NCBI RefSeq assembly: GCF_007004065.1
Contig: NZ_VFSV01000014.1
Span: forward strand, 483 to 64,482
Direction: 5' to 3'
Origin: Palleronia caenipelagi
Lineage (GTDB): Bacteria; Pseudomonadota; Alphaproteobacteria; Rhodobacterales; Rhodobacteraceae
Length of the DNA stretch: 64,000 nt
Under the pieces are notes generated by a model. That model saw nothing but the letters and a program-made list of their open reading frames with translations. It was not told where the DNA came from and searched no databases. How positions within the stretch are numbered: the stretch's first letter is position 1; the number at the start of each line of letters is the position of its first letter. A program made the translations under genes and the position numbers. Positions 1 through 64,000 of this stretch are shown here, piece after piece.

Positions 1-374
1 CAGCAGCCACTCGACACCTTCCTCGCCGATCCGGTTGCGCCAACGCGTCATCGACGAGGGGTCGATCGGCAGGCGATGCCGGAAGACCGTCCCGTCGCAG
101 AAATGCTGCCAGTAAGGGGTCCCGGCCCACCGTGCACGACCGCCTCGTTGGACAACCGAAAGGCGTACCGGAGATACAAAAGCCCCGCGACCAGGCGCGT
201 CGGCGTGGCAGGGCGACCGGTCTGCGACGGGAACAACCCGGCCCATTCCCGCTCGAACAGCTCCCGGTCGATCAGAGCGGCGAGCTTCACCAGTTCGTGG
301 CGCATGTCGATCATCCCGACCCGTCGCGCGCGCAGCAGATCATCCTGTTTCGGGGGAGGCTTTCCGGGCTTCAT
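1..374 (-). pseudogene. IS5-family transposase, 5' part, frameshifted and cut by the window edge
   Basis: The minus strand encodes the N-terminal region of an IS5-type DDE transposase. The chosen start gives MKPGKPPPK, followed by the family-typical IDMRHELVKLA, GRPATPTRLVAGLLYLRYA and LSNEAVV. After about 80 codons (near base 134) the frame is lost. The expected continuation (YWQHFCDGT, FRHRLPID, SMTRWRNRIGEEG) lies in another frame and runs off the left edge. One missing base explains the shift, so the gene is probably dead unless the copy uses programmed frameshifting. I could not delimit terminal inverted repeats upstream of the start. A C-terminal piece of a similar transposase lies near 10 kb, but the two are not arranged as halves of one element. 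Confidence 0.8.
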
Positions 375-491
375 ATCGCAGCTCGAAATTGCAGGGGTCC
401 GGCTGCAGAAATACCAAATGCTGGGCCTGAAACCTACCAGAGACACTGTGGTATATAGAAAAAACAATGGGATGGGTGTTGTTCAGGGCGA

Positions 492-647
492 ACGAATGAG
501 ATCATCAACAGGACTTGGTCTCCGGAAGACAGCGCGCTCCTGGACGTCAATTTTGACCGCTATCCTGAAAACCCCGAAGCTTACGAACTCAGTTTTTCTG
601 ATTATCAGGATGTCTTTGCAAAGATATACATGGCGCAATCGAGATGA
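492..647 (+). pseudogene. Orphan C-terminal coding remnant next to the IS
   Basis: About 51 codons are open in one frame and end in TGA. They read TNEIINRTWSPEDSALLDVN, followed by an acidic and aromatic stretch (DRYPENPEAYE, FSDYQDVFAKIYMAQSR). The composition looks protein-like but is less GC-rich than the neighbours, and no start codon with a ribosome site is visible. I read it as the 3' end of an older gene whose 5' part was lost when the adjacent IS5-type element arrived. I do not recognise the family. It converges with cca, which ends 66 bases further on. Confidence 0.4.
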
Positions 648-713
648 TCTTCGACGCGCACTGACTGACTGTGGCCGTGTTGAGTCGAGCAGAGCACCGT
701 TGATTCGGAGAGA

Positions 714-1868
714 TCAGAGGCTGGCCAAAAGTTCGGCTCTCCCGAGAGAAAAATTGGATGCGATCCAGTCCTGTTGGAGTCGTCTGAGCATCTGGCCTAT
801 CTCAGCACCTGTAGTCTCCGATGGAAGGTCGGCGGCCCGGACGGGAAACGTCGCCTCTGCGCCCAGTGCGATTTGCGTGTCCATGTCGTGGGGCGGCAGG
901 ACGCCGAAGCTCGCGGCGCGGATCAGCGCCACGTCCCGCGCGATGTCTGCCCCGTGACGCCAGCCCAGTTCCGCAAGCCCGGCCTCAGAGCCCAGCGCCG
1001 CGCGCAAGGTCGCCAGATGGCGGGCTTCGGCGCGGGAGAGGCGCAGGCGCTCGGCGACGCCTTCGCCCCCTAACGCCACCAGCCGCCGCCGCCAGTCGGG
1101 GGCGGTGCCGGTCAGATCTTCGAGATGAACCAACGGTGCGAGGGGGGCGGTCTCGGCGCCGGGCAGCACGCGCATCAGGACCCCGGTCTGCGCCATGGAG
1201 GCGGTCGCGGGGGCAGGGTCCGGAGCGGCGAGCAGGCGGCGCATCTCGTGGCCGATCCGCTCGGCGGAGACATGGGCCAGCCCCTCGGCTCCGGCAGCAC
1301 AGGCGGCTACCGCGTCGGCATCCAGCCCCTCCTCCGGTGCACCGTACCACGCATGAAAGCGGAAAAACCGCAGAATTCTGAGGTAATCCTCGGCGATGCG
1401 CTGATCTGCGTCGCCGACGAACCGGACGCAGCGGGCGTGAAGGTCCGGGAGACCTCCCAGCGGGTCGCGGACGGTGCCATCAGCCTCCGCATAGAGCGCG
1501 TTCATGGTGAAATCGCGCCGCATGGCGTCCTCGGCGATGTCGGTGGCAAAGGCCACCACAGCGCGTCGCCCGTCCGTCTCCACGTCCCGGCGGAAGGTCG
1601 TGACCTCCAGCGGCTGTCCATCAGCGATCACGGTGACCGTGCCATGGGCGATGCCGGTGGGGATGACCTTTAGCGACAGGTCCTCGGCGATGCGGGTCAC
1701 CTCCTCGGGCTTTGCATCGGTGGCGAGATCCAGATCGGCAACCGGGGCGCCCAATGCGGCATTGCGCACGCACCCGCCGACAAACAGGATCTGGTAGCCC
1801 TTCGCACTCATCGCCGCCATGAAGCGCTGCAGCATCGCGCCGCGCCGCCAGTCGCCGTCGATCCTCAC
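714..1868 (-). CDS. cca: CCA tRNA nucleotidyltransferase
   Basis: Adds or repairs the 3' CCA end of tRNAs in the cytoplasm. Nucleotidyltransferase motifs are present in order: FVGGCVRNAALG, DLDLATDA (metal-binding Asp pair), RRDFTMNALY, DPLGGLPDL and EDYLRILRFFRF. The protein is 384 residues, usual for the alphaproteobacterial type without an HD domain. The start is a GTG that forms a GTGA overlap with the stop of the upstream NUDIX gene; the later ATG (MLQRF) would cut the conserved N-terminus, while the longer open frame upstream is a shadow of the NUDIX gene. Last gene of the hslO-NUDIX-cca operon. Confidence 0.93.
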   Translation of the reverse strand: MRIDGDWRRGAMLQRFMAAMSAKGYQILFVGGCVRNAALGAPVADLDLATDAKPEEVTRIAEDLSLKVIPTGIAHGTVTVIADGQPLEVTTFRRDVETDGRRAVVAFATDIAEDAMRRDFTMNALYAEADGTVRDPLGGLPDLHARCVRFVGDADQRIAEDYLRILRFFRFHAWYGAPEEGLDADAVAACAAGAEGLAHVSAERIGHEMRRLLAAPDPAPATASMAQTGVLMRVLPGAETAPLAPLVHLEDLTGTAPDWRRRLVALGGEGVAERLRLSRAEARHLATLRAALGSEAGLAELGWRHGADIARDVALIRAASFGVLPPHDMDTQIALGAEATFPVRAADLPSETTGAEIGQMLRRLQQDWIASNFSLGRAELLASL

Positions 1869-2449
1869 GCCAGACGCTCCGCCAGTCCACGCAAGATGCG
1901 GGCGGTGGCGCCCCAGATGTAATAGGGGCCCCACGGGACGACATAATAATACCGGGTGGTGCCGCTCCAGTCGCGTCCCTCGATGCGGAAGTTCCGCCGG
2001 TTCTCCAGATGCGCCAAGGGCACCTCGAAGATCTCTGCGACTTCGCCGGGTTCGGGACGAAACGTTCCGTCCCAATGGAGCATCGCCACAATGGGCGTGA
2101 CCTTGTAGCCTGTCACGGTCACATGGGTCGGCAGCGCGCCCAGCACGTTGAGGGCCTGGGGCGGCACGCCGGTTTCCTCCTCTGCCTCGCGCAGGGCAGC
2201 GGCAGTGGCGTCGGCATCGCCCGCGTCGATCTTGCCGCCCGGAAAGGCGATCTGGCCGGGATGTTTGCTCAGGTGGGAGGCCCGTTTGGTCAGCAGAACC
2301 CGCCCGTCAGGCCGGACCGCGACCAGCACCGCCGCGCCACGCAAGCTCGTGGACGGTCGCGGACGGTCGCGGTTCAGATCGAAATCCGACGAAGACGCCC
2401 CGTCCCGGGACAGGGCGTCTCGCAGCCGGGTTTCAAGGTCAGCCGTCAT
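1865..2449 (-). CDS. CoA pyrophosphatase-type NUDIX hydrolase
   Basis: Predicted to hydrolyse coenzyme A or a similar nucleotide diphosphate. It carries the motif that precedes the NUDIX box in NudL-type enzymes (VLLTKRASHL, HPGQIAFPGG) and the box itself (GGKIDAGD through REAEEETGV, with Asp in the first acidic position as is common in this subfamily). Length is 194 residues, normal for the family. The start MTADLE was chosen because it overlaps hslO by 11 bases; an ATG eight codons earlier (MKPRAL) would overlap more. It is translationally coupled to cca downstream. Confidence 0.85.
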   Translation of the reverse strand: MTADLETRLRDALSRDGASSSDFDLNRDRPRPSTSLRGAAVLVAVRPDGRVLLTKRASHLSKHPGQIAFPGGKIDAGDADATAAALREAEEETGVPPQALNVLGALPTHVTVTGYKVTPIVAMLHWDGTFRPEPGEVAEIFEVPLAHLENRRNFRIEGRDWSGTTRYYYVVPWGPYYIWGATARILRGLAERLA

Positions 2450-3440
2450 CGCCGCCAGCGCTCTCGGCTTCAAAACCGAGGGTCTTCGGGTCGAACTCGT
2501 AATGGGCGCCGCAGAACTGGCAATCGGCGGTGACGATGCCCTCTTCGGTGGTCATGTGGCCAATGTCCCGCTGCGAGTAGATCGACAGGGACTGCCGGAC
2601 GCGATCCGCAGAGCAAGTACACCCAAACCGCACCGGTTGCGCGTCGAAGACCCGTGGCCTTTCCTCGTGGAACAACCGGATCAGCAGCTCGGTCGGGGTA
2701 ACCATAGGGCCGATCAGCTCGGTTTCCTCGACCGTGTCCAGCAACGCGTTGGCGCGGGTCCAGTTTTCGGCCTCGTCCCCGTCAAGGATATCCTCTGCGG
2801 TCAGCAGGTTCTGCTCTCCGGTGGCCTCGGCTTCCGCCCGCAGCGGCGACGCCTCGGGCATATGCTGGAGCATGATACCCCCACCGCGCCAATGGCTCTC
2901 GCCGCCCGGCTCCTGCGCGCGACCGAAGGTCAGCGCGAACCGGGTGGGCAACTGCTCGGACTGGGCAAAATACGCCTCGGCACAGGATGCGAGGGAACCG
3001 CCCGCGATGGGCGTGACACCGGAATAGGGCGTGGTCCCCGGCCCCTGATCGAGCAGAACGGCAAAATATCCCTTGCCAATCTGCGAGAACGGCTCGGCAC
3101 TGAGGTCCAGCCGCTCGGCGTCATAGCTGGCATAGGCGCGGATCTGCGCGGGCGAGCCATCCTCACCCGGTGCGTAGTAATCGGTCGCGATCAGCCGGGC
3201 CGGGCCGTCGCCGCGCACTTGCAGCGACAGTTTCCAGCGCAGCTTAATGGTCTGGCCGATCAGCGCGGTCAGCATCACCGCCTCGGCGACAAGAGCCTCG
3301 ATCACCGGCGGATAGTCATGCTGAGCCAGCACCTGATCCATGACCCCGTCCACGCGGGCGAGGCGGCCACGGATATCCGAGCGGTCGAGCTGGAAAGGCA
3401 GGACGGTATCGTCCCAGGCGATCTTTGTTCCGAGTGACAT
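2439..3440 (-). CDS. hslO: Hsp33 redox-regulated chaperone
   Basis: Cytoplasmic holdase activated by oxidation and unfolding. The C-terminus holds the zinc-binding cysteines as FGCTCS and CQFCGAHY, which release zinc and form disulfides when oxidised. The 333-residue length is slightly above the E. coli protein. The start MSLGTKIAW is preceded by AGAGAGAAAG; in-frame ATGs further upstream lie in the intergenic region shared with the divergent NUDIX gene. First gene of the operon with the CoA pyrophosphatase and cca. Confidence 0.93.
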   Translation of the reverse strand: MSLGTKIAWDDTVLPFQLDRSDIRGRLARVDGVMDQVLAQHDYPPVIEALVAEAVMLTALIGQTIKLRWKLSLQVRGDGPARLIATDYYAPGEDGSPAQIRAYASYDAERLDLSAEPFSQIGKGYFAVLLDQGPGTTPYSGVTPIAGGSLASCAEAYFAQSEQLPTRFALTFGRAQEPGGESHWRGGGIMLQHMPEASPLRAEAEATGEQNLLTAEDILDGDEAENWTRANALLDTVEETELIGPMVTPTELLIRLFHEERPRVFDAQPVRFGCTCSADRVRQSLSIYSQRDIGHMTTEEGIVTADCQFCGAHYEFDPKTLGFEAESAGGDDG

Positions 3441-3534
3441 GGGCTTTCTCTCTGGCGTCCCGGAGGACATACCGGCACCATATAGGGATGGCAAACTGTC
3501 GCTTGAACCCTCCCATTCTGACCGAGGTGATCGG

Positions 3535-3987
3535 ATGATCCGTCGGTTCGGTCCAGCGCCCCGTGATGCGGCCAGCTATCTGCGGCGTCCCGGAGCCTAT
3601 GCGCTGATCCTGCATCGGGGCCGCGTGATGCTGACCCGGCAGGACGATCCGGACAGCGAGTGGCAGTTGCCGGGTGGCGGTATCGATCCGGGGGAGAGCC
3701 CTCTGGCGGCGTTACATCGCGAAGTGCTGGAGGAGACCGGCTGGCGGGTCAGGGTCACAGGCCATGTCCTCACCTTTCGCCGCTTCGCCCGGATCGAGAT
3801 TTACGACATGGATGCCGAGAAGATCTGCCATGTCTTTGCCGCCCGGCCCGCGTATCGTCTTGGCCCGCCCAGCGAACCCAATCATCTCACACGATGGTTG
3901 CCCGTCCCCAAAGCCCTGCGGATCATGAGCAATCCCGGCGATGCGGCCGCCCTGAGGCAGGTCTGGCGGAAAGGTCGGTCGCGGTGA
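3535..3987 (+). CDS. NUDIX hydrolase
   Basis: A 150-residue protein with a complete NUDIX box (GGGIDPGES, REVLEETGW), so it should hydrolyse a nucleoside diphosphate linked to another moiety; the substrate cannot be read from the sequence. The start MIRRFGP is preceded by GAGGTGATCGG. It is transcribed divergently from hslO, with a 94-base gap that must hold both promoters. Monocistronic. Confidence 0.87.
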   Translation: MIRRFGPAPRDAASYLRRPGAYALILHRGRVMLTRQDDPDSEWQLPGGGIDPGESPLAALHREVLEETGWRVRVTGHVLTFRRFARIEIYDMDAEKICHVFAARPAYRLGPPSEPNHLTRWLPVPKALRIMSNPGDAAALRQVWRKGRSR

Positions 3988-4324
3988 TCCGACTCTCGGG
4001 TCCGGTTGTTCCTTCGGTCCTGTTGTCGGCTGTATGAACCGTCGTTGCCCGCTAGAGATTGCTGAAAGCCTATGTTTTTTGACGCGGCGCATCTCCTGTT
4101 CGACCCCCGTTCCTCGTGCCAAATTCTCAACCAGAGAAGAGTATTTTCGGGCCAAAGCCATTTAGGCGGACGTGAAACTGGGACGATCCTATGTCAAATG
4201 TAAACTACCTTACACTTAGTGGCGCTTTTATCTCCACCTAAGCGCGATCTGCGAACTAGGGTTAACCCAAGGTAAATGCTTCGCGGACTGTGCGGAGCCT
4301 GCGTTAAAATGGGGGTAGCCTGAC
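3988..4324. other. Intergenic region, AT-richer, with a CtrA-like site
   Basis: No credible gene on either strand. The last 150 bases are clearly less GC-rich than the flanks. They contain the palindrome GGGTTAACCC, which is part of TTAA-N7-TAAA, close to the alphaproteobacterial CtrA consensus TTAA-N7-TTAA. This lies about 50 bases before the small downstream gene and could be its promoter region. Confidence 0.5.
4262..4276 (+). promoter_or_regulatory. Possible CtrA-type binding site
   Basis: TTAACCCAAGGTAAA matches the bipartite CtrA recognition pattern at seven of eight positions in the half-sites. It sits 49 bases upstream of the small unknown gene. One imperfect match is weak evidence; it could be chance. 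Confidence 0.3.
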
Positions 4325-4723
4325 ATGGTCATGCAGCACAGCGCCATTGAGTTTCACACGTCCACACATGTTGAGAACGCCAAAGGGGTGATCACCCGGA
4401 TTTTCAGCACTTTTCGTCCTGCGATCCAGTCCGCCAAGGGTTCTGACGCAACACAGGACCTCGTGAATGATCGTGTGATCTGGGTGAAAGAGGCGGAAAC
4501 CCGGAACGCGGCGGCCTTCGACGGTGCGCTGGTCCCGCCTGCCGAGGATAGCCTGATGATTTTGGGACAGGCCATTGGCGGTCCCGATCTGAGTCCCATG
4601 CCTGATGATGACGAGCGGGTGGCTTTGACGATATTGGGCGGCGACCCCAACAGCGATTTCTTCTTGCCCGTCGAATTCGCAACGACCAGCGCGGATCAGT
4701 CGGGAAGCCCCGTACTCGCCTGA
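4325..4723 (+). CDS. Hypothetical protein, 132 residues
   Basis: I do not recognise this family. It has no signal peptide or membrane segment; the C-terminal half is acidic (MPDDDERVALTILGGD). GGGGGTAG precedes the ATG; a second ATG two codons later is also possible. It lies alone between a NUDIX gene and the molybdenum hydroxylase operon, 94 bases before the latter and on the same strand, so it could share its transcript. Codon use looks ordinary for the region. Confidence 0.6.
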   Translation: MVMQHSAIEFHTSTHVENAKGVITRIFSTFRPAIQSAKGSDATQDLVNDRVIWVKEAETRNAAAFDGALVPPAEDSLMILGQAIGGPDLSPMPDDDERVALTILGGDPNSDFFLPVEFATTSADQSGSPVLA

Positions 4724-4817
4724 GGGCCGCGTTTCCTCAGGAGTGGCGTGCCGGGACTCCTAACTACAGGCAGACAACGGGGAGGTTGTCCGCGGAAACA
4801 GGCCGAAAGGACGCCTT

Positions 4818-7607
4818 ATGATCGAGACTTCGGCGGTGTCACGGCGCAGCTTTCTCACAGCGTCGGGAGCCCTTATCACCTGCAGAATTTTCTCCTTGCC
4901 CGCGCTCGCGTCCGGGACAGGGCCGGCTGGCTCAGGCGCTCCGGGCGTCGCGACACAGCGGATTGAGGGCCTGTCGAAGATCACCGGAAAGAAGGTCTTT
5001 GCCCGGGATTTCCAAGCCCGTGACATGGATGGCTGGCCCAACCGCCAATGGCACGCCCAGTACCTGCGCGCTCTCCATGCGGATCGCCCGTTCGAACGTT
5101 TGGATCTGTCGGCGCTGCCCGCCGAAGCCCAGCCTGCCCGCGTGGTATTGGGCGATGAGCTGCGCGAGACGCAGGCCGCGATGAGCCTGTCCTTCAACCG
5201 CGACCTTCATGTCGAGGAACGGATCGAAGAAGAGGCAATCGAAGCGATGACCGCCTCCAGGATCGGCCTAATGTCGGTGAACCTGCCCCGGAATATTCTC
5301 TACGATCTGATCGTCCAGCCCAATAACAGGCCCGATTATCTGGGTCAGGCCGTAGCGTTGCTCCTGTTTGACAGCCGGGCCTCCTATCTCGCGGCCCGCA
5401 AAGCGCTACTTTTCAACGATGATAGCTTTCAGGTCTACGGTGCGCCTGTCTCGTCTGACGGGCCGCCATCACCCGGCGAGCCCTTCAGGCCTCTGACCGA
5501 TTACGTGAAGTATCACGATGAGTTCAGCTATGCGCAGAACGCCAAGGGTTACAAAGACAATGCCGAAAAGTACCGCGAGCAGATCCGCGAAACCGTCGCA
5601 CGTCACCCGGAATTCATAATTCAGAACGTCGACGCTGCGATGCAGGCTGTGGACCCCATGTTCATGGAGCCCGAGAGCGGCCTTGTCTGGATCGATCCGG
5701 CTTCAGCGACCATGCATCTGCTGATGGGCACACAGTCGCCGGACGCGGATATTGACAATATTCTCAGCCTCTACGGCACGGACGATCCCCCGGCGCCGGT
5801 TCGGCAGATCAACCTGACCAACTGCTACCTCGGAGGGGGATTTGGTGGGCGGGACAGCTCACCGTTTTCGCTGATGCTGGCGCTGGCGGGTGGGTTCGCG
5901 GACGGAAATCCGGTGAGCCTGTCCTATGACCGGTTCGAGCAGTTCCGCGTCGGGCTCAAGCGTCACGCGGCTGAAATTGACGGACATATCGCCGTCGCGC
6001 CCGATATGAAATTGCAGGCGATCAAGATGACGCTGACCTTTGACGGCGGTGGGCGGCGGAATCTCAGCCCGTTTGTCGCGTCGCTTGGCGCGCTCTGCGC
6101 TGGCGGGTCCTACGTGACGCCCATGGCGGATATCAGCGCTGAGGCGATCCACACGGAGAATATCTCTGGCGGCTCTCAGCGCGGCTTCGGCGGGCCACAG
6201 GCGTATTTCGCTATCGAGACGGCGCTGGACGAACTCGCGATCACGCAGAACTGGGACCCCGTCGCCCTGCGCCGGGCCAACCTGATCCGGAAGGGTGATC
6301 GCACGGTCGTCGGCGGGCCGATCACCCAGTCCCTGCGTCTGTCGGAAATGCTGGACATCGCTGAGCGGCATCCGCTCTGGGCGGATCGTGCTGAGATCAG
6401 GAAAGATCACAAAGAGGCGGGCCGGACCTACGGCACCGGCTTTGCGATGTCGTTGCAGGCTTATGGAACCTCGGGCGATGGCATGGTCGCGGCGGTGCGG
6501 CTGGAACGGGACGGCAGCCTGACGGTATCCTCGGCGGCCGTGGACATGGGCAACGGATCGGCCACCACGCTGGGCGTCGTGATTGGTCCGATCCTAGGCG
6601 CCAATGCCGCGCGCGTCCACATGTCGGATTACACCCTGGCGGGTCAGACTGGTCTCGGCACGAAGTCAAAACCCAAGAACTGGAGCAATGCCCGCTGGAC
6701 CCCGAAGACAGTGGGATCCTCGTCCGCCTGCCTGACGGGATTGCATCAGGTCCATACCGCGCAGCAAACCGCGACCGCGCTGCTCGAAGGGTCGATCCTC
6801 GTGGCTGCGGCGGAGATATGGGGCACTGGTGCGGTTTCGCCCGACGATGTGGTCTGGGACGATGGGCGCGTGACCCGGATCGACGGGACCGCCTCCCCCC
6901 TCGATCTGCCTCGGCTGGCGGAGTTCATCTATCGCAAAGGCTTACCCTGCGGTGCTCTCGGCCACGCCTATTTTCAGAACACGTGGGCGGAAGCCAGCTA
7001 TGACACGCCCGGCGGTACCCTGCGACTGCAACTGGATGGTCTGTCCTTTTATCTGCCGGACCAGAGCGATCCGCAATTTGTAGAGCGACAGGACGGCAAC
7101 GGCCCCGGCTGGGCATCACGGCGGTATTCCCGGTATGTCTGGGCGCCATGCGTTAATGTGGTCGGGTTGACCGTGGACGAGCAGAGCGGTGCGGTGCAGA
7201 TTGAAAACGTGCTGAGCGTACTCAACGCTGGCCATCTCCATGTGCCGGAACTGGTGTCGGGGCAGAGTCAGGGCGGTGTGGCCATGGCGATCAGTTATAC
7301 CTTGCTCGAAGATATGCCCCCCGGGATGGACGGCCCTGCCGATGGCACATGGAACCTGCACAAGTATCACGTGGCGCGTGCCGCCGACATTCCGCTGGGC
7401 GGTCAGTATGTCCGCGGCGGCCGGGCGCAGGAGCTGATCACGTTGCCGCCCCTGCCCGGCACCGGGCGGGTTGGACGGGGGATCGCCGAGGCGGTGATGT
7501 GCTCCGTTCCGCCAGCCATCTCTAACGCGATCCGCGACGCAACAGGCAAGCGGTTCTCCGCGTTGCCGATTACGCCTGAGCGGATCAGAGAGGAGATGCG
7601 CCGATGA
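4818..7607 (+). CDS. Exported molybdenum hydroxylase large subunit (xanthine dehydrogenase/isoquinoline oxidoreductase type)
   Basis: Binds the molybdopterin cofactor and the substrate. The N-terminus has a twin-arginine signal (SRRSFLTASG, Arg9-Arg10) ending near LPALASG, so the folded holoenzyme is exported. Family motifs follow: GGGFGGRD around residue 345, QRGFGGPQ around 455, and the C-terminal GIAEAVMCSVPPAISNAI, whose Glu (about 891) fits the catalytic glutamate of this family. At 929 residues it is longer than most relatives (about 700-800), with extra sequence in the N-terminal third. GAAAGGA precedes the ATG. It overlaps the 2Fe-2S subunit gene by ATGA. No FAD subunit is encoded, which fits the two-subunit type that passes electrons to cytochrome. 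Substrate unknown. Confidence 0.88.
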   Translation: MIETSAVSRRSFLTASGALITCRIFSLPALASGTGPAGSGAPGVATQRIEGLSKITGKKVFARDFQARDMDGWPNRQWHAQYLRALHADRPFERLDLSALPAEAQPARVVLGDELRETQAAMSLSFNRDLHVEERIEEEAIEAMTASRIGLMSVNLPRNILYDLIVQPNNRPDYLGQAVALLLFDSRASYLAARKALLFNDDSFQVYGAPVSSDGPPSPGEPFRPLTDYVKYHDEFSYAQNAKGYKDNAEKYREQIRETVARHPEFIIQNVDAAMQAVDPMFMEPESGLVWIDPASATMHLLMGTQSPDADIDNILSLYGTDDPPAPVRQINLTNCYLGGGFGGRDSSPFSLMLALAGGFADGNPVSLSYDRFEQFRVGLKRHAAEIDGHIAVAPDMKLQAIKMTLTFDGGGRRNLSPFVASLGALCAGGSYVTPMADISAEAIHTENISGGSQRGFGGPQAYFAIETALDELAITQNWDPVALRRANLIRKGDRTVVGGPITQSLRLSEMLDIAERHPLWADRAEIRKDHKEAGRTYGTGFAMSLQAYGTSGDGMVAAVRLERDGSLTVSSAAVDMGNGSATTLGVVIGPILGANAARVHMSDYTLAGQTGLGTKSKPKNWSNARWTPKTVGSSSACLTGLHQVHTAQQTATALLEGSILVAAAEIWGTGAVSPDDVVWDDGRVTRIDGTASPLDLPRLAEFIYRKGLPCGALGHAYFQNTWAEASYDTPGGTLRLQLDGLSFYLPDQSDPQFVERQDGNGPGWASRRYSRYVWAPCVNVVGLTVDEQSGAVQIENVLSVLNAGHLHVPELVSGQSQGGVAMAISYTLLEDMPPGMDGPADGTWNLHKYHVARAADIPLGGQYVRGGRAQELITLPPLPGTGRVGRGIAEAVMCSVPPAISNAIRDATGKRFSALPITPERIREEMRR

Positions 7608-8125
7608 CCATCCGTCTCAGCGTGAATGGCACGTCTCACGAGCTGCCCGACAGCCGCGGCACGGAGTCGCTGATCGATTTCCTGCACGAAGACCTCAATC
7701 TGACTGGTACGAAGCTCTGTTGCGGCATCGGGATCTGCAAGGCCTGCACGGTTCAGGTGGTCAAGCCCCCGAGTCCCGTACCCACCGCGATGATAAGCTG
7801 CTCCACGGCGCTCAGCTCGCTGAACGGGACGGAGATCCACACGATCGAGTCGGTCGCGCAAGACGGTATACCTGATCCGGTGCAGCAGTCCTTTCTGGAC
7901 CATTTCGCATTTCAGTGCGGCTATTGCGCTCCGGGCTTTGTCATGGCCACCCGTACGTTCCTCACCCACCTTCAGGCCCGACCCTTGCCGCCCGATCAGC
8001 TCGAAGAGGCCATGATGGACGCCATCGGCAACCACATCTGCCGCTGCACGGGGTATGTCCGCTATTTCAACGCGATCCGGGACCTCGCCGAGCGGGTCAA
8101 TGCCGGGGAAGAGATCAAGCTATGA
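7604..8125 (+). CDS. Molybdenum hydroxylase 2Fe-2S subunit
   Basis: Carries two [2Fe-2S] clusters that take electrons from the molybdenum centre. The plant-ferredoxin-type cluster uses Cys40, Cys45, Cys48 and Cys66 (CCGIGICKACTV, SCSTA), and the helical C-terminal domain uses Cys105/Cys108 and Cys146/Cys148 (CGYCAPGF, CRCTGY). It has no signal peptide, so it should be carried across the membrane by the Tat-tagged large subunit. AGGAGA precedes the ATG, and both ends overlap their neighbours by four bases, showing tight coupling. Confidence 0.93.
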   Translation: MTIRLSVNGTSHELPDSRGTESLIDFLHEDLNLTGTKLCCGIGICKACTVQVVKPPSPVPTAMISCSTALSSLNGTEIHTIESVAQDGIPDPVQQSFLDHFAFQCGYCAPGFVMATRTFLTHLQARPLPPDQLEEAMMDAIGNHICRCTGYVRYFNAIRDLAERVNAGEEIKL

Positions 8126-9099
8126 GACAGGCCCTCATCCTCTGTTTGTGTCTGCCGGGTCTTGCCAGTGCCGACAGCTCGCCTTGGGAAACTTATGGTT
8201 CGGCCTGTGCAGAGGCCATCGGGGAGGTGCCGGTGTTTGACTGTCAGTCCGGTGCTGCCATCCCGATCACAATTGAAGGGACACCTGTCACCGACCGGGC
8301 GCCGGGTACCTGCGACCGGCCGGCCTTGCTGGACAATGCCCCGGACTCCGACGGGCAGTGCGTTCCGTTCTCGCGTATCCTCGACCTCTCGACCGACACT
8401 GCACAGATCGCAGTCATGTGCCGGCAAAAACGTTTCCGCAGCGCTGACGCGACAGAGTATGACGAGATTGATGTGATCGCCCATAACCCGGCGACGGGCG
8501 CCACGTGCTGGTTTCAGGCCAGCGCAGACGAGAGCGGTCCGGTGAGCGGCGGCGCCGTGCCTTCTCCGACACGCGCGACCGATGGCAGCTTCTGGCAGTC
8601 GCCCGAAGCCGTTGCAAAGGGGGACTGTGGCGTCTGTCATGACAATGACCCGTTCATGTACTCGCCTTTCGTCGGACAGGTCTGGGATCTTGTTCCCGTC
8701 AACCCGTTTGGTCCCTATGCCCATATTGACGCCGGTTTTGGCTTTGACCGCTGGCCGACCCGTCATTTCGAGATCCGGGATAATGCCTGCACGGCGTGTC
8801 ATCGGATCGGTGCGGGGCAGACCACTGATAACTATGCTGATGACATCAAGCCCGGATCCTGCGGCCAGCTTACCCTGTGGATGACGGGTCAGGATGTGCC
8901 ACCCGGAGCGGATCACCAAGCCGCACGCTATCCCGGCAGCCACGGGATGCCGATCAACTTTGGCCTGTCTCATCCGGCATGGGACGTGACATATGCAGAC
9001 TCTTCGGCTAATGTCTTTTCCTGTTGCTTGGATCATTCACAAGATTTTTGTGCCGTAAACGAGATTGACTCATTTCTGGACGCGCTGCCTTTGAGATGA
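8122..9099 (+). CDS. Secreted diheme c-type cytochrome, probable electron acceptor of the hydroxylase
   Basis: A 325-residue protein with an N-terminal signal (cleavage near GLASA). It has two c-heme sites, CGVCH (169-173) and CTACH (223-227). Several further cysteines (for example 29, 41, 64, 80, 100, 129 and a CC near the end) may form disulfides. I do not recognise the domain outside the heme sites. Its position between the 2Fe-2S subunit and the regulator, with ATGA overlaps on both sides, suggests that it takes electrons from the exported hydroxylase in the periplasm. Confidence 0.8.
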   Translation: MRQALILCLCLPGLASADSSPWETYGSACAEAIGEVPVFDCQSGAAIPITIEGTPVTDRAPGTCDRPALLDNAPDSDGQCVPFSRILDLSTDTAQIAVMCRQKRFRSADATEYDEIDVIAHNPATGATCWFQASADESGPVSGGAVPSPTRATDGSFWQSPEAVAKGDCGVCHDNDPFMYSPFVGQVWDLVPVNPFGPYAHIDAGFGFDRWPTRHFEIRDNACTACHRIGAGQTTDNYADDIKPGSCGQLTLWMTGQDVPPGADHQAARYPGSHGMPINFGLSHPAWDVTYADSSANVFSCCLDHSQDFCAVNEIDSFLDALPLR

Positions 9100-9785
9100 C
9101 GAATGCCGTCCGCTTTCCGCATTTGCTGAGAGCGCGCCTCCTGACTCACCTTCCACCGGATGCAAAGACAGACTTTCTCAACCAATGCACCGTCGTGACC
9201 TATCCTCAGGAGGAGCAGGTTCTGGAACAGGGTACGCCGTCTCCGGGTCTGTTCCTGATCGCACATGGGCGCGTCGATGTGTTCCTGAATGTCGGAGCCA
9301 GTGAGAAGGTTCTTCTGGCCAATCTTGGGCCGGCGTGCACGGTGGGGGAAATCGAGGCGATCGCCGGACGGGATTGTCTCGCCTCGTGTATCGCACAACC
9401 TATGACCACTTTGCTTTTATGTCCGACTCCCGCCCTCTTTGAGGCCCTGCGCAACCGCCTCTTCGTGCAGAGCGTCGCCGACGTATTCTGCGACCGCCTC
9501 GACGGGGATAATCGCGGCAAGGTGATGGATCGCCACGGCACGATCGAGAGCCGCCTGATGAACCTGCTCGAGACGCTTCGGGATCATAAATATACGGTTC
9601 ACACCAGCCAGTCTGCGCTCGCTGATATGCTGGATTGTTCCCGTCAAAGTGTGAACAAGGCTCTGGCCTCACTGCGCAGAAAAGGTCTTGTCGAATGTGG
9701 AAAGAACAGGATCTCCCTGCTGTCACCCGAGGAGGACAGCGGCGCGCCCGCCGGTGGTTCCGACGGAGTACATAGTCCATGCTGA
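9096..9785 (+). CDS. Crp/Fnr-family transcriptional regulator
   Basis: A 229-residue protein with an N-terminal cyclic-nucleotide-type beta barrel (about residues 20-120) and a C-terminal winged helix-turn-helix (SQSALADMLDCSRQSVNKAL). It lacks the N-terminal cysteine cluster of oxygen-sensing Fnr. It is the last gene of the hydroxylase operon, overlapping the cytochrome gene by ATGA, so it probably controls this operon or its electron-transfer partners. The gene ends right beside the IS5 remnant, and its last residues (GGSDGVHSPC) may have been altered by that event. Confidence 0.87.
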   Translation: MTNAVRFPHLLRARLLTHLPPDAKTDFLNQCTVVTYPQEEQVLEQGTPSPGLFLIAHGRVDVFLNVGASEKVLLANLGPACTVGEIEAIAGRDCLASCIAQPMTTLLLCPTPALFEALRNRLFVQSVADVFCDRLDGDNRGKVMDRHGTIESRLMNLLETLRDHKYTVHTSQSALADMLDCSRQSVNKALASLRRKGLVECGKNRISLLSPEEDSGAPAGGSDGVHSPC

Positions 9786-10450
9786 TCAACAGGCTCCGGC
9801 GGCGATTTGCGGCCTCTGATGGCGGTCGGCGCCGGGGGTGAGGCCTCGGAGCAGTGTGATCAGCCAGATGAAATGGCACAGACAGACCCTCAGGTTTCGC
9901 AGGATCATGCGGATGTTGTGACCGCAGCCGCAGACGACCGCGAAAAGGGCATCACCTTCGGTTCCTTTGAGAGGGCATCGGATCAGACGTCCGTCGGTTT
10001 TCATATGGCCCGTCATTGGTTCGATGGCGCTTCGTCGTCGCAGCAGTTTCGCGATGGTCCTGGTGACGCCGCGCCTTGCACCGCTGATGAAGACCTTCAC
10101 TGTTTCAACGCCGTGGCCACGGCAGCCACGGTCGACGAAGGCCATGTCCGGGCGCCGGTCGGTCAGGATGTCCAACTGTTCCAGTGCCGCGTGCAGGGTG
10201 TGCCCGTCGAAAGGGTCGTAAGGATTGCCCGGCGGTGATCGCATGCCGGCGACGAAGCCACCTTACGCGGTGGTCGCGACGCTGACCTTCGTGCCGAACT
10301 TACAGCGCTTGTGCGCCTTGCCTTTCGAGATACAAGCCACCGCCGGTTCGTGCAGGCTGTAAAGCGTCTTGCGGTCCTTTGGCTTCTGCGCCAGCAACCG
10401 GTTTACCAGCGCCGTCATCTCCGCGATCCGCGCTTTCAGCGGCCTGACGC
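9786..10450 (-). pseudogene. IS5-family transposase, C-terminal remnant with in-frame stop
   Basis: Minus-strand sequence reads KPKDRKTLYSLHEP, CISKGKAH, FGTKVSVATT, then TAA (10263-10265), then in the same frame GGFVAGMRSPPGNPYD, DGHTLHAALEQ, DRGCRGHG, RRSAIEPMTGHMKTDGR and CPLKGTEGDALFAVVCGCGHN. These are the central and C-terminal catalytic parts of an IS5-type transposase. A six-base insertion (PYDPFDGH where relatives have PYDGH) is also present. The N-terminal half is missing; upstream the frame runs into a truncated Hint-domain gene. The element is dead. Confidence 0.85.
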
Positions 10451-10931
10451 AGCCCCCCACACAGGCAATCAGCGTTGGGCCGGCAAAGCAGAAGAAGGCG
10501 GTTGTGGTTCCGGGCGTTGGCGTCGTCTCCACCCAGCTCCCAGCCTCGGAAATGCTCAGGGACGTGGTCGAGTTGTTCGAGAGCGGCATGCCGATGCTCT
10601 CGGCAACCGTCCCATCCAGCGATCCGCCGATGATGTTGAAGGACTGGTCGGCGCCCCAGGCCACGGAGGCGGTTGCTTCGCCATCTGTGGTCAGCGCGAT
10701 TGCTTCGCGGGGTCCTTGCGTCAGGGCGGTGTAGAAAATGTAGTAATCATAATGTCCATCTGTGGAAAATGTCCCGTCTGTCAGGTCAATGACGCGATCA
10801 AGCACCGCATTTGATCCAGATTTTATGTATGTTTCCACCGCGATCCCGACAGGGCTCTCATCCAGTGCGAGCTTGATCTCGATGAACTCGCCGGCGGCGC
10901 CTTCATATGAAAACTCATTTATGACAGCCAC
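10451..10931 (-). pseudogene. Truncated LTD/Hint-domain protein gene
   Basis: The N-terminus starts MAVINEFSYEGAAGEFIEI, like a lamin-tail-type beta domain. About 150 residues later it reaches FFCFAGPTLIAC, which resembles the first motif of a Hint (intein-like autoprocessing) domain (Cys-Phe-x-x-Gly-Thr-x-Ile). Right after this motif the sequence switches in frame to transposase. Full-length relatives in Rhodobacteraceae continue for another 150 or so residues of Hint domain, so the catalytic part of the domain is gone. The hybrid frame of 222 codons could still be translated. Confidence 0.65.
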
Positions 10932-11287
10932 TTAATATGTCACCCGCGCCATGTTTGCCACGCCTCCCGCAGGATGTGCGACAGGAGTCTCTCATAGAAA
11001 TTGAGCGCTTCATTTCGAGCGGCGGCAATACCCACAACGGTTATGTCGAGGGCCAGTTTTAAATTTAATAACAATTCTTTAGGCTGTGCCTTGGTTCGTG
11101 GATCGGGCCCGCGAACCTGCCGATTTGTGTGCTGAACCGGTGGAATTTTCGGTATAGTCGTGCGCACCAGCGAAGGCTGGGGAGGGACGGGATGATCGCC
11201 TCCGCGAAACGGGGGCAGCGACAAATCCTTCCGCAGACCCTCGTCTGTAACTCCGTCCGTTTGGTGAGGAGGGTCGTCAGCGCGATG
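10932..11287. other. Intergenic region between the Hint remnant and the DUF1285 gene
   Basis: No convincing gene. An AT-rich block (TTTTAAATTTAATAACAATT) lies near 11059. Short open frames on both strands lack family resemblance and ribosome sites. It probably holds the old promoter of the Hint gene and the 3' flank of the DUF1285 gene. Confidence 0.5.
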
Positions 11288-11851
11288 TCACTCCGGCAAT
11301 TCTTCAGCCGGGATGATCGGAAAGAAGCTGCTAGCCGAGACCACGCCGAACCATTCCGCGCCATCGTGGGTCCGGGTCTCGCCCAGCTCCACCAACCGGT
11401 AAAAGCTCTTGCGGTCGATCAGCGCCTCAAGGCCCGCGCGCACCATGACATAGGGCGAGGGCTCATCGCCTGCGTCCCGCACCACGCGAATCGGGTGCTC
11501 TGCATCCGCGCGCACCCGGTCGCCCACATTGGTCAGGAAGATCAGGGCGCCGTCCTCCGCCTCGAAATCCACCGCGACAAAGGGAGCATCCTCGACCCGG
11601 ATGCCGACCTTTTCCACCGGGGTGACGAGGAAATAGCTGTCGCCCTCGCGTTTCAGGATGGTGGAAAAGAGCCGCACCAGCTTGGGCCGACCGATGGGGG
11701 TGCCTTCATAAAACCACGTGCCATCGCGCCGGATTTCCATGTCCAGATCGCCGCAAAAGGGTGGATCCCAGCGCTCGACCGGGGGCAGACCGCCCTTAGT
11801 GGCGGCGCGGGCGGCCTCGGCCAGCGCATTTGCGTCGGGTATCACAGCCAT
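11288..11851 (-). CDS. DUF1285 family protein
   Basis: A 187-residue cytosolic protein of the DUF1285 family, whose function is not established. The typical opening CGDLDMEIRRDGTWFYEGTPIGRPKLVRLF and the later VDFEAEDG and VRAGLEALIDRKSFYRLVE are present. The start MAVIPDANA was chosen; the much longer open frame upstream is an antisense shadow of the MoxR gene. It is divergent from moxR, as is common in related genomes, with an 87-base shared promoter region. Confidence 0.85.
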   Translation of the reverse strand: MAVIPDANALAEAARAATKGGLPPVERWDPPFCGDLDMEIRRDGTWFYEGTPIGRPKLVRLFSTILKREGDSYFLVTPVEKVGIRVEDAPFVAVDFEAEDGALIFLTNVGDRVRADAEHPIRVVRDAGDEPSPYVMVRAGLEALIDRKSFYRLVELGETRTHDGAEWFGVVSASSFFPIIPAEELPE

Positions 11852-11938
11852 TTGTCTCACCCCTTGTTTTGCCGATTGTCCATGATGGCATAGGTAGTCA
11901 ACAATAGCGCATAAGCAAAACCGGCAAAGGAACGCAGC

Positions 11939-12940
11939 ATGTCCGATCCCGTTCTCGAAGACGTCGAAGCGCTGGGCGAAACGCTCGCGCGCGCCCGGGC
12001 GGCGATCAACACGCGCTTTATCGGGCAGGAGCGGGTGGTGGATCTTGTTCTGGCCACGCTGCTCTGCGGCGGTCACGGGCTGCTGATCGGCCTGCCCGGG
12101 CTGGGCAAGACGCGGCTGGTCGAGACGCTGTCGACGGTAATGGGTCTTGATGGCAAGCGGGTGCAGTTCACGCCCGACCTGATGCCGGCGGATATTCTGG
12201 GCTCCGAGGTGCTGGAGACCGGAGCCGATGGCAGCCGGGCGTTCAAGTTCATCCGCGGGCCGATTTTTTGCCAACTGCTGATGGCGGATGAGATCAACCG
12301 GGCCAGCCCCCGGACCCAGTCGGCGCTGTTGCAGGCGATGCAGGAGAAAACGGTGACCGTGGCGGGCGCTGCCCATGCGCTGGACCAGCCGTTTCACGTG
12401 CTGGCCACCCAGAACCCGATTGAGCAGGAGGGGACGTACCCGCTGCCTGAGGCCCAGCTTGACCGGTTCCTGTTGCAGATCGACGTGCCCTATCCCGACC
12501 GTGATACCGAGCGCGCGATCCTGCTGGCCACGACCGGCGCCAGTGAGGCCGAGGCGGAGGCGGTGCTGAGCCCCGGCGATCTGCTGGCCGCGCAACAGCT
12601 CCTGCGTCGGATGCCGGTGGGCGAGAGCGTGGTCGAGGCGATCCTCGATCTCGTGCGCGCCTGCCGTCCCGATGATCAGTCGGCGCCCGAGCGGGTCCGC
12701 GATGCGGTGGGCTGGGGACCGGGGCCGCGTGCGGCACAGGCGCTGATGCTGACCGTGCGGGCGCGCGCGCTCTTGCAGGGGCGGCTGGTCCCCGATGCCA
12801 GCGACGTGGCCGATCTGGCGATCCCGGTGCTGGAGCACCGCATGGCGCTGAGCTTCGCCGCCCGCGCGCGAGGCGAGGACCTGTCGGCGCTGATCCGTGA
12901 CACTGTGGCCCGCCGTCTGGGCGACAAGGCCGCCGCGTGA
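11939..12940 (+). CDS. MoxR-family AAA+ ATPase
   Basis: A 333-residue AAA+ chaperone-like ATPase. Walker A is GLPGLGKT (51-58), Walker B is LLMADEINRA, and the sensor region is LATQNPIEQEG. MoxR proteins act with VWA-domain and DUF58 partners, here encoded directly downstream, probably remodelling or activating a protein complex at the membrane. AAGGAA precedes the ATG. The stop overlaps the GTG of the DUF58 gene (GTGA). Confidence 0.94.
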   Translation: MSDPVLEDVEALGETLARARAAINTRFIGQERVVDLVLATLLCGGHGLLIGLPGLGKTRLVETLSTVMGLDGKRVQFTPDLMPADILGSEVLETGADGSRAFKFIRGPIFCQLLMADEINRASPRTQSALLQAMQEKTVTVAGAAHALDQPFHVLATQNPIEQEGTYPLPEAQLDRFLLQIDVPYPDRDTERAILLATTGASEAEAEAVLSPGDLLAAQQLLRRMPVGESVVEAILDLVRACRPDDQSAPERVRDAVGWGPGPRAAQALMLTVRARALLQGRLVPDASDVADLAIPVLEHRMALSFAARARGEDLSALIRDTVARRLGDKAAA

Positions 12941-13812
12941 GCGACGCCCCCGCACTCCGCGCCCGGGCCGAGGATCTCTCGGACCGTTTGCCGCCGCTCC
13001 TCGTGGGCGCGCGGCATCTGGCCTCGACGGTGATCCTCGGGGCGCATGGGCGGCGTCAGGCGGGGCAGGGGACGGAGTTCTGGCAATATCGCCCGGCCAT
13101 GCCCGGGGACGAGTTGCGGCTCATCGACTGGCGCCGCTCGGCCCGCTCCGACACCCATTACCTGCGGCAAAAGGAGTGGCAGGCGGCGCAATCGGTGGAG
13201 CTCTGGGTGGACCGCTCGGCCTCCATGGGGTTCGCTTCCACGGACGCACTGCCGACGAAGGCCGACCGCGCCGCGCTGCTGGCGCTCGCGCTGGCACTGC
13301 TGCTGGAGCGCGGGGGCGAGCGGATCGGCCTACTTGCCCCCCATCTGCCACCGCGCCACGGGCAGGTGCAGATGCTGCGGATCGCGGATCTGCTGGTGCA
13401 GGGCGGGGAGGCGCAGGATTACGGCGCGCCAGAGACCGGTCATCTGCATCCGCGCGGCCGGGCGGTGTTCTTCTCTGATTTTCTGGGGCCAACTGAGGCT
13501 CTGCACACCGCGCTGGACGAGGCGACGGCGCGAGGTGTCACTGGCGCTCTGGTGCAGATCCTCGACCCGCAAGAAGAGGCGTTTCCGTTTCGCGGACGGA
13601 CGATCTTTGACAGCATGGGCGGGACGCTGCGCCACGAGACGCTCAAGGCCGCCGATCTCCGCGACCGCTATCTGTCGCGCCTCGCCGAGCGCAAGGCCGA
13701 GATCCGGGACGCGGCCCGTCGCGCAGGCTGGCAGGTTCACCTGCACCACACGGACCAGCCCGCGCAATCGGCTCTCCTGTGGCTCTTCGGCGCGCTGGAG
13801 CGGGTGTCCTGA
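12937..13812 (+). CDS. DUF58 domain protein
   Basis: A 291-residue protein with the DUF58 signature (GDELRLIDWRRSARSDTHYLRQ), followed by a VWA-like segment (VELWVDRSASMGF, a MIDAS-like D-x-S-x-S). It is the usual partner of MoxR ATPases. The GTG start is fixed by the four-base overlap with moxR, and the stop overlaps the next ATG by one base (TGATG). It has no membrane segment; it probably bridges MoxR to the membrane proteins encoded downstream. Confidence 0.9.
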   Translation: MSDAPALRARAEDLSDRLPPLLVGARHLASTVILGAHGRRQAGQGTEFWQYRPAMPGDELRLIDWRRSARSDTHYLRQKEWQAAQSVELWVDRSASMGFASTDALPTKADRAALLALALALLLERGGERIGLLAPHLPPRHGQVQMLRIADLLVQGGEAQDYGAPETGHLHPRGRAVFFSDFLGPTEALHTALDEATARGVTGALVQILDPQEEAFPFRGRTIFDSMGGTLRHETLKAADLRDRYLSRLAERKAEIRDAARRAGWQVHLHHTDQPAQSALLWLFGALERVS

Positions 13813-16568
13813 TGCTGGTTTTGGGTCCCATCGGCTTTACCGCCCCGCTGGTGCTGCTTGCGCTGCCGTTGCTGGCGCTCCTGTGGCTAATTCTGCGCGC
13901 CGTGCCGCCCGCGCCGGTGAGGCGGCGGTTTCCGGGCGTGGCGCTGCTGCTGGGGCTCCGGGACGAGGAACAGACCACCGACCGCACGCCGTGGTGGCTC
14001 CTGCTCCTGCGGATGCTGGCGATTGCGGCGGCGATTGTCGGATTTGCCGGGCCGGTTCTGAACCCAGAGGACCGCGTGGCCGGGGATGCGCCGCTCCTGA
14101 TCCTGATGGATGGGGGCTGGGCGGACGCGTCCGACTGGCCCGCGCGGATGAACAGGGTCGAGGCGGCGCTCGAAGAGGCCCAGCGGGACGGGCGTCCAGC
14201 CGCCGTGGTGCTGGCCACCGATCTGCCGCCTGATGCCGAAATCCCGTTACGCGACGGGCGGAGCTGGGTTGCCCAGCTGGGCGGTCTCCGCCCCCGAGCC
14301 TGGAGCCCCTCCGATCCTGCCGATTGGCTGGGTACGCGCGAAGGGCGGCATGACACGCTCTGGCTGGCGGATGGGCTGGAGTATTCATGGCGGGGGGCGG
14401 TGCTGGATCTGCTCGACGGACGCGGTGATGTGGAGATCGTGCAGGGCAGCGCGCCGGTCTATGGCCTGACGCCGGGGCGGCTGGATGAGGGGGCGTTTGA
14501 GCTGACCGCGCTCCGGACCGAAGCGGGCCCTGAGTCCGTGATCCGCCTCAACGCCATCGGCCCGAACCCGGCCGGGATGACGGGCGTTTTGTCGGGGGTC
14601 GATCTGAGCTTTACTGCCGGGGAGACCACCGCCACGGCCCGGCTCGACCTGCCACCTGAGCTCCGCAACCGGGTGACGCGGTTTGAGCTGGCCGGGATCC
14701 GCTCTGCCGGGGGAGTGAGCCTCGTGGACGATGCGTTGCGGCGGCGCGAGGTGGCAATTCTGGCGGGTCAGGAGAACCGTGAGGGGCTGCAGCTGCTCGA
14801 CCCGCTGCATTTCCTGCGACAAGCGCTCGACCCGGTGACCGACCTGATCGAAGGGTCCCTCGACGAGGTGCTGCTGGCCAATCCTGACACCATTATCCTC
14901 GCCGATGTGGCTCGCGTGACCGACACGCAAGAGACCGCTCTGACCGACTGGGTCGAGGGCGGCGGACTGCTCGTACGATTTGCCGGTCCACGGCTCGCTG
15001 CGTCGGATCTCGCGCGGGTCTCTGAGGATGCCCTGATGCCGGTGCGGCTGCGCGCGGGCGGGCAATCCGTGGGCGGCGCCATGAGCTGGGGCGAAGCTAA
15101 GCGGGTGCAGGATTTCCCCGAAAGTTCGCCGTTCTTTGGCCTCCCGGTCCCGGCGGAGGTCGAGGTCTCGGCACAGGTTCTGGCCCAGCCCGATCCGGGT
15201 CTGTCGGAGCGGACCATCGCTTCGCTGGCCGACGGCACGCCGCTGGTCACGCGCAAGCCGCTGGGCGCCGGGCAGGTGGTCCTGTTCCACGTCACCGCCA
15301 ATGCGGAATGGTCCACACTGCCGCTCTCGGGGCTGTTCGTGGCGATGCTCGAACGCCTTGCCGTGTCGAGCCGCGCGGCGGAGCCCGGCGCGGCGGAGCT
15401 GGCGGGCACCGTCTGGTCGCTCGATCAGGAGCTGGACGGGTTCGGCCTTCTGCAAGAGGCGGGCACGCGGGCCGGGGTGCCGGGCGAAACACTGGCTGAG
15501 GCGGCGCCGGGGCCAGAGCTGCCACCGGGTCTCTATGCCTCCGACGCGCGGCGGATTGCATTGAACGTGCTGTCGTCCAACGCGGAGCTGCGCCCGGCGG
15601 TCTGGCCTGCCTCGGCGCGGGTCTCGGGCCTCGGCGCGCGCGAGGAACGGGCGCTGGCGGGACCCCTACTGGCGTTGGCTCTGGGGCTCCTGTCGCTCGA
15701 CGTTCTGGCAGCTCTCTGGGTGTCGGGACGGCTCCTCGGGCCGCGCGTCGCGCTGTTACTTGTGGGCGTGCTGGCCGTCTCCGGAGCACCACAAGTGCAG
15801 GCCCAGCAAGACAGCGCGGCAGATCTTGAGGCCGCCGCGCGCGTGACGCTGGCGCATGTGTTGACCGGGGACCCGACGCGCGACCGGATCGCAGCAGCGG
15901 GGTTGCAGGGTCTCGGCGACATGCTGGCGCGCCGGACCTCTGTCGAGCCAGCGCTCCCGGTGGCCGTGGATCCCGAGCGGGACGAGCTGGTCTTCTACCC
16001 GCTCCTCTACTGGCCCGTGACGGCGGATCAGCCGATCCCGTCCGATGCCGCCTATGCTCGCCTGAACGCCTATCTGCGCACCGGAGGGATGATCCTCTTT
16101 GACACGGCGGATGCGGATATTGCAGGCAGCGGTGCTCTGACCCCGGCGGGGGAGCGGCTGCAACGGATCGCAGCCCGGCTGGACGTGCCACCGCTGGAGC
16201 GGGTGCCCGAAGATCACGTGCTGACGCGGACGTTTTACCTCTTGCAGGACTTCCCCGGTCGCTATGCTCGTGGGCCTGTCTGGGTCGAAGCCGCGCCGCC
16301 CGGGCAGGTGCAGGCCGAGGGGATGCCCTTTCGCGATCTGAACGACAACGTGACCCCGGTGGTGATCGGGGGCAATGACTGGGCTTCCGCCTGGGCTTTG
16401 GACGAGATGGGCCGTCCCCTGCGCCCGGTGGGTCGCGGCTTTGCCGGTGATCGCCAGCGCGAGATTGCCTACCGGTTTGGCATCAACCTCGTGATGTATG
16501 TGCTGACCGGCAATTACAAATCCGATCAGGTCCATGTGCCGGCCCTGCTCGACCGGCTGGGGAACTGA
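13812..16568 (+). CDS. BatA/DUF4159 membrane protein
   Basis: A 918-residue protein. The N-terminus is a BatA-type membrane region (two hydrophobic helices around PLVLLALPLLALLWLIL and LRMLAIAAAIVGFAGPVL) and a degenerate VWA-like segment starting LLILMDGGW. A further membrane helix pair lies near residues 620-670. The C-terminal domain (ARVTLAHVLTGD onward, with DELVFYPLLYWPV, LRTGGMILFDTAD) is DUF4159, which has a glutamine-amidotransferase-like fold. The start MLVLGP is set by the one-base overlap with the DUF58 gene. Role: envelope component of the MoxR system, substrate unknown. Confidence 0.87.
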   Translation: MLVLGPIGFTAPLVLLALPLLALLWLILRAVPPAPVRRRFPGVALLLGLRDEEQTTDRTPWWLLLLRMLAIAAAIVGFAGPVLNPEDRVAGDAPLLILMDGGWADASDWPARMNRVEAALEEAQRDGRPAAVVLATDLPPDAEIPLRDGRSWVAQLGGLRPRAWSPSDPADWLGTREGRHDTLWLADGLEYSWRGAVLDLLDGRGDVEIVQGSAPVYGLTPGRLDEGAFELTALRTEAGPESVIRLNAIGPNPAGMTGVLSGVDLSFTAGETTATARLDLPPELRNRVTRFELAGIRSAGGVSLVDDALRRREVAILAGQENREGLQLLDPLHFLRQALDPVTDLIEGSLDEVLLANPDTIILADVARVTDTQETALTDWVEGGGLLVRFAGPRLAASDLARVSEDALMPVRLRAGGQSVGGAMSWGEAKRVQDFPESSPFFGLPVPAEVEVSAQVLAQPDPGLSERTIASLADGTPLVTRKPLGAGQVVLFHVTANAEWSTLPLSGLFVAMLERLAVSSRAAEPGAAELAGTVWSLDQELDGFGLLQEAGTRAGVPGETLAEAAPGPELPPGLYASDARRIALNVLSSNAELRPAVWPASARVSGLGAREERALAGPLLALALGLLSLDVLAALWVSGRLLGPRVALLLVGVLAVSGAPQVQAQQDSAADLEAAARVTLAHVLTGDPTRDRIAAAGLQGLGDMLARRTSVEPALPVAVDPERDELVFYPLLYWPVTADQPIPSDAAYARLNAYLRTGGMILFDTADADIAGSGALTPAGERLQRIAARLDVPPLERVPEDHVLTRTFYLLQDFPGRYARGPVWVEAAPPGQVQAEGMPFRDLNDNVTPVVIGGNDWASAWALDEMGRPLRPVGRGFAGDRQREIAYRFGINLVMYVLTGNYKSDQVHVPALLDRLGN

Positions 16569-16572
16569 GCGG

Positions 16573-18633
16573 ATGATGGCGGATGCTGTGATCTTCGACC
16601 CGATGCTGCCCTGGCCGGTAATCGCCGGGTTGGGTGTGCTGGCCTTGATACTGGTGGCGCTGGCGCTCTGGCGGGGGTTGCCGGGCTGGGGCCTCCGGGG
16701 GCTCGCGGCGCTGGTGCTGCTGACCGCGCTCTCGGGGCCGTCGCTGGTGGACGAAGCGCGCGACCCGCTGGGGGATATCCTTATCGCTGTGGTCGATGAC
16801 AGCGCCTCGCAAGTTCTGAGCGACCGGCCCGACCAGACCGACGCGGCGCTGGCCCGGCTGGAAGCGCAGGTGGCGGCTCTGCCGGATACCGAGCTGCGTG
16901 TGGTGAGGGTGGGGGACAGTCCCGATAACGCGGGCAGCCTCGTCATGACCGCACTCACCGAGGCGCTGGCAGAGGCCCCCGCCGCGCGGATCGCCGGGGC
17001 GGTGGTGATCTCAGACGGGCAGATCCACGACATGGAGCGCGCACCTGCGATGACCGCGCCACTGCATCTGTTGCGCACGGGCCGGGACAGCGACTGGGAC
17101 CGGCGGCTGGTGATCACGACGGCTCCGGCCTTTGCCATTCTGGGCGAAGAGGTCGCGGTGAGACTGAAGGTCGAAGATCAGGGCCGCGCGCCCCGGGGCT
17201 TGGATTCGGTGCCGCTCGATATCGCGGTGGATGGGGGCGAGCCGCGCCGGTTTACGGTGCCTCTGGGGCAGGAGATGGAGTTGCCCGTGCGCCTGCCGCA
17301 TGCGGGCCAGAACATTATTCAGATCTCCACCCCTGTGGCCGAGGGCGAGCTGACCGATCGCAACAATGCTGCCGTGGTGCAGATGAACGGGGTGCGCGAC
17401 CGGTTGCGGGTGCTGCTGGTCTCGGGCGAACCCCATCCGGGCGAGCGCACCTGGCGCAATCTGCTGAAATCCGATGCCAGCGTGGATCTGGTACATTTTA
17501 CCATTCTGCGCCCACCGGAAAAGCAGGACGGGGTGCCGGTCTCGGAGCTGTCGCTGATCGCCTTTCCCACGCGGGAGCTGTTTCTGGAAAAGATCGACGA
17601 GTTCGATCTGATCATCTTTGACCGCTACAAACTCCGGGGAATCCTGCCTGCACTCTATCTCGATAACGTGCGTCGATACGTGGAGAGCGGCGGGGCGGTG
17701 CTGGTCGCGGCGGGTCCGGACTTTGCCTCTGCCGCCTCGCTCTACCGGTCGCAACTGCGCCCGATCCTGCCCGGAGCACCCACGGCGCGGGTGCTGGAGG
17801 AGCCCTACCTGCCCCGCCTGACTGAGACCGGCGAACGGCATCCGGTGACGCGGGGCCTCGGCAGAGCGACGGCGGAGAGCGATCCCGACTGGGGGCGTTG
17901 GTTGCGGCAGGTGGAGCTGGAGGCGACCGGCGGAGGGCAGGTGGTGATGACCGGGGCCGATGACGGGCCGCTGCTGATCCTTGGCCGGTTCGGGCAAGGT
18001 CGCTCGGCGCTGCTGGGCTCCGATCAGGCGTGGCTCTGGTCGCGTGGCTTCGAGGGCGGGGGGCCGCAGCTCGACCTGCTGCGCCGGGTGGCCCATTGGG
18101 CGATGCAGGAGCCGGAGCTGGAGGAAGAAGCGCTGAGCCTCGCCTCCGACCAGACCGGACTGCGCATCACGCGGCGCACTCTGGGGGACAGCATCGGGTC
18201 GGCTGAGGTGACCGCGCCCGATGGAACGGTTGCCACTGTAACGCTGGAACAGATCGCGCCGGGGCTCTTCGAGACGGTGTTGCCCGCCGAGGATCCGGGG
18301 CTTTACCGGGTGACCGAAGGGGAACGAGAGGCGGTGATTGCGCTGGGACCAAGGGCACCGCGCGAATTCGAGGAAACCGTGGCCACCGGCGTGCTCATGG
18401 CTCCGGTCATTGATGCTGTGCGCGGCGGGATCGTGGTGCTGGAGGATGGCGTGCCGCGCTTGCGGGCCGTGCGTGAGGGCCAGCCGGCGGCCGGGCGGGG
18501 CTGGATCGGCTACATGCCGCGCGGGGCCTATCTGACGGTCGATCAGACCACCACGCCGCTCCTGCCCGGCTGGGTGTGGCTGATCCTTGCGGCAGGGCTC
18601 GCCATCGGCGGCTGGCTGCGCGAAGGGCGCTGA
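16573..18633 (+). CDS. Large membrane protein of the MoxR operon (glutamine-amidotransferase-like)
   Basis: A 686-residue protein with two N-terminal membrane helices, a long extracytoplasmic part and a C-terminal helix (WVWLILAAGLAIGGWL). The first soluble part resembles a VWA fold (ILIAVVDDSASQVLSD, AGAVVISDGQIHD). The middle (RVLLVSGEPHPGERTWRNLL to VESGGAVLVAAGPDF) resembles a class I glutamine-amidotransferase-like fold without an obvious catalytic Cys. It starts four bases after the DUF4159 gene; two adjacent ATGs are possible. Last gene of the MoxR module. Confidence 0.82.
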   Translation: MMADAVIFDPMLPWPVIAGLGVLALILVALALWRGLPGWGLRGLAALVLLTALSGPSLVDEARDPLGDILIAVVDDSASQVLSDRPDQTDAALARLEAQVAALPDTELRVVRVGDSPDNAGSLVMTALTEALAEAPAARIAGAVVISDGQIHDMERAPAMTAPLHLLRTGRDSDWDRRLVITTAPAFAILGEEVAVRLKVEDQGRAPRGLDSVPLDIAVDGGEPRRFTVPLGQEMELPVRLPHAGQNIIQISTPVAEGELTDRNNAAVVQMNGVRDRLRVLLVSGEPHPGERTWRNLLKSDASVDLVHFTILRPPEKQDGVPVSELSLIAFPTRELFLEKIDEFDLIIFDRYKLRGILPALYLDNVRRYVESGGAVLVAAGPDFASAASLYRSQLRPILPGAPTARVLEEPYLPRLTETGERHPVTRGLGRATAESDPDWGRWLRQVELEATGGGQVVMTGADDGPLLILGRFGQGRSALLGSDQAWLWSRGFEGGGPQLDLLRRVAHWAMQEPELEEEALSLASDQTGLRITRRTLGDSIGSAEVTAPDGTVATVTLEQIAPGLFETVLPAEDPGLYRVTEGEREAVIALGPRAPREFEETVATGVLMAPVIDAVRGGIVVLEDGVPRLRAVREGQPAAGRGWIGYMPRGAYLTVDQTTTPLLPGWVWLILAAGLAIGGWLREGR

Positions 18634-18717
18634 TCCCGCGCGATTCCTCTGGAAGCCGGTGCCAGCGCGCCCTATCTCCGCCGGGACAGACCCCCTCTTG
18701 CACCGGAGTGCCCCCCG

Positions 18718-19479
18718 ATGATTGATCTACTGAGCCAACCCCAGGCATGGGCGGCGTTTGCGGCCCTTGTGACGATGGAAATCGTGCTGGGGATCGACAA
18801 CCTGATCTTTATTTCCATCGTCTCCGGAAAATTGCCCGAAAAGCAGGCCAAGCTCGCCCAGCGCATCGGCATCTCGCTGGCGCTGATCCTGCGGCTGGCG
18901 CTATTGTCGGTCATCGCGTGGATCGTCGGGCTGACGGCGCCGGTCATCGATCTCGGGATTCAGGGCGCCCCAGGGCCCCATGGCGAGCCGACCTTTGAGA
19001 CGGCGCTCTCGTGGCGGGACCTGATCCTGATCGCTGGGGGAATCTTTCTCTGCATCAAGGCCTCGCAGGAGATCGTCCACAAGGTCACGCCGGAGGATCA
19101 CTCGGGCGGAACACAGAAAGCGGCGGCCTCTCTCGGGGTAGCCATCGCGCAGATCATCGCGCTGGATGCGGTGTTCTCCATCGACTCGATCCTGACCGCC
19201 ATCGGGATGACCAACGAACTGCCGATCATGGTCGCGGCGGTCATCGTCGCGGTGGGGGTCATGTTTGCCGCTGCCGGTCCGGTGACGCGGTTCGTCAATG
19301 CCAATCCGTCGGTGGTGATCCTCGCGCTCGCTTTCCTGTTGATGATCGGCATGGTGCTGATTGCGGACGGGTTCGGCGTGCATGTGCCCAAGGGCTACAT
19401 TTACTCGGCCATGGCCTTTGCGGTGCTGGTCGAGATCCTCAACATGCTGGCACGGCGGCGGAAGAAAGCCGCCGCCTGA
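18718..19479 (+). CDS. TerC-family integral membrane protein
   Basis: A 253-residue TerC protein with about seven membrane helices. The signature MEIVLGIDNLIFISI and the second acidic motif ALDAVFSIDSILTAIGM supply the intramembrane Asp residues seen in metal-transporting TerC proteins. Members export manganese or help metallate exoenzymes; which applies here is unknown. It follows the MoxR operon by 84 bases on the same strand, probably with its own promoter. Confidence 0.9.
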   Translation: MIDLLSQPQAWAAFAALVTMEIVLGIDNLIFISIVSGKLPEKQAKLAQRIGISLALILRLALLSVIAWIVGLTAPVIDLGIQGAPGPHGEPTFETALSWRDLILIAGGIFLCIKASQEIVHKVTPEDHSGGTQKAAASLGVAIAQIIALDAVFSIDSILTAIGMTNELPIMVAAVIVAVGVMFAAAGPVTRFVNANPSVVILALAFLLMIGMVLIADGFGVHVPKGYIYSAMAFAVLVEILNMLARRRKKAAA

Positions 19480-19488
19480 CACAGCGCC

Positions 19489-19842
19489 TCAGGGCAAGGG
19501 GATGGTGACGGGCTCACTGTCCCAGCCCGTGGTCAGGGTCCGGGCGCGGATGACAATCTCCGTCAGACCGTCCGGGATCACCACACCACTGAGCGACCGG
19601 GTAAAGGGCTGCTCGGTCTCGTGGGGATGGGCCAGCACTCGCGTGCCCAGCACGGTCCCGTCCGGCGCCTCGACCCGCCAGCCATCGGCGTAATCCTCCC
19701 AGCCGGTTTCAGGATGCGAGATCGTGACCGAGACCCGGTAGCTGTCGCCATTGGGCCGGAGGTCCACGCCCTCGATCTGTGCCGGATGGGCGAAAGCGGA
19801 TCCTGAAGATAGGATGCCGAGCGCGAGGAACGTGGCTTTCAT
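19489..19842 (-). CDS. Small secreted protein
   Basis: A 117-residue protein with a clear signal peptide (MKATFLALGILSSGSAFA). The mature part resembles a small beta-rich domain (VSVTISHPETGWEDYADGW). Similar proteins occur in Rhodobacteraceae without known function. It overlaps the DUF599 gene by four bases, so the two are co-translated. It converges with terC. Confidence 0.75.
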   Translation of the reverse strand: MKATFLALGILSSGSAFAHPAQIEGVDLRPNGDSYRVSVTISHPETGWEDYADGWRVEAPDGTVLGTRVLAHPHETEQPFTRSLSGVVIPDGLTEIVIRARTLTTGWDSEPVTIPLP

Positions 19843-20558
19843 GGGCGTTTGTCCTTTTGGTCATCCCGGAGGATGCGGTGAGGAATCGAGCGGAATTCCC
19901 GTGACCAGATCACCCAGAACACGAAGAGCGATGCAACGGCGAGCTGGATTGGCCCGATCAGCCACGCGAGCGTCGAGAGGGCGAGGTAGAGCGCCCGCAG
20001 TCCCCGGTTGAAGTTCCACGCTGCGCGGATGTTCAGTTCGGCGGCCTGCGCTGCGCGGTGGGCGGCGATCGGGTCCGACGGGTCGTTCGGCACCGCGGCC
20101 ATGACCACGGCGCAGTATCCGAAAATCCGGTTCGACCAGAGGAATTTCAGGAAGGCTTCGGTGAGGATCACGACGATGATGACAAGCTTGATCTGCTCTG
20201 CCCGGGCATCGGGGCTCACCCCCAGATCCTGCGCGACGCCGGTGAATTGCTCGATATTGCCGATCAGTGCCAATGCACCGCCGATGGCGATGACCGTGGT
20301 GGAGGCGAGGAAGGTCGTGCTTTGCCGGAGCGAGCCCAGGATCGTCGCGTCGAAAATACGCGGATCGCGGGTCAGCATCTGCCGCATCCATTCGCGCCGG
20401 TGCTGGATCATCAGGACGGTGACCGAGGGGGTTTTCGCGGTTTCACTCTCGATCCGCAGGCTGAGGAGCTTCCAGCCGAGAAAGAGCGCCGTCACCGCAG
20501 CGTAATCCGCAATCGTCAGGACACTAAGTACTTCGAGGGTTGTCATGGGATCCGTCAT
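19839..20558 (-). CDS. DUF599 family membrane protein
   Basis: A 239-residue protein with four probable membrane helices (TIADYAAVTALFLGWKLL, TTFLASTTVIAIGGALALIG, IKLVIIVVILTEAFLKFLW and a C-terminal pair). HRREWM and FNRGLRALYLALSTLAWLIGP are typical of DUF599. Function is not known. The start is uncertain between MTDPM and the ATG four codons later, since neither has a good ribosome site. It is divergent from glcD. Confidence 0.82.
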   Translation of the reverse strand: MTDPMTTLEVLSVLTIADYAAVTALFLGWKLLSLRIESETAKTPSVTVLMIQHRREWMRQMLTRDPRIFDATILGSLRQSTTFLASTTVIAIGGALALIGNIEQFTGVAQDLGVSPDARAEQIKLVIIVVILTEAFLKFLWSNRIFGYCAVVMAAVPNDPSDPIAAHRAAQAAELNIRAAWNFNRGLRALYLALSTLAWLIGPIQLAVASLFVFWVIWSREFRSIPHRILRDDQKDKRP

Positions 20559-20626
20559 ACTGCGGTGATGCGCCGCTTGCTACCGCGTCTTTCGCTGGCT
20601 ACGGTCGCGGGCAAAGGAGTCTGACC

Positions 20627-22126
20627 ATGGATATGCCGTCTCCCGACCCCCGAATTCTGCCTCGTCGCGATGAGATCATCCGGCGCCTCGCGGGCGTCCT
20701 GCCCGAGGACGCGCTGATCCACCGCGCAGCAGAGCTGAAGCCCTATGAATGCGACGCGCTCACGGCCTATGCCTGCCCACCCATGGCCGTGGTGCTGCCG
20801 TCCTCGACCGAGGAGGTCTCGGCCGTGCTGCGGATCTGCCATGACGAAGGTGTGCCGGTGGTGCCGCGCGGGGCGGGGACGTCGCTCGCGGGTGGGGCCT
20901 TGCCCACGGCGGATTGCGTGATCCTCGGCGTGGCGCGGCTGACCGGCGTTCTGGAGACGAATTTCGCGGACCGCTACATCCGGGTCGGCACGGGGCGAAC
21001 GAACCTGTCGGTGACCGGCGCGGTGGAGGGCGACGGGTTTTTCTACGCGCCCGACCCGTCCTCGCAGCTGGCCTGCTCCATTGCGGGGAATATCGCGATG
21101 AATGCGGGCGGGGCGCATTGCCTGAAATACGGCGTGACCACCAACAACCTGATGGGGGTGACGCTGGTCCTGATGGATGGCGAAGTCGTGGAGATCGGCG
21201 GTGGCCACATGGATGCGCCGGGGCTGGATCTGCTGGGGCTCGTTTGCGGCTCCGAGGGGCAGTTGGGCGTGGTGACCGAAGCGACCCTGCGCATCCTGCC
21301 GAAACCCGAGGGCGCGCGGCCGGTGCTGATCGGCTATGACAGCCTTGAGACAGCAGGTCAGTGCGTCAGCGACATCATCCGCTCCGGTATCCTGCCGGTG
21401 GCCATCGAGTTCATGGACCGGCCTTGTATCCGGGCGACGGAGGCGTTCGCGGGGGCGGGCTACCCTGATTGCGCAGCGCTGCTGATCGTCGAGGTCGAGG
21501 GCTCTGATCCGGAAATCGAGGAGCAACTGGGTCAGATCACCGAGATCGCCCGGCGGCTGGACCCGGTGGAGCTGCGCGTCAGTCAGTCGGCGGAAGAAAG
21601 CGCGCGGATCTGGCTGGGGCGCAAGTCGGCCTTTGGGGCCATGGGGCAGATCAACGACTATATCTGTCTCGACGGCACGATCCCGGTGACCGAGCTTCCC
21701 CGGGTTCTGGGGCGGATCGAGGAATTGTCTGAGGAATATGGCCTAGGCGTGGCCAATGTGTTCCATGCGGGCGACGGAAATATGCACCCGCTGATCCTGT
21801 TCAATGCGAACAAGGAGGGGGATCTGGAGAAGGCCGAGGCGCTCGGGGCCGAAATTCTGAAGACCTGCGTCGAGGTGGGGGGCTGTCTGTCCGGCGAGCA
21901 CGGGATTGGCGTGGAGAAGCGCGATCTGATGTCGGTGCAATATGACCCCGCCGATCTGGAAGCGCAGATGCGGGTGAAGGATGTGTTTGATCCAAAGTGG
22001 CTGTTGAACCCGGCGAAGGTGTTTCCTTTGGAGGTATCGAGGAGCAGGCGGACCGGCGAGGGGCTCCGCCCCGCTGCTGTGCAGCCCCCGGGGTATTTGG
22101 AGACACAAAGAGGAACAGGCTCGTGA
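20627..22126 (+). CDS. glcD: Glycolate oxidase FAD subunit GlcD
   Basis: FAD-linked subunit that oxidises glycolate (or D-lactate) to the 2-oxo acid. The FAD-binding part carries VVPRGAGTSLAGGALP and PDPSSQLACSIAGNIAMNAGG; the C-terminal domain has NVFHAGDGNMHPL and GEHGIGVEKR. Length is 499 residues. AAAGGAG precedes the ATG. It is the first gene of a complete glcDEF operon, with a one-base overlap to glcE. A separate glycolate regulator is not visible nearby. Confidence 0.93.
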   Translation: MDMPSPDPRILPRRDEIIRRLAGVLPEDALIHRAAELKPYECDALTAYACPPMAVVLPSSTEEVSAVLRICHDEGVPVVPRGAGTSLAGGALPTADCVILGVARLTGVLETNFADRYIRVGTGRTNLSVTGAVEGDGFFYAPDPSSQLACSIAGNIAMNAGGAHCLKYGVTTNNLMGVTLVLMDGEVVEIGGGHMDAPGLDLLGLVCGSEGQLGVVTEATLRILPKPEGARPVLIGYDSLETAGQCVSDIIRSGILPVAIEFMDRPCIRATEAFAGAGYPDCAALLIVEVEGSDPEIEEQLGQITEIARRLDPVELRVSQSAEESARIWLGRKSAFGAMGQINDYICLDGTIPVTELPRVLGRIEELSEEYGLGVANVFHAGDGNMHPLILFNANKEGDLEKAEALGAEILKTCVEVGGCLSGEHGIGVEKRDLMSVQYDPADLEAQMRVKDVFDPKWLLNPAKVFPLEVSRSRRTGEGLRPAAVQPPGYLETQRGTGS

Positions 22127-23211
22127 TGCGGCCCGAAAGCGAGGCGGAGCTGGCCGACGTTTTACGGAGCGCTGAGGGTTCTGTGGCGATCCGGGGTGGC
22201 AGGACTCGGGCGCCGGCGGAACTGCCGGAGGGTCTGGTGATCTCGACGGCGGGGCTGAGCGGGATCCGGCTCTATGAGCCCGGGGCGCTGACTTTGGTGG
22301 CCGGGGCGGGTACGCCGCTGGCGGAGATCGAGGCGGCTTTGACGGCGGAAGGGCAGAGGCTGGCCTTCGAGCCCTGGGATGCGTCAGTGGTTCTGGGGCG
22401 GTCCGGGCGATCTACGCTGGGCGGTGTGATCGCGACGAATGCTTCTGGCCCGCGCAGGATTGTCGCGGGTGCGGCGCGGGATGCGGCTCTGGGAGTGCGG
22501 CTCGTGGATGGCGCGGGTGAGGTGATCCGGGCAGGCGGCCGGGTGATGAAAAACGTCACAGGGGTTGATCTGGTGCGGTTGGCCTGTGGATCGCGCGGGA
22601 CGCTGGGGGTGATCACCGAAGTGAGCCTGAAGACCCAGCCGGGTCCGGCGGATGCCGCGACACTGGTAGCGGAGGGGCTCTCACCCGGGGCAGCGGTTGC
22701 GGCGATGCAGGCGGCGCTGGGGACGGCGTTCGAGGTCAACGGCGCGGCCCATGATCCGGCGCGCGGGGAGACGGCGTTGCGGCTGGAAGGGTCGGCTTTG
22801 TCTGTGGAACTGCGCGCGGAGCGGTTGACGAAAGCGCTGGCGGGTCATGGGGACTGGCATGTGGAGCGTGGCCGGGATTGGGCGCGCGTGCGGGATGCGG
22901 CGGATCTGGCAGGATCGGGGGATCTTTGGCGGATCTCGGTGCGGTCCTCGGATGCGGCGGACCTCGTGGCGCTGTTGCCGGGACGGTGGCTGATGGACTG
23001 GGGGGGCGGGCTGATCTGGGCTGAGGCACCCGCTGGTACGGACCTGCGGCAGCTCATGAGCTGTGCCGGGCACGCGACGCTGGTGCGTGCGACCCCCGAG
23101 ACCCACGGACGGCTCGGTACACTGCACCCGGAATCTGCGGGTGTTCAGAGGCTGAGTGACGGGATCGCGGCCCGGTTCGATCCGCGCGGCCTGTTTCGAT
23201 CTGCGGCCTGA
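22126..23211 (+). CDS. glcE: Glycolate oxidase subunit GlcE
   Basis: Second FAD-domain subunit of glycolate oxidase, 361 residues. It keeps the FAD-binding pattern in shortened form (VAIRGGRTRAP, TLGGVIATNASGP, ACGSRGTLGVITEVSLK). The start MRPESEAEL follows AAAGAGGAACAGG; a GTG one codon earlier is also possible. It lies between glcD and glcF on the same strand and should be required for the complex. Confidence 0.92.
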   Translation: MRPESEAELADVLRSAEGSVAIRGGRTRAPAELPEGLVISTAGLSGIRLYEPGALTLVAGAGTPLAEIEAALTAEGQRLAFEPWDASVVLGRSGRSTLGGVIATNASGPRRIVAGAARDAALGVRLVDGAGEVIRAGGRVMKNVTGVDLVRLACGSRGTLGVITEVSLKTQPGPADAATLVAEGLSPGAAVAAMQAALGTAFEVNGAAHDPARGETALRLEGSALSVELRAERLTKALAGHGDWHVERGRDWARVRDAADLAGSGDLWRISVRSSDAADLVALLPGRWLMDWGGGLIWAEAPAGTDLRQLMSCAGHATLVRATPETHGRLGTLHPESAGVQRLSDGIAARFDPRGLFRSAA

Positions 23212-23223
23212 GAGGAGCGCCCG

Positions 23224-24528
23224 GTGCAAACGAATTTTACCGAAACGCAGTTGCAGGACCCGGACATTGCGCGCTCGAATGAGGTGCTGCGCAGTTGCGT
23301 CCATTGCGGGTTTTGTACCGCGACCTGCCCGACCTATCAGCTCTTGGGCGAGGAGAACGACTCGCCCCGAGGGCGGATCTACCTGATCAAGGACATGCTG
23401 GAGACAGGCCGCGCGGCCGATGCGGAAACCGTCAAGCATATCGACCGATGTCTGTCCTGCCTGTCCTGCATGTCCACTTGCCCGTCCGGCGTACATTACA
23501 TGCATTTGGTGGACCATGCCCGCGCCCATATCGAGCGAACCTACAAGCGTCCGCTCTGGGATCGCACGTTGCGGCGGATGCTGGCGATGATTCTGCCTTA
23601 TCCGGGGCGCTTTCGGCTGGCCCTGCGGGCGGCGGGCCTGGCCCGCCCGCTGAGCGCCATGATGCCGGACAAGCGGCTCCGCGCCATGCTGGAACTGGCG
23701 CCGAAGCGCGTTGCGCCCGCGTCGGACGTGGACCGGCCGCAGGTCCATCGGACTGAGGTCGCGCCGCGGATGCGGGTGGCGCTGCTGACCGGCTGCGCGC
23801 AATCGGCGCTCGATCCGGAGATCAACGCCGCAACAGTGCGGCTTCTGACCCGACTGGGCTGTGAGGTGGTGATCGCCGAGGGGATGGGGTGTTGTGGCGC
23901 ACTTACCCATCACATGGGGCAGGTAGATCAGAGCCACACTCAGGCGGCGGCTAATATCCGCGCCTGGATGGCGGTAAAGGCCAGCGGTGGTCTGGACGCG
24001 ATCGTGATCAACACCAGCGGTTGTGGCACTACGGTCAAGGATTACGGCCATATGATGCGCCAGACGGATCTGGCCGCTGAGGCTGCTGAGGTGTCTGGCC
24101 TCGCCTGTGATATCTCGGAACTTCTGGAACGCCTGGTGACCGAAGACCTGCCTCTGCGGGACGACCGGACCCACGAGGGGATGCGGGTCGCCTATCATGC
24201 TGCCTGCTCGCTCCAGCATGGGCAAGGGGTGAAACAGGCCCCCAAGACGCTCCTGAAGCGCGCCGGATTCGATGTTGTCGAGCCCGTGGACAGTCATCTC
24301 TGCTGTGGTTCGGCGGGGACGTATAACATCCTGCAACCTGAGATCGCCGGGCAGTTGCGCGACCGTAAGGTCGGCACGCTGGAGCGGCTACAGCCGGAGG
24401 TGATCGCAGCCGGGAATATTGGCTGCATGACCCAGATCGGCACTGGGACTGATCTGCCGATTGTGCACACGGTGGAACTGCTCGATTGGGCGAGCGGAGG
24501 TCCGAAGCCCCGCAAATTGTCTCGGTGA
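23224..24528 (+). CDS. glcF: Glycolate oxidase iron-sulfur subunit GlcF
   Basis: Iron-sulfur subunit that passes electrons towards the quinone pool. Two ferredoxin-type motifs are present (CVHCGFCTATCPTY, CLSCLSCMSTCPSG), followed by two CCG-type domains (GMGCCGALTHHMG, LCCGSAGTYN). It starts with GTG preceded by GAGAGGAG and has 434 residues, typical of GlcF. Last gene of glcDEF. Confidence 0.94.
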   Translation: MQTNFTETQLQDPDIARSNEVLRSCVHCGFCTATCPTYQLLGEENDSPRGRIYLIKDMLETGRAADAETVKHIDRCLSCLSCMSTCPSGVHYMHLVDHARAHIERTYKRPLWDRTLRRMLAMILPYPGRFRLALRAAGLARPLSAMMPDKRLRAMLELAPKRVAPASDVDRPQVHRTEVAPRMRVALLTGCAQSALDPEINAATVRLLTRLGCEVVIAEGMGCCGALTHHMGQVDQSHTQAAANIRAWMAVKASGGLDAIVINTSGCGTTVKDYGHMMRQTDLAAEAAEVSGLACDISELLERLVTEDLPLRDDRTHEGMRVAYHAACSLQHGQGVKQAPKTLLKRAGFDVVEPVDSHLCCGSAGTYNILQPEIAGQLRDRKVGTLERLQPEVIAAGNIGCMTQIGTGTDLPIVHTVELLDWASGGPKPRKLSR

Positions 24529-24580
24529 TTTCCACACAACTTCAGTTTTCCGAAACCCTGCTCCTGTAGACGTCCTGCCC

Positions 24581-25360
24581 ATGAGAGGGATGAAGGAGAT
24601 GGTTGTGCAACATGCGGTTCGAGCGTTGTGGATCTTCGTGTTTTGTGTGGCTGGGATGTCTCAAGCCTCGGCGGAGGGCACACCGTTCGATGCGGTGGGT
24701 CGGCTCAATCTGGGAGGTAGCGAGTACTGCACTGCAACCCTCATTGATGAGCAGTTCGTCGTGACAGCGGCACATTGTGTTGTGAGTGAAACGGGGACTC
24801 CGCGTGCTTTGGAAGGTCTGTCATTTCAGGCCGGCCTTTCTGGCAAAACGGCCCGCGCAGTTCGCAAGGTGAGGCGCGTTCTGATGCCCCGGGACTTCTC
24901 AGGAGATATGCAGGAACTGGCAAATCTGGCGCGGGATGTGGCGCTGTTGGTTCTCGACACACCCGTATCGCGTCAGAAAATTGCGCCTCTCCGGGTCGCA
25001 CCGTCTGACGGGCAGATCTTTGGCTTCGCATCCTATTCCGGTCAGCGATCTACGCGGCTCACCGTTACTGAGGGGTGTGAAACCGCGCAGAGGTCTCAGG
25101 GCGCGTTGTTGCTGTCCTGCGAGGCCGAGCGCGGTGCGTCCGGTGCGCCGGTATTCGATCACGACGGCGCCGGTCAGATGCGACTTGTGTCTTTGATCAC
25201 GGCAGAAGCGCGGCTGGGTGGAATGTCCGTACTGATTGGCTCCGACCTCCCGGCTGCGCTGGCCGATTTTCTGGCCGAACTGCATGGTGATCGTGTGGAA
25301 TCATCGGAGGTTGCGATGGTACCCGGTTTGGTACCAGATCCGGTCTCGCGCGCCCACTGA
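24581..25360 (+). CDS. Secreted trypsin-like serine protease
   Basis: A 259-residue protein with a signal peptide (hydrophobic ALWIFVFCVAGMSQASA) and an S1-type fold. The catalytic triad is readable: His65 in TAAHC, Asp119 in RDVALL and Ser187 in GASGAP. The last motif departs from the usual GDSGGP. The start is uncertain: three in-frame ATGs (MRGMKEM) lie close together and the Shine-Dalgarno-like GAAGGAG falls inside them. Single gene on the plus strand after glcF; substrate unknown. Confidence 0.8.
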   Translation: MRGMKEMVVQHAVRALWIFVFCVAGMSQASAEGTPFDAVGRLNLGGSEYCTATLIDEQFVVTAAHCVVSETGTPRALEGLSFQAGLSGKTARAVRKVRRVLMPRDFSGDMQELANLARDVALLVLDTPVSRQKIAPLRVAPSDGQIFGFASYSGQRSTRLTVTEGCETAQRSQGALLLSCEAERGASGAPVFDHDGAGQMRLVSLITAEARLGGMSVLIGSDLPAALADFLAELHGDRVESSEVAMVPGLVPDPVSRAH

Positions 25361-25408
25361 TCCGGCATTCCGAGGGAAAGCGGACGGCGTTGTTCGGTGT
25401 GCTTGGAT

Positions 25409-25437
25409 CTTGAAATCGGGAAAGATGATCCACATCT
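25409..25437 (+). promoter_or_regulatory. Putative RpoH (sigma-32) promoter of hsp20
   Basis: CTTGAAA, a 14-base spacer and CCACATCT match the sigma-32 consensus (CTTGAAA, 11-16 bases, CCCCATnT) with one mismatch. It lies about 95 bases before the start of the small heat-shock gene, leaving a 5' leader long enough for an RNA thermometer. Confidence 0.65.
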
Positions 25438-25441
25438 CGTG

Positions 25442-25530
25442 TCTTGGCAGACGCCGGATCGGGTTTGCCAGATCGCTCGTCCCATAACGGGAGGGCAGAC
25501 TAACGTATCGCTTTTGAAAGGATGCACCCT
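25442..25530 (+). promoter_or_regulatory. ROSE-like RNA thermometer in the hsp20 leader
   Basis: Three successive hairpins can be drawn. The first pairs 25442-25449 with 25466-25472. The second has CCC/GGG flanking ATAAC (25481-25491). The third, 25507-25523, reads ATCGCTTTTGAAAGGAT: ATC pairs with GAT and CTT(T) with (A)AAG, leaving a bulged G opposite the Shine-Dalgarno. The UCGCU anti-Shine-Dalgarno with a bulged G is the hallmark of ROSE elements, which melt on heat shock. Confidence 0.6.
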
Positions 25531-25989
25531 ATGAGAACCTATGATCTCGCCCCGCTTTACCGTGCCACTGTCGGTTTTGATCAGATGGCCGATCTGATGG
25601 ACCGCGTGATGCGCGACACCCGCAGCGGCGAGAGCTATCCCCCTTACAACATCGAGAAAACGGCTGACGACGCCTGGTCCATCGAGATCGCTGTCGCCGG
25701 GTTTGGTGAGGCTGACCTGAGTGTCGAACAGCGCGAGAAAGCGCTGATCGTGACTGGCAAGAAGGCCGCCGATGATGCCAAGCGCAACTACCTGCATCGC
25801 GGTATTGCGACCCGTGCGTTCGAGCGCCGGTTCCATCTGGCAGACCACGTCCGGGTTGAGGCCGCGCGCCATCGCGACGGAATGCTGGTGATCGAACTGC
25901 GCCGCGAGGTGCCCGACGCCCTGAAGCCGCGCCAGATCGCTATTGCGTCTGACCGTGCCGGAGCGATTGAGGCTGAAATCTCCGCCTGA
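25531..25989 (+). CDS. Small heat-shock protein, class A (IbpA-like)
   Basis: A 152-residue alpha-crystallin-domain chaperone that holds unfolding proteins. YPPYNIEK and the AVAGFGEADL region resemble E. coli IbpA, and the C-terminal LKPRQIAI carries the I-x-I-type tail used for oligomer assembly. The start MRTYDLAP is about eight bases after GAAAGGA; an ATG three codons earlier overlaps that ribosome site. Heat regulation is suggested both by the RpoH-type promoter and by the hairpin covering the ribosome site. Confidence 0.92.
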   Translation: MRTYDLAPLYRATVGFDQMADLMDRVMRDTRSGESYPPYNIEKTADDAWSIEIAVAGFGEADLSVEQREKALIVTGKKAADDAKRNYLHRGIATRAFERRFHLADHVRVEAARHRDGMLVIELRREVPDALKPRQIAIASDRAGAIEAEISA

Positions 25990-25997
25990 TCGCATAA

Positions 25998-26026
25998 AGG
26001 TCCCCGGCCAGCCAGGCCGGGGACCT
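25998..26026. terminator. Bidirectional hairpin terminator between hsp20 and gabD
   Basis: A perfect 12-base-pair stem (AGGTCCCCGGCC and its complement) with loop AGCCA lies in the gap between two convergent genes. On the minus strand it is followed by TTTATG. The U-tract is short, but position and stem strength support termination. Confidence 0.75.
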
Positions 26027-26037
26027 CTCCCGTTGCC

Positions 26038-27513
26038 TCAGACGCTGAGGCAGATGTACTTCATCTCCAAATAGTCCTCGACCCCGTGATGGGAGCCCTC
26101 GCGACCCAGCCCGGACTGTTTCACACCGCCGAACGGGGCGACGGCGGTTGAAATGATCCCGGTATTCACACCGACAATCCCGTATTCAAGTGCCTCGGTG
26201 ATCCGTGTCACGCGACCGAGATCATTGGCGTAGACATAGGACGCGAGGCCAAAGATCGTGTCATTGGCCAGCGCAATCGCCTCCTCGTCCGTCTCGAACC
26301 GGAAGAGCGGCGCCAGCGGGCCGAAGGTCTCGTCCGTGGCAAACTGCATCTCCTGCGTCGCGCCGGTGATGATCGTTGGCTCAAAGAACGTCCCGCCCAT
26401 CTCGTGGCGACTGCCCCCATGGATCACCTCGCCGCCCTTTGCGACGGCATCAGCGATGTGGCTTTCCACCTTTTCGACTGCACTCGGCTCGATCAGGGGA
26501 CCGAAATCGGTGCCGTCCTCCAACCCGTCGCCGACCTTCATTTGCGACAGCCGGTCGCGCAGTTTCGCGGCAAAGGCGTCATAGATGCCGGACTGCACAT
26601 AAATCCGGTTGGCGCAGACGCAGGTCTGACCGGCATTGCGGAATTTGCAGGCAATGGCCCCCTCGACGGCCTTGTCCAGATCGGCATCGTCAAAGACCAG
26701 AAACGGCGCATTGCCGCCGAGTTCCATGGAGCATTTCATCACCTGATCCGCCGCTTGCCGCAGCAGGATGCGCCCGACCTCGGTCGAGCCGGTAAAGCTC
26801 AGCTTGCGCACTGTCGGGTTCTCGCAGAACTCCTTGCCAATGCCGGAGGAATCGGACGAGGGCAGGATGGACAACACGCCCTTGGGAATGCCCGCCCGGT
26901 CGGCGAGGACACCCAGCGCCAGCGCCGAGAGCGGGGTGAGCGTCGGCGGGCGCACGACAAAGCTGCACCCGACCGCCAGCGCTGGACCTGCCTTGCGGGT
27001 GATCATCGCGTTGGGGAAATTCCACGGCGTGATCGCAGCGGCGACACCGATGGGCTGCTTGATCACGTGGATGCGCTTGTCCGGCGCGTGGCCGGGGATG
27101 ATCTCGCCGCGCACGCGCAGCGCCTCTTCGGCGAACCATTTGATAAAGCTGGCACCGTAGGTGATCTCGCCCTTGGCCTCGGCAAGCGGCTTGCCCTGTT
27201 CGGCGGTCAGGATGCGCGCCAGATCGTCTGCGTTCTCCATCATCAGGCTGTACCAGCGACGCAGCACCTCGGCGCGCTCTTCGGCGGTGCGCGCGGCCCA
27301 GTCTTTCTGCGCGGCTTCGGCGGCATCGATGGCGCGGGCGACTTCCGCGCGGGACAGGTCCGCAACCTCGGCCAGCACATCACCACGCGCGGGGTTTGTC
27401 ACCTCAAAGGTCTTGCCCCCTTCGGCATCGACCCACTCCCCGGCCAGATAGGCCTGGGTCGCAAGCAGGCTCGGGTCCGTGAGCAGTGCGCTGAAATCCG
27501 TCTTGTTCAACAT
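26038..27513 (-). CDS. gabD: NAD(P)-dependent succinate-semialdehyde dehydrogenase-type aldehyde dehydrogenase
   Basis: A 491-residue aldehyde dehydrogenase close to GabD (last step of GABA degradation). ITPWNFPNAMITRK and FTGSTEVGRIL contact NAD(P); the catalytic Glu is in MELGGNAPF and the catalytic Cys in AGQTCVCANR. The start MLNKTDF sits nine bases after GGGAGG; the two upstream ATGs overlap or precede that site. It is convergent with hsp20 and divergent from the alpha/beta hydrolase. No GABA transaminase is in the window, so the substrate assignment is by similarity only. Confidence 0.85.
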   Translation of the reverse strand: MLNKTDFSALLTDPSLLATQAYLAGEWVDAEGGKTFEVTNPARGDVLAEVADLSRAEVARAIDAAEAAQKDWAARTAEERAEVLRRWYSLMMENADDLARILTAEQGKPLAEAKGEITYGASFIKWFAEEALRVRGEIIPGHAPDKRIHVIKQPIGVAAAITPWNFPNAMITRKAGPALAVGCSFVVRPPTLTPLSALALGVLADRAGIPKGVLSILPSSDSSGIGKEFCENPTVRKLSFTGSTEVGRILLRQAADQVMKCSMELGGNAPFLVFDDADLDKAVEGAIACKFRNAGQTCVCANRIYVQSGIYDAFAAKLRDRLSQMKVGDGLEDGTDFGPLIEPSAVEKVESHIADAVAKGGEVIHGGSRHEMGGTFFEPTIITGATQEMQFATDETFGPLAPLFRFETDEEAIALANDTIFGLASYVYANDLGRVTRITEALEYGIVGVNTGIISTAVAPFGGVKQSGLGREGSHHGVEDYLEMKYICLSV

Positions 27514-27614
27514 GTGATGCATCCTCCCATGGGCACAGATGAGCGTGTCCTGCACTACGTTGCGCTTTTCCGCGTCAGGGGTCTAGATGTCTGTGGTGCA
27601 TGAAGGAGGGGCGG

Positions 27615-28406
27615 ATGGTCACGGATCTGGACTATGACAACGGGGCCGCGGTGGCCGGATCAGAGCGCTATGGTGCGATCTGGACCAAGGCGGCGGCGGC
27701 CTTTCGCGACGCGCTGGGATCACGGGCGAGGCTCGGCCTGCCCTACGGTCCCGCCCCTCGGGAGCGCGCGGACCTTTTCCTACCCGAATGCTCCACAGAG
27801 GGGTTGGTGATCTACATCCACGGCGGCTACTGGCGCTCCCGCGACCGCGACGACTGGTCCCATTTCGCAGAAGGCTCGCTGGCCCGGGGGCAGGCGGTGG
27901 CGATGCCATCCTACACGCTGGCGCCGCAGATCACCCTGACCACCATGGCCGAACGTCTCGCCGCCGCCGTAGAGATGCTGGCGGGGGAGGTTCCGGACGT
28001 GCCGATCCGTCTGGTCGGCCATTCGGCTGGCGGGCATATGGTGGCGCGCCTGATCGCGGAGGGCAGCGCGTTGCCGGATGTGGTTCTGGCACGCATCACC
28101 CACGTGATGTCGATCTCACCGATCTCGGATCTGACCCCGCTCCTCGGTCTGGCGCTGAACGATGATTTACGCCTGACGCCGGAGGAGGCGCAGGCCGAGA
28201 GCCCTCTGTTCCTTAACAAGCGGAGCAAGACGCTTGTCAGCGTCTGGGTGGGCGCGGACGAACTGCCCGCCTTCGTGGATCAGGCGCGCTGGCTGGCGGG
28301 GGCGTGGGACGCACCGCTCCACGAGGTCGCGGGGCGGCACCACTTCGACATCATCGACGCGCTCCGGGATGCCGAGAGCGACATGGTCCGGACATTGCTC
28401 GACTGA
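27615..28406 (+). CDS. Alpha/beta hydrolase, kynurenine formamidase-like
   Basis: A 263-residue serine hydrolase. The oxyanion motif HGGYW and the nucleophile elbow GHSAGGH are those of arylformamidase/esterase relatives, and a late His (GRHHFDII) completes the triad. AAGGAGGG sits five bases before the ATG of MVTDLDYD; an earlier ATG overlaps that site. No other kynurenine-pathway genes are nearby, so the substrate is open. It converges with the pseudo-protease gene. Confidence 0.8.
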   Translation: MVTDLDYDNGAAVAGSERYGAIWTKAAAAFRDALGSRARLGLPYGPAPRERADLFLPECSTEGLVIYIHGGYWRSRDRDDWSHFAEGSLARGQAVAMPSYTLAPQITLTTMAERLAAAVEMLAGEVPDVPIRLVGHSAGGHMVARLIAEGSALPDVVLARITHVMSISPISDLTPLLGLALNDDLRLTPEEAQAESPLFLNKRSKTLVSVWVGADELPAFVDQARWLAGAWDAPLHEVAGRHHFDIIDALRDAESDMVRTLLD

Positions 28407-28409
28407 GCG

Positions 28410-30140
28410 TCACTCCCAGCAGGAGATGAGCACCGTCACCTGCCCCGCGAGCCGGTCGAGCTGTGTGATGGTCAGGGCGCTGTCAGAGCGGCTCCGCTCC
28501 GGTGAGATGCCAGACGCTTCGAGGAACCCGACGATATTTGCGATGCCCGTCGCATGGTTTACCTGATCGGGGAGACGACGCGGGAGGTCATCCCGCGGTT
28601 GCAGGGTAGCGACCAGCGCGCCGGACGGTGCAAAGACGGGCCCCCCTGCGTCCCCGGGGCGGGCATCAAGCGCATATCTCTCGTGCTGTTCCGACCCCGC
28701 CAGCCCGGTCAGCGAAGCCAGACGCCCCGTAGTCAGGGTGGGTGCCGGGAGCTGGCCGCCAAAGGCGTACCCCGCGAGAATGGCCGTTTGCTCCGGGCGC
28801 AGGGGGGCTTGAGCGAGCTTGGCGGTGGCCATGGGAACTTGCGATGTCTCTGGCAGCAGGAGGGCCAGTCCACGGTCCGGGTCGCTGTGACTTACGGTGA
28901 CTTTTACCCCACTCCCGAGGCTGATGTGTCCGCATCGGTCCAACTGCTCAAGCGCCGTGAGAACCTCGCCCTGAGCGCCAACATAGACGCCTGATCGGGT
29001 AAAGATCGGGCGCCGCACCTCCAGCCCGGCCAAAAGATCCACGGGTTCGCCGGGGGCCTCAGTGACCGGGGGCAGGACCTTGCGGGGCAGGGTCGCAAAG
29101 CTCTGCTGCATCTGGGCGAGCACCCGGGTCCGGCGGTCTTCATCGCCTGCCGGCCAGACCAGCGTGAACCCCTTGAGGGCACCGTTCTGCGCCCGGACCT
29201 CTGTATGGCTGACGATCTCGTCATTCTCACCCGTCAGGACAAAATTTCGCTCCTCCAGACTACGCGGGCCGGTCTCTGGCACGATCTCCAGCGTCTGCAT
29301 TGCCGCGTAGAGGCTGCGCAGTTCAGAGGAGCCGCCGGCTTCGGAAATCAGCAGCACCGTTGCGGCAGGCGAAGCGTTTTCGCGCGGTTCATAGATAACG
29401 AAGGGCGGCGCGATGCGGGGGGCGCTAAGGACGCCCAGCGGCAGCTCAAGCATCACGCCCGCCGTGTCATCCTCGACCATCTCCATCCCCAACCCATCAA
29501 ACACCGCCTTGTAGGCGCCGAGGAGTTGGTCGCGTTGGCGGGTCGTCAGAATGCCTGTTGGCTCCAGACCACTGTCCTGTTGCCAATCCGCCATTGCGCT
29601 CCGGGTGCCTTCGCCGAACGCCCCGTCCAGCGTCCCGCGATAGTGTCCGGCCCACGCGAGAGCGGCCTGAAGCGCCACGCGCGTTTCCGCGTCGAGCCGT
29701 GCTTCACCGGCCCGGGCGGCAGCTGGTGTCTCGTCGACCGTTCCCGGAGCGGGTCCCAGCGCAGGCGGAGGATCTCCGGCGGAGGCGGCGCCGAGTGACG
29801 GCGCGTTGGAGGGTCCACGCCCTGCCACCGGCCATAACTGCTGACCGAAATTTGCGCCATCGACCGCGTAGGCGTCCTTCGGAATCAGACCAGCTGCAAC
29901 CAGCTGCCGTCGCAAGGCAGGCGCCATCGCGCGTTCGACAGGGCCGACAACGATGGCATTCCAGGACGAGTTTTCGAGATCATAGGCCGCAACACCGTCG
30001 ATCTGCGCATCGTAGCCTTGCGCGGCCTCGATGGCTTCGGCCTGGGACCGTTTCGCTTCGATCTGAAGCCACACCTCCTCGGCCATGGCAGGTGTCGTCA
30101 GAAGCAGGATCAGGCTGACCTTCAGCAGTCTTTTGACCAT
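28410..30140 (-). CDS. Secreted peptidoglycan-binding protein with degenerate trypsin fold
   Basis: A 576-residue protein with a signal peptide (LLKVSLILLLTTPAMA). A peptidoglycan-binding-1-like repeat (LQAALAWAGHYRGTLDGAFGEGTRSAMADWQ) lies around residues 155-190. The C-terminus has a trypsin/HtrA-like fold in which all three catalytic positions appear replaced: Glu about 398 for His (VLTALEQL), Gly about 424 for Asp (RGLALLL) and Ala about 498 for Ser (GDAGGPVF). It is thus probably a binding or scaffold protein. GAGGGCAAA precedes the ATG. It lies downstream of the cytochrome/PQQ dehydrogenase pair, 129 bases away. Confidence 0.8.
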   Translation of the reverse strand: MVKRLLKVSLILLLTTPAMAEEVWLQIEAKRSQAEAIEAAQGYDAQIDGVAAYDLENSSWNAIVVGPVERAMAPALRRQLVAAGLIPKDAYAVDGANFGQQLWPVAGRGPSNAPSLGAASAGDPPPALGPAPGTVDETPAAARAGEARLDAETRVALQAALAWAGHYRGTLDGAFGEGTRSAMADWQQDSGLEPTGILTTRQRDQLLGAYKAVFDGLGMEMVEDDTAGVMLELPLGVLSAPRIAPPFVIYEPRENASPAATVLLISEAGGSSELRSLYAAMQTLEIVPETGPRSLEERNFVLTGENDEIVSHTEVRAQNGALKGFTLVWPAGDEDRRTRVLAQMQQSFATLPRKVLPPVTEAPGEPVDLLAGLEVRRPIFTRSGVYVGAQGEVLTALEQLDRCGHISLGSGVKVTVSHSDPDRGLALLLPETSQVPMATAKLAQAPLRPEQTAILAGYAFGGQLPAPTLTTGRLASLTGLAGSEQHERYALDARPGDAGGPVFAPSGALVATLQPRDDLPRRLPDQVNHATGIANIVGFLEASGISPERSRSDSALTITQLDRLAGQVTVLISCWE

Positions 30141-30269
30141 TTTGCCCTCATTCTTGGCCGCGCCTGAAGCACAAGCGCCGCAGCGGTCCGGTCTGGGTGC
30201 TTGCCTTGTTTCACAAGCCTGAGCGGGAATGACAATGGGCCAGTTGGTGCAAGGTGTTCCTGCCATCGA

Positions 30270-30848
30270 TCAATCGGGCGGTGAGATCTCCAGTTTCACA
30301 TTGGCGTACCAGTCGGCGATGTCGCGGATCTGGTCGTCGGTGAGGTCTGCGGCGATCCCGGACATGATCTCGTGCTGGCGCTGGCCGCTGCGGAAAGCCT
30401 TCAGTTGCGTGTCGAGATAGATGTTCACCTCACCCGCAAGGTTTGGTGCGTCGAGTAAGGTCGAGAGGCCGTCCGCCCCATGACAGGCGACGCAGGCGCC
30501 AGGCGCGTCACCGGCGTCGGTGCCGTCGGGCAGCGTCGCGCTGGCCTCGTGTTCGGCGTACCACGCGGCCACGTCCGAGATTTGCTGCGCTGAGAGTCCC
30601 GCCGCCACGATGGACATCATCTCATGCTCGCGGGCGCCGGTCTTGAAGGCCATGAGCTGCGCTTCGAGATAGGCTTGGGGCTCGCCGCCGATATGGGGTG
30701 CGATGGGTATCTGGGCATAACCGTCCAACCCGTGACAGGTTCGGCACATATTGGCGATCAGCCGCCCGGCGGCCGGATCATCGGCCTGAGCTGGCAGTCC
30801 CCCGGCGAGCGTCAGCCCGCCGAGGATGAGTGTCGCAGCACCCTTCAT
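30270..30848 (-). CDS. Diheme cytochrome c (c4-like)
   Basis: A 192-residue periplasmic cytochrome with a signal peptide ending at AQA and two tandem cytochrome c domains. Heme sites are CRTCH (35-39) and CVACH (119-123), and each domain has a probable Met ligand (EMMSIVAAGL, EIMSGIAADL). It overlaps the PQQ dehydrogenase gene by ATGA and is the likely electron acceptor of that enzyme. Confidence 0.93.
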   Translation of the reverse strand: MKGAATLILGGLTLAGGLPAQADDPAAGRLIANMCRTCHGLDGYAQIPIAPHIGGEPQAYLEAQLMAFKTGAREHEMMSIVAAGLSAQQISDVAAWYAEHEASATLPDGTDAGDAPGACVACHGADGLSTLLDAPNLAGEVNIYLDTQLKAFRSGQRQHEIMSGIAADLTDDQIRDIADWYANVKLEISPPD

Positions 30849-32107
30849 CCGTCTGTTGAGGGGTTGTAGGCGATACGCCAGATCGCTCCGGCGAAGTCGT
30901 CGGAGACCAGCATGGAGCCGTCGGGCAGGAACTCGATATCCATCGGACGGCCCCGGTATTCGCCGGTATCCTCATCGAGCCAGCCATCGGCAAAAACCTC
31001 GGCCCCGGTCGCATTGCCCTCCTCATCGAGCGCGGTGAACATCACCCGCGCACCTACCGGCGTCGTGCGGTTCCACGACCCATGCTGCGCCCAGAAAATG
31101 CCGCCGTGATACTGATTGGGGAACGAGTCGTCGTGGTAGAACCGCATCCCCAGATCCGCCGCATGGGCGGTCAGTTCCAGTTGCGGTTCCACAAAGGTCA
31201 CGCCCTCGGGCCGTGGCACATCCTTGTAGTCGGGGATCTCTACCCGGGAATTGGTCCACGGGAAGCCGAAATGCTGCCCGGCTTCTGTCTGACGGTTCAG
31301 CTCGCCCGGCGGGATATCATCGCCCATGCCGTCCACCTGATTGTCGGTCCACCACAGTTCGCCCGTGGCCGGGTTGAAGTCCTGCCCGACCGAGTTTCGG
31401 ACCCCGCGGGTGTAGACTTCCCGGCCCGAGCCGTCCGTCTTCATGCGGATGATGCCGCCGATGCCGAGTTTGTCATAGAGCTCGACCTTCTCTTTGGGTT
31501 GCACGTTGTGCGGCTGGCCGAGGGAGACATAAAGCATCCCGTCCGGCCCGATGTCGCAGACCCGCGCCGAGTGGTTAAAGCTCTCTTCTTCCGCCGGGAT
31601 CAGATCTCCCTGCGCCACCACGGTGCCCACGGCGATATCGGGGCTCTCAAAAAAGAACTCGGCCGCCGGGAACACGAGGATTCGGTTGCGTTCGGCAATG
31701 TAGAGAAACCCGTCAGGCGAAAAGCACGGCCCGTTCGGAATGTCGAAGGTCACCGAGGGGGCGAAATCCTTGACCTCATCGGCCACGCGGTTGCGATCCC
31801 GGTCGACGATGGACCAGACCTTGTCCTTGCGCGTACCGGCAAACAGCACCGTCCCCTGCGGCGCCATCGCCATAGATCGGGCATCCGGCACAACGGCGTA
31901 GAGGCTGACCTCGAATCCGTCGGGAACGTTGATATGCGGCACGATGGACTTGAGTGCGTCGGTCCGCTCGCCCTCCTGATCCACGAAGGTAAAGCTCGCG
32001 TCGGTCTTTTGCATATTCCCGAGCTTTTCCATGTTGTCGTCGGCCAGCGCCGGTGCAGTCAGCATGGTGCCCAGCAAAAATGCGGACAGAGTCGTTCTGT
32101 TCATCAC
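30845..32107 (-). CDS. PQQ-dependent sugar (sorbosone-type) dehydrogenase
   Basis: A 420-residue secreted beta-propeller oxidoreductase. Signal peptide is MNRTTLSAFLLGTMLTAPALA. Motifs of the soluble glucose/sorbosone dehydrogenase family include GVRNSVGQDFNP, ELWWTDNQ, AEAGQHFGFPW-like EAGQHFGFPW, GIFWAQHGSWNRT and GRPMDIEFLPDGSMLVSDD. It should oxidise an aldose or related alcohol in the periplasm using PQQ. No PQQ synthesis genes are in the window. AGGATATC precedes the first ATG; a second ATG follows directly. Coupled to the diheme cytochrome. Confidence 0.86.
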   Translation of the reverse strand: MMNRTTLSAFLLGTMLTAPALADDNMEKLGNMQKTDASFTFVDQEGERTDALKSIVPHINVPDGFEVSLYAVVPDARSMAMAPQGTVLFAGTRKDKVWSIVDRDRNRVADEVKDFAPSVTFDIPNGPCFSPDGFLYIAERNRILVFPAAEFFFESPDIAVGTVVAQGDLIPAEEESFNHSARVCDIGPDGMLYVSLGQPHNVQPKEKVELYDKLGIGGIIRMKTDGSGREVYTRGVRNSVGQDFNPATGELWWTDNQVDGMGDDIPPGELNRQTEAGQHFGFPWTNSRVEIPDYKDVPRPEGVTFVEPQLELTAHAADLGMRFYHDDSFPNQYHGGIFWAQHGSWNRTTPVGARVMFTALDEEGNATGAEVFADGWLDEDTGEYRGRPMDIEFLPDGSMLVSDDFAGAIWRIAYNPSTDG

Positions 32108-32370
32108 GATATCCTCCCAGAAAAGCGAGGAGGGTCTGCTGCCTTTGGCTTGAGTCTATACCCTCCACAACACGCAATGATTGTTGCTCAACCTCTGACA
32201 TGTCAACTTATTTGGGAGTTTGCGCATGTCTGATGCATCCCATAGCCGAGTAGGTCTGGCGTATCGCGCGACAATCCCGGCGCCGGGCAATGACAATGCC
32301 ACGCCCGATTGACCCTCCGGGTCAGTCTGCCTATGCAGGCCCGGCTTTCTTTGCGGAGGGTTTGCCCCCA

Positions 32371-33297
32371 ATGTCTCGTCCCGTTTGCTTTCAGGATATC
32401 CTTATGGCGCTCCAGTCCTACTGGGCCGGCACCGGATGCGCGGTGTTGCAGCCTTATGACATGGAGGTGGGGGCGGGGACGTTCCACCCGGCGACCACGA
32501 TGCGCTCTCTTGGGCCAAAGCCATGGGCCGCGGCCTATGTCCAGCCCTCGCGCCGCCCAACGGACGGGCGCTATGGGGACAGCCCGAACCGTCTCCAGCA
32601 TTACTACCAGTATCAGGTGATCATCAAACCGTCGCCGCCGGACCTGCAGGAGCTCTATCTCGGCTCGCTCAAGGCCATCGGCATCGACACCGACCTGCAT
32701 GACATCCGCTTTGTCGAGGATGACTGGGAGAGCCCGACGCTGGGCGCCTGGGGTCTCGGCTGGGAGGTCTGGTGCGACGGGATGGAAGTCAGCCAGTTCA
32801 CCTATTTCCAGCAGGTGGGTGGCCATGACTGCCACCCGGTCTCGGGCGAGCTGACCTACGGACTGGAGCGTCTGGCCATGTATGTGCTCGGCGTCGATCA
32901 TGTGATGGACATGCCGTTCAACCACCCCGACAGCGCGCAGCCCCTGACCTATGGCGACGTGTTCCGCGAGGCGGAGGCGCAATATGCGCGGTTCAACTTT
33001 GACACCGCGAATACGGCGGATCTGTTCGAGCACTTCAAGGAAGCCGAGGCGGAATGTGCCGCGATCCTGAGCCAGCCCGCCGAGGACCCCCGCACCGGAC
33101 GCCGCATCGTCATGGCGCTGCCAGCTTATGACCAGTGCATCAAGGCGAGCCATATCTTCAACCTGCTGGACGCGCGCGGGGTGATCTCGGTGACCGAACG
33201 GCAGAGCTATATCGGCCGCGTCCGGGCGTTGGCCAAGCAATGCGCCGATGCGTTCGTTCAGACCGAGGCAGGGGGCTACGCGCCCGACGCGCCATGA
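32371..33297 (+). CDS. glyQ: Glycyl-tRNA synthetase alpha subunit
   Basis: Catalytic subunit of the heterotetrameric bacterial glycyl-tRNA synthetase, 308 residues. The opening [19 protein letters not shown] and [16 protein letters not shown] are highly conserved in GlyQ, as is [27 protein letters not shown] precedes the ATG. It overlaps the small DUF6446-like gene by ATGA. The beta subunit gene glyS, usually just downstream in this group, is not in the window. Confidence 0.96.
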
Positions 33298-33791
33298 GCG
33301 GCAAATTTATCGTCGGCGCGCTGGCCGTCCTCGCGCTGATCACGGCTGTGTCGGTCTATTACCTGCAGGTCTATCATTTCTACGACACGGTCAGCCCTGA
33401 GGGGTTCACGATCGAGACGGCGGCGGGGCCGATGGCGCTGGTGGCTGAGAACATTGAGGCCATCGACGCGGACAGCTCCCCGATCCGCTTTCGCGCGTGC
33501 TTCGACACCGACGCGACGCTCCCTGACGGCGCTGTCCCCTATGAGGACGCGATCCCGCTGACCGCGCCGTTCTGGTTCGGCTGCTTCGACGCGGAGGCCG
33601 TCGGCGCCGCGCTGGAGGCGGGTGAGGCAACGGCGTGGCTGGCGCAAAAGAACATTGCTTATGGCGTGGACCGGGTCGTCGCGGTGACCAACGATGGCCG
33701 GGGCTATGTCTGGCACCAGCTCAACAATTGCGGCGAAACCGACAATTTCGGCAACCCGGTGGGCGACGCCTGCCCGGAGCGACAGGACTGA
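33294..33791 (+). CDS. DUF6446-like membrane-anchored protein
   Basis: A 165-residue protein with one N-terminal membrane helix ([20 protein letters not shown]) and a soluble, periplasmic part with paired cysteines (RACFD, FGCFD, NNCGE, DACPE). Similar proteins sit between glyQ and glyS in Rhodobacteraceae; function unknown. Start fixed by the four-base overlap with glyQ. Confidence 0.8.
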
Positions 33792-33864
33792 CCGCGCATT
33801 GATTTCACCCGTTTGGGGGATGCCCACTGCGCGCCAAGGAGCAAGATAAGTCCATCTTCAAACG

Positions 33865-34374
33865 ATGGTGGATATCATGGCCCTTCTTTCTCGTTTTTCT
33901 GCGCCCGCCCTGCTGGGCCTCGCCTGCCTGATGGGCGCGACCACGGCCCAGAGTGGCAATCTCGAACTTAACCTTACCGGAACGCCCTGTTTCATGGGAA
34001 CCGGCGATGTTGCCGTTACGGTGGAGGTGGACAACTTCACGACTGCTACTCTGAATGGACGGGTAATTTTCGAGGTCGCGCACCACAGTTATCTTAAAGG
34101 TGACGGCAAGAACTTCTCGCTCAGGCCGACAGACGGAATCACGGCCCAGATGAGTACCCGCATCAGCTCGAAACATCTCAGACCATATCCCGGTTCGCCG
34201 GTGGGAACGATGCTGCTGACCGTCTACGCGCCGGATGCCAGCGGCAGCAACCTGCTCCATCCGGGTTTCCAACGGACCATTGGTCTGTGCCCCGGATCTC
34301 CTCCGCCCCCGCCCACAAATCGGTTCCGTCCCGCCCAGAAGTCTGGACCGACTCTGACGCCGCTTCTGAAGTAG
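33865..34374 (+). CDS. Secreted hypothetical protein
   Basis: A 169-residue protein with a signal peptide (MALLSRFSAPALLGLACLMGATTAQ; the upstream ATG MVDIM is equally open). The mature part is beta-rich, with two cysteines (GTPCFMG, IGLCPG), and ends in a proline-rich tail (GSPPPPPTNRF). I do not recognise the family. Composition is less GC-rich than the neighbours. It lies where glyS is normally found. Confidence 0.6.
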   Translation: MVDIMALLSRFSAPALLGLACLMGATTAQSGNLELNLTGTPCFMGTGDVAVTVEVDNFTTATLNGRVIFEVAHHSYLKGDGKNFSLRPTDGITAQMSTRISSKHLRPYPGSPVGTMLLTVYAPDASGSNLLHPGFQRTIGLCPGSPPPPPTNRFRPAQKSGPTLTPLLK

Positions 34375-34430
34375 GCAGACTCAAGCGCTCCTCAACCCCG
34401 TTGCTCAACGGAAACCGGCGGGGGTGCGGC

Positions 34431-34673
34431 GAGACACATCTCCGCACCCGCATCCTGCGCCTCCTGACTCTGGTGTTCCGGGGCAAGGTCTGGACCCTGA
34501 TCGCGTGGTGTGGGCTGTGGGAGGATTTTCGCATGTTCCGCGAGGATCGCATGACGGCAGTGACGCCCGCAGGCCGTTTTGCTCACGCGCCGGGGCAGAG
34601 CCTGGCGGATTTCTACATCCGGCAGGCCTGCGAGGGCTTGGACCGGGTCAGACCGGCATCTCGCGCGCCGTGA
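34431..34673 (+). pseudogene. C-terminal remnant of a WYL-domain (YafY-like) regulator
   Basis: About 80 codons read RILRLLTLVFRGKVWTLIAW, then CGLWEDFRMFREDRM and PGQSLADFYIRQ. This is the C-terminal part of the WYL ligand-sensing domain of YafY-type transcription factors. The helix-turn-helix and the first half of WYL are missing; the upstream frame is unrelated. Its end overlaps the transglutaminase gene on the other strand by 26 bases. Together with the unknown gene before it, it marks a rearranged spot. Confidence 0.65.
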
Positions 34674-35709
34674 TCGTGTAGGCAAAGCCCTCGGGATCCA
34701 GCTCATCGAGCCGGCGACCGCCGAATTCCGCCATTGGATACATCAGGAAGGGCACGGGCCCAAAGCCCGCCCCCGGCAACACCACGTCATGGGCGGCGTT
34801 ATACGCGATCCAGTTGCCCTCGGCGGCTCCAAAGAGCATCGCCTCGGCGTCAGGCTGTTTCTCGGGCTCCTGAAGAGCGACCTTGCGCACATCGGCAGGG
34901 TCGGCGGGCACCCAGCCAAACCCCTCCAGCCAGACATCCGCGCGGCAATGCTGCGCGCCGGTGATGTTGGTGTCTTTGGCTCCAAGGCTATGATATCCGC
35001 GATCCGACGGCGCCACGCGGATGCCGTAGAGATCCCGTGCGGGCAGGTCGACGGACCGGGCTAAACCCACGTAAAGCGCGTTCAGATCGGCGCATTTGCC
35101 GGTCAGATCGCCCATCTGCAGCATCGAAGCGACGTCCCCCAGACCACAGCCCCGCGTCTCGGGGTTGCGCTCGGTCTCGGCGACGACCCAGTCATAAAGT
35201 CTCCGGGCTTTCTCCAGATCGCTTTGCGCCCGCCCCACAGCCGCTTCGGCGGTCTCGGCGACGATGCCATCAGTGGGGATCAAGGCGGTCGGGGCCGTGT
35301 GATGGGCGCGCTCGGCGGGGGATAATGCTAAGGCCTGCGCGGGCATGGTCAGATCTACGCTCCGGTCGCGGGTGGTGATCTCTGATGTCACCTCCAGCAC
35401 CGCCTCCGCCTCGTCGCCGGTCCAGACGGCGTGCACCATGCCCGCATCGCCAGACCGCAGGAGGGACACCTCGCCCGCCGAGCCGGTCCAGCGGGTGTCA
35501 CCGGGGCGGGACCAGAGCGGGTCGTCGAGGCTTGGCACCGGGACCCAGGCTTGGCCCGCCTGACCTTTGGGCAGGCTCAGATGGGTGGTCACCTCATAGC
35601 GCCGCCACGCCCCCACGCCCGAGGCACGAGCGGACACAGGCAAGGACAGCGCGGCCCCAAAGCCCGCCATTGCAGCGATAAACTCACGTCTCATCATGCT
35701 TTGGGTCAT
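34648..35709 (-). CDS. Transglutaminase-like cysteine protease/peptidase, exported
   Basis: A 353-residue protein with a signal that resembles a Tat leader (RREFIAAMAGFGAALSLPVSARA, a single RR pair). The transglutaminase-like triad is Cys206 (TGKCADLNALYVGLAR), His254 (QHCRADVW) and Asp about 270 (GWVPADP). Such bacterial proteins are usually peptidases or amidases. GGAG lies six bases before the ATG of MTQSMM; ATGs on either side are alternatives. Downstream of the pseudouridine synthase gene on the same strand. Confidence 0.82.
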   Translation of the reverse strand: MTQSMMRREFIAAMAGFGAALSLPVSARASGVGAWRRYEVTTHLSLPKGQAGQAWVPVPSLDDPLWSRPGDTRWTGSAGEVSLLRSGDAGMVHAVWTGDEAEAVLEVTSEITTRDRSVDLTMPAQALALSPAERAHHTAPTALIPTDGIVAETAEAAVGRAQSDLEKARRLYDWVVAETERNPETRGCGLGDVASMLQMGDLTGKCADLNALYVGLARSVDLPARDLYGIRVAPSDRGYHSLGAKDTNITGAQHCRADVWLEGFGWVPADPADVRKVALQEPEKQPDAEAMLFGAAEGNWIAYNAAHDVVLPGAGFGPVPFLMYPMAEFGGRRLDELDPEGFAYTITAREMPV

Positions 35710-35778
35710 CCCGCACTCCGTCACACTGGCCTTTGGCGGGGGGCGTTACGCAAGCCTCGTCCGAATGACAAGCCGGGC

Positions 35779-36369
35779 TCAGCGCCGGGGCGGCTCCAGA
35801 TCGCGCCATGTGCCCGGTTCCAGCCCATCCAGCGCATAGGGTCCGATCCGCCAGCGCACCAGCCGCAGACACGGGAGACCCACATGGGCGACCATGCGCC
35901 GCACCTGCCGGTTACGCCCCTCACGGATGGTCATCGACAGCCATGCATCGGGAACCGTCAGCCTAACCCGCACCGGCGGATCGCGCTCCCACAGCTCGGG
36001 CGGCTCGATCCGCGTCACCTCGGCGGGACGGGTCGGGCCGTCCTTCAGGGTCACGCCGGTCCGGAGCGCCTCAAGCTGGTCCTCCTGAGGACCGCCCTCC
36101 ACCTGCACGAGGTAGGTCTTCGGCATCTTATGCTTGGGATCGGTCAATCGCGCCTGCAAGCCACCATCGTTGGTGAGAAGCAGCAGCCCCTCGCTGTCCC
36201 GGTCCAGCCGCCCAGCAGGATAGAGCCCCGGCAGATCCAGATGTCGCCCGAGCCCCGGCCAGTGGGTGTCGTCAGTGAACTGGCTGAGCACATTCATCGG
36301 TTTGTTGAAGGCCACCAGCCGGGGCGGGCCACTGCGGGCAGCGCGGGCTCTGGGGCGGGGCCGCGACAT
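35779..36369 (-). CDS. 23S/16S rRNA pseudouridine synthase (RluE/RsuA type)
   Basis: A 196-residue pseudouridine synthase. The catalytic Asp is in AGRLDRDSEGLLLLTNDG, and KTYLVQVEG and IREGRNRQVRRMVAHVG are family motifs. It has no N-terminal S4 domain, which fits RluE (U2457 of 23S rRNA) better than RsuA or RluB. It starts six bases after the ABC ATPase gene ends, so they share a transcript. Confidence 0.87.
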   Translation of the reverse strand: MSRPRPRARAARSGPPRLVAFNKPMNVLSQFTDDTHWPGLGRHLDLPGLYPAGRLDRDSEGLLLLTNDGGLQARLTDPKHKMPKTYLVQVEGGPQEDQLEALRTGVTLKDGPTRPAEVTRIEPPELWERDPPVRVRLTVPDAWLSMTIREGRNRQVRRMVAHVGLPCLRLVRWRIGPYALDGLEPGTWRDLEPPRR

Positions 36370-36375
36370 GGAAGC

Positions 36376-37311
36376 TCAGGCGGCGCTGCGGGTCAGGTCG
36401 AGGAACACGTCCTCAAGATCCGGCTCCTCGATGGACACATCGGCGATCTCCACCCCGGCCTCGCGCAACTTTGCCAGAATATCCCCGGGCTTGACCTTGG
36501 TTCGCGCGTAGCGGAAGGCCAGCCGTCCGCCCGCGCGGGTCTCCATCTCGACGCCTTCCGGCAGGCTGAGTGTCCCGGCGGGGGGGGAGACGGGCTCGAT
36601 CACCAGCGTTTTCGAATCGATCCGCGAGACGAGGTTGCGCGTGGTGTCCCGGATCAGCAGTTCGCCGTGGTTGATGATGGCGATCTCGTCGCACATCTCC
36701 TCGGCCTCTTCGAGGTAGTGGGTCGTCAGAATGATCGTCTTGCCCTGCTCGTTGAGCTTGCGGACATTGCGCCAAAGCATCTGGCGCAGCTCGATATCCA
36801 CGCCCGCCGTGGGCTCATCGAGGACGAGGATCTGCGGATCATGGACCAGCGCCTTGCCCAACAACAGCCGCCGCCGCATCCCCCCCGAGAGCGCCCGCGC
36901 ATAGGCCTCTCCCTTGTCGCTGAGGCCGATCATTTCGAGGATTTCCTCGGTGCGCCGCTGGGATTTTGGCACCCCGTAAAGTCCGGCCTGCACGTCCAGC
37001 GAACTGCGGGGGGTAAAGAACGGATCGAGATTCAGCTCCTGAGGCATGACGCCAATAGCGGCACGGGACTGGCGCGGGTTCACGTCCTGATCGAATCCCC
37101 AGATCTTTACGTTGCCCGCGGTTTTCACCACCAGACCGGCGAGGATGTTGATCATCGTCGATTTGCCCGCGCCGTTCGGCCCCAAAAGTCCAAAGATCGA
37201 GCCCTTGGGGATCGCGAGATCGACGCCTTTCAGCGCTTCCTTGGCCTCGCTGCGCTTGGTCGCCGCGTAGGTTTTCCGCAATCCGGTGATTTCGATGGCG
37301 TTCTCGACCAT
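36376..37311 (-). CDS. ABC transporter ATP-binding protein
   Basis: A 311-residue ABC ATPase. Walker A is GPNGAGKST, the signature is LSGGMRRRLLLGKAL, and Walker B is ILVLDEPTAGVD, followed by TTHYLEEAEEMCD as in multidrug/ABC-2 exporters. The C-terminal 80 residues form the DUF4162-like tail of that class. GGAG precedes the start MVENAIE. No permease gene is adjacent: its neighbours are a pseudouridine synthase and a divergent zinc finger gene. Confidence 0.9.
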   Translation of the reverse strand: MVENAIEITGLRKTYAATKRSEAKEALKGVDLAIPKGSIFGLLGPNGAGKSTMINILAGLVVKTAGNVKIWGFDQDVNPRQSRAAIGVMPQELNLDPFFTPRSSLDVQAGLYGVPKSQRRTEEILEMIGLSDKGEAYARALSGGMRRRLLLGKALVHDPQILVLDEPTAGVDIELRQMLWRNVRKLNEQGKTIILTTHYLEEAEEMCDEIAIINHGELLIRDTTRNLVSRIDSKTLVIEPVSPPAGTLSLPEGVEMETRAGGRLAFRYARTKVKPGDILAKLREAGVEIADVSIEEPDLEDVFLDLTRSAA

Positions 37312-37407
37312 GTGGCGCTCCTGCCCTTGCCGCTCACCCCGTGCGGTGAGTATTATCAACCCGATCTAAGACTCCTGCCCGCCACGGGCAAGCCATGAGG
37401 ACAACAG

Positions 37408-37590
37408 ATGACCGACAACACCGCCCCAGACGCCCCCGAGGTCGAGGAAGTCACCGCCACCCGCGTTGCCTGTGACGGCCACATGACCCACCCGCGTGTC
37501 TGGCTGCAAATCCCGCTCGATCGCGGCTGGGTCGAGTGCAACTACTGCGACAAACGCTTTGTGCTGAAGGACGGCGCCGGGGGGCACTGA
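37408..37590 (+). CDS. Zinc-finger (CHCC) protein, NDUFS6-like
   Basis: A 60-residue protein with a Cys/His set [11 protein letters not shown] and [12 protein letters not shown], giving the CHCC zinc-binding pattern of the family that includes the mitochondrial complex I accessory subunit NDUFS6. In alphaproteobacteria it may serve complex I assembly, but the small protein could do other things. GAGG lies seven bases before the ATG. It is followed by a secreted unknown protein four bases later. Confidence 0.82.
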
Positions 37591-37594
37591 CCCC

Positions 37595-38281
37595 ATGCGC
37601 GTGCTCGTGGCCTTGTTGCTGATGATCCTCGCGACGGCGGGGATGGCAGAGGAACGGCCGCGCCACGGGCTGATCGAGAACCGCACCGGGTTGCCCCTGA
37701 CCCTGCCCTTGCAGGTCAAAACCCTGCCGGGGCGGGATTATTATCTGGACCTGCGTACCGCCGAGACCGGGCAGAGCGCGGTGCTGGCCTACATCCATGG
37801 CGGGCAGTTTTTCCGCCTGTTGATGCCGCCCGGGACATATGAACTCCACGCTGCAACCGGGTCCGACTGGCGGGGACCCGAGGCCCTGTTCGGGCCGGAC
37901 ACCGAGTTTTTCGACCTTCCCAATCCGCTGACCTTCCGCGCCGGATACGCGACGAAGAACGGTCACCTCATCGACCTGACAAAGCAAGGCCAGCTCACCG
38001 CCGTGCCGGTACGACCGCTGACCCTGTGCCAATATCCCTTGTCGGTCATGGCGAGGCAAAGCGCGACAGAAGATTCGATCCCCGTACCGAAGGTTGATCC
38101 TGCCTTTGACACGGGCCTGCCGTTCTACGGTCCCGACCCCGACCGCCAGGGGCTGGAAAAGCTGGGGATCGAGACGGATCCGTTCGATCTGCGCCCCGGC
38201 CCATTCGACCCCAAGGGTTTGCCGGAGACCGGCACCGCGCCGATCGACCAAGAGCGCATCCGCACGCGCCTCTGCCTCTGA
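37595..38281 (+). CDS. Secreted hypothetical protein
   Basis: A 228-residue protein with a signal peptide (VLVALLLMILATAGMA) and no recognised domain. The N-terminal mature region (IENRTGLPLTLPLQVKTLPGRDYYLDLR) looks beta-rich; the C-terminus is proline-rich. It starts four bases after the zinc finger gene and ends 69 bases before polA, so it is probably co-transcribed with the former. Confidence 0.72.
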   Translation: MRVLVALLLMILATAGMAEERPRHGLIENRTGLPLTLPLQVKTLPGRDYYLDLRTAETGQSAVLAYIHGGQFFRLLMPPGTYELHAATGSDWRGPEALFGPDTEFFDLPNPLTFRAGYATKNGHLIDLTKQGQLTAVPVRPLTLCQYPLSVMARQSATEDSIPVPKVDPAFDTGLPFYGPDPDRQGLEKLGIETDPFDLRPGPFDPKGLPETGTAPIDQERIRTRLCL

Positions 38282-38350
38282 GGCCTTCCCTCGCGGCGCA
38301 AAACGCGGCATCACCCCGGGGGCAATCATCTGAGCGAAAGAGGCACCGCC

Positions 38351-41137
38351 ATGGCATTCGGCAAGGGACATCACCTGCATCTCGTGGACGGCTCCGCCTT
38401 TATCTTCCGTGCCTTCCACGCCCTGCCGCCCCTGACCCGCAAATCCGACGGGCTGCCCGTCGGAGCCGTGTCAGGCTTTGTGAACATGCTGTGGAAGATG
38501 ATCCAGGACAACAAAGGCCCCGACGCTCCCACCCATGCGGCGGTGGTCTTCGACAAGGGCTCGCACACATTTCGCAACGATCTCTACGATCAGTATAAGG
38601 CCAACCGCGACGCCATGCCCGAGGATCTGCGCCCCCAGATCCCGCTGACCCGCGAGGCCACACGGGCCTTTAACCTTGCCTGTCTGGAGCAGGAAGGGTT
38701 CGAGGCGGATGACATCATCGCTACGCTGGCCTGCCGCGCGCGCGAGGCGGGCGCGCGGGTTACGATCATCTCGTCGGACAAAGACCTGATGCAGCTCGTG
38801 GGTGGCGGTGTCGAGATGCTCGACGCGATGAAAAATGCCCGCATCGACCGTGACGGGGTGGTGGCGAAATTCGGCGTCGGTCCCGAGCATGTGGTGGATG
38901 TGCAGGCGCTGGCGGGCGATTCGGTGGACAACGTACCCGGCGCGCCCGGCATCGGCATCAAGACCGCCGCTCAGTTGATCAACGAATACGGCTCTCTCGA
39001 AGAGCTCCTCAACCGCGCCGAAGAGATCAAACAGCCCAAGCGCCGACAGACCCTGATCGAGCACCGCGCCCAGATTGAGCTGTCCAAACGGCTCGTGCAG
39101 CTCGATTGCGAGATGGAGCTCGATTACGGCTTCGAGGCGCTGGAAGTGCGGGAGCCCGAGGCCGAACCGCTGCTGGAGTTCCTGCAGCAGATGGAGTTCC
39201 GCAGCATTGTGAAACGGGTGTCAGAGGCGCTGGGGGCTGAGCCTCCCGCCAGCCCCGAAGCGACCGGGACCCCGCCGGACACCCCGGCTGATGTCCCGTT
39301 CCCCGAAGAGTATATCTGGATCCGTGATGAGGCCGCCCTCTCCGACTGGGTCGCCCGCGCCACGGCGCAGGGCTATGTGGCCGTCGATACGGAGACCACC
39401 AGCCTGAACGAGATGCAGGCAGAGCTCGTGGGCATTTCGCTGGCGCTCAGCCCCGGCAAGGCCGCCTATATCCCGCTGACCCACGTCAAGGACGGGGGCG
39501 ACGACCTCTTTGCCGATAACGCACTCTCCGACGGGCAGGTCCCGCTTGAACGCGCGCTAGAGATCCTGAAGCCAATGCTGGAGGATGCCTCGGTCCTGAA
39601 GATTCTCCAGAACGCCAAATACGATCTGAAGATCCTCGCCCGCTACGGCATAACCCTCGCACCGGTGGATGACACGATGCTCCTGTCCTACGCGCTCCAT
39701 GGGGGCTTGCACGGGCACGGAATGGATGCGCTCAGCGAGAAATACCTCGACCACACCCCTATCCCGATCAAAGAGCTGATCGGCTCGGGCAAGAGTCAGA
39801 TCACCTTCGACAAGGTTCCCGTGGACAAGGCCGTGCGCTACGCTGCCGAGGATGCGGACATCACCCTGCGCCTGTGGCAGCGCTTTAAACCGCTCCTCCA
39901 TCGCAGCGCCGTCACCACGGTGTATGAGACGCTGGAGCGCCCTCTGATCCCCGTGCTGGCCCGGATGGAAATGACCGGGATCCAGGTCGATCGCAGCGTA
40001 CTGTCGCGCATGTCCGGGGCCTTTGCCCAGAAAATGGCGGGGCTGGAGGATGAGATCCGCGAGCTCGCGGGCGAAGATTTCAACGTGGGGTCCCCGAAAC
40101 AGCTGGGCGAGATCCTCTTTGGAAAGCTCGGCCTGCCCGGCGGTAAAAAGGGCAAGACCGGCGCCTATTCCACCGGCGCGGACATCCTCGAAGACCTCGC
40201 AACCGAGCACGAACTGCCGCGCAAAGTGCTCGACTGGCGGGCCCTGTCAAAGCTGAAATCCACCTACACCGATGCGCTGCAGGACCATATCGACCCCGAC
40301 ACGGGCCGCGTGCACACCTCCTATGTAATCGCGGGCGCCAATACCGGCCGCCTCGCCTCGACCGATCCGAACCTGCAAAACATCCCCGTGCGCAGCGAAG
40401 AGGGCCGCCGGATCCGTACAGCCTTCGTCGCGCCGGAGGGTAAGGCTTTGGTCAGCCTCGACTATTCTCAGATCGAGCTGCGGATCCTCGCCCATATCGC
40501 GGACATTGACGCGCTGAAACAAGCGTTTCGTGAGGGGCAGGACATCCACGCCGCCACCGCGTCGGAGATGTTCAACGTCCCCCTCGACGAGATGACGCAC
40601 GAGATCCGCCGTCAGGCCAAGGCAATCAATTTTGGCGTGATCTACGGCATTTCCGGCTTTGGCCTCGCGCGCAATCTGCGGATTCCGCGCGATGAGGCAC
40701 AGGGCTTTATAGACCGCTATTTCGAGCGCTTCCCCGGCATCAAGGATTACATGGCCGAGACCACCGCCTTTGCCAAAGAGCATGGCCGCGTCGAGACCCT
40801 GTTTGGCCGCCGCATCCATACGCCCGAGATCAACGCCAAGGGTCCCGGCGCAGGCTTCGCCAAACGCGCCGCGATCAATGCGCCCATTCAGGGCACCGCC
40901 GCCGATGTGATCCGGCGCGCGATGGTGCGGATGGAGGCGGCGATTGCCGATCTGCCGGCAAAGATGCTCCTGCAAGTCCATGACGAACTCTTGTTCGAGG
41001 TGGAGGAGGGCCATGAGGACGCGCTTATCGCCCACGCCCGTGAGGTGATGGAGCGTGCCTCCCTGCCCGCCGTGGACCTGTCAGTTCCGCTGGTCGTCGA
41101 TGCCGGGCAGGGTCCGAATTGGGCCGAGGCGCATTAA
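38351..41137 (+). CDS. polA: DNA polymerase I
   Basis: A 928-residue three-domain repair and replication polymerase. The 5' nuclease domain opens with DGSAFIFRAFHALPPL (residues 1 to about 290). The 3'-5' exonuclease (about 320-510) keeps all active-site motifs (VAVDTETTS, NAKYDLKIL, YAAEDADI), so proofreading should be intact. The polymerase domain has motif A SLDYSQIELRIL, motif B RRQAKAINFGVIYG and motif C QVHDELLFEV. GAAAGAGG precedes the ATG. Convergent with a DMT transporter gene. Confidence 0.97.
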   Translation: MAFGKGHHLHLVDGSAFIFRAFHALPPLTRKSDGLPVGAVSGFVNMLWKMIQDNKGPDAPTHAAVVFDKGSHTFRNDLYDQYKANRDAMPEDLRPQIPLTREATRAFNLACLEQEGFEADDIIATLACRAREAGARVTIISSDKDLMQLVGGGVEMLDAMKNARIDRDGVVAKFGVGPEHVVDVQALAGDSVDNVPGAPGIGIKTAAQLINEYGSLEELLNRAEEIKQPKRRQTLIEHRAQIELSKRLVQLDCEMELDYGFEALEVREPEAEPLLEFLQQMEFRSIVKRVSEALGAEPPASPEATGTPPDTPADVPFPEEYIWIRDEAALSDWVARATAQGYVAVDTETTSLNEMQAELVGISLALSPGKAAYIPLTHVKDGGDDLFADNALSDGQVPLERALEILKPMLEDASVLKILQNAKYDLKILARYGITLAPVDDTMLLSYALHGGLHGHGMDALSEKYLDHTPIPIKELIGSGKSQITFDKVPVDKAVRYAAEDADITLRLWQRFKPLLHRSAVTTVYETLERPLIPVLARMEMTGIQVDRSVLSRMSGAFAQKMAGLEDEIRELAGEDFNVGSPKQLGEILFGKLGLPGGKKGKTGAYSTGADILEDLATEHELPRKVLDWRALSKLKSTYTDALQDHIDPDTGRVHTSYVIAGANTGRLASTDPNLQNIPVRSEEGRRIRTAFVAPEGKALVSLDYSQIELRILAHIADIDALKQAFREGQDIHAATASEMFNVPLDEMTHEIRRQAKAINFGVIYGISGFGLARNLRIPRDEAQGFIDRYFERFPGIKDYMAETTAFAKEHGRVETLFGRRIHTPEINAKGPGAGFAKRAAINAPIQGTAADVIRRAMVRMEAAIADLPAKMLLQVHDELLFEVEEGHEDALIAHAREVMERASLPAVDLSVPLVVDAGQGPNWAEAH

Positions 41138-41143
41138 GCGCTC

Positions 41144-42016
41144 TCAGCGCGCGGCCTGCCCGCGCGCCATTTGTACCAGCAGAATCCCCGTCATGATCAC
41201 TGCGACGCCGAGGAGGTCGAGCGGGGTGATGGCTTCGCCGAGGATCAGCGCCGCGATCGCGACCCCCAGGAACGGGTTGAGGAAGTGAAACGTGGCCGCC
41301 CGAACTGGCCCGATCCGCCTGACCAGCCAGAACCACACGACCGTCGCGGCGAGCCCCGGCACCAATGTGGTATAAGCGAAGGCGCCGAGGAAGATCGGGG
41401 ACCAATCCACCGACCCTTCTTCGAAGCCCAGCGCGGCGATGCCGAGGAGTCCCGAGCCCACCAGCATTTGCAGCCCCACCACCATCAGGACATTGCCGCC
41501 CGAGGCCGCGCCGCGCAGGGACAGCGTGGCGACGGTCAGCGCGATAACCCCGCCGATGCAGAGCAGAATCCCGGCCAAAGGTGCACCACCGCCGATCCGG
41601 CTGCCCATGACCAGACACACCCCGGCAAGACCCAGAATCAACCCCAGCACGCCTCGCGCGGGCAGGCGCTCGCCAAAGGCCAGCCAACTTGCCAGTGCCA
41701 CAATCAGAGGCATGGTCGAAGCGATGATCGCCGCCAGACTCGCTTCGACTTGCTGCATGGCGACGAAATTCAGGCCCAGATAGAGGGCGTTCTGACACAG
41801 GCCAAAGATGAAGGTCAGCCGCCATTGGGACCGGGTCAGCCGCCAGCTCTGCCCCAGGGCCCACGCGATCAGCACCGCCAGCGCTCCTGACAGTGCAAAG
41901 CGGATCGACAGAGCGCCCAGCGGCGGGGCATGAGCGACGATGATCCGGGCCGAAGTAAAGGCCGAGGACCACATCACCGCAAACCCCAACCCCATGGCAA
42001 GCGCGCGCAGGTCCAT
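41144..42016 (-). CDS. DMT-superfamily transporter (EamA)
   Basis: A 290-residue membrane protein with ten predicted helices in two EamA repeats (first from GLGFAVMWSSAFTSARII, second from LAGILLCIGGVIALTVATL). Such proteins export amino acids or other metabolites; the substrate cannot be read. It overlaps pncA by one base (TGATG) and is downstream of it. Confidence 0.88.
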   Translation of the reverse strand: MDLRALAMGLGFAVMWSSAFTSARIIVAHAPPLGALSIRFALSGALAVLIAWALGQSWRLTRSQWRLTFIFGLCQNALYLGLNFVAMQQVEASLAAIIASTMPLIVALASWLAFGERLPARGVLGLILGLAGVCLVMGSRIGGGAPLAGILLCIGGVIALTVATLSLRGAASGGNVLMVVGLQMLVGSGLLGIAALGFEEGSVDWSPIFLGAFAYTTLVPGLAATVVWFWLVRRIGPVRAATFHFLNPFLGVAIAALILGEAITPLDLLGVAVIMTGILLVQMARGQAAR

Positions 42017-42618
42017 CAGGCGAGGGTCACCCCGGCGTCACGCATGGCCTCCAGCGCCGCGTCCTTCGATCCGTCGAGGTCGATGGCCGCCGAAAGCCCC
42101 GGCAGCACTGTGACCTCATAGCCAAACCGCGCCGCGTCCAGCGCCGAATAGTTTACGCAGAAATCGAGTGCCAGCCCCACCATCGTCAGATGCCCGATGC
42201 CGCGCGTCTTCAGGTAGCCGTCGAGCCCGGTGGGCGTCTGGCGGTCGTTCTCGAAAAACGCGGAATAGCTGTCGATCTGCGAATTGTACCCTTTGCGGAG
42301 GATCAGGTCGCCATCGGTCCGGAGCCCCGGCACAAACTCCGCCCCCTTGCTGCCCTGCACACAGTGATCGGGCCACAGCACTTGCGGGCCATAGGGCATC
42401 TCGGTCAGGTCATAGGGCGCGCGGCCGTCATGGCTGGAGGCAAAGGACGAATGCCCCGCCGGGTGCCAGTCCTGCGTCAGGATCACGGTGCGGAACGTGT
42501 CCATCAGCGCGTTGATCCCCGGCACCAGCGCATCACCACCGGGCACGGCCAGCGCGCCACCGGGGCAAAAGTCGTTCTGCATGTCGATGACGATCAGGGC
42601 GTGGGTATCGGCGGTCAT
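42016..42618 (-). CDS. pncA: Nicotinamidase
   Basis: A 200-residue cysteine hydrolase that converts nicotinamide to nicotinate in NAD salvage. The catalytic triad is in VIDMQNDFCPGG (Asp), LRKGYNSQID (Lys) and ALDFCVNYSALDA (Cys); the metal site includes DWHPAGH. The start MTADTHA follows GGGACAAGAC; the longer open frame upstream is a shadow. It lies between two DMT transporter genes on the same strand. Confidence 0.93.
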   Translation of the reverse strand: MTADTHALIVIDMQNDFCPGGALAVPGGDALVPGINALMDTFRTVILTQDWHPAGHSSFASSHDGRAPYDLTEMPYGPQVLWPDHCVQGSKGAEFVPGLRTDGDLILRKGYNSQIDSYSAFFENDRQTPTGLDGYLKTRGIGHLTMVGLALDFCVNYSALDAARFGYEVTVLPGLSAAIDLDGSKDAALEAMRDAGVTLA

Positions 42619-42644
42619 GGTGTCTTGTCCCTTCGGGGTACATG

Positions 42645-43526
42645 TCAGGTGCGTCGCCGGAACAGGCCGCGCGGAAGGAACATCACCAGATTGCCCACGA
42701 GGGTCAACAGCACACCGGCCAGTGCCGTGCCGGTCCAGACATAGCCTTCGAAGACGGTTGAGATCGCCAGCGCCACGACGGGGAAGAATACCGTCGCATA
42801 GGCCGCCCGGGCCGACCCGATCCGCGCCACCATGATGAGGTAGGTGGTAAAGGCCACTACCGAGCCGATCACCGACAGATACAGCATCGCGGTCCAGTAG
42901 GCCGGAACATCTGGAACGACAATCGGGGTCCGGCTGCTGAGTGTCAGCGTCAGCAGTACCAGCGCACCGAAGCACATACCCCAGGCGTTGGCTGTCACCG
43001 GCGTGACTCCCCGCGCACCGTTCATGCGAGACGCCATGTTGCCGAGAGAGAACAGCATTGTGCCCAGACCTGCCCATGCGACGCCGCGCAGCGTGTCGGC
43101 GTTCAGCGTGGCGATGAGGTCCTGCCAGAAGATCAGCACCAGCCCCGCCAGCCCGATACCCCCCGCGAGCACCACGCGAAATGTGATCCGCTCGCCAAAG
43201 AAAATCCGGGCGTTCACCGCGTTTAAAATTGCCGAGAGCGAGAACATGACCGCGACAAACCCCGAGGGGATCAGCGCCGTGGCCCGGTAGAATGCGAGGT
43301 AGTTCAGGGAGAAGAGGCACAGCGCCTGCAAGATCACATAGCGCCAGACAAGAGGACGCTTAAGGCGCCCGATAATCAGAAGTCCCGAGACCATGACAAC
43401 AGCGGCCAGAACGAAGCGGTAGAGCGCTGATACGATCAGCGGCGCGTGCGGGACCTGCACCGCGACCGCGTACCATGTGCTGCCCCAGACGAGCACCGTC
43501 ACCACAAAGAGCAGCACGTTCTGCAT
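42645..43526 (-). CDS. DMT-superfamily transporter (EamA)
   Basis: A 293-residue, ten-helix membrane protein with two EamA repeats, starting LLFVVTVLVWGSTWYAVAVQV and ending with an Arg-rich tail. It is not a close duplicate of the other DMT gene just downstream. It ends 27 bases before pncA on the same strand. Substrate unknown. Confidence 0.88.
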   Translation of the reverse strand: MQNVLLFVVTVLVWGSTWYAVAVQVPHAPLIVSALYRFVLAAVVMVSGLLIIGRLKRPLVWRYVILQALCLFSLNYLAFYRATALIPSGFVAVMFSLSAILNAVNARIFFGERITFRVVLAGGIGLAGLVLIFWQDLIATLNADTLRGVAWAGLGTMLFSLGNMASRMNGARGVTPVTANAWGMCFGALVLLTLTLSSRTPIVVPDVPAYWTAMLYLSVIGSVVAFTTYLIMVARIGSARAAYATVFFPVVALAISTVFEGYVWTGTALAGVLLTLVGNLVMFLPRGLFRRRT

Positions 43527-43565
43527 TCAGAAATGCACCTTATGTCTCGCGGGCGGGCGGCCCGA

Positions 43566-45830
43566 TCACCTCTGACGGCTGGAGCGATTGATCTTCCGGG
43601 CCTTGGCGCGGGCTTTGGCGGAGGCTTTCCCCTTGAAGCGTCGCGGCGCAGCGGCTCGGCGGCCCTTGCGGCCCCCGCCTTTGGGCAGGCTCTCCCCCTC
43701 GACCTCCAGCAGGTCAAGGATCAGCCCGCCCGTCACCGGGGCTGCGTCGGCGATGCGCACCAGAACGCGCTGGCCCATCTCGAACTGCCGCCCCGTCTCG
43801 ACCCCCATCAGGGTTTGCGCATCGCGGTCATAGTCGAAATACTCGTGGCCCAGCGCCCGCACGGGCACCAGCCCATCGGCGCCGGTCTCGTCGAGCTTTA
43901 CGAACAGGCCGAATTTCTGCACGCCGGAGACCCGGCCGCCGATTTCATCCCCAATCCTTTCCGCCAGATAGGCGGCGAGGTAGCGGTCCACGGTGTCGCG
44001 CTCGGCCAGCATCGAGCGGCGCTCGGTCTGGCTGATATGCTCCGCCGTTTCGCCCAGAGCCTCTGACTCCGCCGCGCTCAAGCCGTCATCGCCCCAGCCA
44101 TGGGCCGCGATCAGCGCGCGGTGCACGATCAGGTCGGCGTAGCGGCGGATGGGCGAGGTGAAATGGGCGTAGTTGCGCAGCGCCAGCCCGAAATGGCCGA
44201 AATTCTCGGGATTATAATAGGCCTGCGTCATGGCGCGCAGAGTAGAGATGTTGATCAGCTCGCTGACATCCGTCTCTGCGGCCTGCGCCAGCAGCCGGTT
44301 GAGATGCGCGGTTTGCAGCACCTGTCCCTTCGCCAGCGTCAACCCCGAGGCCACCGCAACTTCGCGCAATGCGTCGAGTTTCTCGGGCGAGGGCTCTTCG
44401 TGGACCCGGTAGACAAGCGGCTGACGGCGGGCCTTCAGCTCTTCGGCAGCGGCGACGTTGGCCAGAACCATGAATTCTTCGATCAGCCGGTGCGCATCCA
44501 GCCGGTCGCGGAAGGCCACCGAGGTGACCTGTCCCGAGTCATCCAGCTCGATCCGCCGTTCGGGCAGGTCAAGCTCCAGAGGCTGCCTGCGCGCGCGGGC
44601 CTCCCGCAACGCGTCATAGGCCGCGTAGAGAGGCCGGATGACCGTCTCCAGCAGCGGCTCTGTCCGCGCGTCGGGCTGGCCGTCATGAGCGGCCTGCACC
44701 TCTTCATAGGTCAGCGCAGCGGGGCTCTTCATCAGACCACGATGGAACTGATGGGCGATCTTCGTGCCATCAGCGGCCAGCACCATCCGCACCGCGAGAC
44801 AGGCGCGCTCGACCCCTTCATGGAGCGAGCAGAGATCTCCGGACAGGGCCTCGGGCAGCATTGGCACAACGCGGTCAGGGAAATAAGTGGAATTGCCCCG
44901 CAGCCGCGCCTCACGATCCAGAGGTGATCCCGGACGCACGTAATGGGCCACATCGGCGATGGCGACCCAAAGGACGTGGCCGCCGGGATTGGCCGGGTCG
45001 TCATCGGGCATCGCGCAGACCGCGTCATCATGGTCGCGCGCATCGGCGGGGTCGATAGTGATCAAGGGCAGGTGCCGCAGATCTGTGCGACTGCCGAGCG
45101 CCACGGGCCGTGCCGCTTCAGCTTCGGCGATGACTTCCTCGGGGAAGCGGTCGGGGATTCCGTGCTGGTGGATGGCGATGAGCGAGACGGATTTCGGCGC
45201 GCTCGGATCGCCCAGCCGCGCCACGATCCGGGCCCAGGGCAGGCCTAGCCGGTCCTTCGGCCCGGTACGCTCGGCCTCGACCAGTTCGCCCTCTTCGGCG
45301 CCGTTCAGATCCGCGCTGCGCACCCGCCATTCGCGATCCGTACCCTTGTCCACCGGCACGATCCGCGCCCCTTCGGCACCCATGCGCAGGATACCCAGCA
45401 CATGTTGCCCGCCCGCGGGACCGATCTTGCGGATCAGACGGCCCTCATACTCGCCATCGGCGAGCTTTGTCAGGCGCAGGAGCACCCGGTGGCCGCGGCC
45501 GAGCGCCGGGTCGCCGTCCTTTTCGATCACAAAGATGCGCGGCTCCGCCCCGCTGCCCCGCCATTCCAGTGGTTTCGCCAGCAGATCCCCGTCCCGGGTC
45601 GGATCGGTGATCTCGCAGACCGAAACCGGCGGCAGCACTTCGGGGTCGCGATAGGTCTTGCCGCGCTTTTGCAGGTGCCCCTCATCCTCCAGCTCGCGCA
45701 GGAGCCGTTTCAGCGGAATGCGATCAGCACCCTTCAGGCCAAAAGCCCGGGCGATGTCACGTTTCGAGGTCTGGGTGGGATTGTCGGAGATCCATTGCAG
45801 GACCTCCGCTTTTGAAGGGATCTGAGCCAT
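43566..45830 (-). CDS. rnr: Ribonuclease R
   Basis: A 754-residue 3'-5' exoribonuclease that degrades structured RNA. It has an N-terminal winged-helix region, a cold-shock-type domain, the RNB catalytic domain with TIDPADARDHDDAV (metal-binding Asp cluster) and RRYADLIVHR, an S1 domain (GGRVSGVQKFGLFVKLDETG) and a Lys/Arg-rich tail. Monocistronic or first gene before the DMT/pncA group; the downstream DMT gene starts 39 bases later on the same strand. Confidence 0.95.
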   Translation of the reverse strand: MAQIPSKAEVLQWISDNPTQTSKRDIARAFGLKGADRIPLKRLLRELEDEGHLQKRGKTYRDPEVLPPVSVCEITDPTRDGDLLAKPLEWRGSGAEPRIFVIEKDGDPALGRGHRVLLRLTKLADGEYEGRLIRKIGPAGGQHVLGILRMGAEGARIVPVDKGTDREWRVRSADLNGAEEGELVEAERTGPKDRLGLPWARIVARLGDPSAPKSVSLIAIHQHGIPDRFPEEVIAEAEAARPVALGSRTDLRHLPLITIDPADARDHDDAVCAMPDDDPANPGGHVLWVAIADVAHYVRPGSPLDREARLRGNSTYFPDRVVPMLPEALSGDLCSLHEGVERACLAVRMVLAADGTKIAHQFHRGLMKSPAALTYEEVQAAHDGQPDARTEPLLETVIRPLYAAYDALREARARRQPLELDLPERRIELDDSGQVTSVAFRDRLDAHRLIEEFMVLANVAAAEELKARRQPLVYRVHEEPSPEKLDALREVAVASGLTLAKGQVLQTAHLNRLLAQAAETDVSELINISTLRAMTQAYYNPENFGHFGLALRNYAHFTSPIRRYADLIVHRALIAAHGWGDDGLSAAESEALGETAEHISQTERRSMLAERDTVDRYLAAYLAERIGDEIGGRVSGVQKFGLFVKLDETGADGLVPVRALGHEYFDYDRDAQTLMGVETGRQFEMGQRVLVRIADAAPVTGGLILDLLEVEGESLPKGGGRKGRRAAAPRRFKGKASAKARAKARKINRSSRQR

Positions 45831-45875
45831 AAACCGCCCCTAGCACGGCGTGAGGGCGGCGCATAGCGGCAAGGA

Positions 45876-46253
45876 TCAGTCCACGCAGATCGTCGCGGGG
45901 CGACCCGGTGAAGGTAGCACAGACGTACATCCAGACAGCGGTTTTTTCGGTGCGCAGGTGGCTGTCTCGGCGAGGCAGAAGCTGTCGCAGTCGCTGTTCT
46001 GCGTGCAGGATTTTCCGGCGTCCAGCGTTGGTGTTTCGCAGGCGGGCTGGCCGAAGCCACCAAAAATCGGTTTTCCTCCACCCTTGACGCAATCGCGGTA
46101 GGCGGTCTCAACCTCCTCCCGGCTCAGTCCGCTCTCACGACTCACAGTGTCCACATAGCCTTGATCAACGGTGATCCCGTTCGCCGGTTCGGAACTGCTG
46201 TTGCAGCCCATCAGCAGGCCAAGGGTCAGGGCGGAGAGGATAAGCACGCGCAT
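45876..46253 (-). CDS. Cysteine-rich lipoprotein
   Basis: A 125-residue protein with a lipoprotein signal (ILSALTLGLLMGCNSS; lipobox LMGC). The mature part has eight further cysteines (YRDCVKGG, PACET, KSCTQNSDCDSFC, ATCAPK, SGCTS, TICVD), compatible with a disulfide-knotted domain. I do not recognise the family. It lies between rnr and an SDR gene on the same strand. Confidence 0.7.
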   Translation of the reverse strand: MRVLILSALTLGLLMGCNSSSEPANGITVDQGYVDTVSRESGLSREEVETAYRDCVKGGGKPIFGGFGQPACETPTLDAGKSCTQNSDCDSFCLAETATCAPKKPLSGCTSVLPSPGRPATICVD

Positions 46254-46286
46254 CGGGGTCTCCCGGAAAGGTAAGGATCAGGCGTA

Positions 46287-46308
46287 GAGCCCGGAGAAAG
46301 CCGGGCTC
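46287..46308. terminator. Hairpin after the SDR gene
   Basis: GAGCCCGG and its exact complement CCGGGCTC flank the loop AGAAAG, 12 bases after the SDR stop codon. There is no long U-tract, so it may be a weak or Rho-assisted terminator or an mRNA-stabilising hairpin. Confidence 0.5.
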
Positions 46309-46320
46309 CGCGCGGCCTTA

Positions 46321-47070
46321 TCACCGGATATGCTTGCCGCCGTCCAGCACCAGCGTATCGCCGTTGCAATAGCCCGACGCATCTGAGGCGAAGAACACCA
46401 CCGCACTGGCGCATTCTTCGGGGGAGCCGAGGCGTTCCATCGGGGTGTCGGCCTTCCAGGCCTTCAGCGTCGCCTCATCCGCATTGGCAGTCATCGGGGT
46501 GGCGATATAATAGGGACAGACGGCGTTGGCGCGGATGCCTTTATTGCCATATTCGGCGGCGATGGTCTTGGTCAGGCCGAGAGAGCCGTGCTTGGACGCG
46601 ATGTAGCTGCCTTCGCCAGGAATGGTCAGCAGGCCACCGAGAGAGGCCACGTTCACGATAGTGCCGCCGCCCTGCTTCAAAAATTGCAGCAGCTCGTGCT
46701 TCACGCAGTAGAACTGGCCGGTGAGGTTGACGTTCACCACCTTGTTCCACTCTTCGGCGCTGGTTTCATGGAGCGGTTTGTGACCGCCGCCGATCCCGGC
46801 ATTATTCACGCCCACGTCCAGCCTGCCGAACTTTTCCACGATATCAGCGATGCCCTTGGCGACGCTGTCCTCATCGGCCACGTCGATGCCGATGAAAATG
46901 GAGTCCGGCGCGTGTTCACGGACCTCTTTCATCGTCTCGTCGGAATCGGAGCCCGGCAGGTCACTGACGACCACTGTCGCGCCCGCTTTGGCCAGTCCCA
47001 AAGCTGCCGCTTTGCCGATGCCGCTATTGGCGCCCGTCACCAGAACGACCTTATCTTTCAGATCAAACAT
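46321..47070 (-). CDS. Short-chain dehydrogenase/reductase
   Basis: A 249-residue classical SDR. The cofactor motif TGANSGIGKA, the structural NNAG (VNNAGIGGG) and the active-site YIASKHG with an upstream Ser (VASLGG) are all present. VVSDLPG after beta-strand 2 has an Asp, which favours NAD over NADP. Substrate unknown. Single gene, with a hairpin after its stop. Confidence 0.9.
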   Translation of the reverse strand: MFDLKDKVVLVTGANSGIGKAAALGLAKAGATVVVSDLPGSDSDETMKEVREHAPDSIFIGIDVADEDSVAKGIADIVEKFGRLDVGVNNAGIGGGHKPLHETSAEEWNKVVNVNLTGQFYCVKHELLQFLKQGGGTIVNVASLGGLLTIPGEGSYIASKHGSLGLTKTIAAEYGNKGIRANAVCPYYIATPMTANADEATLKAWKADTPMERLGSPEECASAVVFFASDASGYCNGDTLVLDGGKHIR

Positions 47071-47149
47071 TTTGTCCTCGATATAAATCTTACGTGTCGA
47101 GGGTTTAACGATTCAAATTGTCCGGAGTTTCCTGAGCAGGATGAATTTG

Positions 47150-47587
47150 TCAGGGCCTGACCCGATTCAGATCACATCGCATGGTCCGATGGGGGATCCC
47201 GGCATCATCATAGATCGGACCCTCTGCCACGAAACCGAGGGCCTCGTAGAAACCGAGCGCCGAGATCTGCGCCGAAAGAACGGCCTGCGTCACGGTGGGG
47301 TCGTCCCGCAGAGTGGCCATTGCGGAGTGCATCAGCGCCTTGCCGATTCCGGTGCCGCGATGCTCGGCGAGGACGCAGACACGGCCGATCTTCGCCTCGG
47401 TGGCGCTCAGCAAAACCCGCGCCGTGCCAACAGGCGTCCCGTCAAGGACCGCCAGGAAGTGCAGTGCACCGCCATCCTTGTCGTCCATCTCAAGCTCTTC
47501 GGGGACTTGCTGTTCCTCGATAAAAACCGTCCGGCGCAGCGCGTGGCAGGCGGCCAGATCCCCTGTCACGGAAACGGTGAGAGTCAT
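47150..47587 (-). CDS. GNAT-family N-acetyltransferase
   Basis: A 145-residue acetyltransferase. The acetyl-CoA loop is [19 protein letters not shown] (motif A, R/Q-x-x-G-x-G/A) and the C-terminal [15 protein letters not shown] is typical. It resembles ElaA/YjcF-type proteins. It overlaps dapE by ATGA, so it is co-translated, but a role in lysine synthesis is not implied by sequence. Confidence 0.87.
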
Positions 47588-48714
47588 GCAAAGAACTCCC
47601 GGATGATGCGGCTGTAAATAGCCGTAAGTTGCTGGATATGAGCGACTTCGACATGCTCATCGACCTGATGCATGGATTGGCCCACCAGACCCACCTCGAT
47701 CACCGGGCAGTGATCCTTGACAAACCGCGCATCCGAGGTGCCGCCCGAGGTCGACAGCTCTGGCCGCTGGCCCGTCTCGGCCTCGACAGCGTCAGAGACG
47801 ATCTGCGTCAGCGGTCCCGGCGGCGTGACAAAGCTCTCGCCCGAGACGGCGATCCGCTGCTCGATGGTGACGCCGGTGGCGTCTTCGACGGCCTGCGCGT
47901 GGGCGGTCAGCCACTCGGTCAGGCTGGCGCTGGAATGGGCGTCGTTAAAACGGATATTCGCCATGGCCGTGCAGGCTGCGGGAATCACGTTATTGGCACC
48001 GTTGCCCGTGTCGAACCCGGTGATCTGCAAGGTCGAGGCGTCGAAATGGTCCGTGCCTTCGTCCAGCGGCGCAGCAGTCAGGCGGGCGAGGAAATCGACC
48101 ATGGCATGGATTGGGTTGCGGGCACGGTGGGGATAGGCCGAATGGCCCTGTTTGCCCCTTGCGGTGATCCATGAGGTCATCGAGCCGCGGCGGCCGATCT
48201 TAATCATCTCGCCCATGGTCTGGGGACAGGTCGGCTCGCCCACGATGCAGGCGTCCATCCGCTCGCCCGCCTGATCCATCCAGTCGAGGATCGCGGCAGT
48301 GCCGTCCACGCCGTCGCCCTCTTCGTCCCCTGTGATGGTCAGGACCAGAGAGCCGGGGCAATCGGGCGCGGCGGTGATGGCAGCAGCGATCCATGCCGCG
48401 ACGCCGGATTTCATGTCACAGGCCCCACGTCCGTAGAGGGTGCCGTCGCGGATCTCGGCAGCAAAGGGCGGGTCGGTCCAGTCGGCTGCGTCGCCCACCG
48501 GCACCACGTCCACATGGCCGTTAAAGCCCAGCACAGGACCTTCGGTGCCGAAACGGGCGTACAGGTTCGGGATGCCGTTGCGATCTGTGCGGGTGACCGT
48601 AAACCCGGCCTCGCTCAGGAGATCCGCCACCAGTTGAATGGCGCCCGCGCTGTCGGGGGTTACGGAGGCGTCGCGGATGAGGGCACGGGTCAGCTCGACA
48701 GGATCGGGGGTCAT
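47584..48714 (-). CDS. dapE: Succinyl-diaminopimelate desuccinylase
   Basis: A 376-residue M20 metallopeptidase-fold enzyme that removes succinate from N-succinyl-LL-diaminopimelate in lysine and peptidoglycan synthesis. Zinc-site motifs: [27 protein letters not shown] and a late His region ([11 protein letters not shown]). The start MTPDPVEL follows GAGGAAAG. dapD lies about 1.6 kb away on the same strand, so two steps of the succinylase branch are encoded here. Confidence 0.94.
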
Positions 48715-48733
48715 GGGCGCTTTCCTCGACAGG

Positions 48734-49084
48734 TCAGTGGCGGGTTGCGGCGGGATCCTCCGCCTGCTCGCCGTCATAGAGCGGCGTCGCCTGCGCGACG
48801 ATCACAGCGTTTTCCTCGCGGGCGCGGTCCATCAGGGCACGCTCTTCGTCGTCGATCTCTGCCCCGTCTTCCAAACGGTCCTCCAGCGAGCCGTAGCCCG
48901 TCACATCGAGGGGCGCCATGCCGGCCTGTTTCAGCACCGCGACGGTCTCGCGGACCGCTTCGGCCTCGTCGATTCCGGTGGCGTAGCACAGGAGCGCGCC
49001 GCCGGTGGCCCCGTCGGGCAGATCATCTTCGGCGCTGCGGCCAACCTGTACGAGAAGTGTGTAGACGTTGTGAGACTTTGCCAT
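48734..49084 (-). CDS. Hypothetical protein, 116 residues
   Basis: A small acidic cytosolic protein starting [15 protein letters not shown], with no family I can name. It has a possible ferredoxin-like alpha/beta pattern ([29 protein letters not shown]). It lies 19 bases upstream of dapE on the same strand, so it is probably in that operon. The longer upstream frame is a shadow of the small membrane protein gene. Confidence 0.72.
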
Positions 49085-49176
49085 GATCCGGGCGTCCGTG
49101 ATGTGAGCGGTCTTGTCAATGCAAAGCGCCGCCTCCCGGATGGAAAGCGGCGCCTGTTGCGTCTGTCCGGAGCGGA

Positions 49177-49419
49177 TTAGCTGCGAACTTTGCGGGCGAT
49201 CCAGATGAGAGCCGAAGCGCCGACGAAGCCGACGATCAGGTAGCTGATCCAGCTGGTGCTGGCGTAGAGGCCCAGAACCGAACCCAGGATGAAGTTCACC
49301 AGGAAGGCACCGACGATGCCCAGGATGATGTTCATCAGGATGCCCATTTCGGACTTCATGAACTGCTCGGCCAGCCAGCCTGCAATGCCGCCGACGATGA
49401 TGGTCGCAATCCAACCCAT
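49177..49419 (-). CDS. GlsB/YeaQ/YmgE-family stress membrane protein
   Basis: An 80-residue protein made of three membrane helices with glycine-rich motifs (GGIAGWLAEQFM, ILGIVGAFLVNFILG, FVGASALIWIARKV). The family (transglycosylase-associated protein) is linked to stress responses, but its activity is not known. GAGGAGTAC precedes the ATG. Confidence 0.9.
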   Translation of the reverse strand: MGWIATIIVGGIAGWLAEQFMKSEMGILMNIILGIVGAFLVNFILGSVLGLYASTSWISYLIVGFVGASALIWIARKVRS

Positions 49420-49506
49420 AGTGTGTACTCCTCGATGGGGATGTGGTGTTATGGCGCCCGCTTACGCGGTTTGATCGCTGAACGCGACCGGTTGAGGGAA
49501 GTTCCC

Positions 49507-49527
49507 CGAATTTTCTGCGAAAATTCG
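49507..49527. terminator. Hairpin after dapD
   Basis: CGAATTTT and its complement AAAATTCG flank CTGCG, 16 bases after the dapD stop. The AT-rich stem without a U-tract makes this an uncertain terminator; it could instead be part of the leader of the next gene. Confidence 0.4.
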
Positions 49528-49542
49528 CTCCCTCCCCCAACG

Positions 49543-50370
49543 TCAATCGCGCAGAAGCTCGTTGATCCCGGTTTTCGAGCGGGTCTGGGCGTCCACGCGC
49601 TTCACGATCACGGCGCAATACAGATTAATCCCGTTCTTCGACGGCATCGAGCCCGCGACGACGACGGAGTAGGGTGGCACCTCGCCATACATCACTTCGC
49701 CGGTTTCCCGGTCCACGATCTTCGTCGATTTGCCGATGAAGACGCCCATGCCGAGCACAGAGCCCTCGCGCACGATGCAACCCTCGACCACCTCGGACCG
49801 GGCGCCGATAAAGCAATTATCCTCAATGATCGTCGGTCCGGCCTGCATGGGCTCCAGTACGCCGCCGATGCCGACACCACCGGACAGGTGCACGTTCTGA
49901 CCAATCTGAGCGCAGGAGCCGACGGTGGCCCAGGTATCTACCATGGTGCCTTCGTCCACATAGGCACCCAGATTGACGAAGGACGGCATCAGAACCACAC
50001 CGGGTGCGATAAAGGCGGATTTGCGGACCACGCAGTTGGGCACGGCGCGGAAACCGGCGGCACGCCACTGGTTGTCGCCCCAACCGGCAAACTTGCTGTC
50101 CACCTTATCCCACCAGCCACCGGCTTGCGGACCGCCGGGCTGGTGCTCCATATCCTTGATGCGGAAGCCCAGAAGCACCGCCTTCTTAGCCCACTGGTTC
50201 ACATGCCAGTCGCCATTTTCCTGCCGTTCGGCCACGCGCAGGGAGCCGCTGTCGAGCGCGTTCAGCGTGTCCTCGATGGCTTCACGGGTCTCTCCCGTTG
50301 TTGCCGGGGTGATCTCGGCGCGCGCCTCCCAGGCGGCTTCGATGGCGGTTTCGAGCTGGGCATTCGACAT
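49543..50370 (-). CDS. dapD: Tetrahydrodipicolinate N-succinyltransferase
   Basis: A 275-residue left-handed beta-helix enzyme that succinylates tetrahydrodipicolinate in lysine/DAP synthesis. Hexapeptide-repeat turns run from [19 protein letters not shown] through [14 protein letters not shown] to [17 protein letters not shown]. The start MSNAQLE follows CAGGAGAAA. It works two steps before DapE. Confidence 0.95.
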
Positions 50371-50450
50371 GAGTTTCTCCTGCTGAGGGTGCGGGGCCAC
50401 TGGTGGACAGCCTATAGGGCCGCTATCCCTGCTCTGCAATGGAGGACCGA

Positions 50451-51272
50451 ATGACCAAAACCCCGCCGACCCCGTCGCGCTTTCGCGATGCGCCCACGGA
50501 TTACGAGGCCGCCGAGCTGATCCCTGACACGCCCCAGACCCGCGCTCCGGCCTATCGTCTGGCCTTTGCCGATGACGATTTCATGTGCCGCCGCGAGCTG
50601 CGCCCTGTGCGCCTGCAACTGGAGCTGCTCAAGCCCGAGATGATCATGTCCGAGCGCGGGATCGAGAGCACCGTGATCCTCTTTGGCGGAGCGCGGATCC
50701 GGGAGAATCCGGAGGAAGCCAAGTCCGAGGCCATGGCGGGGCTGTCGCGTTATTATGACGAGGCGCGGCGCTTTGCCCGGCTGATGACCGAGCGGTCCAT
50801 GCAGACCTATGGCCGGCATTACGTGATCACCACGGGCGGCGGGCCGGGTGTCATGGAGGCGGGCAACCGGGGCGCACAGGATGCGGGCGGCCAGTCCATC
50901 GGGCTCAACATTGTGCTGCCCCATGAGCAGGCGCCGAACGAATATGTGACGCCGGGGCTGTGCTTCAACTTCCACTATTTCGCCATCCGCAAGATGCACT
51001 TTCTGATGCGCGCTCGCGCCGTTTGCGTCTTTCCGGGCGGATTTGGCACGATGGACGAACTGTTCGAGGCGCTGACCCTGATCCAGACGGGCCGGATGAA
51101 GCCCGTGCCCTTCCTGCTCTTTGGCGAAGAGTTCTGGCGCAAGATCATCAATTTCGAAGCGCTGGCCGAGGCGGGGACGATCTCGGAAAGTGATCTGGAG
51201 TTGTTCCGCTTTGTCGAGACCGCTGAGGAGGCCGTTACACTGATCGAGGAGTGGCCCGAGCCGGAGGTGTAA
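50451..51272 (+). CDS. LOG-family protein (TIGR00730, possible nucleotide phosphoribohydrolase)
   Basis: A 273-residue Rossmann-fold protein. [16 protein letters not shown] and [19 protein letters not shown] are the lysine-decarboxylase-like motifs (PGGxGTxxE) of the LOG/PpnN family, which releases bases from nucleoside monophosphates. The N-terminal extension (about 60 residues) is typical of the long bacterial type. GGAGG precedes the ATG of MTKTPPT. It converges with the HNH endonuclease gene, three bases apart. Confidence 0.88.
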
Positions 51273-51275
51273 ACC

Positions 51276-52196
51276 TTAGCGCCATTGCTCAGGGATATCG
51301 GCAACAATGTGGCCATAGACGTTCTCGCGATGCCAGCGGAGATTCTCCGAGTGGGGATGATCGCGCGGATCGTCGGGCAAGGTGAGCTTACCCGACGGAG
51401 CCAACAGTCGATCACTCACCTCCGATGGCACCTTGTTCCGGGAGACCAGAATGCTGTAGTCATCCGCAACAGAAACCAGCCCCCGGTCGAACATCCAGTG
51501 AAGCGTGCCGGACAAGGCCAGACCGTTGCGCACGGAATCGCTGCCCTGCTCAGCCACGGGCACGATATGCGCCGCCTGCACCTCGGGCCGTCCTCCACCG
51601 TTCTTGAGTTGGAGGCCTGACAAAGCACAGGTGTAGTCATAGGCATCCCTGACTTTACGCCGGAAAGCCACCTCACGATAACGTATGTTGATGAGGCGCT
51701 CCATAACAGGACGCTCAAAGGGTTCCTGTCTTTCGTAGGCGATAATTTGAGACGCTTCGTATCGCCGCGACTCCATTTCTTCGAGGTCTACCGGAAGACC
51801 AAGCTGGATGATCCGGGAAAACTCATCCTCCGGCAGGATCCGCACAGGGTATTGCTGCAACCCGCCTCTCTTGGCCCGCCCTGTCTCATCCCGGAGAGCC
51901 GATTCGACCGGGCTATTATCGATCAAGCGTGGAACTGTTCTGTCGAACTCAAGATACGTTCCGGGTTCAATGATGGCGAGAAAGTGCTCTTGGGATGCGG
52001 GGTTCTCGATGATGCGGCTGATCTTGGCGACCGCAAAATAGCCGCGGTTCCCGGCCTTGACTGGCTCATAATAGACGACCCAATCACCTTCGCCGCGCGA
52101 CATATTCTTTATGTAGCGCTTCGGAAAATCATAGGACACGTCGGGTCGGTCATCGTAGATCGAATCCGCTCTATACACGAGAACCAGCTTTGCCAT
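51276..52196 (-). CDS. HNH endonuclease with N-terminal PUA/EVE-like domain
   Basis: A 306-residue protein. The C-terminal nuclease has the HNH pattern VQAAHIVPVAEQGSDSVRNG, ALSGTLHWMFDRGL, with Cys-type help from TCALSG. The N-terminal 130 residues (YDFPKRYIKNM, GDWVVYYEPVKAGNRGYFAVAKI) resemble the PUA/EVE-like fold seen in readers of modified DNA bases; this is a visual judgement. Similar two-domain proteins are grouped with restriction (McrA-like) endonucleases. No methyltransferase is adjacent. It follows rlmN by 43 bases on the same strand. The region is AT-richer than its neighbours. Confidence 0.8.
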   Translation of the reverse strand: MAKLVLVYRADSIYDDRPDVSYDFPKRYIKNMSRGEGDWVVYYEPVKAGNRGYFAVAKISRIIENPASQEHFLAIIEPGTYLEFDRTVPRLIDNSPVESALRDETGRAKRGGLQQYPVRILPEDEFSRIIQLGLPVDLEEMESRRYEASQIIAYERQEPFERPVMERLINIRYREVAFRRKVRDAYDYTCALSGLQLKNGGGRPEVQAAHIVPVAEQGSDSVRNGLALSGTLHWMFDRGLVSVADDYSILVSRNKVPSEVSDRLLAPSGKLTLPDDPRDHPHSENLRWHRENVYGHIVADIPEQWR

Positions 52197-52239
52197 GGTT
52201 TCCAGGAAATCCAGAAAACCACATGTTGCAACAATTTTA

Positions 52240-53424
52240 TCAAAGCCCCGCTTCGGCTTCAATCTGTTTGCGAGATTTGCGCTGGCGCTCGGTGTCGGAT
52301 TTGAGCTGGCCGCAGGCGGCCATGATGTCCTCGCCGCGGGGGGTACGGATCGGGGAGGCGTAGCCAGCCTTGTAGATGATGTCGGCAAAGGCGCGGATGC
52401 GGTTGTTGGAGGAGCGCTGATAGGGCGCGCCGGGCCATTCGTTGAAGGGGATCAGGTTGATCTTCGCCGGAATGCCCTCGATCAGCTTCACCAGCCGCCG
52501 GGCATCTTCGTCGCTGTCATTCACATCCTTCAGCATCACGTATTCGAACGTGATCCGCTCGGAATTGGACAGCTTCGGATAGGCCCGCAGGGCATCGAGC
52601 AAGGCTTCGATGTTCCAGCGGCGGTTGATCGGCACCAGCTTGTCCCGCACCTCGTCCGTGGTGGCGTGGAAGGACACGGCGAGCAGGCAGCCGATTTCCT
52701 CGGCGGTACGGGCGATCTCAGGCACCACACCGCTGGTCGAGAGAGTGATTCGCCGCCGTGACAGAGAGATGCCCTCGGGATCCATGGCGATCTTCATGGC
52801 GTCGCGGACGTTTTCGAAATTGTAGAGCGGCTCTCCCATACCCATCAGCACGATGTTCGACAGGAGGCGGGTCTCATCCTTCGGGTTGCGGCCCGGCTGG
52901 GGCCATTCGCCCAGGTCATCTCGAACCAGCATGACCTGACCCACGATCTCGGCGGCGGTCAGGTTGCGCACGAGCTTCTGTGTGCCGGTGTGGCAGAAAG
53001 AGCAGGTCAGCGTGCAGCCCACCTGACTGGAAATGCATAGCGTGCCGCGCCCTTCTTCTGGGATGTAGACGCTCTCGACCTCATGGCCGCCCGCGATCCG
53101 CAGCAGGTATTTGCGGGTTCCATCCTCGGAAACGAGCTTGCGCACGATCTCCGGCAGCGCGATCTCGAAATGCTCGGCGAGCTGCGCGCGATACGGCTTG
53201 GCGAGATTGGTCATCTCGCCGAAATCCCGCACCCCACGCTGGTAGATCCATTGCCAGACCTGCCCCACGCGCATCTTCGCCTGCTTCTCCGGCGTACCCA
53301 TCTCGATCAGTGCCGCGCGCATCTGGTCGCGGGTCAGGCCCACGAGATTGCGGCGCGCACCTTCCTCGACTTTGCGGGGAAGGGTCAGAACGTCCTGGGT
53401 GATCGGCGTGGCGGGCACGGTCAT
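52240..53424 (-). CDS. rlmN: 23S rRNA (A2503)/tRNA (A37) C2-methyltransferase RlmN
   Basis: A 394-residue radical SAM methyltransferase. The [4Fe-4S] cysteines are in [14 protein letters not shown], followed by [14 protein letters not shown] and the mechanistic Cys near the end ([11 protein letters not shown]). AAGAGAG precedes the start MTVPATP; two earlier in-frame ATGs are less likely. Neighbours are not functionally linked. Confidence 0.95.
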
Positions 53425-53502
53425 GGGCTTACTCTCTTGCGGAATGGCTGGCATATAAGGCCATTCCGTCCACAAATAAACCCTGCCTGACGGGTCAGCC
53501 GA

Positions 53503-54027
53503 TCAGCCGCAGCGTCCGGCCGCCTCGTCGAGCGCGGCGGTGAAGCCGATCAGGGAGAAGGTGTCCTTGGTCTGGGTGCCCCGGCCCGAACGCGCGGTCA
53601 GCACCGCTTCGGCGCCGCGCTTCATGGAAGCGATGATCTTCGCGTCATCCTCCGGCGATCCCGGCCAAGCCCATTCGCCCTCAGTGAAGAGGTCGAAGCT
53701 GGTGCCGCCGATCGCCAGCGACACGGTTGAACCGTCCGCAAAGGGATAGCCGCCTGTAAAGGACACCTCGCCGCGCACCTTCGCCCCCGGGCGATAGGTG
53801 ACGAACAAGAGGATATCCCCGCGTCGCACTGTCACCACCTGGCCACCGCGCGTGTTCACAGTGTCGGTGGGGCTGGAGACGCTCCAGCATTCCTTTGGGC
53901 TGTCCTCTACGAAAACCGTCCAGGCGGTCTCGACGGCGACGCGGTTTGTACTCTCGTCCTGTGCGAAAAGTGGGGTGGTGGCGGTCAGGGTCACAAGTGC
54001 CGCCAGAAATCCGGTCAGTGCTTTCAT
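53503..54027 (-). CDS. Invasion-associated locus B (IalB) family protein
   Basis: A 174-residue periplasmic protein with a signal peptide (LTGFLAALVTLTATTPLFA). The motif WTVFVEDSPKECWSVSSPT near the mature N-terminus, the GGQVVTVRRGDILLFVTYRPG strand pattern and FSLIGFTAALDEA with a final Cys are family-typical. Function in free-living alphaproteobacteria is unknown. The start MKALTGF was chosen because it begins the signal; upstream ATGs are in frame. Divergent from the asparaginase gene. Confidence 0.83.
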   Translation of the reverse strand: MKALTGFLAALVTLTATTPLFAQDESTNRVAVETAWTVFVEDSPKECWSVSSPTDTVNTRGGQVVTVRRGDILLFVTYRPGAKVRGEVSFTGGYPFADGSTVSLAIGGTSFDLFTEGEWAWPGSPEDDAKIIASMKRGAEAVLTARSGRGTQTKDTFSLIGFTAALDEAAGRCG

Positions 54028-54202
54028 CTGTTTAACAGCCTCCAGCTGCATTCTGCCTCGTACCACGCAGGCCCGCCCTCTGTCGGGGCGCTGAACCTTC
54101 GCGGTTTCCAATCTTATTCAGCGATGCGACTGTAAAGGGAAAACACCGCGACGCGAAAGGGCGAGCGGCAAAAAATCGCTATCTCGTGAAGGAGAGACCC
54201 AG

Positions 54203-55186
54203 ATGGCTGACGCAATTCCGATGATCGAACTGTGGCGCGGACCGTTTTGCGAAACGGTTCATCGCGGCCATGCGGTGATTTGCGACGGCACCGGGGAGGT
54301 GGTCGAGGCGTGGGGCGACGCGGGCGCACGCATGTTCCCGCGCTCGTCCTGCAAGATGGTGCAGGCCTTGCCCATGGTCGAAGCGGGGATTCGGCTCTCA
54401 CCTGAACGGCTGGCGCTGGCCTCGTCGAGCCACGAAGGTGCGCCGATGCATTATGACATGGTGCGTGATTGGCTGGCGGAGACGGGTCACACGGACGATG
54501 ACCTCCTGTGTGGCCGCGAAGCGCCGCGCGACCGTGATTATCGGCACCAGATGATCCGTGAGGGGCAGAGGCCGGAACAGGCCCACAACCAGTGCTCGGG
54601 AAAACATGCGGGGTTTCTGCAATTCCACCGGCATTTGGGGGCCGAGGGCGACTATACGGATCCGAATGGCCCGGTACAGCGCCAGATTCGCGCGGCATTC
54701 GAAGAGGTCACGGGCGAGGACAGCCCCGGCTACGGGATCGACGGCTGTGCGGCGCCGAACTTCGCGACCTCGATGACGGGTCTTGCCCGGGCGATGGCGC
54801 GATTCGCAGGCGCAGTGGAGGGTGCGGACGCCCGCCAGACCGCCATGTTGGCCCTGCGTGAGGGCATGATGGCCCATCCTGAGCTGGTCGCGGGGGAGGG
54901 CAAGGCCACGACCTTGTTCATGCGCGCTGCGCAAGAACCTCTCGCAGTAAAGGCCGGGGCCGAGGGGGTCTTTGTCGGCATCCTGCCTGGACGCGGCCTC
55001 GGCATTGCGCTCAAGATTACCGACGGCGCTCCTCGTGCCGCCGAAGCTGCTATGGCGGCTCTTCTCGTGCGGCTGGGCGTGTTGGATGCGGCGGCACCGG
55101 AGGTCACGGCGTTTTTGAACACGCCGGTGATGAACCGGGCGGGGGCCGAAGTGGGTCAGATCCGCGCGACCGAAGGGGTTTTCTGA
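54203..55186 (+). CDS. Asparaginase II-type (Rhizobium-type L-asparaginase)
   Basis: A 327-residue enzyme of the family of thermolabile Rhizobium asparaginases, unrelated to the E. coli enzymes and resembling serine-lactamase folds. Conserved motifs are RSSCKMVQALP (Ser-x-x-Lys pair), ALASSSHEGAPMHY, NQCSGKHAGFL (zinc/active-site Cys and Lys) and GIDGCAAPNFATSM. GAAGGAGAG precedes the ATG. It converges with serB, leaving three bases between the genes. Confidence 0.88.
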   Translation: MADAIPMIELWRGPFCETVHRGHAVICDGTGEVVEAWGDAGARMFPRSSCKMVQALPMVEAGIRLSPERLALASSSHEGAPMHYDMVRDWLAETGHTDDDLLCGREAPRDRDYRHQMIREGQRPEQAHNQCSGKHAGFLQFHRHLGAEGDYTDPNGPVQRQIRAAFEEVTGEDSPGYGIDGCAAPNFATSMTGLARAMARFAGAVEGADARQTAMLALREGMMAHPELVAGEGKATTLFMRAAQEPLAVKAGAEGVFVGILPGRGLGIALKITDGAPRAAEAAMAALLVRLGVLDAAAPEVTAFLNTPVMNRAGAEVGQIRATEGVF

Positions 55187-55189
55187 GCC

Positions 55190-56056
55190 TCAGGCGGTAA
55201 AGTCCTCGCTTGCATATCCCTGCAAATACAGGAGCGCCGAGAGATCTCCGTGGTTGATGCGCAGCTTCGCCTGCGCCGCCACGGTGGGTTTCGCGTGCAG
55301 CGCAACCCCGGCTCCGGCCAGTTGCAACATGCCCAGATCATTCGCCCCGTCGCCCACCGCCATGGCGCGGTCGGTGCTGATGCCACGGTCGTCGCAGATC
55401 CGTTGCAGCGCCGCGACCTTGGCATCCCGCCCGAGGATCGGCTCACCCACCTGTCCGGTCAGCAGTCCGTTCTCTTCGATCAGGGTGTTGGCGCGGTGCT
55501 CGTCAAAGCCCAGCCGTTCCGACACCCGCGCCGTGAACTGGGTAAAGCCGCCCGAAACCAGCGCCGCATAACCGCCATTGGCCCGCATGGTCGCGAGCAG
55601 CGCCTCGCCGCCGGGGGTCAGGGTGATGCGGCTCTCCCAGACCTGCTGGATCACGTCGGTTGAGAGCCCCTCAAGCAGCCCGACCCGCTCACGCAGCGCG
55701 CCCTCGAAGTCCAGTTCGCCATTCATCGCCCGGGCGGTGATGTCCCTGACCTGCGCGCCCACGCCCGCGACCTCGGCCAGCTCGTCGATGCATTCCTGCC
55801 CGATCATGGTGGAATCCATGTCGGCAATCAGCACTTCCTTGCGGCGGCCCGCCTCCGGCTGGATGCAGAGATCGACGCCCATCTTCTGCGCCTCCGCCCA
55901 GACGTCCTCTGCATTGCCGGGAGTGCTCTCAACGGCAAACTCGGCGGCCAGAGCCGGGTTCAACCAGACCGCATCTCCGCCCCCCCAGGCGTTGCGCAGC
56001 GCCTCCACAAAAGCGGGATCAAGCGCGCGGGCGGCAATGAGGGACACGATCTGCAT
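55190..56056 (-). CDS. serB: Phosphoserine phosphatase
   Basis: A 288-residue HAD phosphatase for the last step of serine synthesis. Motif I is IADMDSTMIGQECIDELA (nucleophile DxD), motif II is VSGGFTQFT, and motif III/IV is MAVGDGANDLGML. The N-terminal 80 residues form the ACT-like extension of the long SerB type. Confidence 0.95.
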   Translation of the reverse strand: MQIVSLIAARALDPAFVEALRNAWGGGDAVWLNPALAAEFAVESTPGNAEDVWAEAQKMGVDLCIQPEAGRRKEVLIADMDSTMIGQECIDELAEVAGVGAQVRDITARAMNGELDFEGALRERVGLLEGLSTDVIQQVWESRITLTPGGEALLATMRANGGYAALVSGGFTQFTARVSERLGFDEHRANTLIEENGLLTGQVGEPILGRDAKVAALQRICDDRGISTDRAMAVGDGANDLGMLQLAGAGVALHAKPTVAAQAKLRINHGDLSALLYLQGYASEDFTA

Positions 56057-56116
56057 AGGCGGGCTCCTGTGGTCTGCGCCCGCAGATGGCCCAAAACGCC
56101 GCCGAGGGGCAAGGCC

Positions 56117-56539
56117 CTAGTCCGGATCGACCTTGCCACGAAGGGCCTTCACCTCGCCGCGCACTTTCTTGGCCTGCAATCGCCGCCGTTTTGAGCCGAG
56201 CGTGGGCCGGGTGGGAATGCGGCGTTTCGGCCGCTCCAGCGCCTGCGCGATCAGTGCGGCCAGCCGTTCGCGTGCAATCTCGCGGTTGCGGGCCTGATGG
56301 CGGGTCTCGCTGACCTGCAGGATCAGCGCCCCGTCCTTGGTCCAGCGCCGCCCGGCGAGCCGTCTGAGCCGCGCCTTGACCGGCTCGGGCAGGTTCGGGC
56401 TGCGCGCCGCTTCGAAGCGCAACTCGACCGCCGTGGCGACCTTGTTTACGTTCTGCCCCCCCGGACCGCTGGCCTGCACGAATTGCTCGGTCAGTTCCCA
56501 GTCCTCGATAGTAATCTGGTCGGTGATGTGGAGAGGCAT
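56117..56539 (-). CDS. arfB: Ribosome rescue hydrolase ArfB
   Basis: A 140-residue protein that frees stalled ribosomes by hydrolysing peptidyl-tRNA. The GGQ motif lies in SGPGGQNVNKVATAVELRF, and the basic C-terminal tail (ERPKRRIPTRPTLGSKRRRLQAKKVRGEVK) is the part that probes the empty mRNA channel. Also called the ICT1/YaeJ family. Confidence 0.94.
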   Translation of the reverse strand: MPLHITDQITIEDWELTEQFVQASGPGGQNVNKVATAVELRFEAARSPNLPEPVKARLRRLAGRRWTKDGALILQVSETRHQARNREIARERLAALIAQALERPKRRIPTRPTLGSKRRRLQAKKVRGEVKALRGKVDPD

Positions 56540-56630
56540 GGGAGCGGCGGGCTCTGTTGTGGACGGTGGCTGGATCTTGGACCAGACACCGTCCGGTGGA
56601 AAGAGCCTGCGCCGGAGGCTCGTCGCCTCT

Positions 56631-57176
56631 TTACCGAATGCCCAGGGCCCGGTCCGCCGAGAGCAGACCCCCGCCCTTGACCACCAGTGTCAGGAACAGG
56701 ACCAGCCACAGGCTGCGCTGGTCCATGATCGCGCTGTCGGGGTGACGGTCGAACCACGCGCCGACCGTTTCCGGTACGGCGATGAGCCCGTGGCCAAAGA
56801 GGTCCACGACTGTCTGCACGGCAACGAAACCGATCATGCCGAGCGCGGCCAGTCGGGTGAAGAGCCCGAGGATGATCAACAGCGGCAGAAGAAACTCGGC
56901 CCACGTCCCCGCGAGGACGACCAGCGTGTGCCAGAGGCTCATGGCGCTCGTGTCATAGCCGACGGCGTCAAACGTCTTTGGGAAGATCTGCGCATAGGCG
57001 CCCACCGACGGGTTGAACAAACCCAGCGGTCCGTCCCCGAGCTTCGTCATCGCGGACGCCCAGTAATACCCGGCGAGCACGGCGGCAAAGACGACGCGCG
57101 CCACGAGTGGCAGGATCGGAGCGCCACGCTCCAGGATGTCACTGGTTCGGTTCACGATGTTCACGACGGTGCTCAT
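56631..57176 (-). CDS. DoxX-family membrane protein of the bufferin operon
   Basis: A 181-residue DoxX-type protein with four membrane helices (LPLVARVVFAAVLAGYYWAS, LWHTLVVLAGTWAEFLLPLLIILG, LAALGMIGFVAVQTVVDLF, SLWLVLFLTLVVKGGGLLS). DoxX genes often close bufferin-type operons; the protein may supply reducing or metal-handling functions at the membrane. It overlaps the upstream DUF2063 gene by ATGA. Confidence 0.88.
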   Translation of the reverse strand: MSTVVNIVNRTSDILERGAPILPLVARVVFAAVLAGYYWASAMTKLGDGPLGLFNPSVGAYAQIFPKTFDAVGYDTSAMSLWHTLVVLAGTWAEFLLPLLIILGLFTRLAALGMIGFVAVQTVVDLFGHGLIAVPETVGAWFDRHPDSAIMDQRSLWLVLFLTLVVKGGGLLSADRALGIR

Positions 57177-57901
57177 GTCGTTTCCTTCTCTGCAAAGCCC
57201 GTTACGGCTCCATGTCCAAGCAGCAGGGCGAATAGGGTTTGAAGATCCACTTCGGGATCGAGGGCGCCCAGCGGCGCACCCGCGCCGATCGACGCGAGCG
57301 CAGCGGCGGCGCCCGATGGCAACAGATGCGGCGCCGGATCAAACTCGGGGCGTAAAATCACAACATCCTGCGCTTCGGCACGGGGCTTCGGTGCATTTTC
57401 TTCGGAGTTGAACCGCCAGATGTCGTAGATTGGCCAGGCTGAGGTGACGATCCGTAATGAGGGGGCGAGGTGCAGACACAGCCGGTCCGGGTCGACGCTC
57501 GCGAGCCCCTGCGGATCGATGGGATCGGCATCGGCGGCGTGGTAACTCTCCCGCAGGGCCAGCTCCAGCCGCGCGATGTCTGGCAGATAACCCAGATGGC
57601 TGAGTTGCGGCAGATTTGCCAGAAACTCCGGCATCTCCGCGCCGTAATACATCATCAAGGGCGATCCCGGCGGATGGGCGCGCGCGAAGACGCGGGCCAT
57701 CTGGCGGAAATTCTCCGCCCCGATCAGCTTCGCCACCACCGGAAAGCCGGTCTCGAGCGCATCGATCAGGCCGACGATCACGTTGTTGCGGTAGACGTCA
57801 AAGCGCTTGCCCGCCGCGCCGCCTTGACCATCCGTGACGATCGCCGGCGTCGGACGGCCGGGATCGAGCAGGGCCATCGTAAATTCGGATTGTCCGCTCA
57901 T
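57173..57901 (-). CDS. bufC: DUF2063 (HvfC/BufC) partner of the MNIO enzyme
   Basis: A 242-residue protein with the DUF2063 N-terminal domain (FDVYRNNVIVGLIDALETGFPVV, FARAHPPGSPLMMYYG, LGYLPDIARLELALRESYHA). In DUF692-dependent RiPP pathways this protein recognises the precursor and delivers it to the metalloenzyme. It overlaps both the MNIO gene and the doxX gene by four bases. Confidence 0.9.
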   Translation of the reverse strand: MSGQSEFTMALLDPGRPTPAIVTDGQGGAAGKRFDVYRNNVIVGLIDALETGFPVVAKLIGAENFRQMARVFARAHPPGSPLMMYYGAEMPEFLANLPQLSHLGYLPDIARLELALRESYHAADADPIDPQGLASVDPDRLCLHLAPSLRIVTSAWPIYDIWRFNSEENAPKPRAEAQDVVILRPEFDPAPHLLPSGAAAALASIGAGAPLGALDPEVDLQTLFALLLGHGAVTGFAEKETT

Positions 57902-58746
57902 GCGGCCACCGCGAGCCTTTGCAACGCCTGCGCGGCACGCTCAGCCTCAGCCGCCAGCGTCGGCCAGTCGGGCACGTCATTGTCCCATTCAATCAGCAAG
58001 GGGCGCGGTCCCATCCGTTCGAGCGCATGGTCAAGGAGCCGCCAGACCGGGTCCGCCGTCTCGCGACCGTGACTGTCGATCAGCAGCGGGCGCCCGTGGT
58101 CGTCGCTGTCTTCATCATGGCCACCGAGATGCACTTCGCCCACCGCGTCGAGAGGGAATGCGTCCACGTAAGATCTCGGATCGTAACCAAGATTGGTCGC
58201 CGAAATGAAGACGTTGTTGATGTCGAGCAAAAGACCGCAGCCGGTGCGCCTGGCGATGGCGGCGAGGAACTCCGGCTCGGACATATCGGTCTCGACAAAG
58301 GCGAGATAGGAGGATGGATTTTCCAGCAGCATCCGCCGCCCCAACACCTCCTGCACCTGATCGATATGGTCGCTCACCCGGTCCAGCGTGGACTGGTTAT
58401 AGGGCAGTGGCAGAAGGTCATTCAGGAATGATGTATCATGGGTGGACCAGGCCAGATGCTCTGAAAACTGGGCCGGGTTGATCGCGTCGCAGAGCGCGCG
58501 GAGCCGATCCAGATGGTCGCGGTCGAGCGACGCTTCGCCGCCGATGGAGAGGCCCACGCCGTGCACCGAGATCGGAAAGCGCTCCGCCAGATGACGGAGC
58601 TGTGCCAGAGGACGGCCCCCGGCCCCCATGTAGTTTTCGGCATGAATTTCGAGCCAGCCCACTCTGCCGGGAGTTTCGCAGATCTCCGCGAAATGCTGCG
58701 CCTTGAAGCCGACGCCGGGCGCGTGAGGCAGGGATGTGGTGGGCAT
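57898..58746 (-). CDS. bufB: MNIO (DUF692) bufferin maturase
   Basis: A 282-residue TIM-barrel enzyme of the multinuclear non-heme iron oxidative family, which modifies cysteines of small peptides. Metal-ligand motifs are visible in order: EIHAENYMG, SVHGVGLSIGG, LLENPSSYLAF, GLLLDINNVFISATN, GEVHLGGHDED. The start MPTTSLPH was taken; an ATG 16 codons earlier gives a less likely Arg-rich extension. It lies 75 bases after the precursor gene. Confidence 0.94.
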   Translation of the reverse strand: MPTTSLPHAPGVGFKAQHFAEICETPGRVGWLEIHAENYMGAGGRPLAQLRHLAERFPISVHGVGLSIGGEASLDRDHLDRLRALCDAINPAQFSEHLAWSTHDTSFLNDLLPLPYNQSTLDRVSDHIDQVQEVLGRRMLLENPSSYLAFVETDMSEPEFLAAIARRTGCGLLLDINNVFISATNLGYDPRSYVDAFPLDAVGEVHLGGHDEDSDDHGRPLLIDSHGRETADPVWRLLDHALERMGPRPLLIEWDNDVPDWPTLAAEAERAAQALQRLAVAA

Positions 58747-58821
58747 CGGGCGGCTCCGTCTGGTTAAAGTTCGGGAGATTTCGGGCCGGGGCACCGGCTG
58801 GCGCCCCGGCTCGGTGGTGAC

Positions 58822-59127
58822 TTACGCCGGGATATCACGCTCGAGGGCTTCGGTGGAGCCCATGCGCTTGGTGCCGTCTTCCATCGCGGGAACTTCCATC
58901 GAGGCGCAGGTGCCGGCTTCGACGAACTTCCAGGCATTGCCCTGGAAATCGACCGTGGAGGTGCCGGCGCAAGTGGTGCCGGGGCCAGCCGCGCAGTCAT
59001 TCTGACCAGCGAGCGCCACACCGTAGCACTTTTCCTTGGCGCCGTCGGCCTGAGCCACGTGAGTCATGGAGGCGAGCGCCCCGACCAGAGCTCCGGCGAT
59101 CGCGACGGTTTTGGCGGTATTCGACAT
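58822..59127 (-). CDS. bufA: Bufferin-type metallophore precursor (DUF2282)
   Basis: A 101-residue secreted peptide. Signal peptide ends at VAQA (residue 27). The mature region has exactly four cysteines (34, 45, 53, 74) in [20 protein letters not shown] and GTCASMEV, the conserved set of DUF2282 proteins. In described bufferins such cysteines are oxidised by the MNIO enzyme and the peptide binds copper. The acidic tail has no Cys. AGGAGAAG precedes the ATG. First gene of the four-gene operon. Confidence 0.93.
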
Positions 59128-59795
59128 GTTTCTTCTCCTCGGTTGTCATCAGATTGACTGGATCGCGTCTTGCGATGTCCTTGTTGTGACGGCGAAATAG
59201 CCTCGGGTCGAGTAACGAAGACGTGGTTCACGAACCGGCCAGCTGTCGCAAATGTGATTTGTTGAGATAGTCAGATATCCGAGTTGGAACTGGTCTGATC
59301 GGTTTCAGGGCACAGCGGCCCAGCCAGAAAAGGCGAGAAAATGGGATAATTTCCCATAATTTCTATACGACACACGGTTTGAGAGGTTTCGGCGCTCCGA
59401 CGCTGCCCCTGAGGGCGGGCTCTGACAGAACAGCTATCGGACGCACGACGCGCTTCCGGTCGGGGTATTCGAGCTCTTCGGTCGGCGGGCCGGGTGGGGC
59501 CAATGTTACAAAATGCGTCCGCCTGCGTTGAATTGGGGTCGGTACTGTTACGAAGGGTCCCCCCAGCGATTTTCTGGAGAGCCGCTATTGTTACAATTAG
59601 ACCCAACAAAGCGCCGATTCCGTGACCCTGAGCAGCACACACTTCGGAAATACCGCCGACCCTGTCACTTAACGGCACATCTCTTTGCAATTGCAAACAC
59701 CCGGCTTCCCCAGTTTGGTCGTGTGACCGCTTGAGTTAAGCCATGGCGCTTGGCTTGCGCGGGGAATTCAATTCTCAAATCGTGGAGTAAGGCTC
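59128..59795. other. Long intergenic region between bufA and gpx
   Basis: Nearly 670 bases without a convincing gene; open frames on both strands lack homology and ribosome sites. It must hold the divergent promoters of the bufferin operon and the glutathione peroxidase gene. Three phased TGTTAC repeats lie in its central to right part. Confidence 0.6.
59504..59595 (+). repeat. Three phased TGTTAC direct repeats, possible operator
   Basis: TGTTACAAAATG (59504), TGTTACGAAGGG (59546) and TGTTACAATTAG (59589) recur at intervals of 42 and 43 bases, close to four helical turns, each followed within 10 bases by a C-rich triplet. Such phased repeats suggest cooperative binding of a regulator on one face of the helix. 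The regulator is not identified. Confidence 0.5.
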
Positions 59796-60275
59796 ATGGC
59801 TCTCGACCTCGACACCCCCTTTGGCAACATCCGTGGCGGTGAGTTGCGGCTGGCCGACTGGCGCGGACAGGCCATTCTGGTGGTCAATACGGCCATGCGA
59901 TGCGGATTCACGTATCAGTTCGACGGTCTGCAAACGCTCTATGAGACCTACAAGGATCGGGGGCTGGTCGTTGTCGCGGTCCCATCCAACGACTTCAAAC
60001 AAGAACTGGCCGACGAAGACGCTGTTCGTGAAAAATGCGAAGCCCGGTTTGATCTGACCCTGCCGATGACCACGATCACCCATGTTCGAGGACCCGAAGC
60101 GCACCCGTTCTACCAGTCGGTTCGGGAGGAGACGGGCTTTGTGCCTTCGTGGAATTTCAATAAATTTTTGATCGGGCCAGATGGGGCCGCGGTGGATCAC
60201 TGGGGGGCGACCACTGGACCGAAATCGAGACGCCTGTTGCGCAAGATCGAAGCGGTCCTGTCCGAGGTGCATTGA
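59796..60275 (+). CDS. Glutathione peroxidase-like thiol peroxidase
   Basis: A 159-residue peroxidase. The catalytic tetrad is readable: Cys36 (NTAMRCGFTYQF), Gln69 (PSNDFKQELADE), Trp119 and Asn120 (PSWNFNKFL). It uses Cys rather than Sec. The NTAMRCG motif departs from the common NVAS-x-CG. GTGGAGTAAGG precedes the ATG. Divergent from the bufferin operon, so both may answer copper or oxidative stress. Confidence 0.91.
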   Translation: MALDLDTPFGNIRGGELRLADWRGQAILVVNTAMRCGFTYQFDGLQTLYETYKDRGLVVVAVPSNDFKQELADEDAVREKCEARFDLTLPMTTITHVRGPEAHPFYQSVREETGFVPSWNFNKFLIGPDGAAVDHWGATTGPKSRRLLRKIEAVLSEVH

Positions 60276-60341
60276 GGCTCAGGCTCAGGGGCTGGCGACT
60301 CAAGGCGCCTGCGCCGGATGGTTCGACCGGTCCTGCCCGCG

Positions 60342-61499
60342 TCAGATCAGCGGTGCCGCACTGGTCAGATCGCGCCGGATGCGGATCAGGTCGGAGAGCT
60401 GGGCCTGACCCGGGATGAGTGCTGCGGGCCTCCTGCCGATCAGCCGGGCGGGCGTCTCGATTGCGGCCCGTAGCGCCTGCTCCAGCGTCAGGCCAACCTC
60501 TTTGACCATCACGCTGATGGCCCGGGTCAGGTCGAGATCCGCGCCAGCCAGCGTTCCGTCAGCCAGCGTGAGCACTCCATTCCGTCGGGTGATCCGGCGC
60601 CCTCCCAGATCAAACCCGTCGCTATCGGTTCCGGCGACCGCCATGGCGTCGCTGACCAGAAAGATCGCGCCAGGTCCGGTCTTGGCGGCCCAAGCCGCGC
60701 GGATGGTTTGCGGATGCACGTGCACAGCATCGGCAATCAACCCGGCTGAGACTGTCCCGTTGCTCAGTGCGGCCCCCACAAGGCCGGGGCTTCGGCTGCC
60801 CAGTTGGCTCATGGCGTTGAAGAGGTGGGTCACGCATCGCGCGCCCGCGTCAATGTAGCGGAAGCACGTGTCGAAATCTGCATCCGTGTGTCCCAGTGAC
60901 ACGATCACCCCGGCCTCAGTCAGCGTGGCCACCTGCGTTTCAGTCACGCTCTCGGGGGCCAGAGTTACCATCAGCACCGGAAGCGCGCGGGCTGCGGCGC
61001 ACAATGCGTCGAGGTCCGCCGGTTCCATTTGGCGGATGAGCGCCGGATCATGAGCGCCTTTGCGGGCCACAGAGAGGTGCGGCCCTTCGAGATGCAGACC
61101 CGCGACGCCGGGCACCCCATGCTGAACCGCCTCGATTGTCGCAGCGATAGCGTCGCGCGTCTGGTCGGGCGTGTCGGTGATGAGCGTTGGCAGGATCGTT
61201 GTGGTGCCAAGATTACGGTGCGCCCGGGCGATCTGCGCGACCGTTTGCACATCGGGGCGGCCGTTGAACATGATACCGCCGCCGCCATTGACTTGCAGAT
61301 CAACGAAGCCGGGGCTGACGACATCGCCGTCAAAATCCCATACGTGTGCGCCGCCTCCGATCTCAGCTTCGGCGGCGCAGGCGCTGAGCACGCCGTTCTC
61401 AAACCGCAACGCTTGCCCGTCGATAAGACGCGTCCCGTCAAAAATGCGCGCGTTTCGCAGCACGACCACTCGTTCGCCTACCAGATCAGAGGGCGTCAT
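60342..61499 (-). CDS. nagA: N-acetylglucosamine-6-phosphate deacetylase
   Basis: A 385-residue amidohydrolase that makes glucosamine-6-phosphate. Motifs: VSPGFVDLQVNGGGG, HLEGPHLSVARKGAH, SLGHTDADF, THLFNAMSQL and VSDAMAVAG (catalytic Asp). Start MTPSDLVG overlaps the upstream kinase gene by ATGA; the longer open frame upstream is a shadow. No nagB or sugar transporter lies nearby. Confidence 0.94.
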   Translation of the reverse strand: MTPSDLVGERVVVLRNARIFDGTRLIDGQALRFENGVLSACAAEAEIGGGAHVWDFDGDVVSPGFVDLQVNGGGGIMFNGRPDVQTVAQIARAHRNLGTTTILPTLITDTPDQTRDAIAATIEAVQHGVPGVAGLHLEGPHLSVARKGAHDPALIRQMEPADLDALCAAARALPVLMVTLAPESVTETQVATLTEAGVIVSLGHTDADFDTCFRYIDAGARCVTHLFNAMSQLGSRSPGLVGAALSNGTVSAGLIADAVHVHPQTIRAAWAAKTGPGAIFLVSDAMAVAGTDSDGFDLGGRRITRRNGVLTLADGTLAGADLDLTRAISVMVKEVGLTLEQALRAAIETPARLIGRRPAALIPGQAQLSDLIRIRRDLTSAAPLI

Positions 61500-62374
61500 G
61501 GTGCCAGCCCTTCGGCAAAGTCTCGGGCCAGCGAAATCGCTCCGTCGAGGGGATCGCCATCCGGTGGGGCAAGGTCGGCCGCTAACTCTGGTGGTAGCCA
61601 GCGCGCAAAATGAGGGCCAATGCCGCCCGTCAAGCATACGGGCAGGCCGGGCTGCCAGCCTATCGCACGGGCCGCTCGGTCGATCTCCGCCCCGGCCGCC
61701 CTCAGAATGAATGTCGCAATCGCATCGCCGTCTTCGGCGCCATGCGTGACAAGGGGAGCCAGTGCCCCGAATTCAGCGGGGGTCGCGCGGGCGGCAAAGC
61801 GCAGAATACCCGCTGCGCCGTCGAGGTTGGCCAGCAGCTGGTCGCTGAGTTCGGAGGCCACGCGGCGCCCGTCAACGACTTCAAGCGTCAGCGCCAATGC
61901 GCGCCGCCCGACCCATTGCGCCGAAGCTTCGTCCCCGAGATCAGCGCCCCAGCCCCCTGCGAGCCTGGTCTCCCCGGAGATCCGGGCCGCGATAAACGAA
62001 CCAGTGCCGCAATGGGCCACGACCCCGTCGCGTATCCCCAGAGCGCCCCGCAACGCGGCCAGCCGGTCGTCGGCGACCTGTGCCTGTCGGAACGGCAGCG
62101 CCTTGCCGAGCTGCTCGGCGATGTCGGGCGCGATGACACCGGCCACACCGACAAAGGCGGGAACCTCGCTCAGATCGTCCACGGTTCGCTTGGTCGCGTC
62201 GGCGAGCGCGGCCAGCCCGCTGGTGATTGCCTCCACCGCGCCACTAAAATCGCTGAACACATTGGCGGGACCGGTTTCGACGGAGACGCGCGGCCCGGAC
62301 CCCGAGAGGGCGATCCGACAGCGTGTGCCACCGCCATCAATGGCAATCACATGGGTCTTTGTCGGTTTGGTCAT
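61496..62374 (-). CDS. N-acetylglucosamine kinase (BadF/BadG ATPase type)
   Basis: A 292-residue sugar kinase of the ASKHA fold. The phosphate-1 motif is VIAIDGGGTRCRIAL, the middle has VAHCGTGSFIAAR and GGWGADLGDEASAQW, and the C-terminal adenosine motif is VCLTGGIGPHFARWL. It should phosphorylate GlcNAc and feed nagA directly downstream. It is 62 bases from the formylglycine-generating enzyme gene. Confidence 0.88.
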   Translation of the reverse strand: MTKPTKTHVIAIDGGGTRCRIALSGSGPRVSVETGPANVFSDFSGAVEAITSGLAALADATKRTVDDLSEVPAFVGVAGVIAPDIAEQLGKALPFRQAQVADDRLAALRGALGIRDGVVAHCGTGSFIAARISGETRLAGGWGADLGDEASAQWVGRRALALTLEVVDGRRVASELSDQLLANLDGAAGILRFAARATPAEFGALAPLVTHGAEDGDAIATFILRAAGAEIDRAARAIGWQPGLPVCLTGGIGPHFARWLPPELAADLAPPDGDPLDGAISLARDFAEGLAP

Positions 62375-62436
62375 ATTACGGCCTCAGTCGGCACTTCGGG
62401 GAATGGACAAAAACCTGTGCCACCCGTGGGGAACCT

Positions 62437-63411
62437 TCAGCCGGTGGTATCTCTGACAACGCACCGAAAGCCAATATGCGAGGTGCCGCTCTCCACCGGT
62501 TGGGCATGGCGGGCGGCAGGACGGTAACGCTTGCAATAGAGCGGCGAGCAGAGATGTGATCCGCCCTTGAGCACCTTGCGCGGGATCGGGCTGTTGGGCT
62601 GTGTCGGATCAAAGCTGCCTTCCATCGGTCCGCCCCGGTGAGGCCCCGGCGTCTCGCAACAGGACTCCGCCACCGCGTGGTGGGCGGCGTACCAGTCACA
62701 GGTCCACTCCCAGACATTACCTATCATGTCGTAGAGCCCGAAATCATTCGGGGGAAACGATCCGACGGGCGAGGTGCGGTCATAGCCATCCGCCTTGGTG
62801 TTGCCGTGGGGAAAGTCGCCTTGCCACGTGTTTGCCATGAAGCGCCCGTCGGGCATCAACTCATCGCCCCACGCAAAGCGTCGCCCTTCGTGACCACCCC
62901 GCGCGGCGAATTCCCACTCGGCCTCGGTCGGCAGATCCTTGCGCGCCCAGGCAGCGTAGGCGCGCGCGTCGTCATAGGTGATATGGACAACCGGATGATC
63001 GTCCCGCCCGGCGATGGAACTGCCCTTGCCATAGGGATGCCGCCAGTTTGCTCCGGGTGTCAGGCTCCACCAGCGGAAATGGCTGTCGAGCGGGACCGGA
63101 TGATCGGGCGGCGTGAACACCACCGATCCCGCGAACAGCATCCCCGGCTGCGCACCGGGATAGAGGCGCGGGTCGGGCTTCTTTTCGGCATAGGTGACGT
63201 AGCCCGTCTCCCGAACAAAACGTTTGAATTGCTTGTTGGTGACCGGGGTCGGGTCGATCCAGAAGCTCTCGACCGTGACCTCGTGGGCCGGGGCTTCTTC
63301 CGGGTAATCGTCATCTGACCCCATAATAAAGCGACCGCCCTCAATCCGTACCATGGCGCGAACGACCCTGGACGGGTCTCGGACAGACCGGTTTCGCGCT
63401 GGTTTAGACAT
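62437..63411 (-). CDS. Formylglycine-generating enzyme
   Basis: A 324-residue protein of the SUMF1/FGE family. It opens with IEGGRFIMGSDDDYPEEAP, continues with DLPTEAEWEFAARGG and GNVWEWTCDWY, and ends with KGGSHLCSPLYCKRYRPAAR. The last stretch keeps both active-site cysteines (288 and 293, C-x4-C) of true copper-dependent FGE, so it should convert Cys to formylglycine in type I sulfatases. No sulfatase gene is in the window. The start MSKPARN follows GGGGACA; an ATG four codons earlier is possible. Confidence 0.9.
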   Translation of the reverse strand: MSKPARNRSVRDPSRVVRAMVRIEGGRFIMGSDDDYPEEAPAHEVTVESFWIDPTPVTNKQFKRFVRETGYVTYAEKKPDPRLYPGAQPGMLFAGSVVFTPPDHPVPLDSHFRWWSLTPGANWRHPYGKGSSIAGRDDHPVVHITYDDARAYAAWARKDLPTEAEWEFAARGGHEGRRFAWGDELMPDGRFMANTWQGDFPHGNTKADGYDRTSPVGSFPPNDFGLYDMIGNVWEWTCDWYAAHHAVAESCCETPGPHRGGPMEGSFDPTQPNSPIPRKVLKGGSHLCSPLYCKRYRPAARHAQPVESGTSHIGFRCVVRDTTG

Positions 63412-63608
63412 GATTGTCCCCATTTCGTAATGAGCGGATCACCGCACCCGAAAGTGCCGGTTTGCGCCATGCTCCGCAAGAGGATGCCCTTGGGTGAGCA
63501 GTGTCTTCGCGATATCTTGTGCGTTTCAGTCGCTCGCTTTCGTTTATAACGGTGCCTTAGCGCCTACCCGGGCCGGAACGTTTTGACCCCTGTTCTTTTC
63601 GGGAGTGG

Positions 63609-64000
63609 CTAGCGCTCTCCGGCCTCCACACAGGCGGCCAGAAACGCAGGGCCAAAGCGCTCGAACCGGGCGTCGGTCAAGCCGGGCGCGCGGGCCAGAT
63701 CTGGCATCGATTGTGGTCGGCGCTCGGCAATCCAGCGGATCGTATTTGTCGCGCAAGAGAGCGGCTTTCCCGTTCCGTCTTCGCCGTATCGGAGATCCAT
63801 CTGTACCGTGACGAGCCGATCAAACAGATCGCCCGAGGGACGTCCGGCGAGCTTGCGCCGGGCCGGGTGCATTTCTGCGGTCGCGCCGGTGATCACCTCC
63901 AGAAACTCCGCCCCGTAGCGCTCGAGCTTTGTGGCACCAACGCCGCCGATCCGGGCCATGGCGTCGAGACTGTCGGGCCGCGTCTCGGCCATCTCGATCA
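63609..64000 (-). CDS. recQ: ATP-dependent DNA helicase RecQ, C-terminal part
   Basis: The last 130 or so residues of a RecQ helicase; the rest lies beyond the right edge. Two HRDC-type segments are visible (LDAMARIGGVGATKLERYGAEFLEVI and MPDLARAPGLTDARFERFGPAFL) joined by LFDRLVTVQMDLRYGEDG. The ATG at 63992 is internal, since the frame stays open to the edge. The gene runs leftwards and ends 198 bases before the FGE start. Confidence 0.85.
   Translation of the reverse strand, partial: IEMAETRPDSLDAMARIGGVGATKLERYGAEFLEVITGATAEMHPARRKLAGRPSGDLFDRLVTVQMDLRYGEDGTGKPLSCATNTIRWIAERRPQSMPDLARAPGLTDARFERFGPAFLAACVEAGER

Follow-up and report, generated by a model that had tools for sequence, protein, structure and literature searches.

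The stretch analysed here, called the window, comprises 64,000 nucleotides of the Palleronia caenipelagi genome, and its positions 56631-59127 raise two questions: whether the four genes encoded there form a bufferin operon of an established type, and what controls such an operon. The first can be answered plainly, as the operon belongs to a known kind, of which it is an unremarkable copy, and adds one member to a charted class. Its regulation, left open by the first-pass annotation, is more interesting than the operon itself, and it is this control layer that would matter.

All four reading frames are intact, lie on the minus strand, and belong to the families proposed from the sequence, since each product scores above the curated Pfam cut-off (DUF2282, MbnB_TglH_ChrH, DUF2063 and DoxX). 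The first gene, bufA (58822-59127, minus strand), encodes a Buf1/DUF2282 precursor of 101 residues (PF10048, 84 bits, cut-off 22.4), for which no NCBIfam model gave a match. It is followed by bufB (57898-58746, minus strand), encoding an MNIO (DUF692) bufferin maturase (PF05114, 347.6 bits) that is assigned to the BufB-type MNIO proteins by the NCBIfam model NF050167 ("MNIO family bufferin maturase"; 375.4 bits, cut-off 310). A longer form starting from a GTG at 58794 is possible (57898-58794, minus strand), the inner ATG at 58746 being the more likely start. The DUF2063 partner (PME-type 1) is encoded by bufC (57173-57901, minus strand; PF09836, 90.7 bits, cut-off 27.2), and the last gene, doxX (56631-57176, minus strand), specifies a DoxX-family membrane protein (PF07681, 31.6 bits, cut-off 23.6); in NCBIfam these two proteins gave only sub-threshold matches, to HvfC and HvfX respectively. 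BufB aligns with the sequences of three solved structures, 3bww, TglH (8hci) and MbnB (7dz9), and the stretches conserved in the alignment (seHl, llEN, lDinN, vHlgG and DsHg) are those that we take to hold the iron ligands. The description of the four genes as coupled applies to bufB, bufC and doxX, which overlap by 4 nt at each junction, and not to bufA, which lies about 75 nt from bufB. The genome carries a single PF05114 gene and a single DUF2282 gene; PADLOC found no defence match for any of the four genes, and the immediate neighbours of the operon are arfB, a glutathione peroxidase-like gene and a HAD hydrolase gene, with no further metal gene among them.

Genes of this type are common in the family. 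In a sample of 295 family genomes, nearly one per genus, 210 have a BufB match, 209 of them above the NF050167 cut-off; within a separate set of 60 relatives, NF050167 is matched in 28, own genome included, and DUF2282 in 27. For closer comparison the window BufB was scanned against genomes of named species, and the best 80 of 576 confirmed places (L070-L149) were joined with the window to give 81 loci. These are nearest matches and hence a biased sample, with BufB identities to the window protein of up to 76.8%. The order bufA-bufB-bufC-doxX on one strand is found in 78 of the 81 loci; two of the exceptions yielded no bufA (L110 and L121, which start at a contig end) and one lacks doxX, a DoxX relative being present in the other 80.

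The BufA precursor begins with a hydrophobic stretch, a putative Sec-type signal that, judged by eye, spans about residues 1-27 and ends in AQA. It contains exactly four cysteines, at positions 34, 45, 53 and 74, as the first-pass annotation had stated. The further suggestion that this spacing is peculiar to the window peptide was not sustained by comparison with DUF2282 relatives. Sequences were read as BufA if they contained CYG or CFG followed by three further cysteines within broad ranges, which gave 80 proteins from 79 of the 81 loci (none from L110 or L121, two from L139, and one, from L078, cut at its start). All 80, drawn from the window and the best 80 of 576 places, share the spacing 11/8/21, so that the supposed individual spacing is that of the family, and a special arrangement of cysteines was rejected. 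The acidic C-terminal tail is real, with 6 acidic against 3 basic residues after Cys74, and is likewise shared: a loose RD[LIMR] pattern, part of a tail resembling GSLEALxRDLPA, fits all 80 proteins of the same sample, and the idea of a special tail was dropped. Among the 29 DUF2282 copies in the 60-relative set, 28 could be read, and four from other families have spacings of 11/9/21 or 11/9/22. Three BufA proteins (L123, L138 and L054) carry a longer C-terminal extension that replaces or surrounds the usual RDLPA tail, and tandem bufA genes occur within one operon in L139, in L068/L049 (G020) and in L067/L069 (G059). The gene order of 78 of the 81 loci, together with the cysteine spacing of all 80 BufA proteins, indicates that the operon is not a chance assembly. 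Curated family models and relatives thus agree with the earlier description of a complete MNIO/DUF2063/DoxX operon of a described class, and the assignment of the four genes to a standard Buf1 (DUF2282) bufferin operon is well supported.

What such an operon does has been established in other groups, and the function ascribed to the window copy is carried over from those characterised members, Caulobacter among them. According to PMC12452194, in which bufferins are charted by the thousand, Buf1 peptides are DUF2282 proteins with four conserved cysteines, of which the two central ones are modified and the outer two form a disulphide; the core genes are those for precursor, MNIO, DUF2063 protein and DoxX, and the operons are associated with copper stress. 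The same source describes the Caulobacter peptide as chelating both Cu(I) and Cu(II) through thiooxazoles and as improving growth in copper excess, and 5-thiooxazole is the group given for characterised MNIO-PME1 products in PMC13097082. By analogy, the BufA precursor would be made first, in the cytosol, where BufB, a multinuclear iron oxidase, and BufC would convert the central Cys45 and Cys53 to thiooxazoles. The Sec pathway would then carry the peptide to the periplasm, with Cys34 and Cys74 as a disulphide, and there it would bind copper and lower copper stress; DoxX would play a helping part of an undefined kind. Chemistry, export and copper binding are all predicted for the window operon in this way, as is control by copper in this organism.

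Comparison with known systems places the operon closest to the Buf1 operons, namely CC3254-CC3257 of Caulobacter and the "gig" operons, with which it shares gene content and order, a four-cysteine DUF2282 peptide, a maturase MNIO, DUF2063 and DoxX. It differs from the Caulobacter operon in its control, which there is exerted by sigmaF and NrsF (PMC3511200); the genome of the window has no NrsF match, and no sigmaF-type site lies upstream of bufA. Buf2 systems share the MNIO, the DUF2063 partner and, if the signal judged by eye is right, a Sec-dependent precursor but have 6 or 12 cysteines as described in PMC12452194, whereas the window BufA is a DUF2282 protein with four. The oxazolin/EGKCG captophorins (HvfABC and FonABC) use related MNIO and PME1 proteins, yet the window BufA has no EGKCG repeats and BufB, while above the BufB cut-off, falls below that of the NCBIfam HvfB model (240.9 against 360). 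Methanobactin synthesis (MbnABC) has the MNIO family and conserved stretches in common with the window BufB; it is set apart by a score of 63.6 bits against the 325 required by the MbnB model, by the DUF2063 partner, and by a DUF2282 precursor with a putative signal peptide.

It has to be considered whether copper is the main concern of the operon, since Caulobacter sigmaF targets that include the same genes respond to dichromate and cadmium (PMC3511200), and since the "gig" operons owe their name to gold and a homologue of DoxX has been tied to other stresses (PMC12452194). A principal role against gold, cadmium, chromate or redox/sulphur stress, centred on DoxX, nevertheless seems distinctly unlikely: the Caulobacter Buf1 peptide, as reported in PMC12452194, chelates Cu(I) and Cu(II) and helps cells to grow when copper is in excess, and beyond its customary core genes the window operon has no further metal gene among its immediate annotated neighbours. 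The four genes very probably constitute a Buf1 bufferin operon for a copper-binding thiooxazole peptide, in which, as one explanation of the hairpin described next, bufA transcripts are kept in excess.

Between bufA and bufB lies a hairpin (58785-58810, minus strand) with a GC-rich stem of 11 bp and a loop of 4 nt, with no run of T after it. A stretch of 91 nt from the window has a minimum free energy of -36.6 kcal/mol (z -2.24), and 4 of 200 shuffled sequences fold as well. The spacer could be used in 74 of the 79 loci with bufA, from the window and the best 80 of 576 places; the others were set aside for Ns (L071), because the spacer was not delimited (L082, L090 and L125), or for a length of 25 nt (L139, where this short spacer next to bufB has no hairpin). 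An uninterrupted stem of at least 9 bp, G-U pairs allowed, is present in 68 of the 74, window included, the shorter stems being those of L093, L101, L107, L119, L133 and L148, and 73 of the 74 spacer sequences are different. The mean stem is 11.0 bp against 6.4 bp in shuffled spacers, of which 132 of 2220 match the stem of their own spacer. Control gaps on the same strand of the same loci, delimited by a crude ORF call, have stems of at least 9 bp in 13 of 56 and of at least 8 bp in 21 of 56. With Watson-Crick pairs only, at least 8 bp are kept in 48 of the 74 spacers. The four loci of sigmaF type discussed below also have the hairpin, with 11-15 bp. No known RNA family was matched between 55000 and 61000 at E values up to 1.

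The most likely role for this structure would be to keep bufA transcripts more abundant than those of bufBC-doxX, either through protection of the 3' end or, if the sequence after it is T-rich, through partial termination, so that the substrate would outnumber the enzyme. A T-rich tail, with 4 or more T in 8 nt, follows only 22 of the 68 hairpins, and thus no single mechanism is established. The terms hairpin, stem-loop and terminator are used nowhere in the main text of PMC12452194, PMC13097082 or PMC3511200. The hairpin makes the stoichiometry of precursor and enzyme testable in the bufferin class of RiPPs.

The operon of the window does not lie where it does in most relatives. In 76 of the 81 loci (the window and the best 80 of 576) thrS is found upstream of bufA, always on the same strand and at a median distance of 225 nt; the loci without it are the window, L101, and three (L078, L110 and L121) that start close to the end of a contig. 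The own genome has thrS on another contig (C116) with no buf genes after it. Directly following this thrS are segments whose counterparts in relatives are on the far side of doxX, one of them a cold-shock gene as judged by eye, and with no buf gene in between the ancestral site looks empty. Within the genus, BufB is found in 2 of 14 genomes, that of the window and G003. The G003 protein is 62% identical to that of the window and falls in a different supported clade of a quick tree, and in G003 an NrsF gene stands beside an ORF that by eye resembles a sigma factor. All 14 genus genomes have arfB, and the 13 other than the window's have no buf, serB or gpx match in the roughly 1.5 kb around it, and so offer no vacant counterpart of the new location. 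BufB relatives (MNIO) are present on 353 plasmid records out of 72,556, in 334 cases at less than 60% identity, which indicates that such genes are able to travel. From these comparisons, the window copy appears to have been moved or regained.

At the thrS site most relatives share a promoter-region element. A motif search of 78 upstream regions, from the 79 loci with bufA (one region was too short) among the window and the best 80 of 576 places, yielded a 32-bp element approximating GACG-N4-YGTGA-N2-CACG-N4-YGTGAAT, laid out as two inverted repeats [G/C]ACG-N4-CGTGA spaced 15 bp apart. It scores above 20 bits in 72 of the 78 regions, against a maximum of 9.3 bits in 3900 composition shuffles, the model having been trained on the same 78 regions. 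Six regions fall short of 20 bits: L106 (14.2 bits), the window (10.0 bits), and L091, L098, L129 and L130 (1.6 bits or less). The 72 strong copies lie 61-126 nt from the bufA ATG, and in 56 of them a TANNNT box follows after 20 or 21 nt (28 each), other offsets occurring at most once. Exact matches to the core in 20 whole genomes picked from the 72 number 16, in 13 genomes; each of these 13 has a single match at bufA, and the other 3 matches lie elsewhere. When the 60 relatives were searched with one mismatch allowed, sites were few, and the own genome had none. Such a near-unique conserved site is a direct handle on a putative regulator, probably of the copper response, in bacteria that are common in the sea. 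The idea of a regulator encoded next to the operon was rejected: none common to most loci was noted among the 40 largest ORF clusters listed, and the conserved upstream neighbour is thrS.

The element ends near the -35 region, and several of its most conserved positions fall in the final part, CGTGA.T, as would be expected if it belonged to a promoter for an ECF or other sigma factor and were not an activator site. This seems unlikely, given that the TANNNT box at 20-21 nt in 56 of the 72 regions resembles a sigma70 promoter with a weak -35 region, and given the tandem inverted-repeat layout.

Four of the low scorers belong to a second type of control. NrsF is found in all four genomes of L091, L098, L129 and L130, as against none of 20 element-bearing genomes tested by whole-genome search, and by their coordinates the four matches fall inside these loci, which are the only four of the 81 (the window and the best 80 of 576) in which sigF and NrsF are visible. 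Upstream of bufA they carry GTAACG-N16-CGAA, one mismatch from the Caulobacter promoter GTAACC-N16-CGAA given, with sigmaF and its negative regulator NrsF, in PMC3511200. The pattern GTAACS-N15-17-CGAA occurs in no other of the 79 upstream regions of this sample; L093 has a one-mismatch site, GTTACC, farther upstream. The four loci form two pairs on a quick BufB tree and hence represent few evolutionary events. They come from Pseudooceanicola and one Primorskyibacter, where sigF and NrsF occupy the thrS site at which other genera have the tandem element.

This picture is extended by the DUF2282 loci of the 60-relative set, 29 in number, which were scored in the same way for both sites. Within the window's family, none of four NrsF genomes has the element and three have a sigmaF-type site (G003, G023 and G029, not G019). 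The 14 family genomes with bufA and without NrsF have no sigmaF-type site; the element exceeds 20 bits in 6 of them, scores 18-19 bits in 2, and reaches 10.0 bits or less in the remaining 6, window included. In one of these low scorers, G020, an element look-alike shifted by one base was seen by eye. In other families, the NrsF-bearing genomes with bufA (G039, G045 and G054) have no sigmaF-type site by the pattern used, and no bufA copy there scores above 20 bits for the element. The two types of control are mutually exclusive where seen, yet do not cover all genomes. A third group, made up of the window and 5 of the 13 other NrsF-less family relatives, shows neither type clearly, and with six such genomes a plain one-step swap of regulators is not established. 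The five relatives (L049/L068, L051, L056, L059 and L065, of G020, G028, G027, G021 and G030 respectively) have no strong element, sigmaF-type site or NrsF, and perhaps a third kind of control is shared between them and the window.

These strands may be drawn into one account, in which sigmaF/NrsF would have been replaced in roseobacters and near relatives by an activator, a dedicated metal sensor, acting on a tandem repeat present almost only at bufA; a hairpin conserved in shape, though not in sequence, would set the ratio of peptide to enzyme; and the window copy would have left the ancestral thrS site and come under yet another control, as would some other relatives. Taken jointly, these proposals seem to us about evenly balanced between right and wrong. 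In the literature searched no description was met of the element, of the bufA-bufB hairpin or of an operon away from the thrS site, and no paper in the open library searched joined DUF692, Roseobacter and copper.

The promoter element is poorly represented by the window copy itself. The best site in the 220 nt upstream of bufA is a weak, degenerate match, CGTGA-N2-CACG-N4-CGTTA (59209-59240, minus strand), 81 nt from the ATG. Under a model from which the window had been left out it scores 2.1 bits, a value reached by 17 of 5000 shuffles of this region and exceeded at three unrelated places in the window. No TANNNT box follows it; the only -10-like word is TATTTC (59194-59199, minus strand), a possible -10 located 9 nt after the weak element as compared with the usual 20-21. 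A scan of 56400-59800 for consensus sigma70 promoters found none. Control by sigmaF was rejected, since the own genome gave no NrsF match and the 220 nt upstream of bufA contain no sigmaF-type site when up to 2 mismatches and gaps of 15-17 are allowed.

A degenerate element, the lack of NrsF and of a sigmaF-type site, a position away from a thrS site that looks empty, and the absence of BufB from 12 of 14 genus genomes could all be read as signs of a displaced operon that is poorly expressed or decaying and no longer works. Four intact frames, a BufB up to 76.8% identical to its relatives, and the retention of both cysteine pattern and hairpin speak against decay, and other relatives likewise show neither control type clearly; this reading is very unlikely.

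Two further features of the region may be recorded. The presumed 5' leader contains a small inverted repeat, ATCGCAAGACGCGAT (59161-59177, minus strand), and by eye several relatives have similar ones at about the same place; the loci L070-L149 frequently have small inverted repeats, TCGCC...GGCGA being an example, after the presumed transcription start. Finally, bufA is separated from the divergent glutathione peroxidase-like gene (59796-60275, plus strand) by a gap of 668 bp (59128-59795), in which GTTAC-type words are repeated near 59500-59600 and an inverted repeat is found at 59341-59357.
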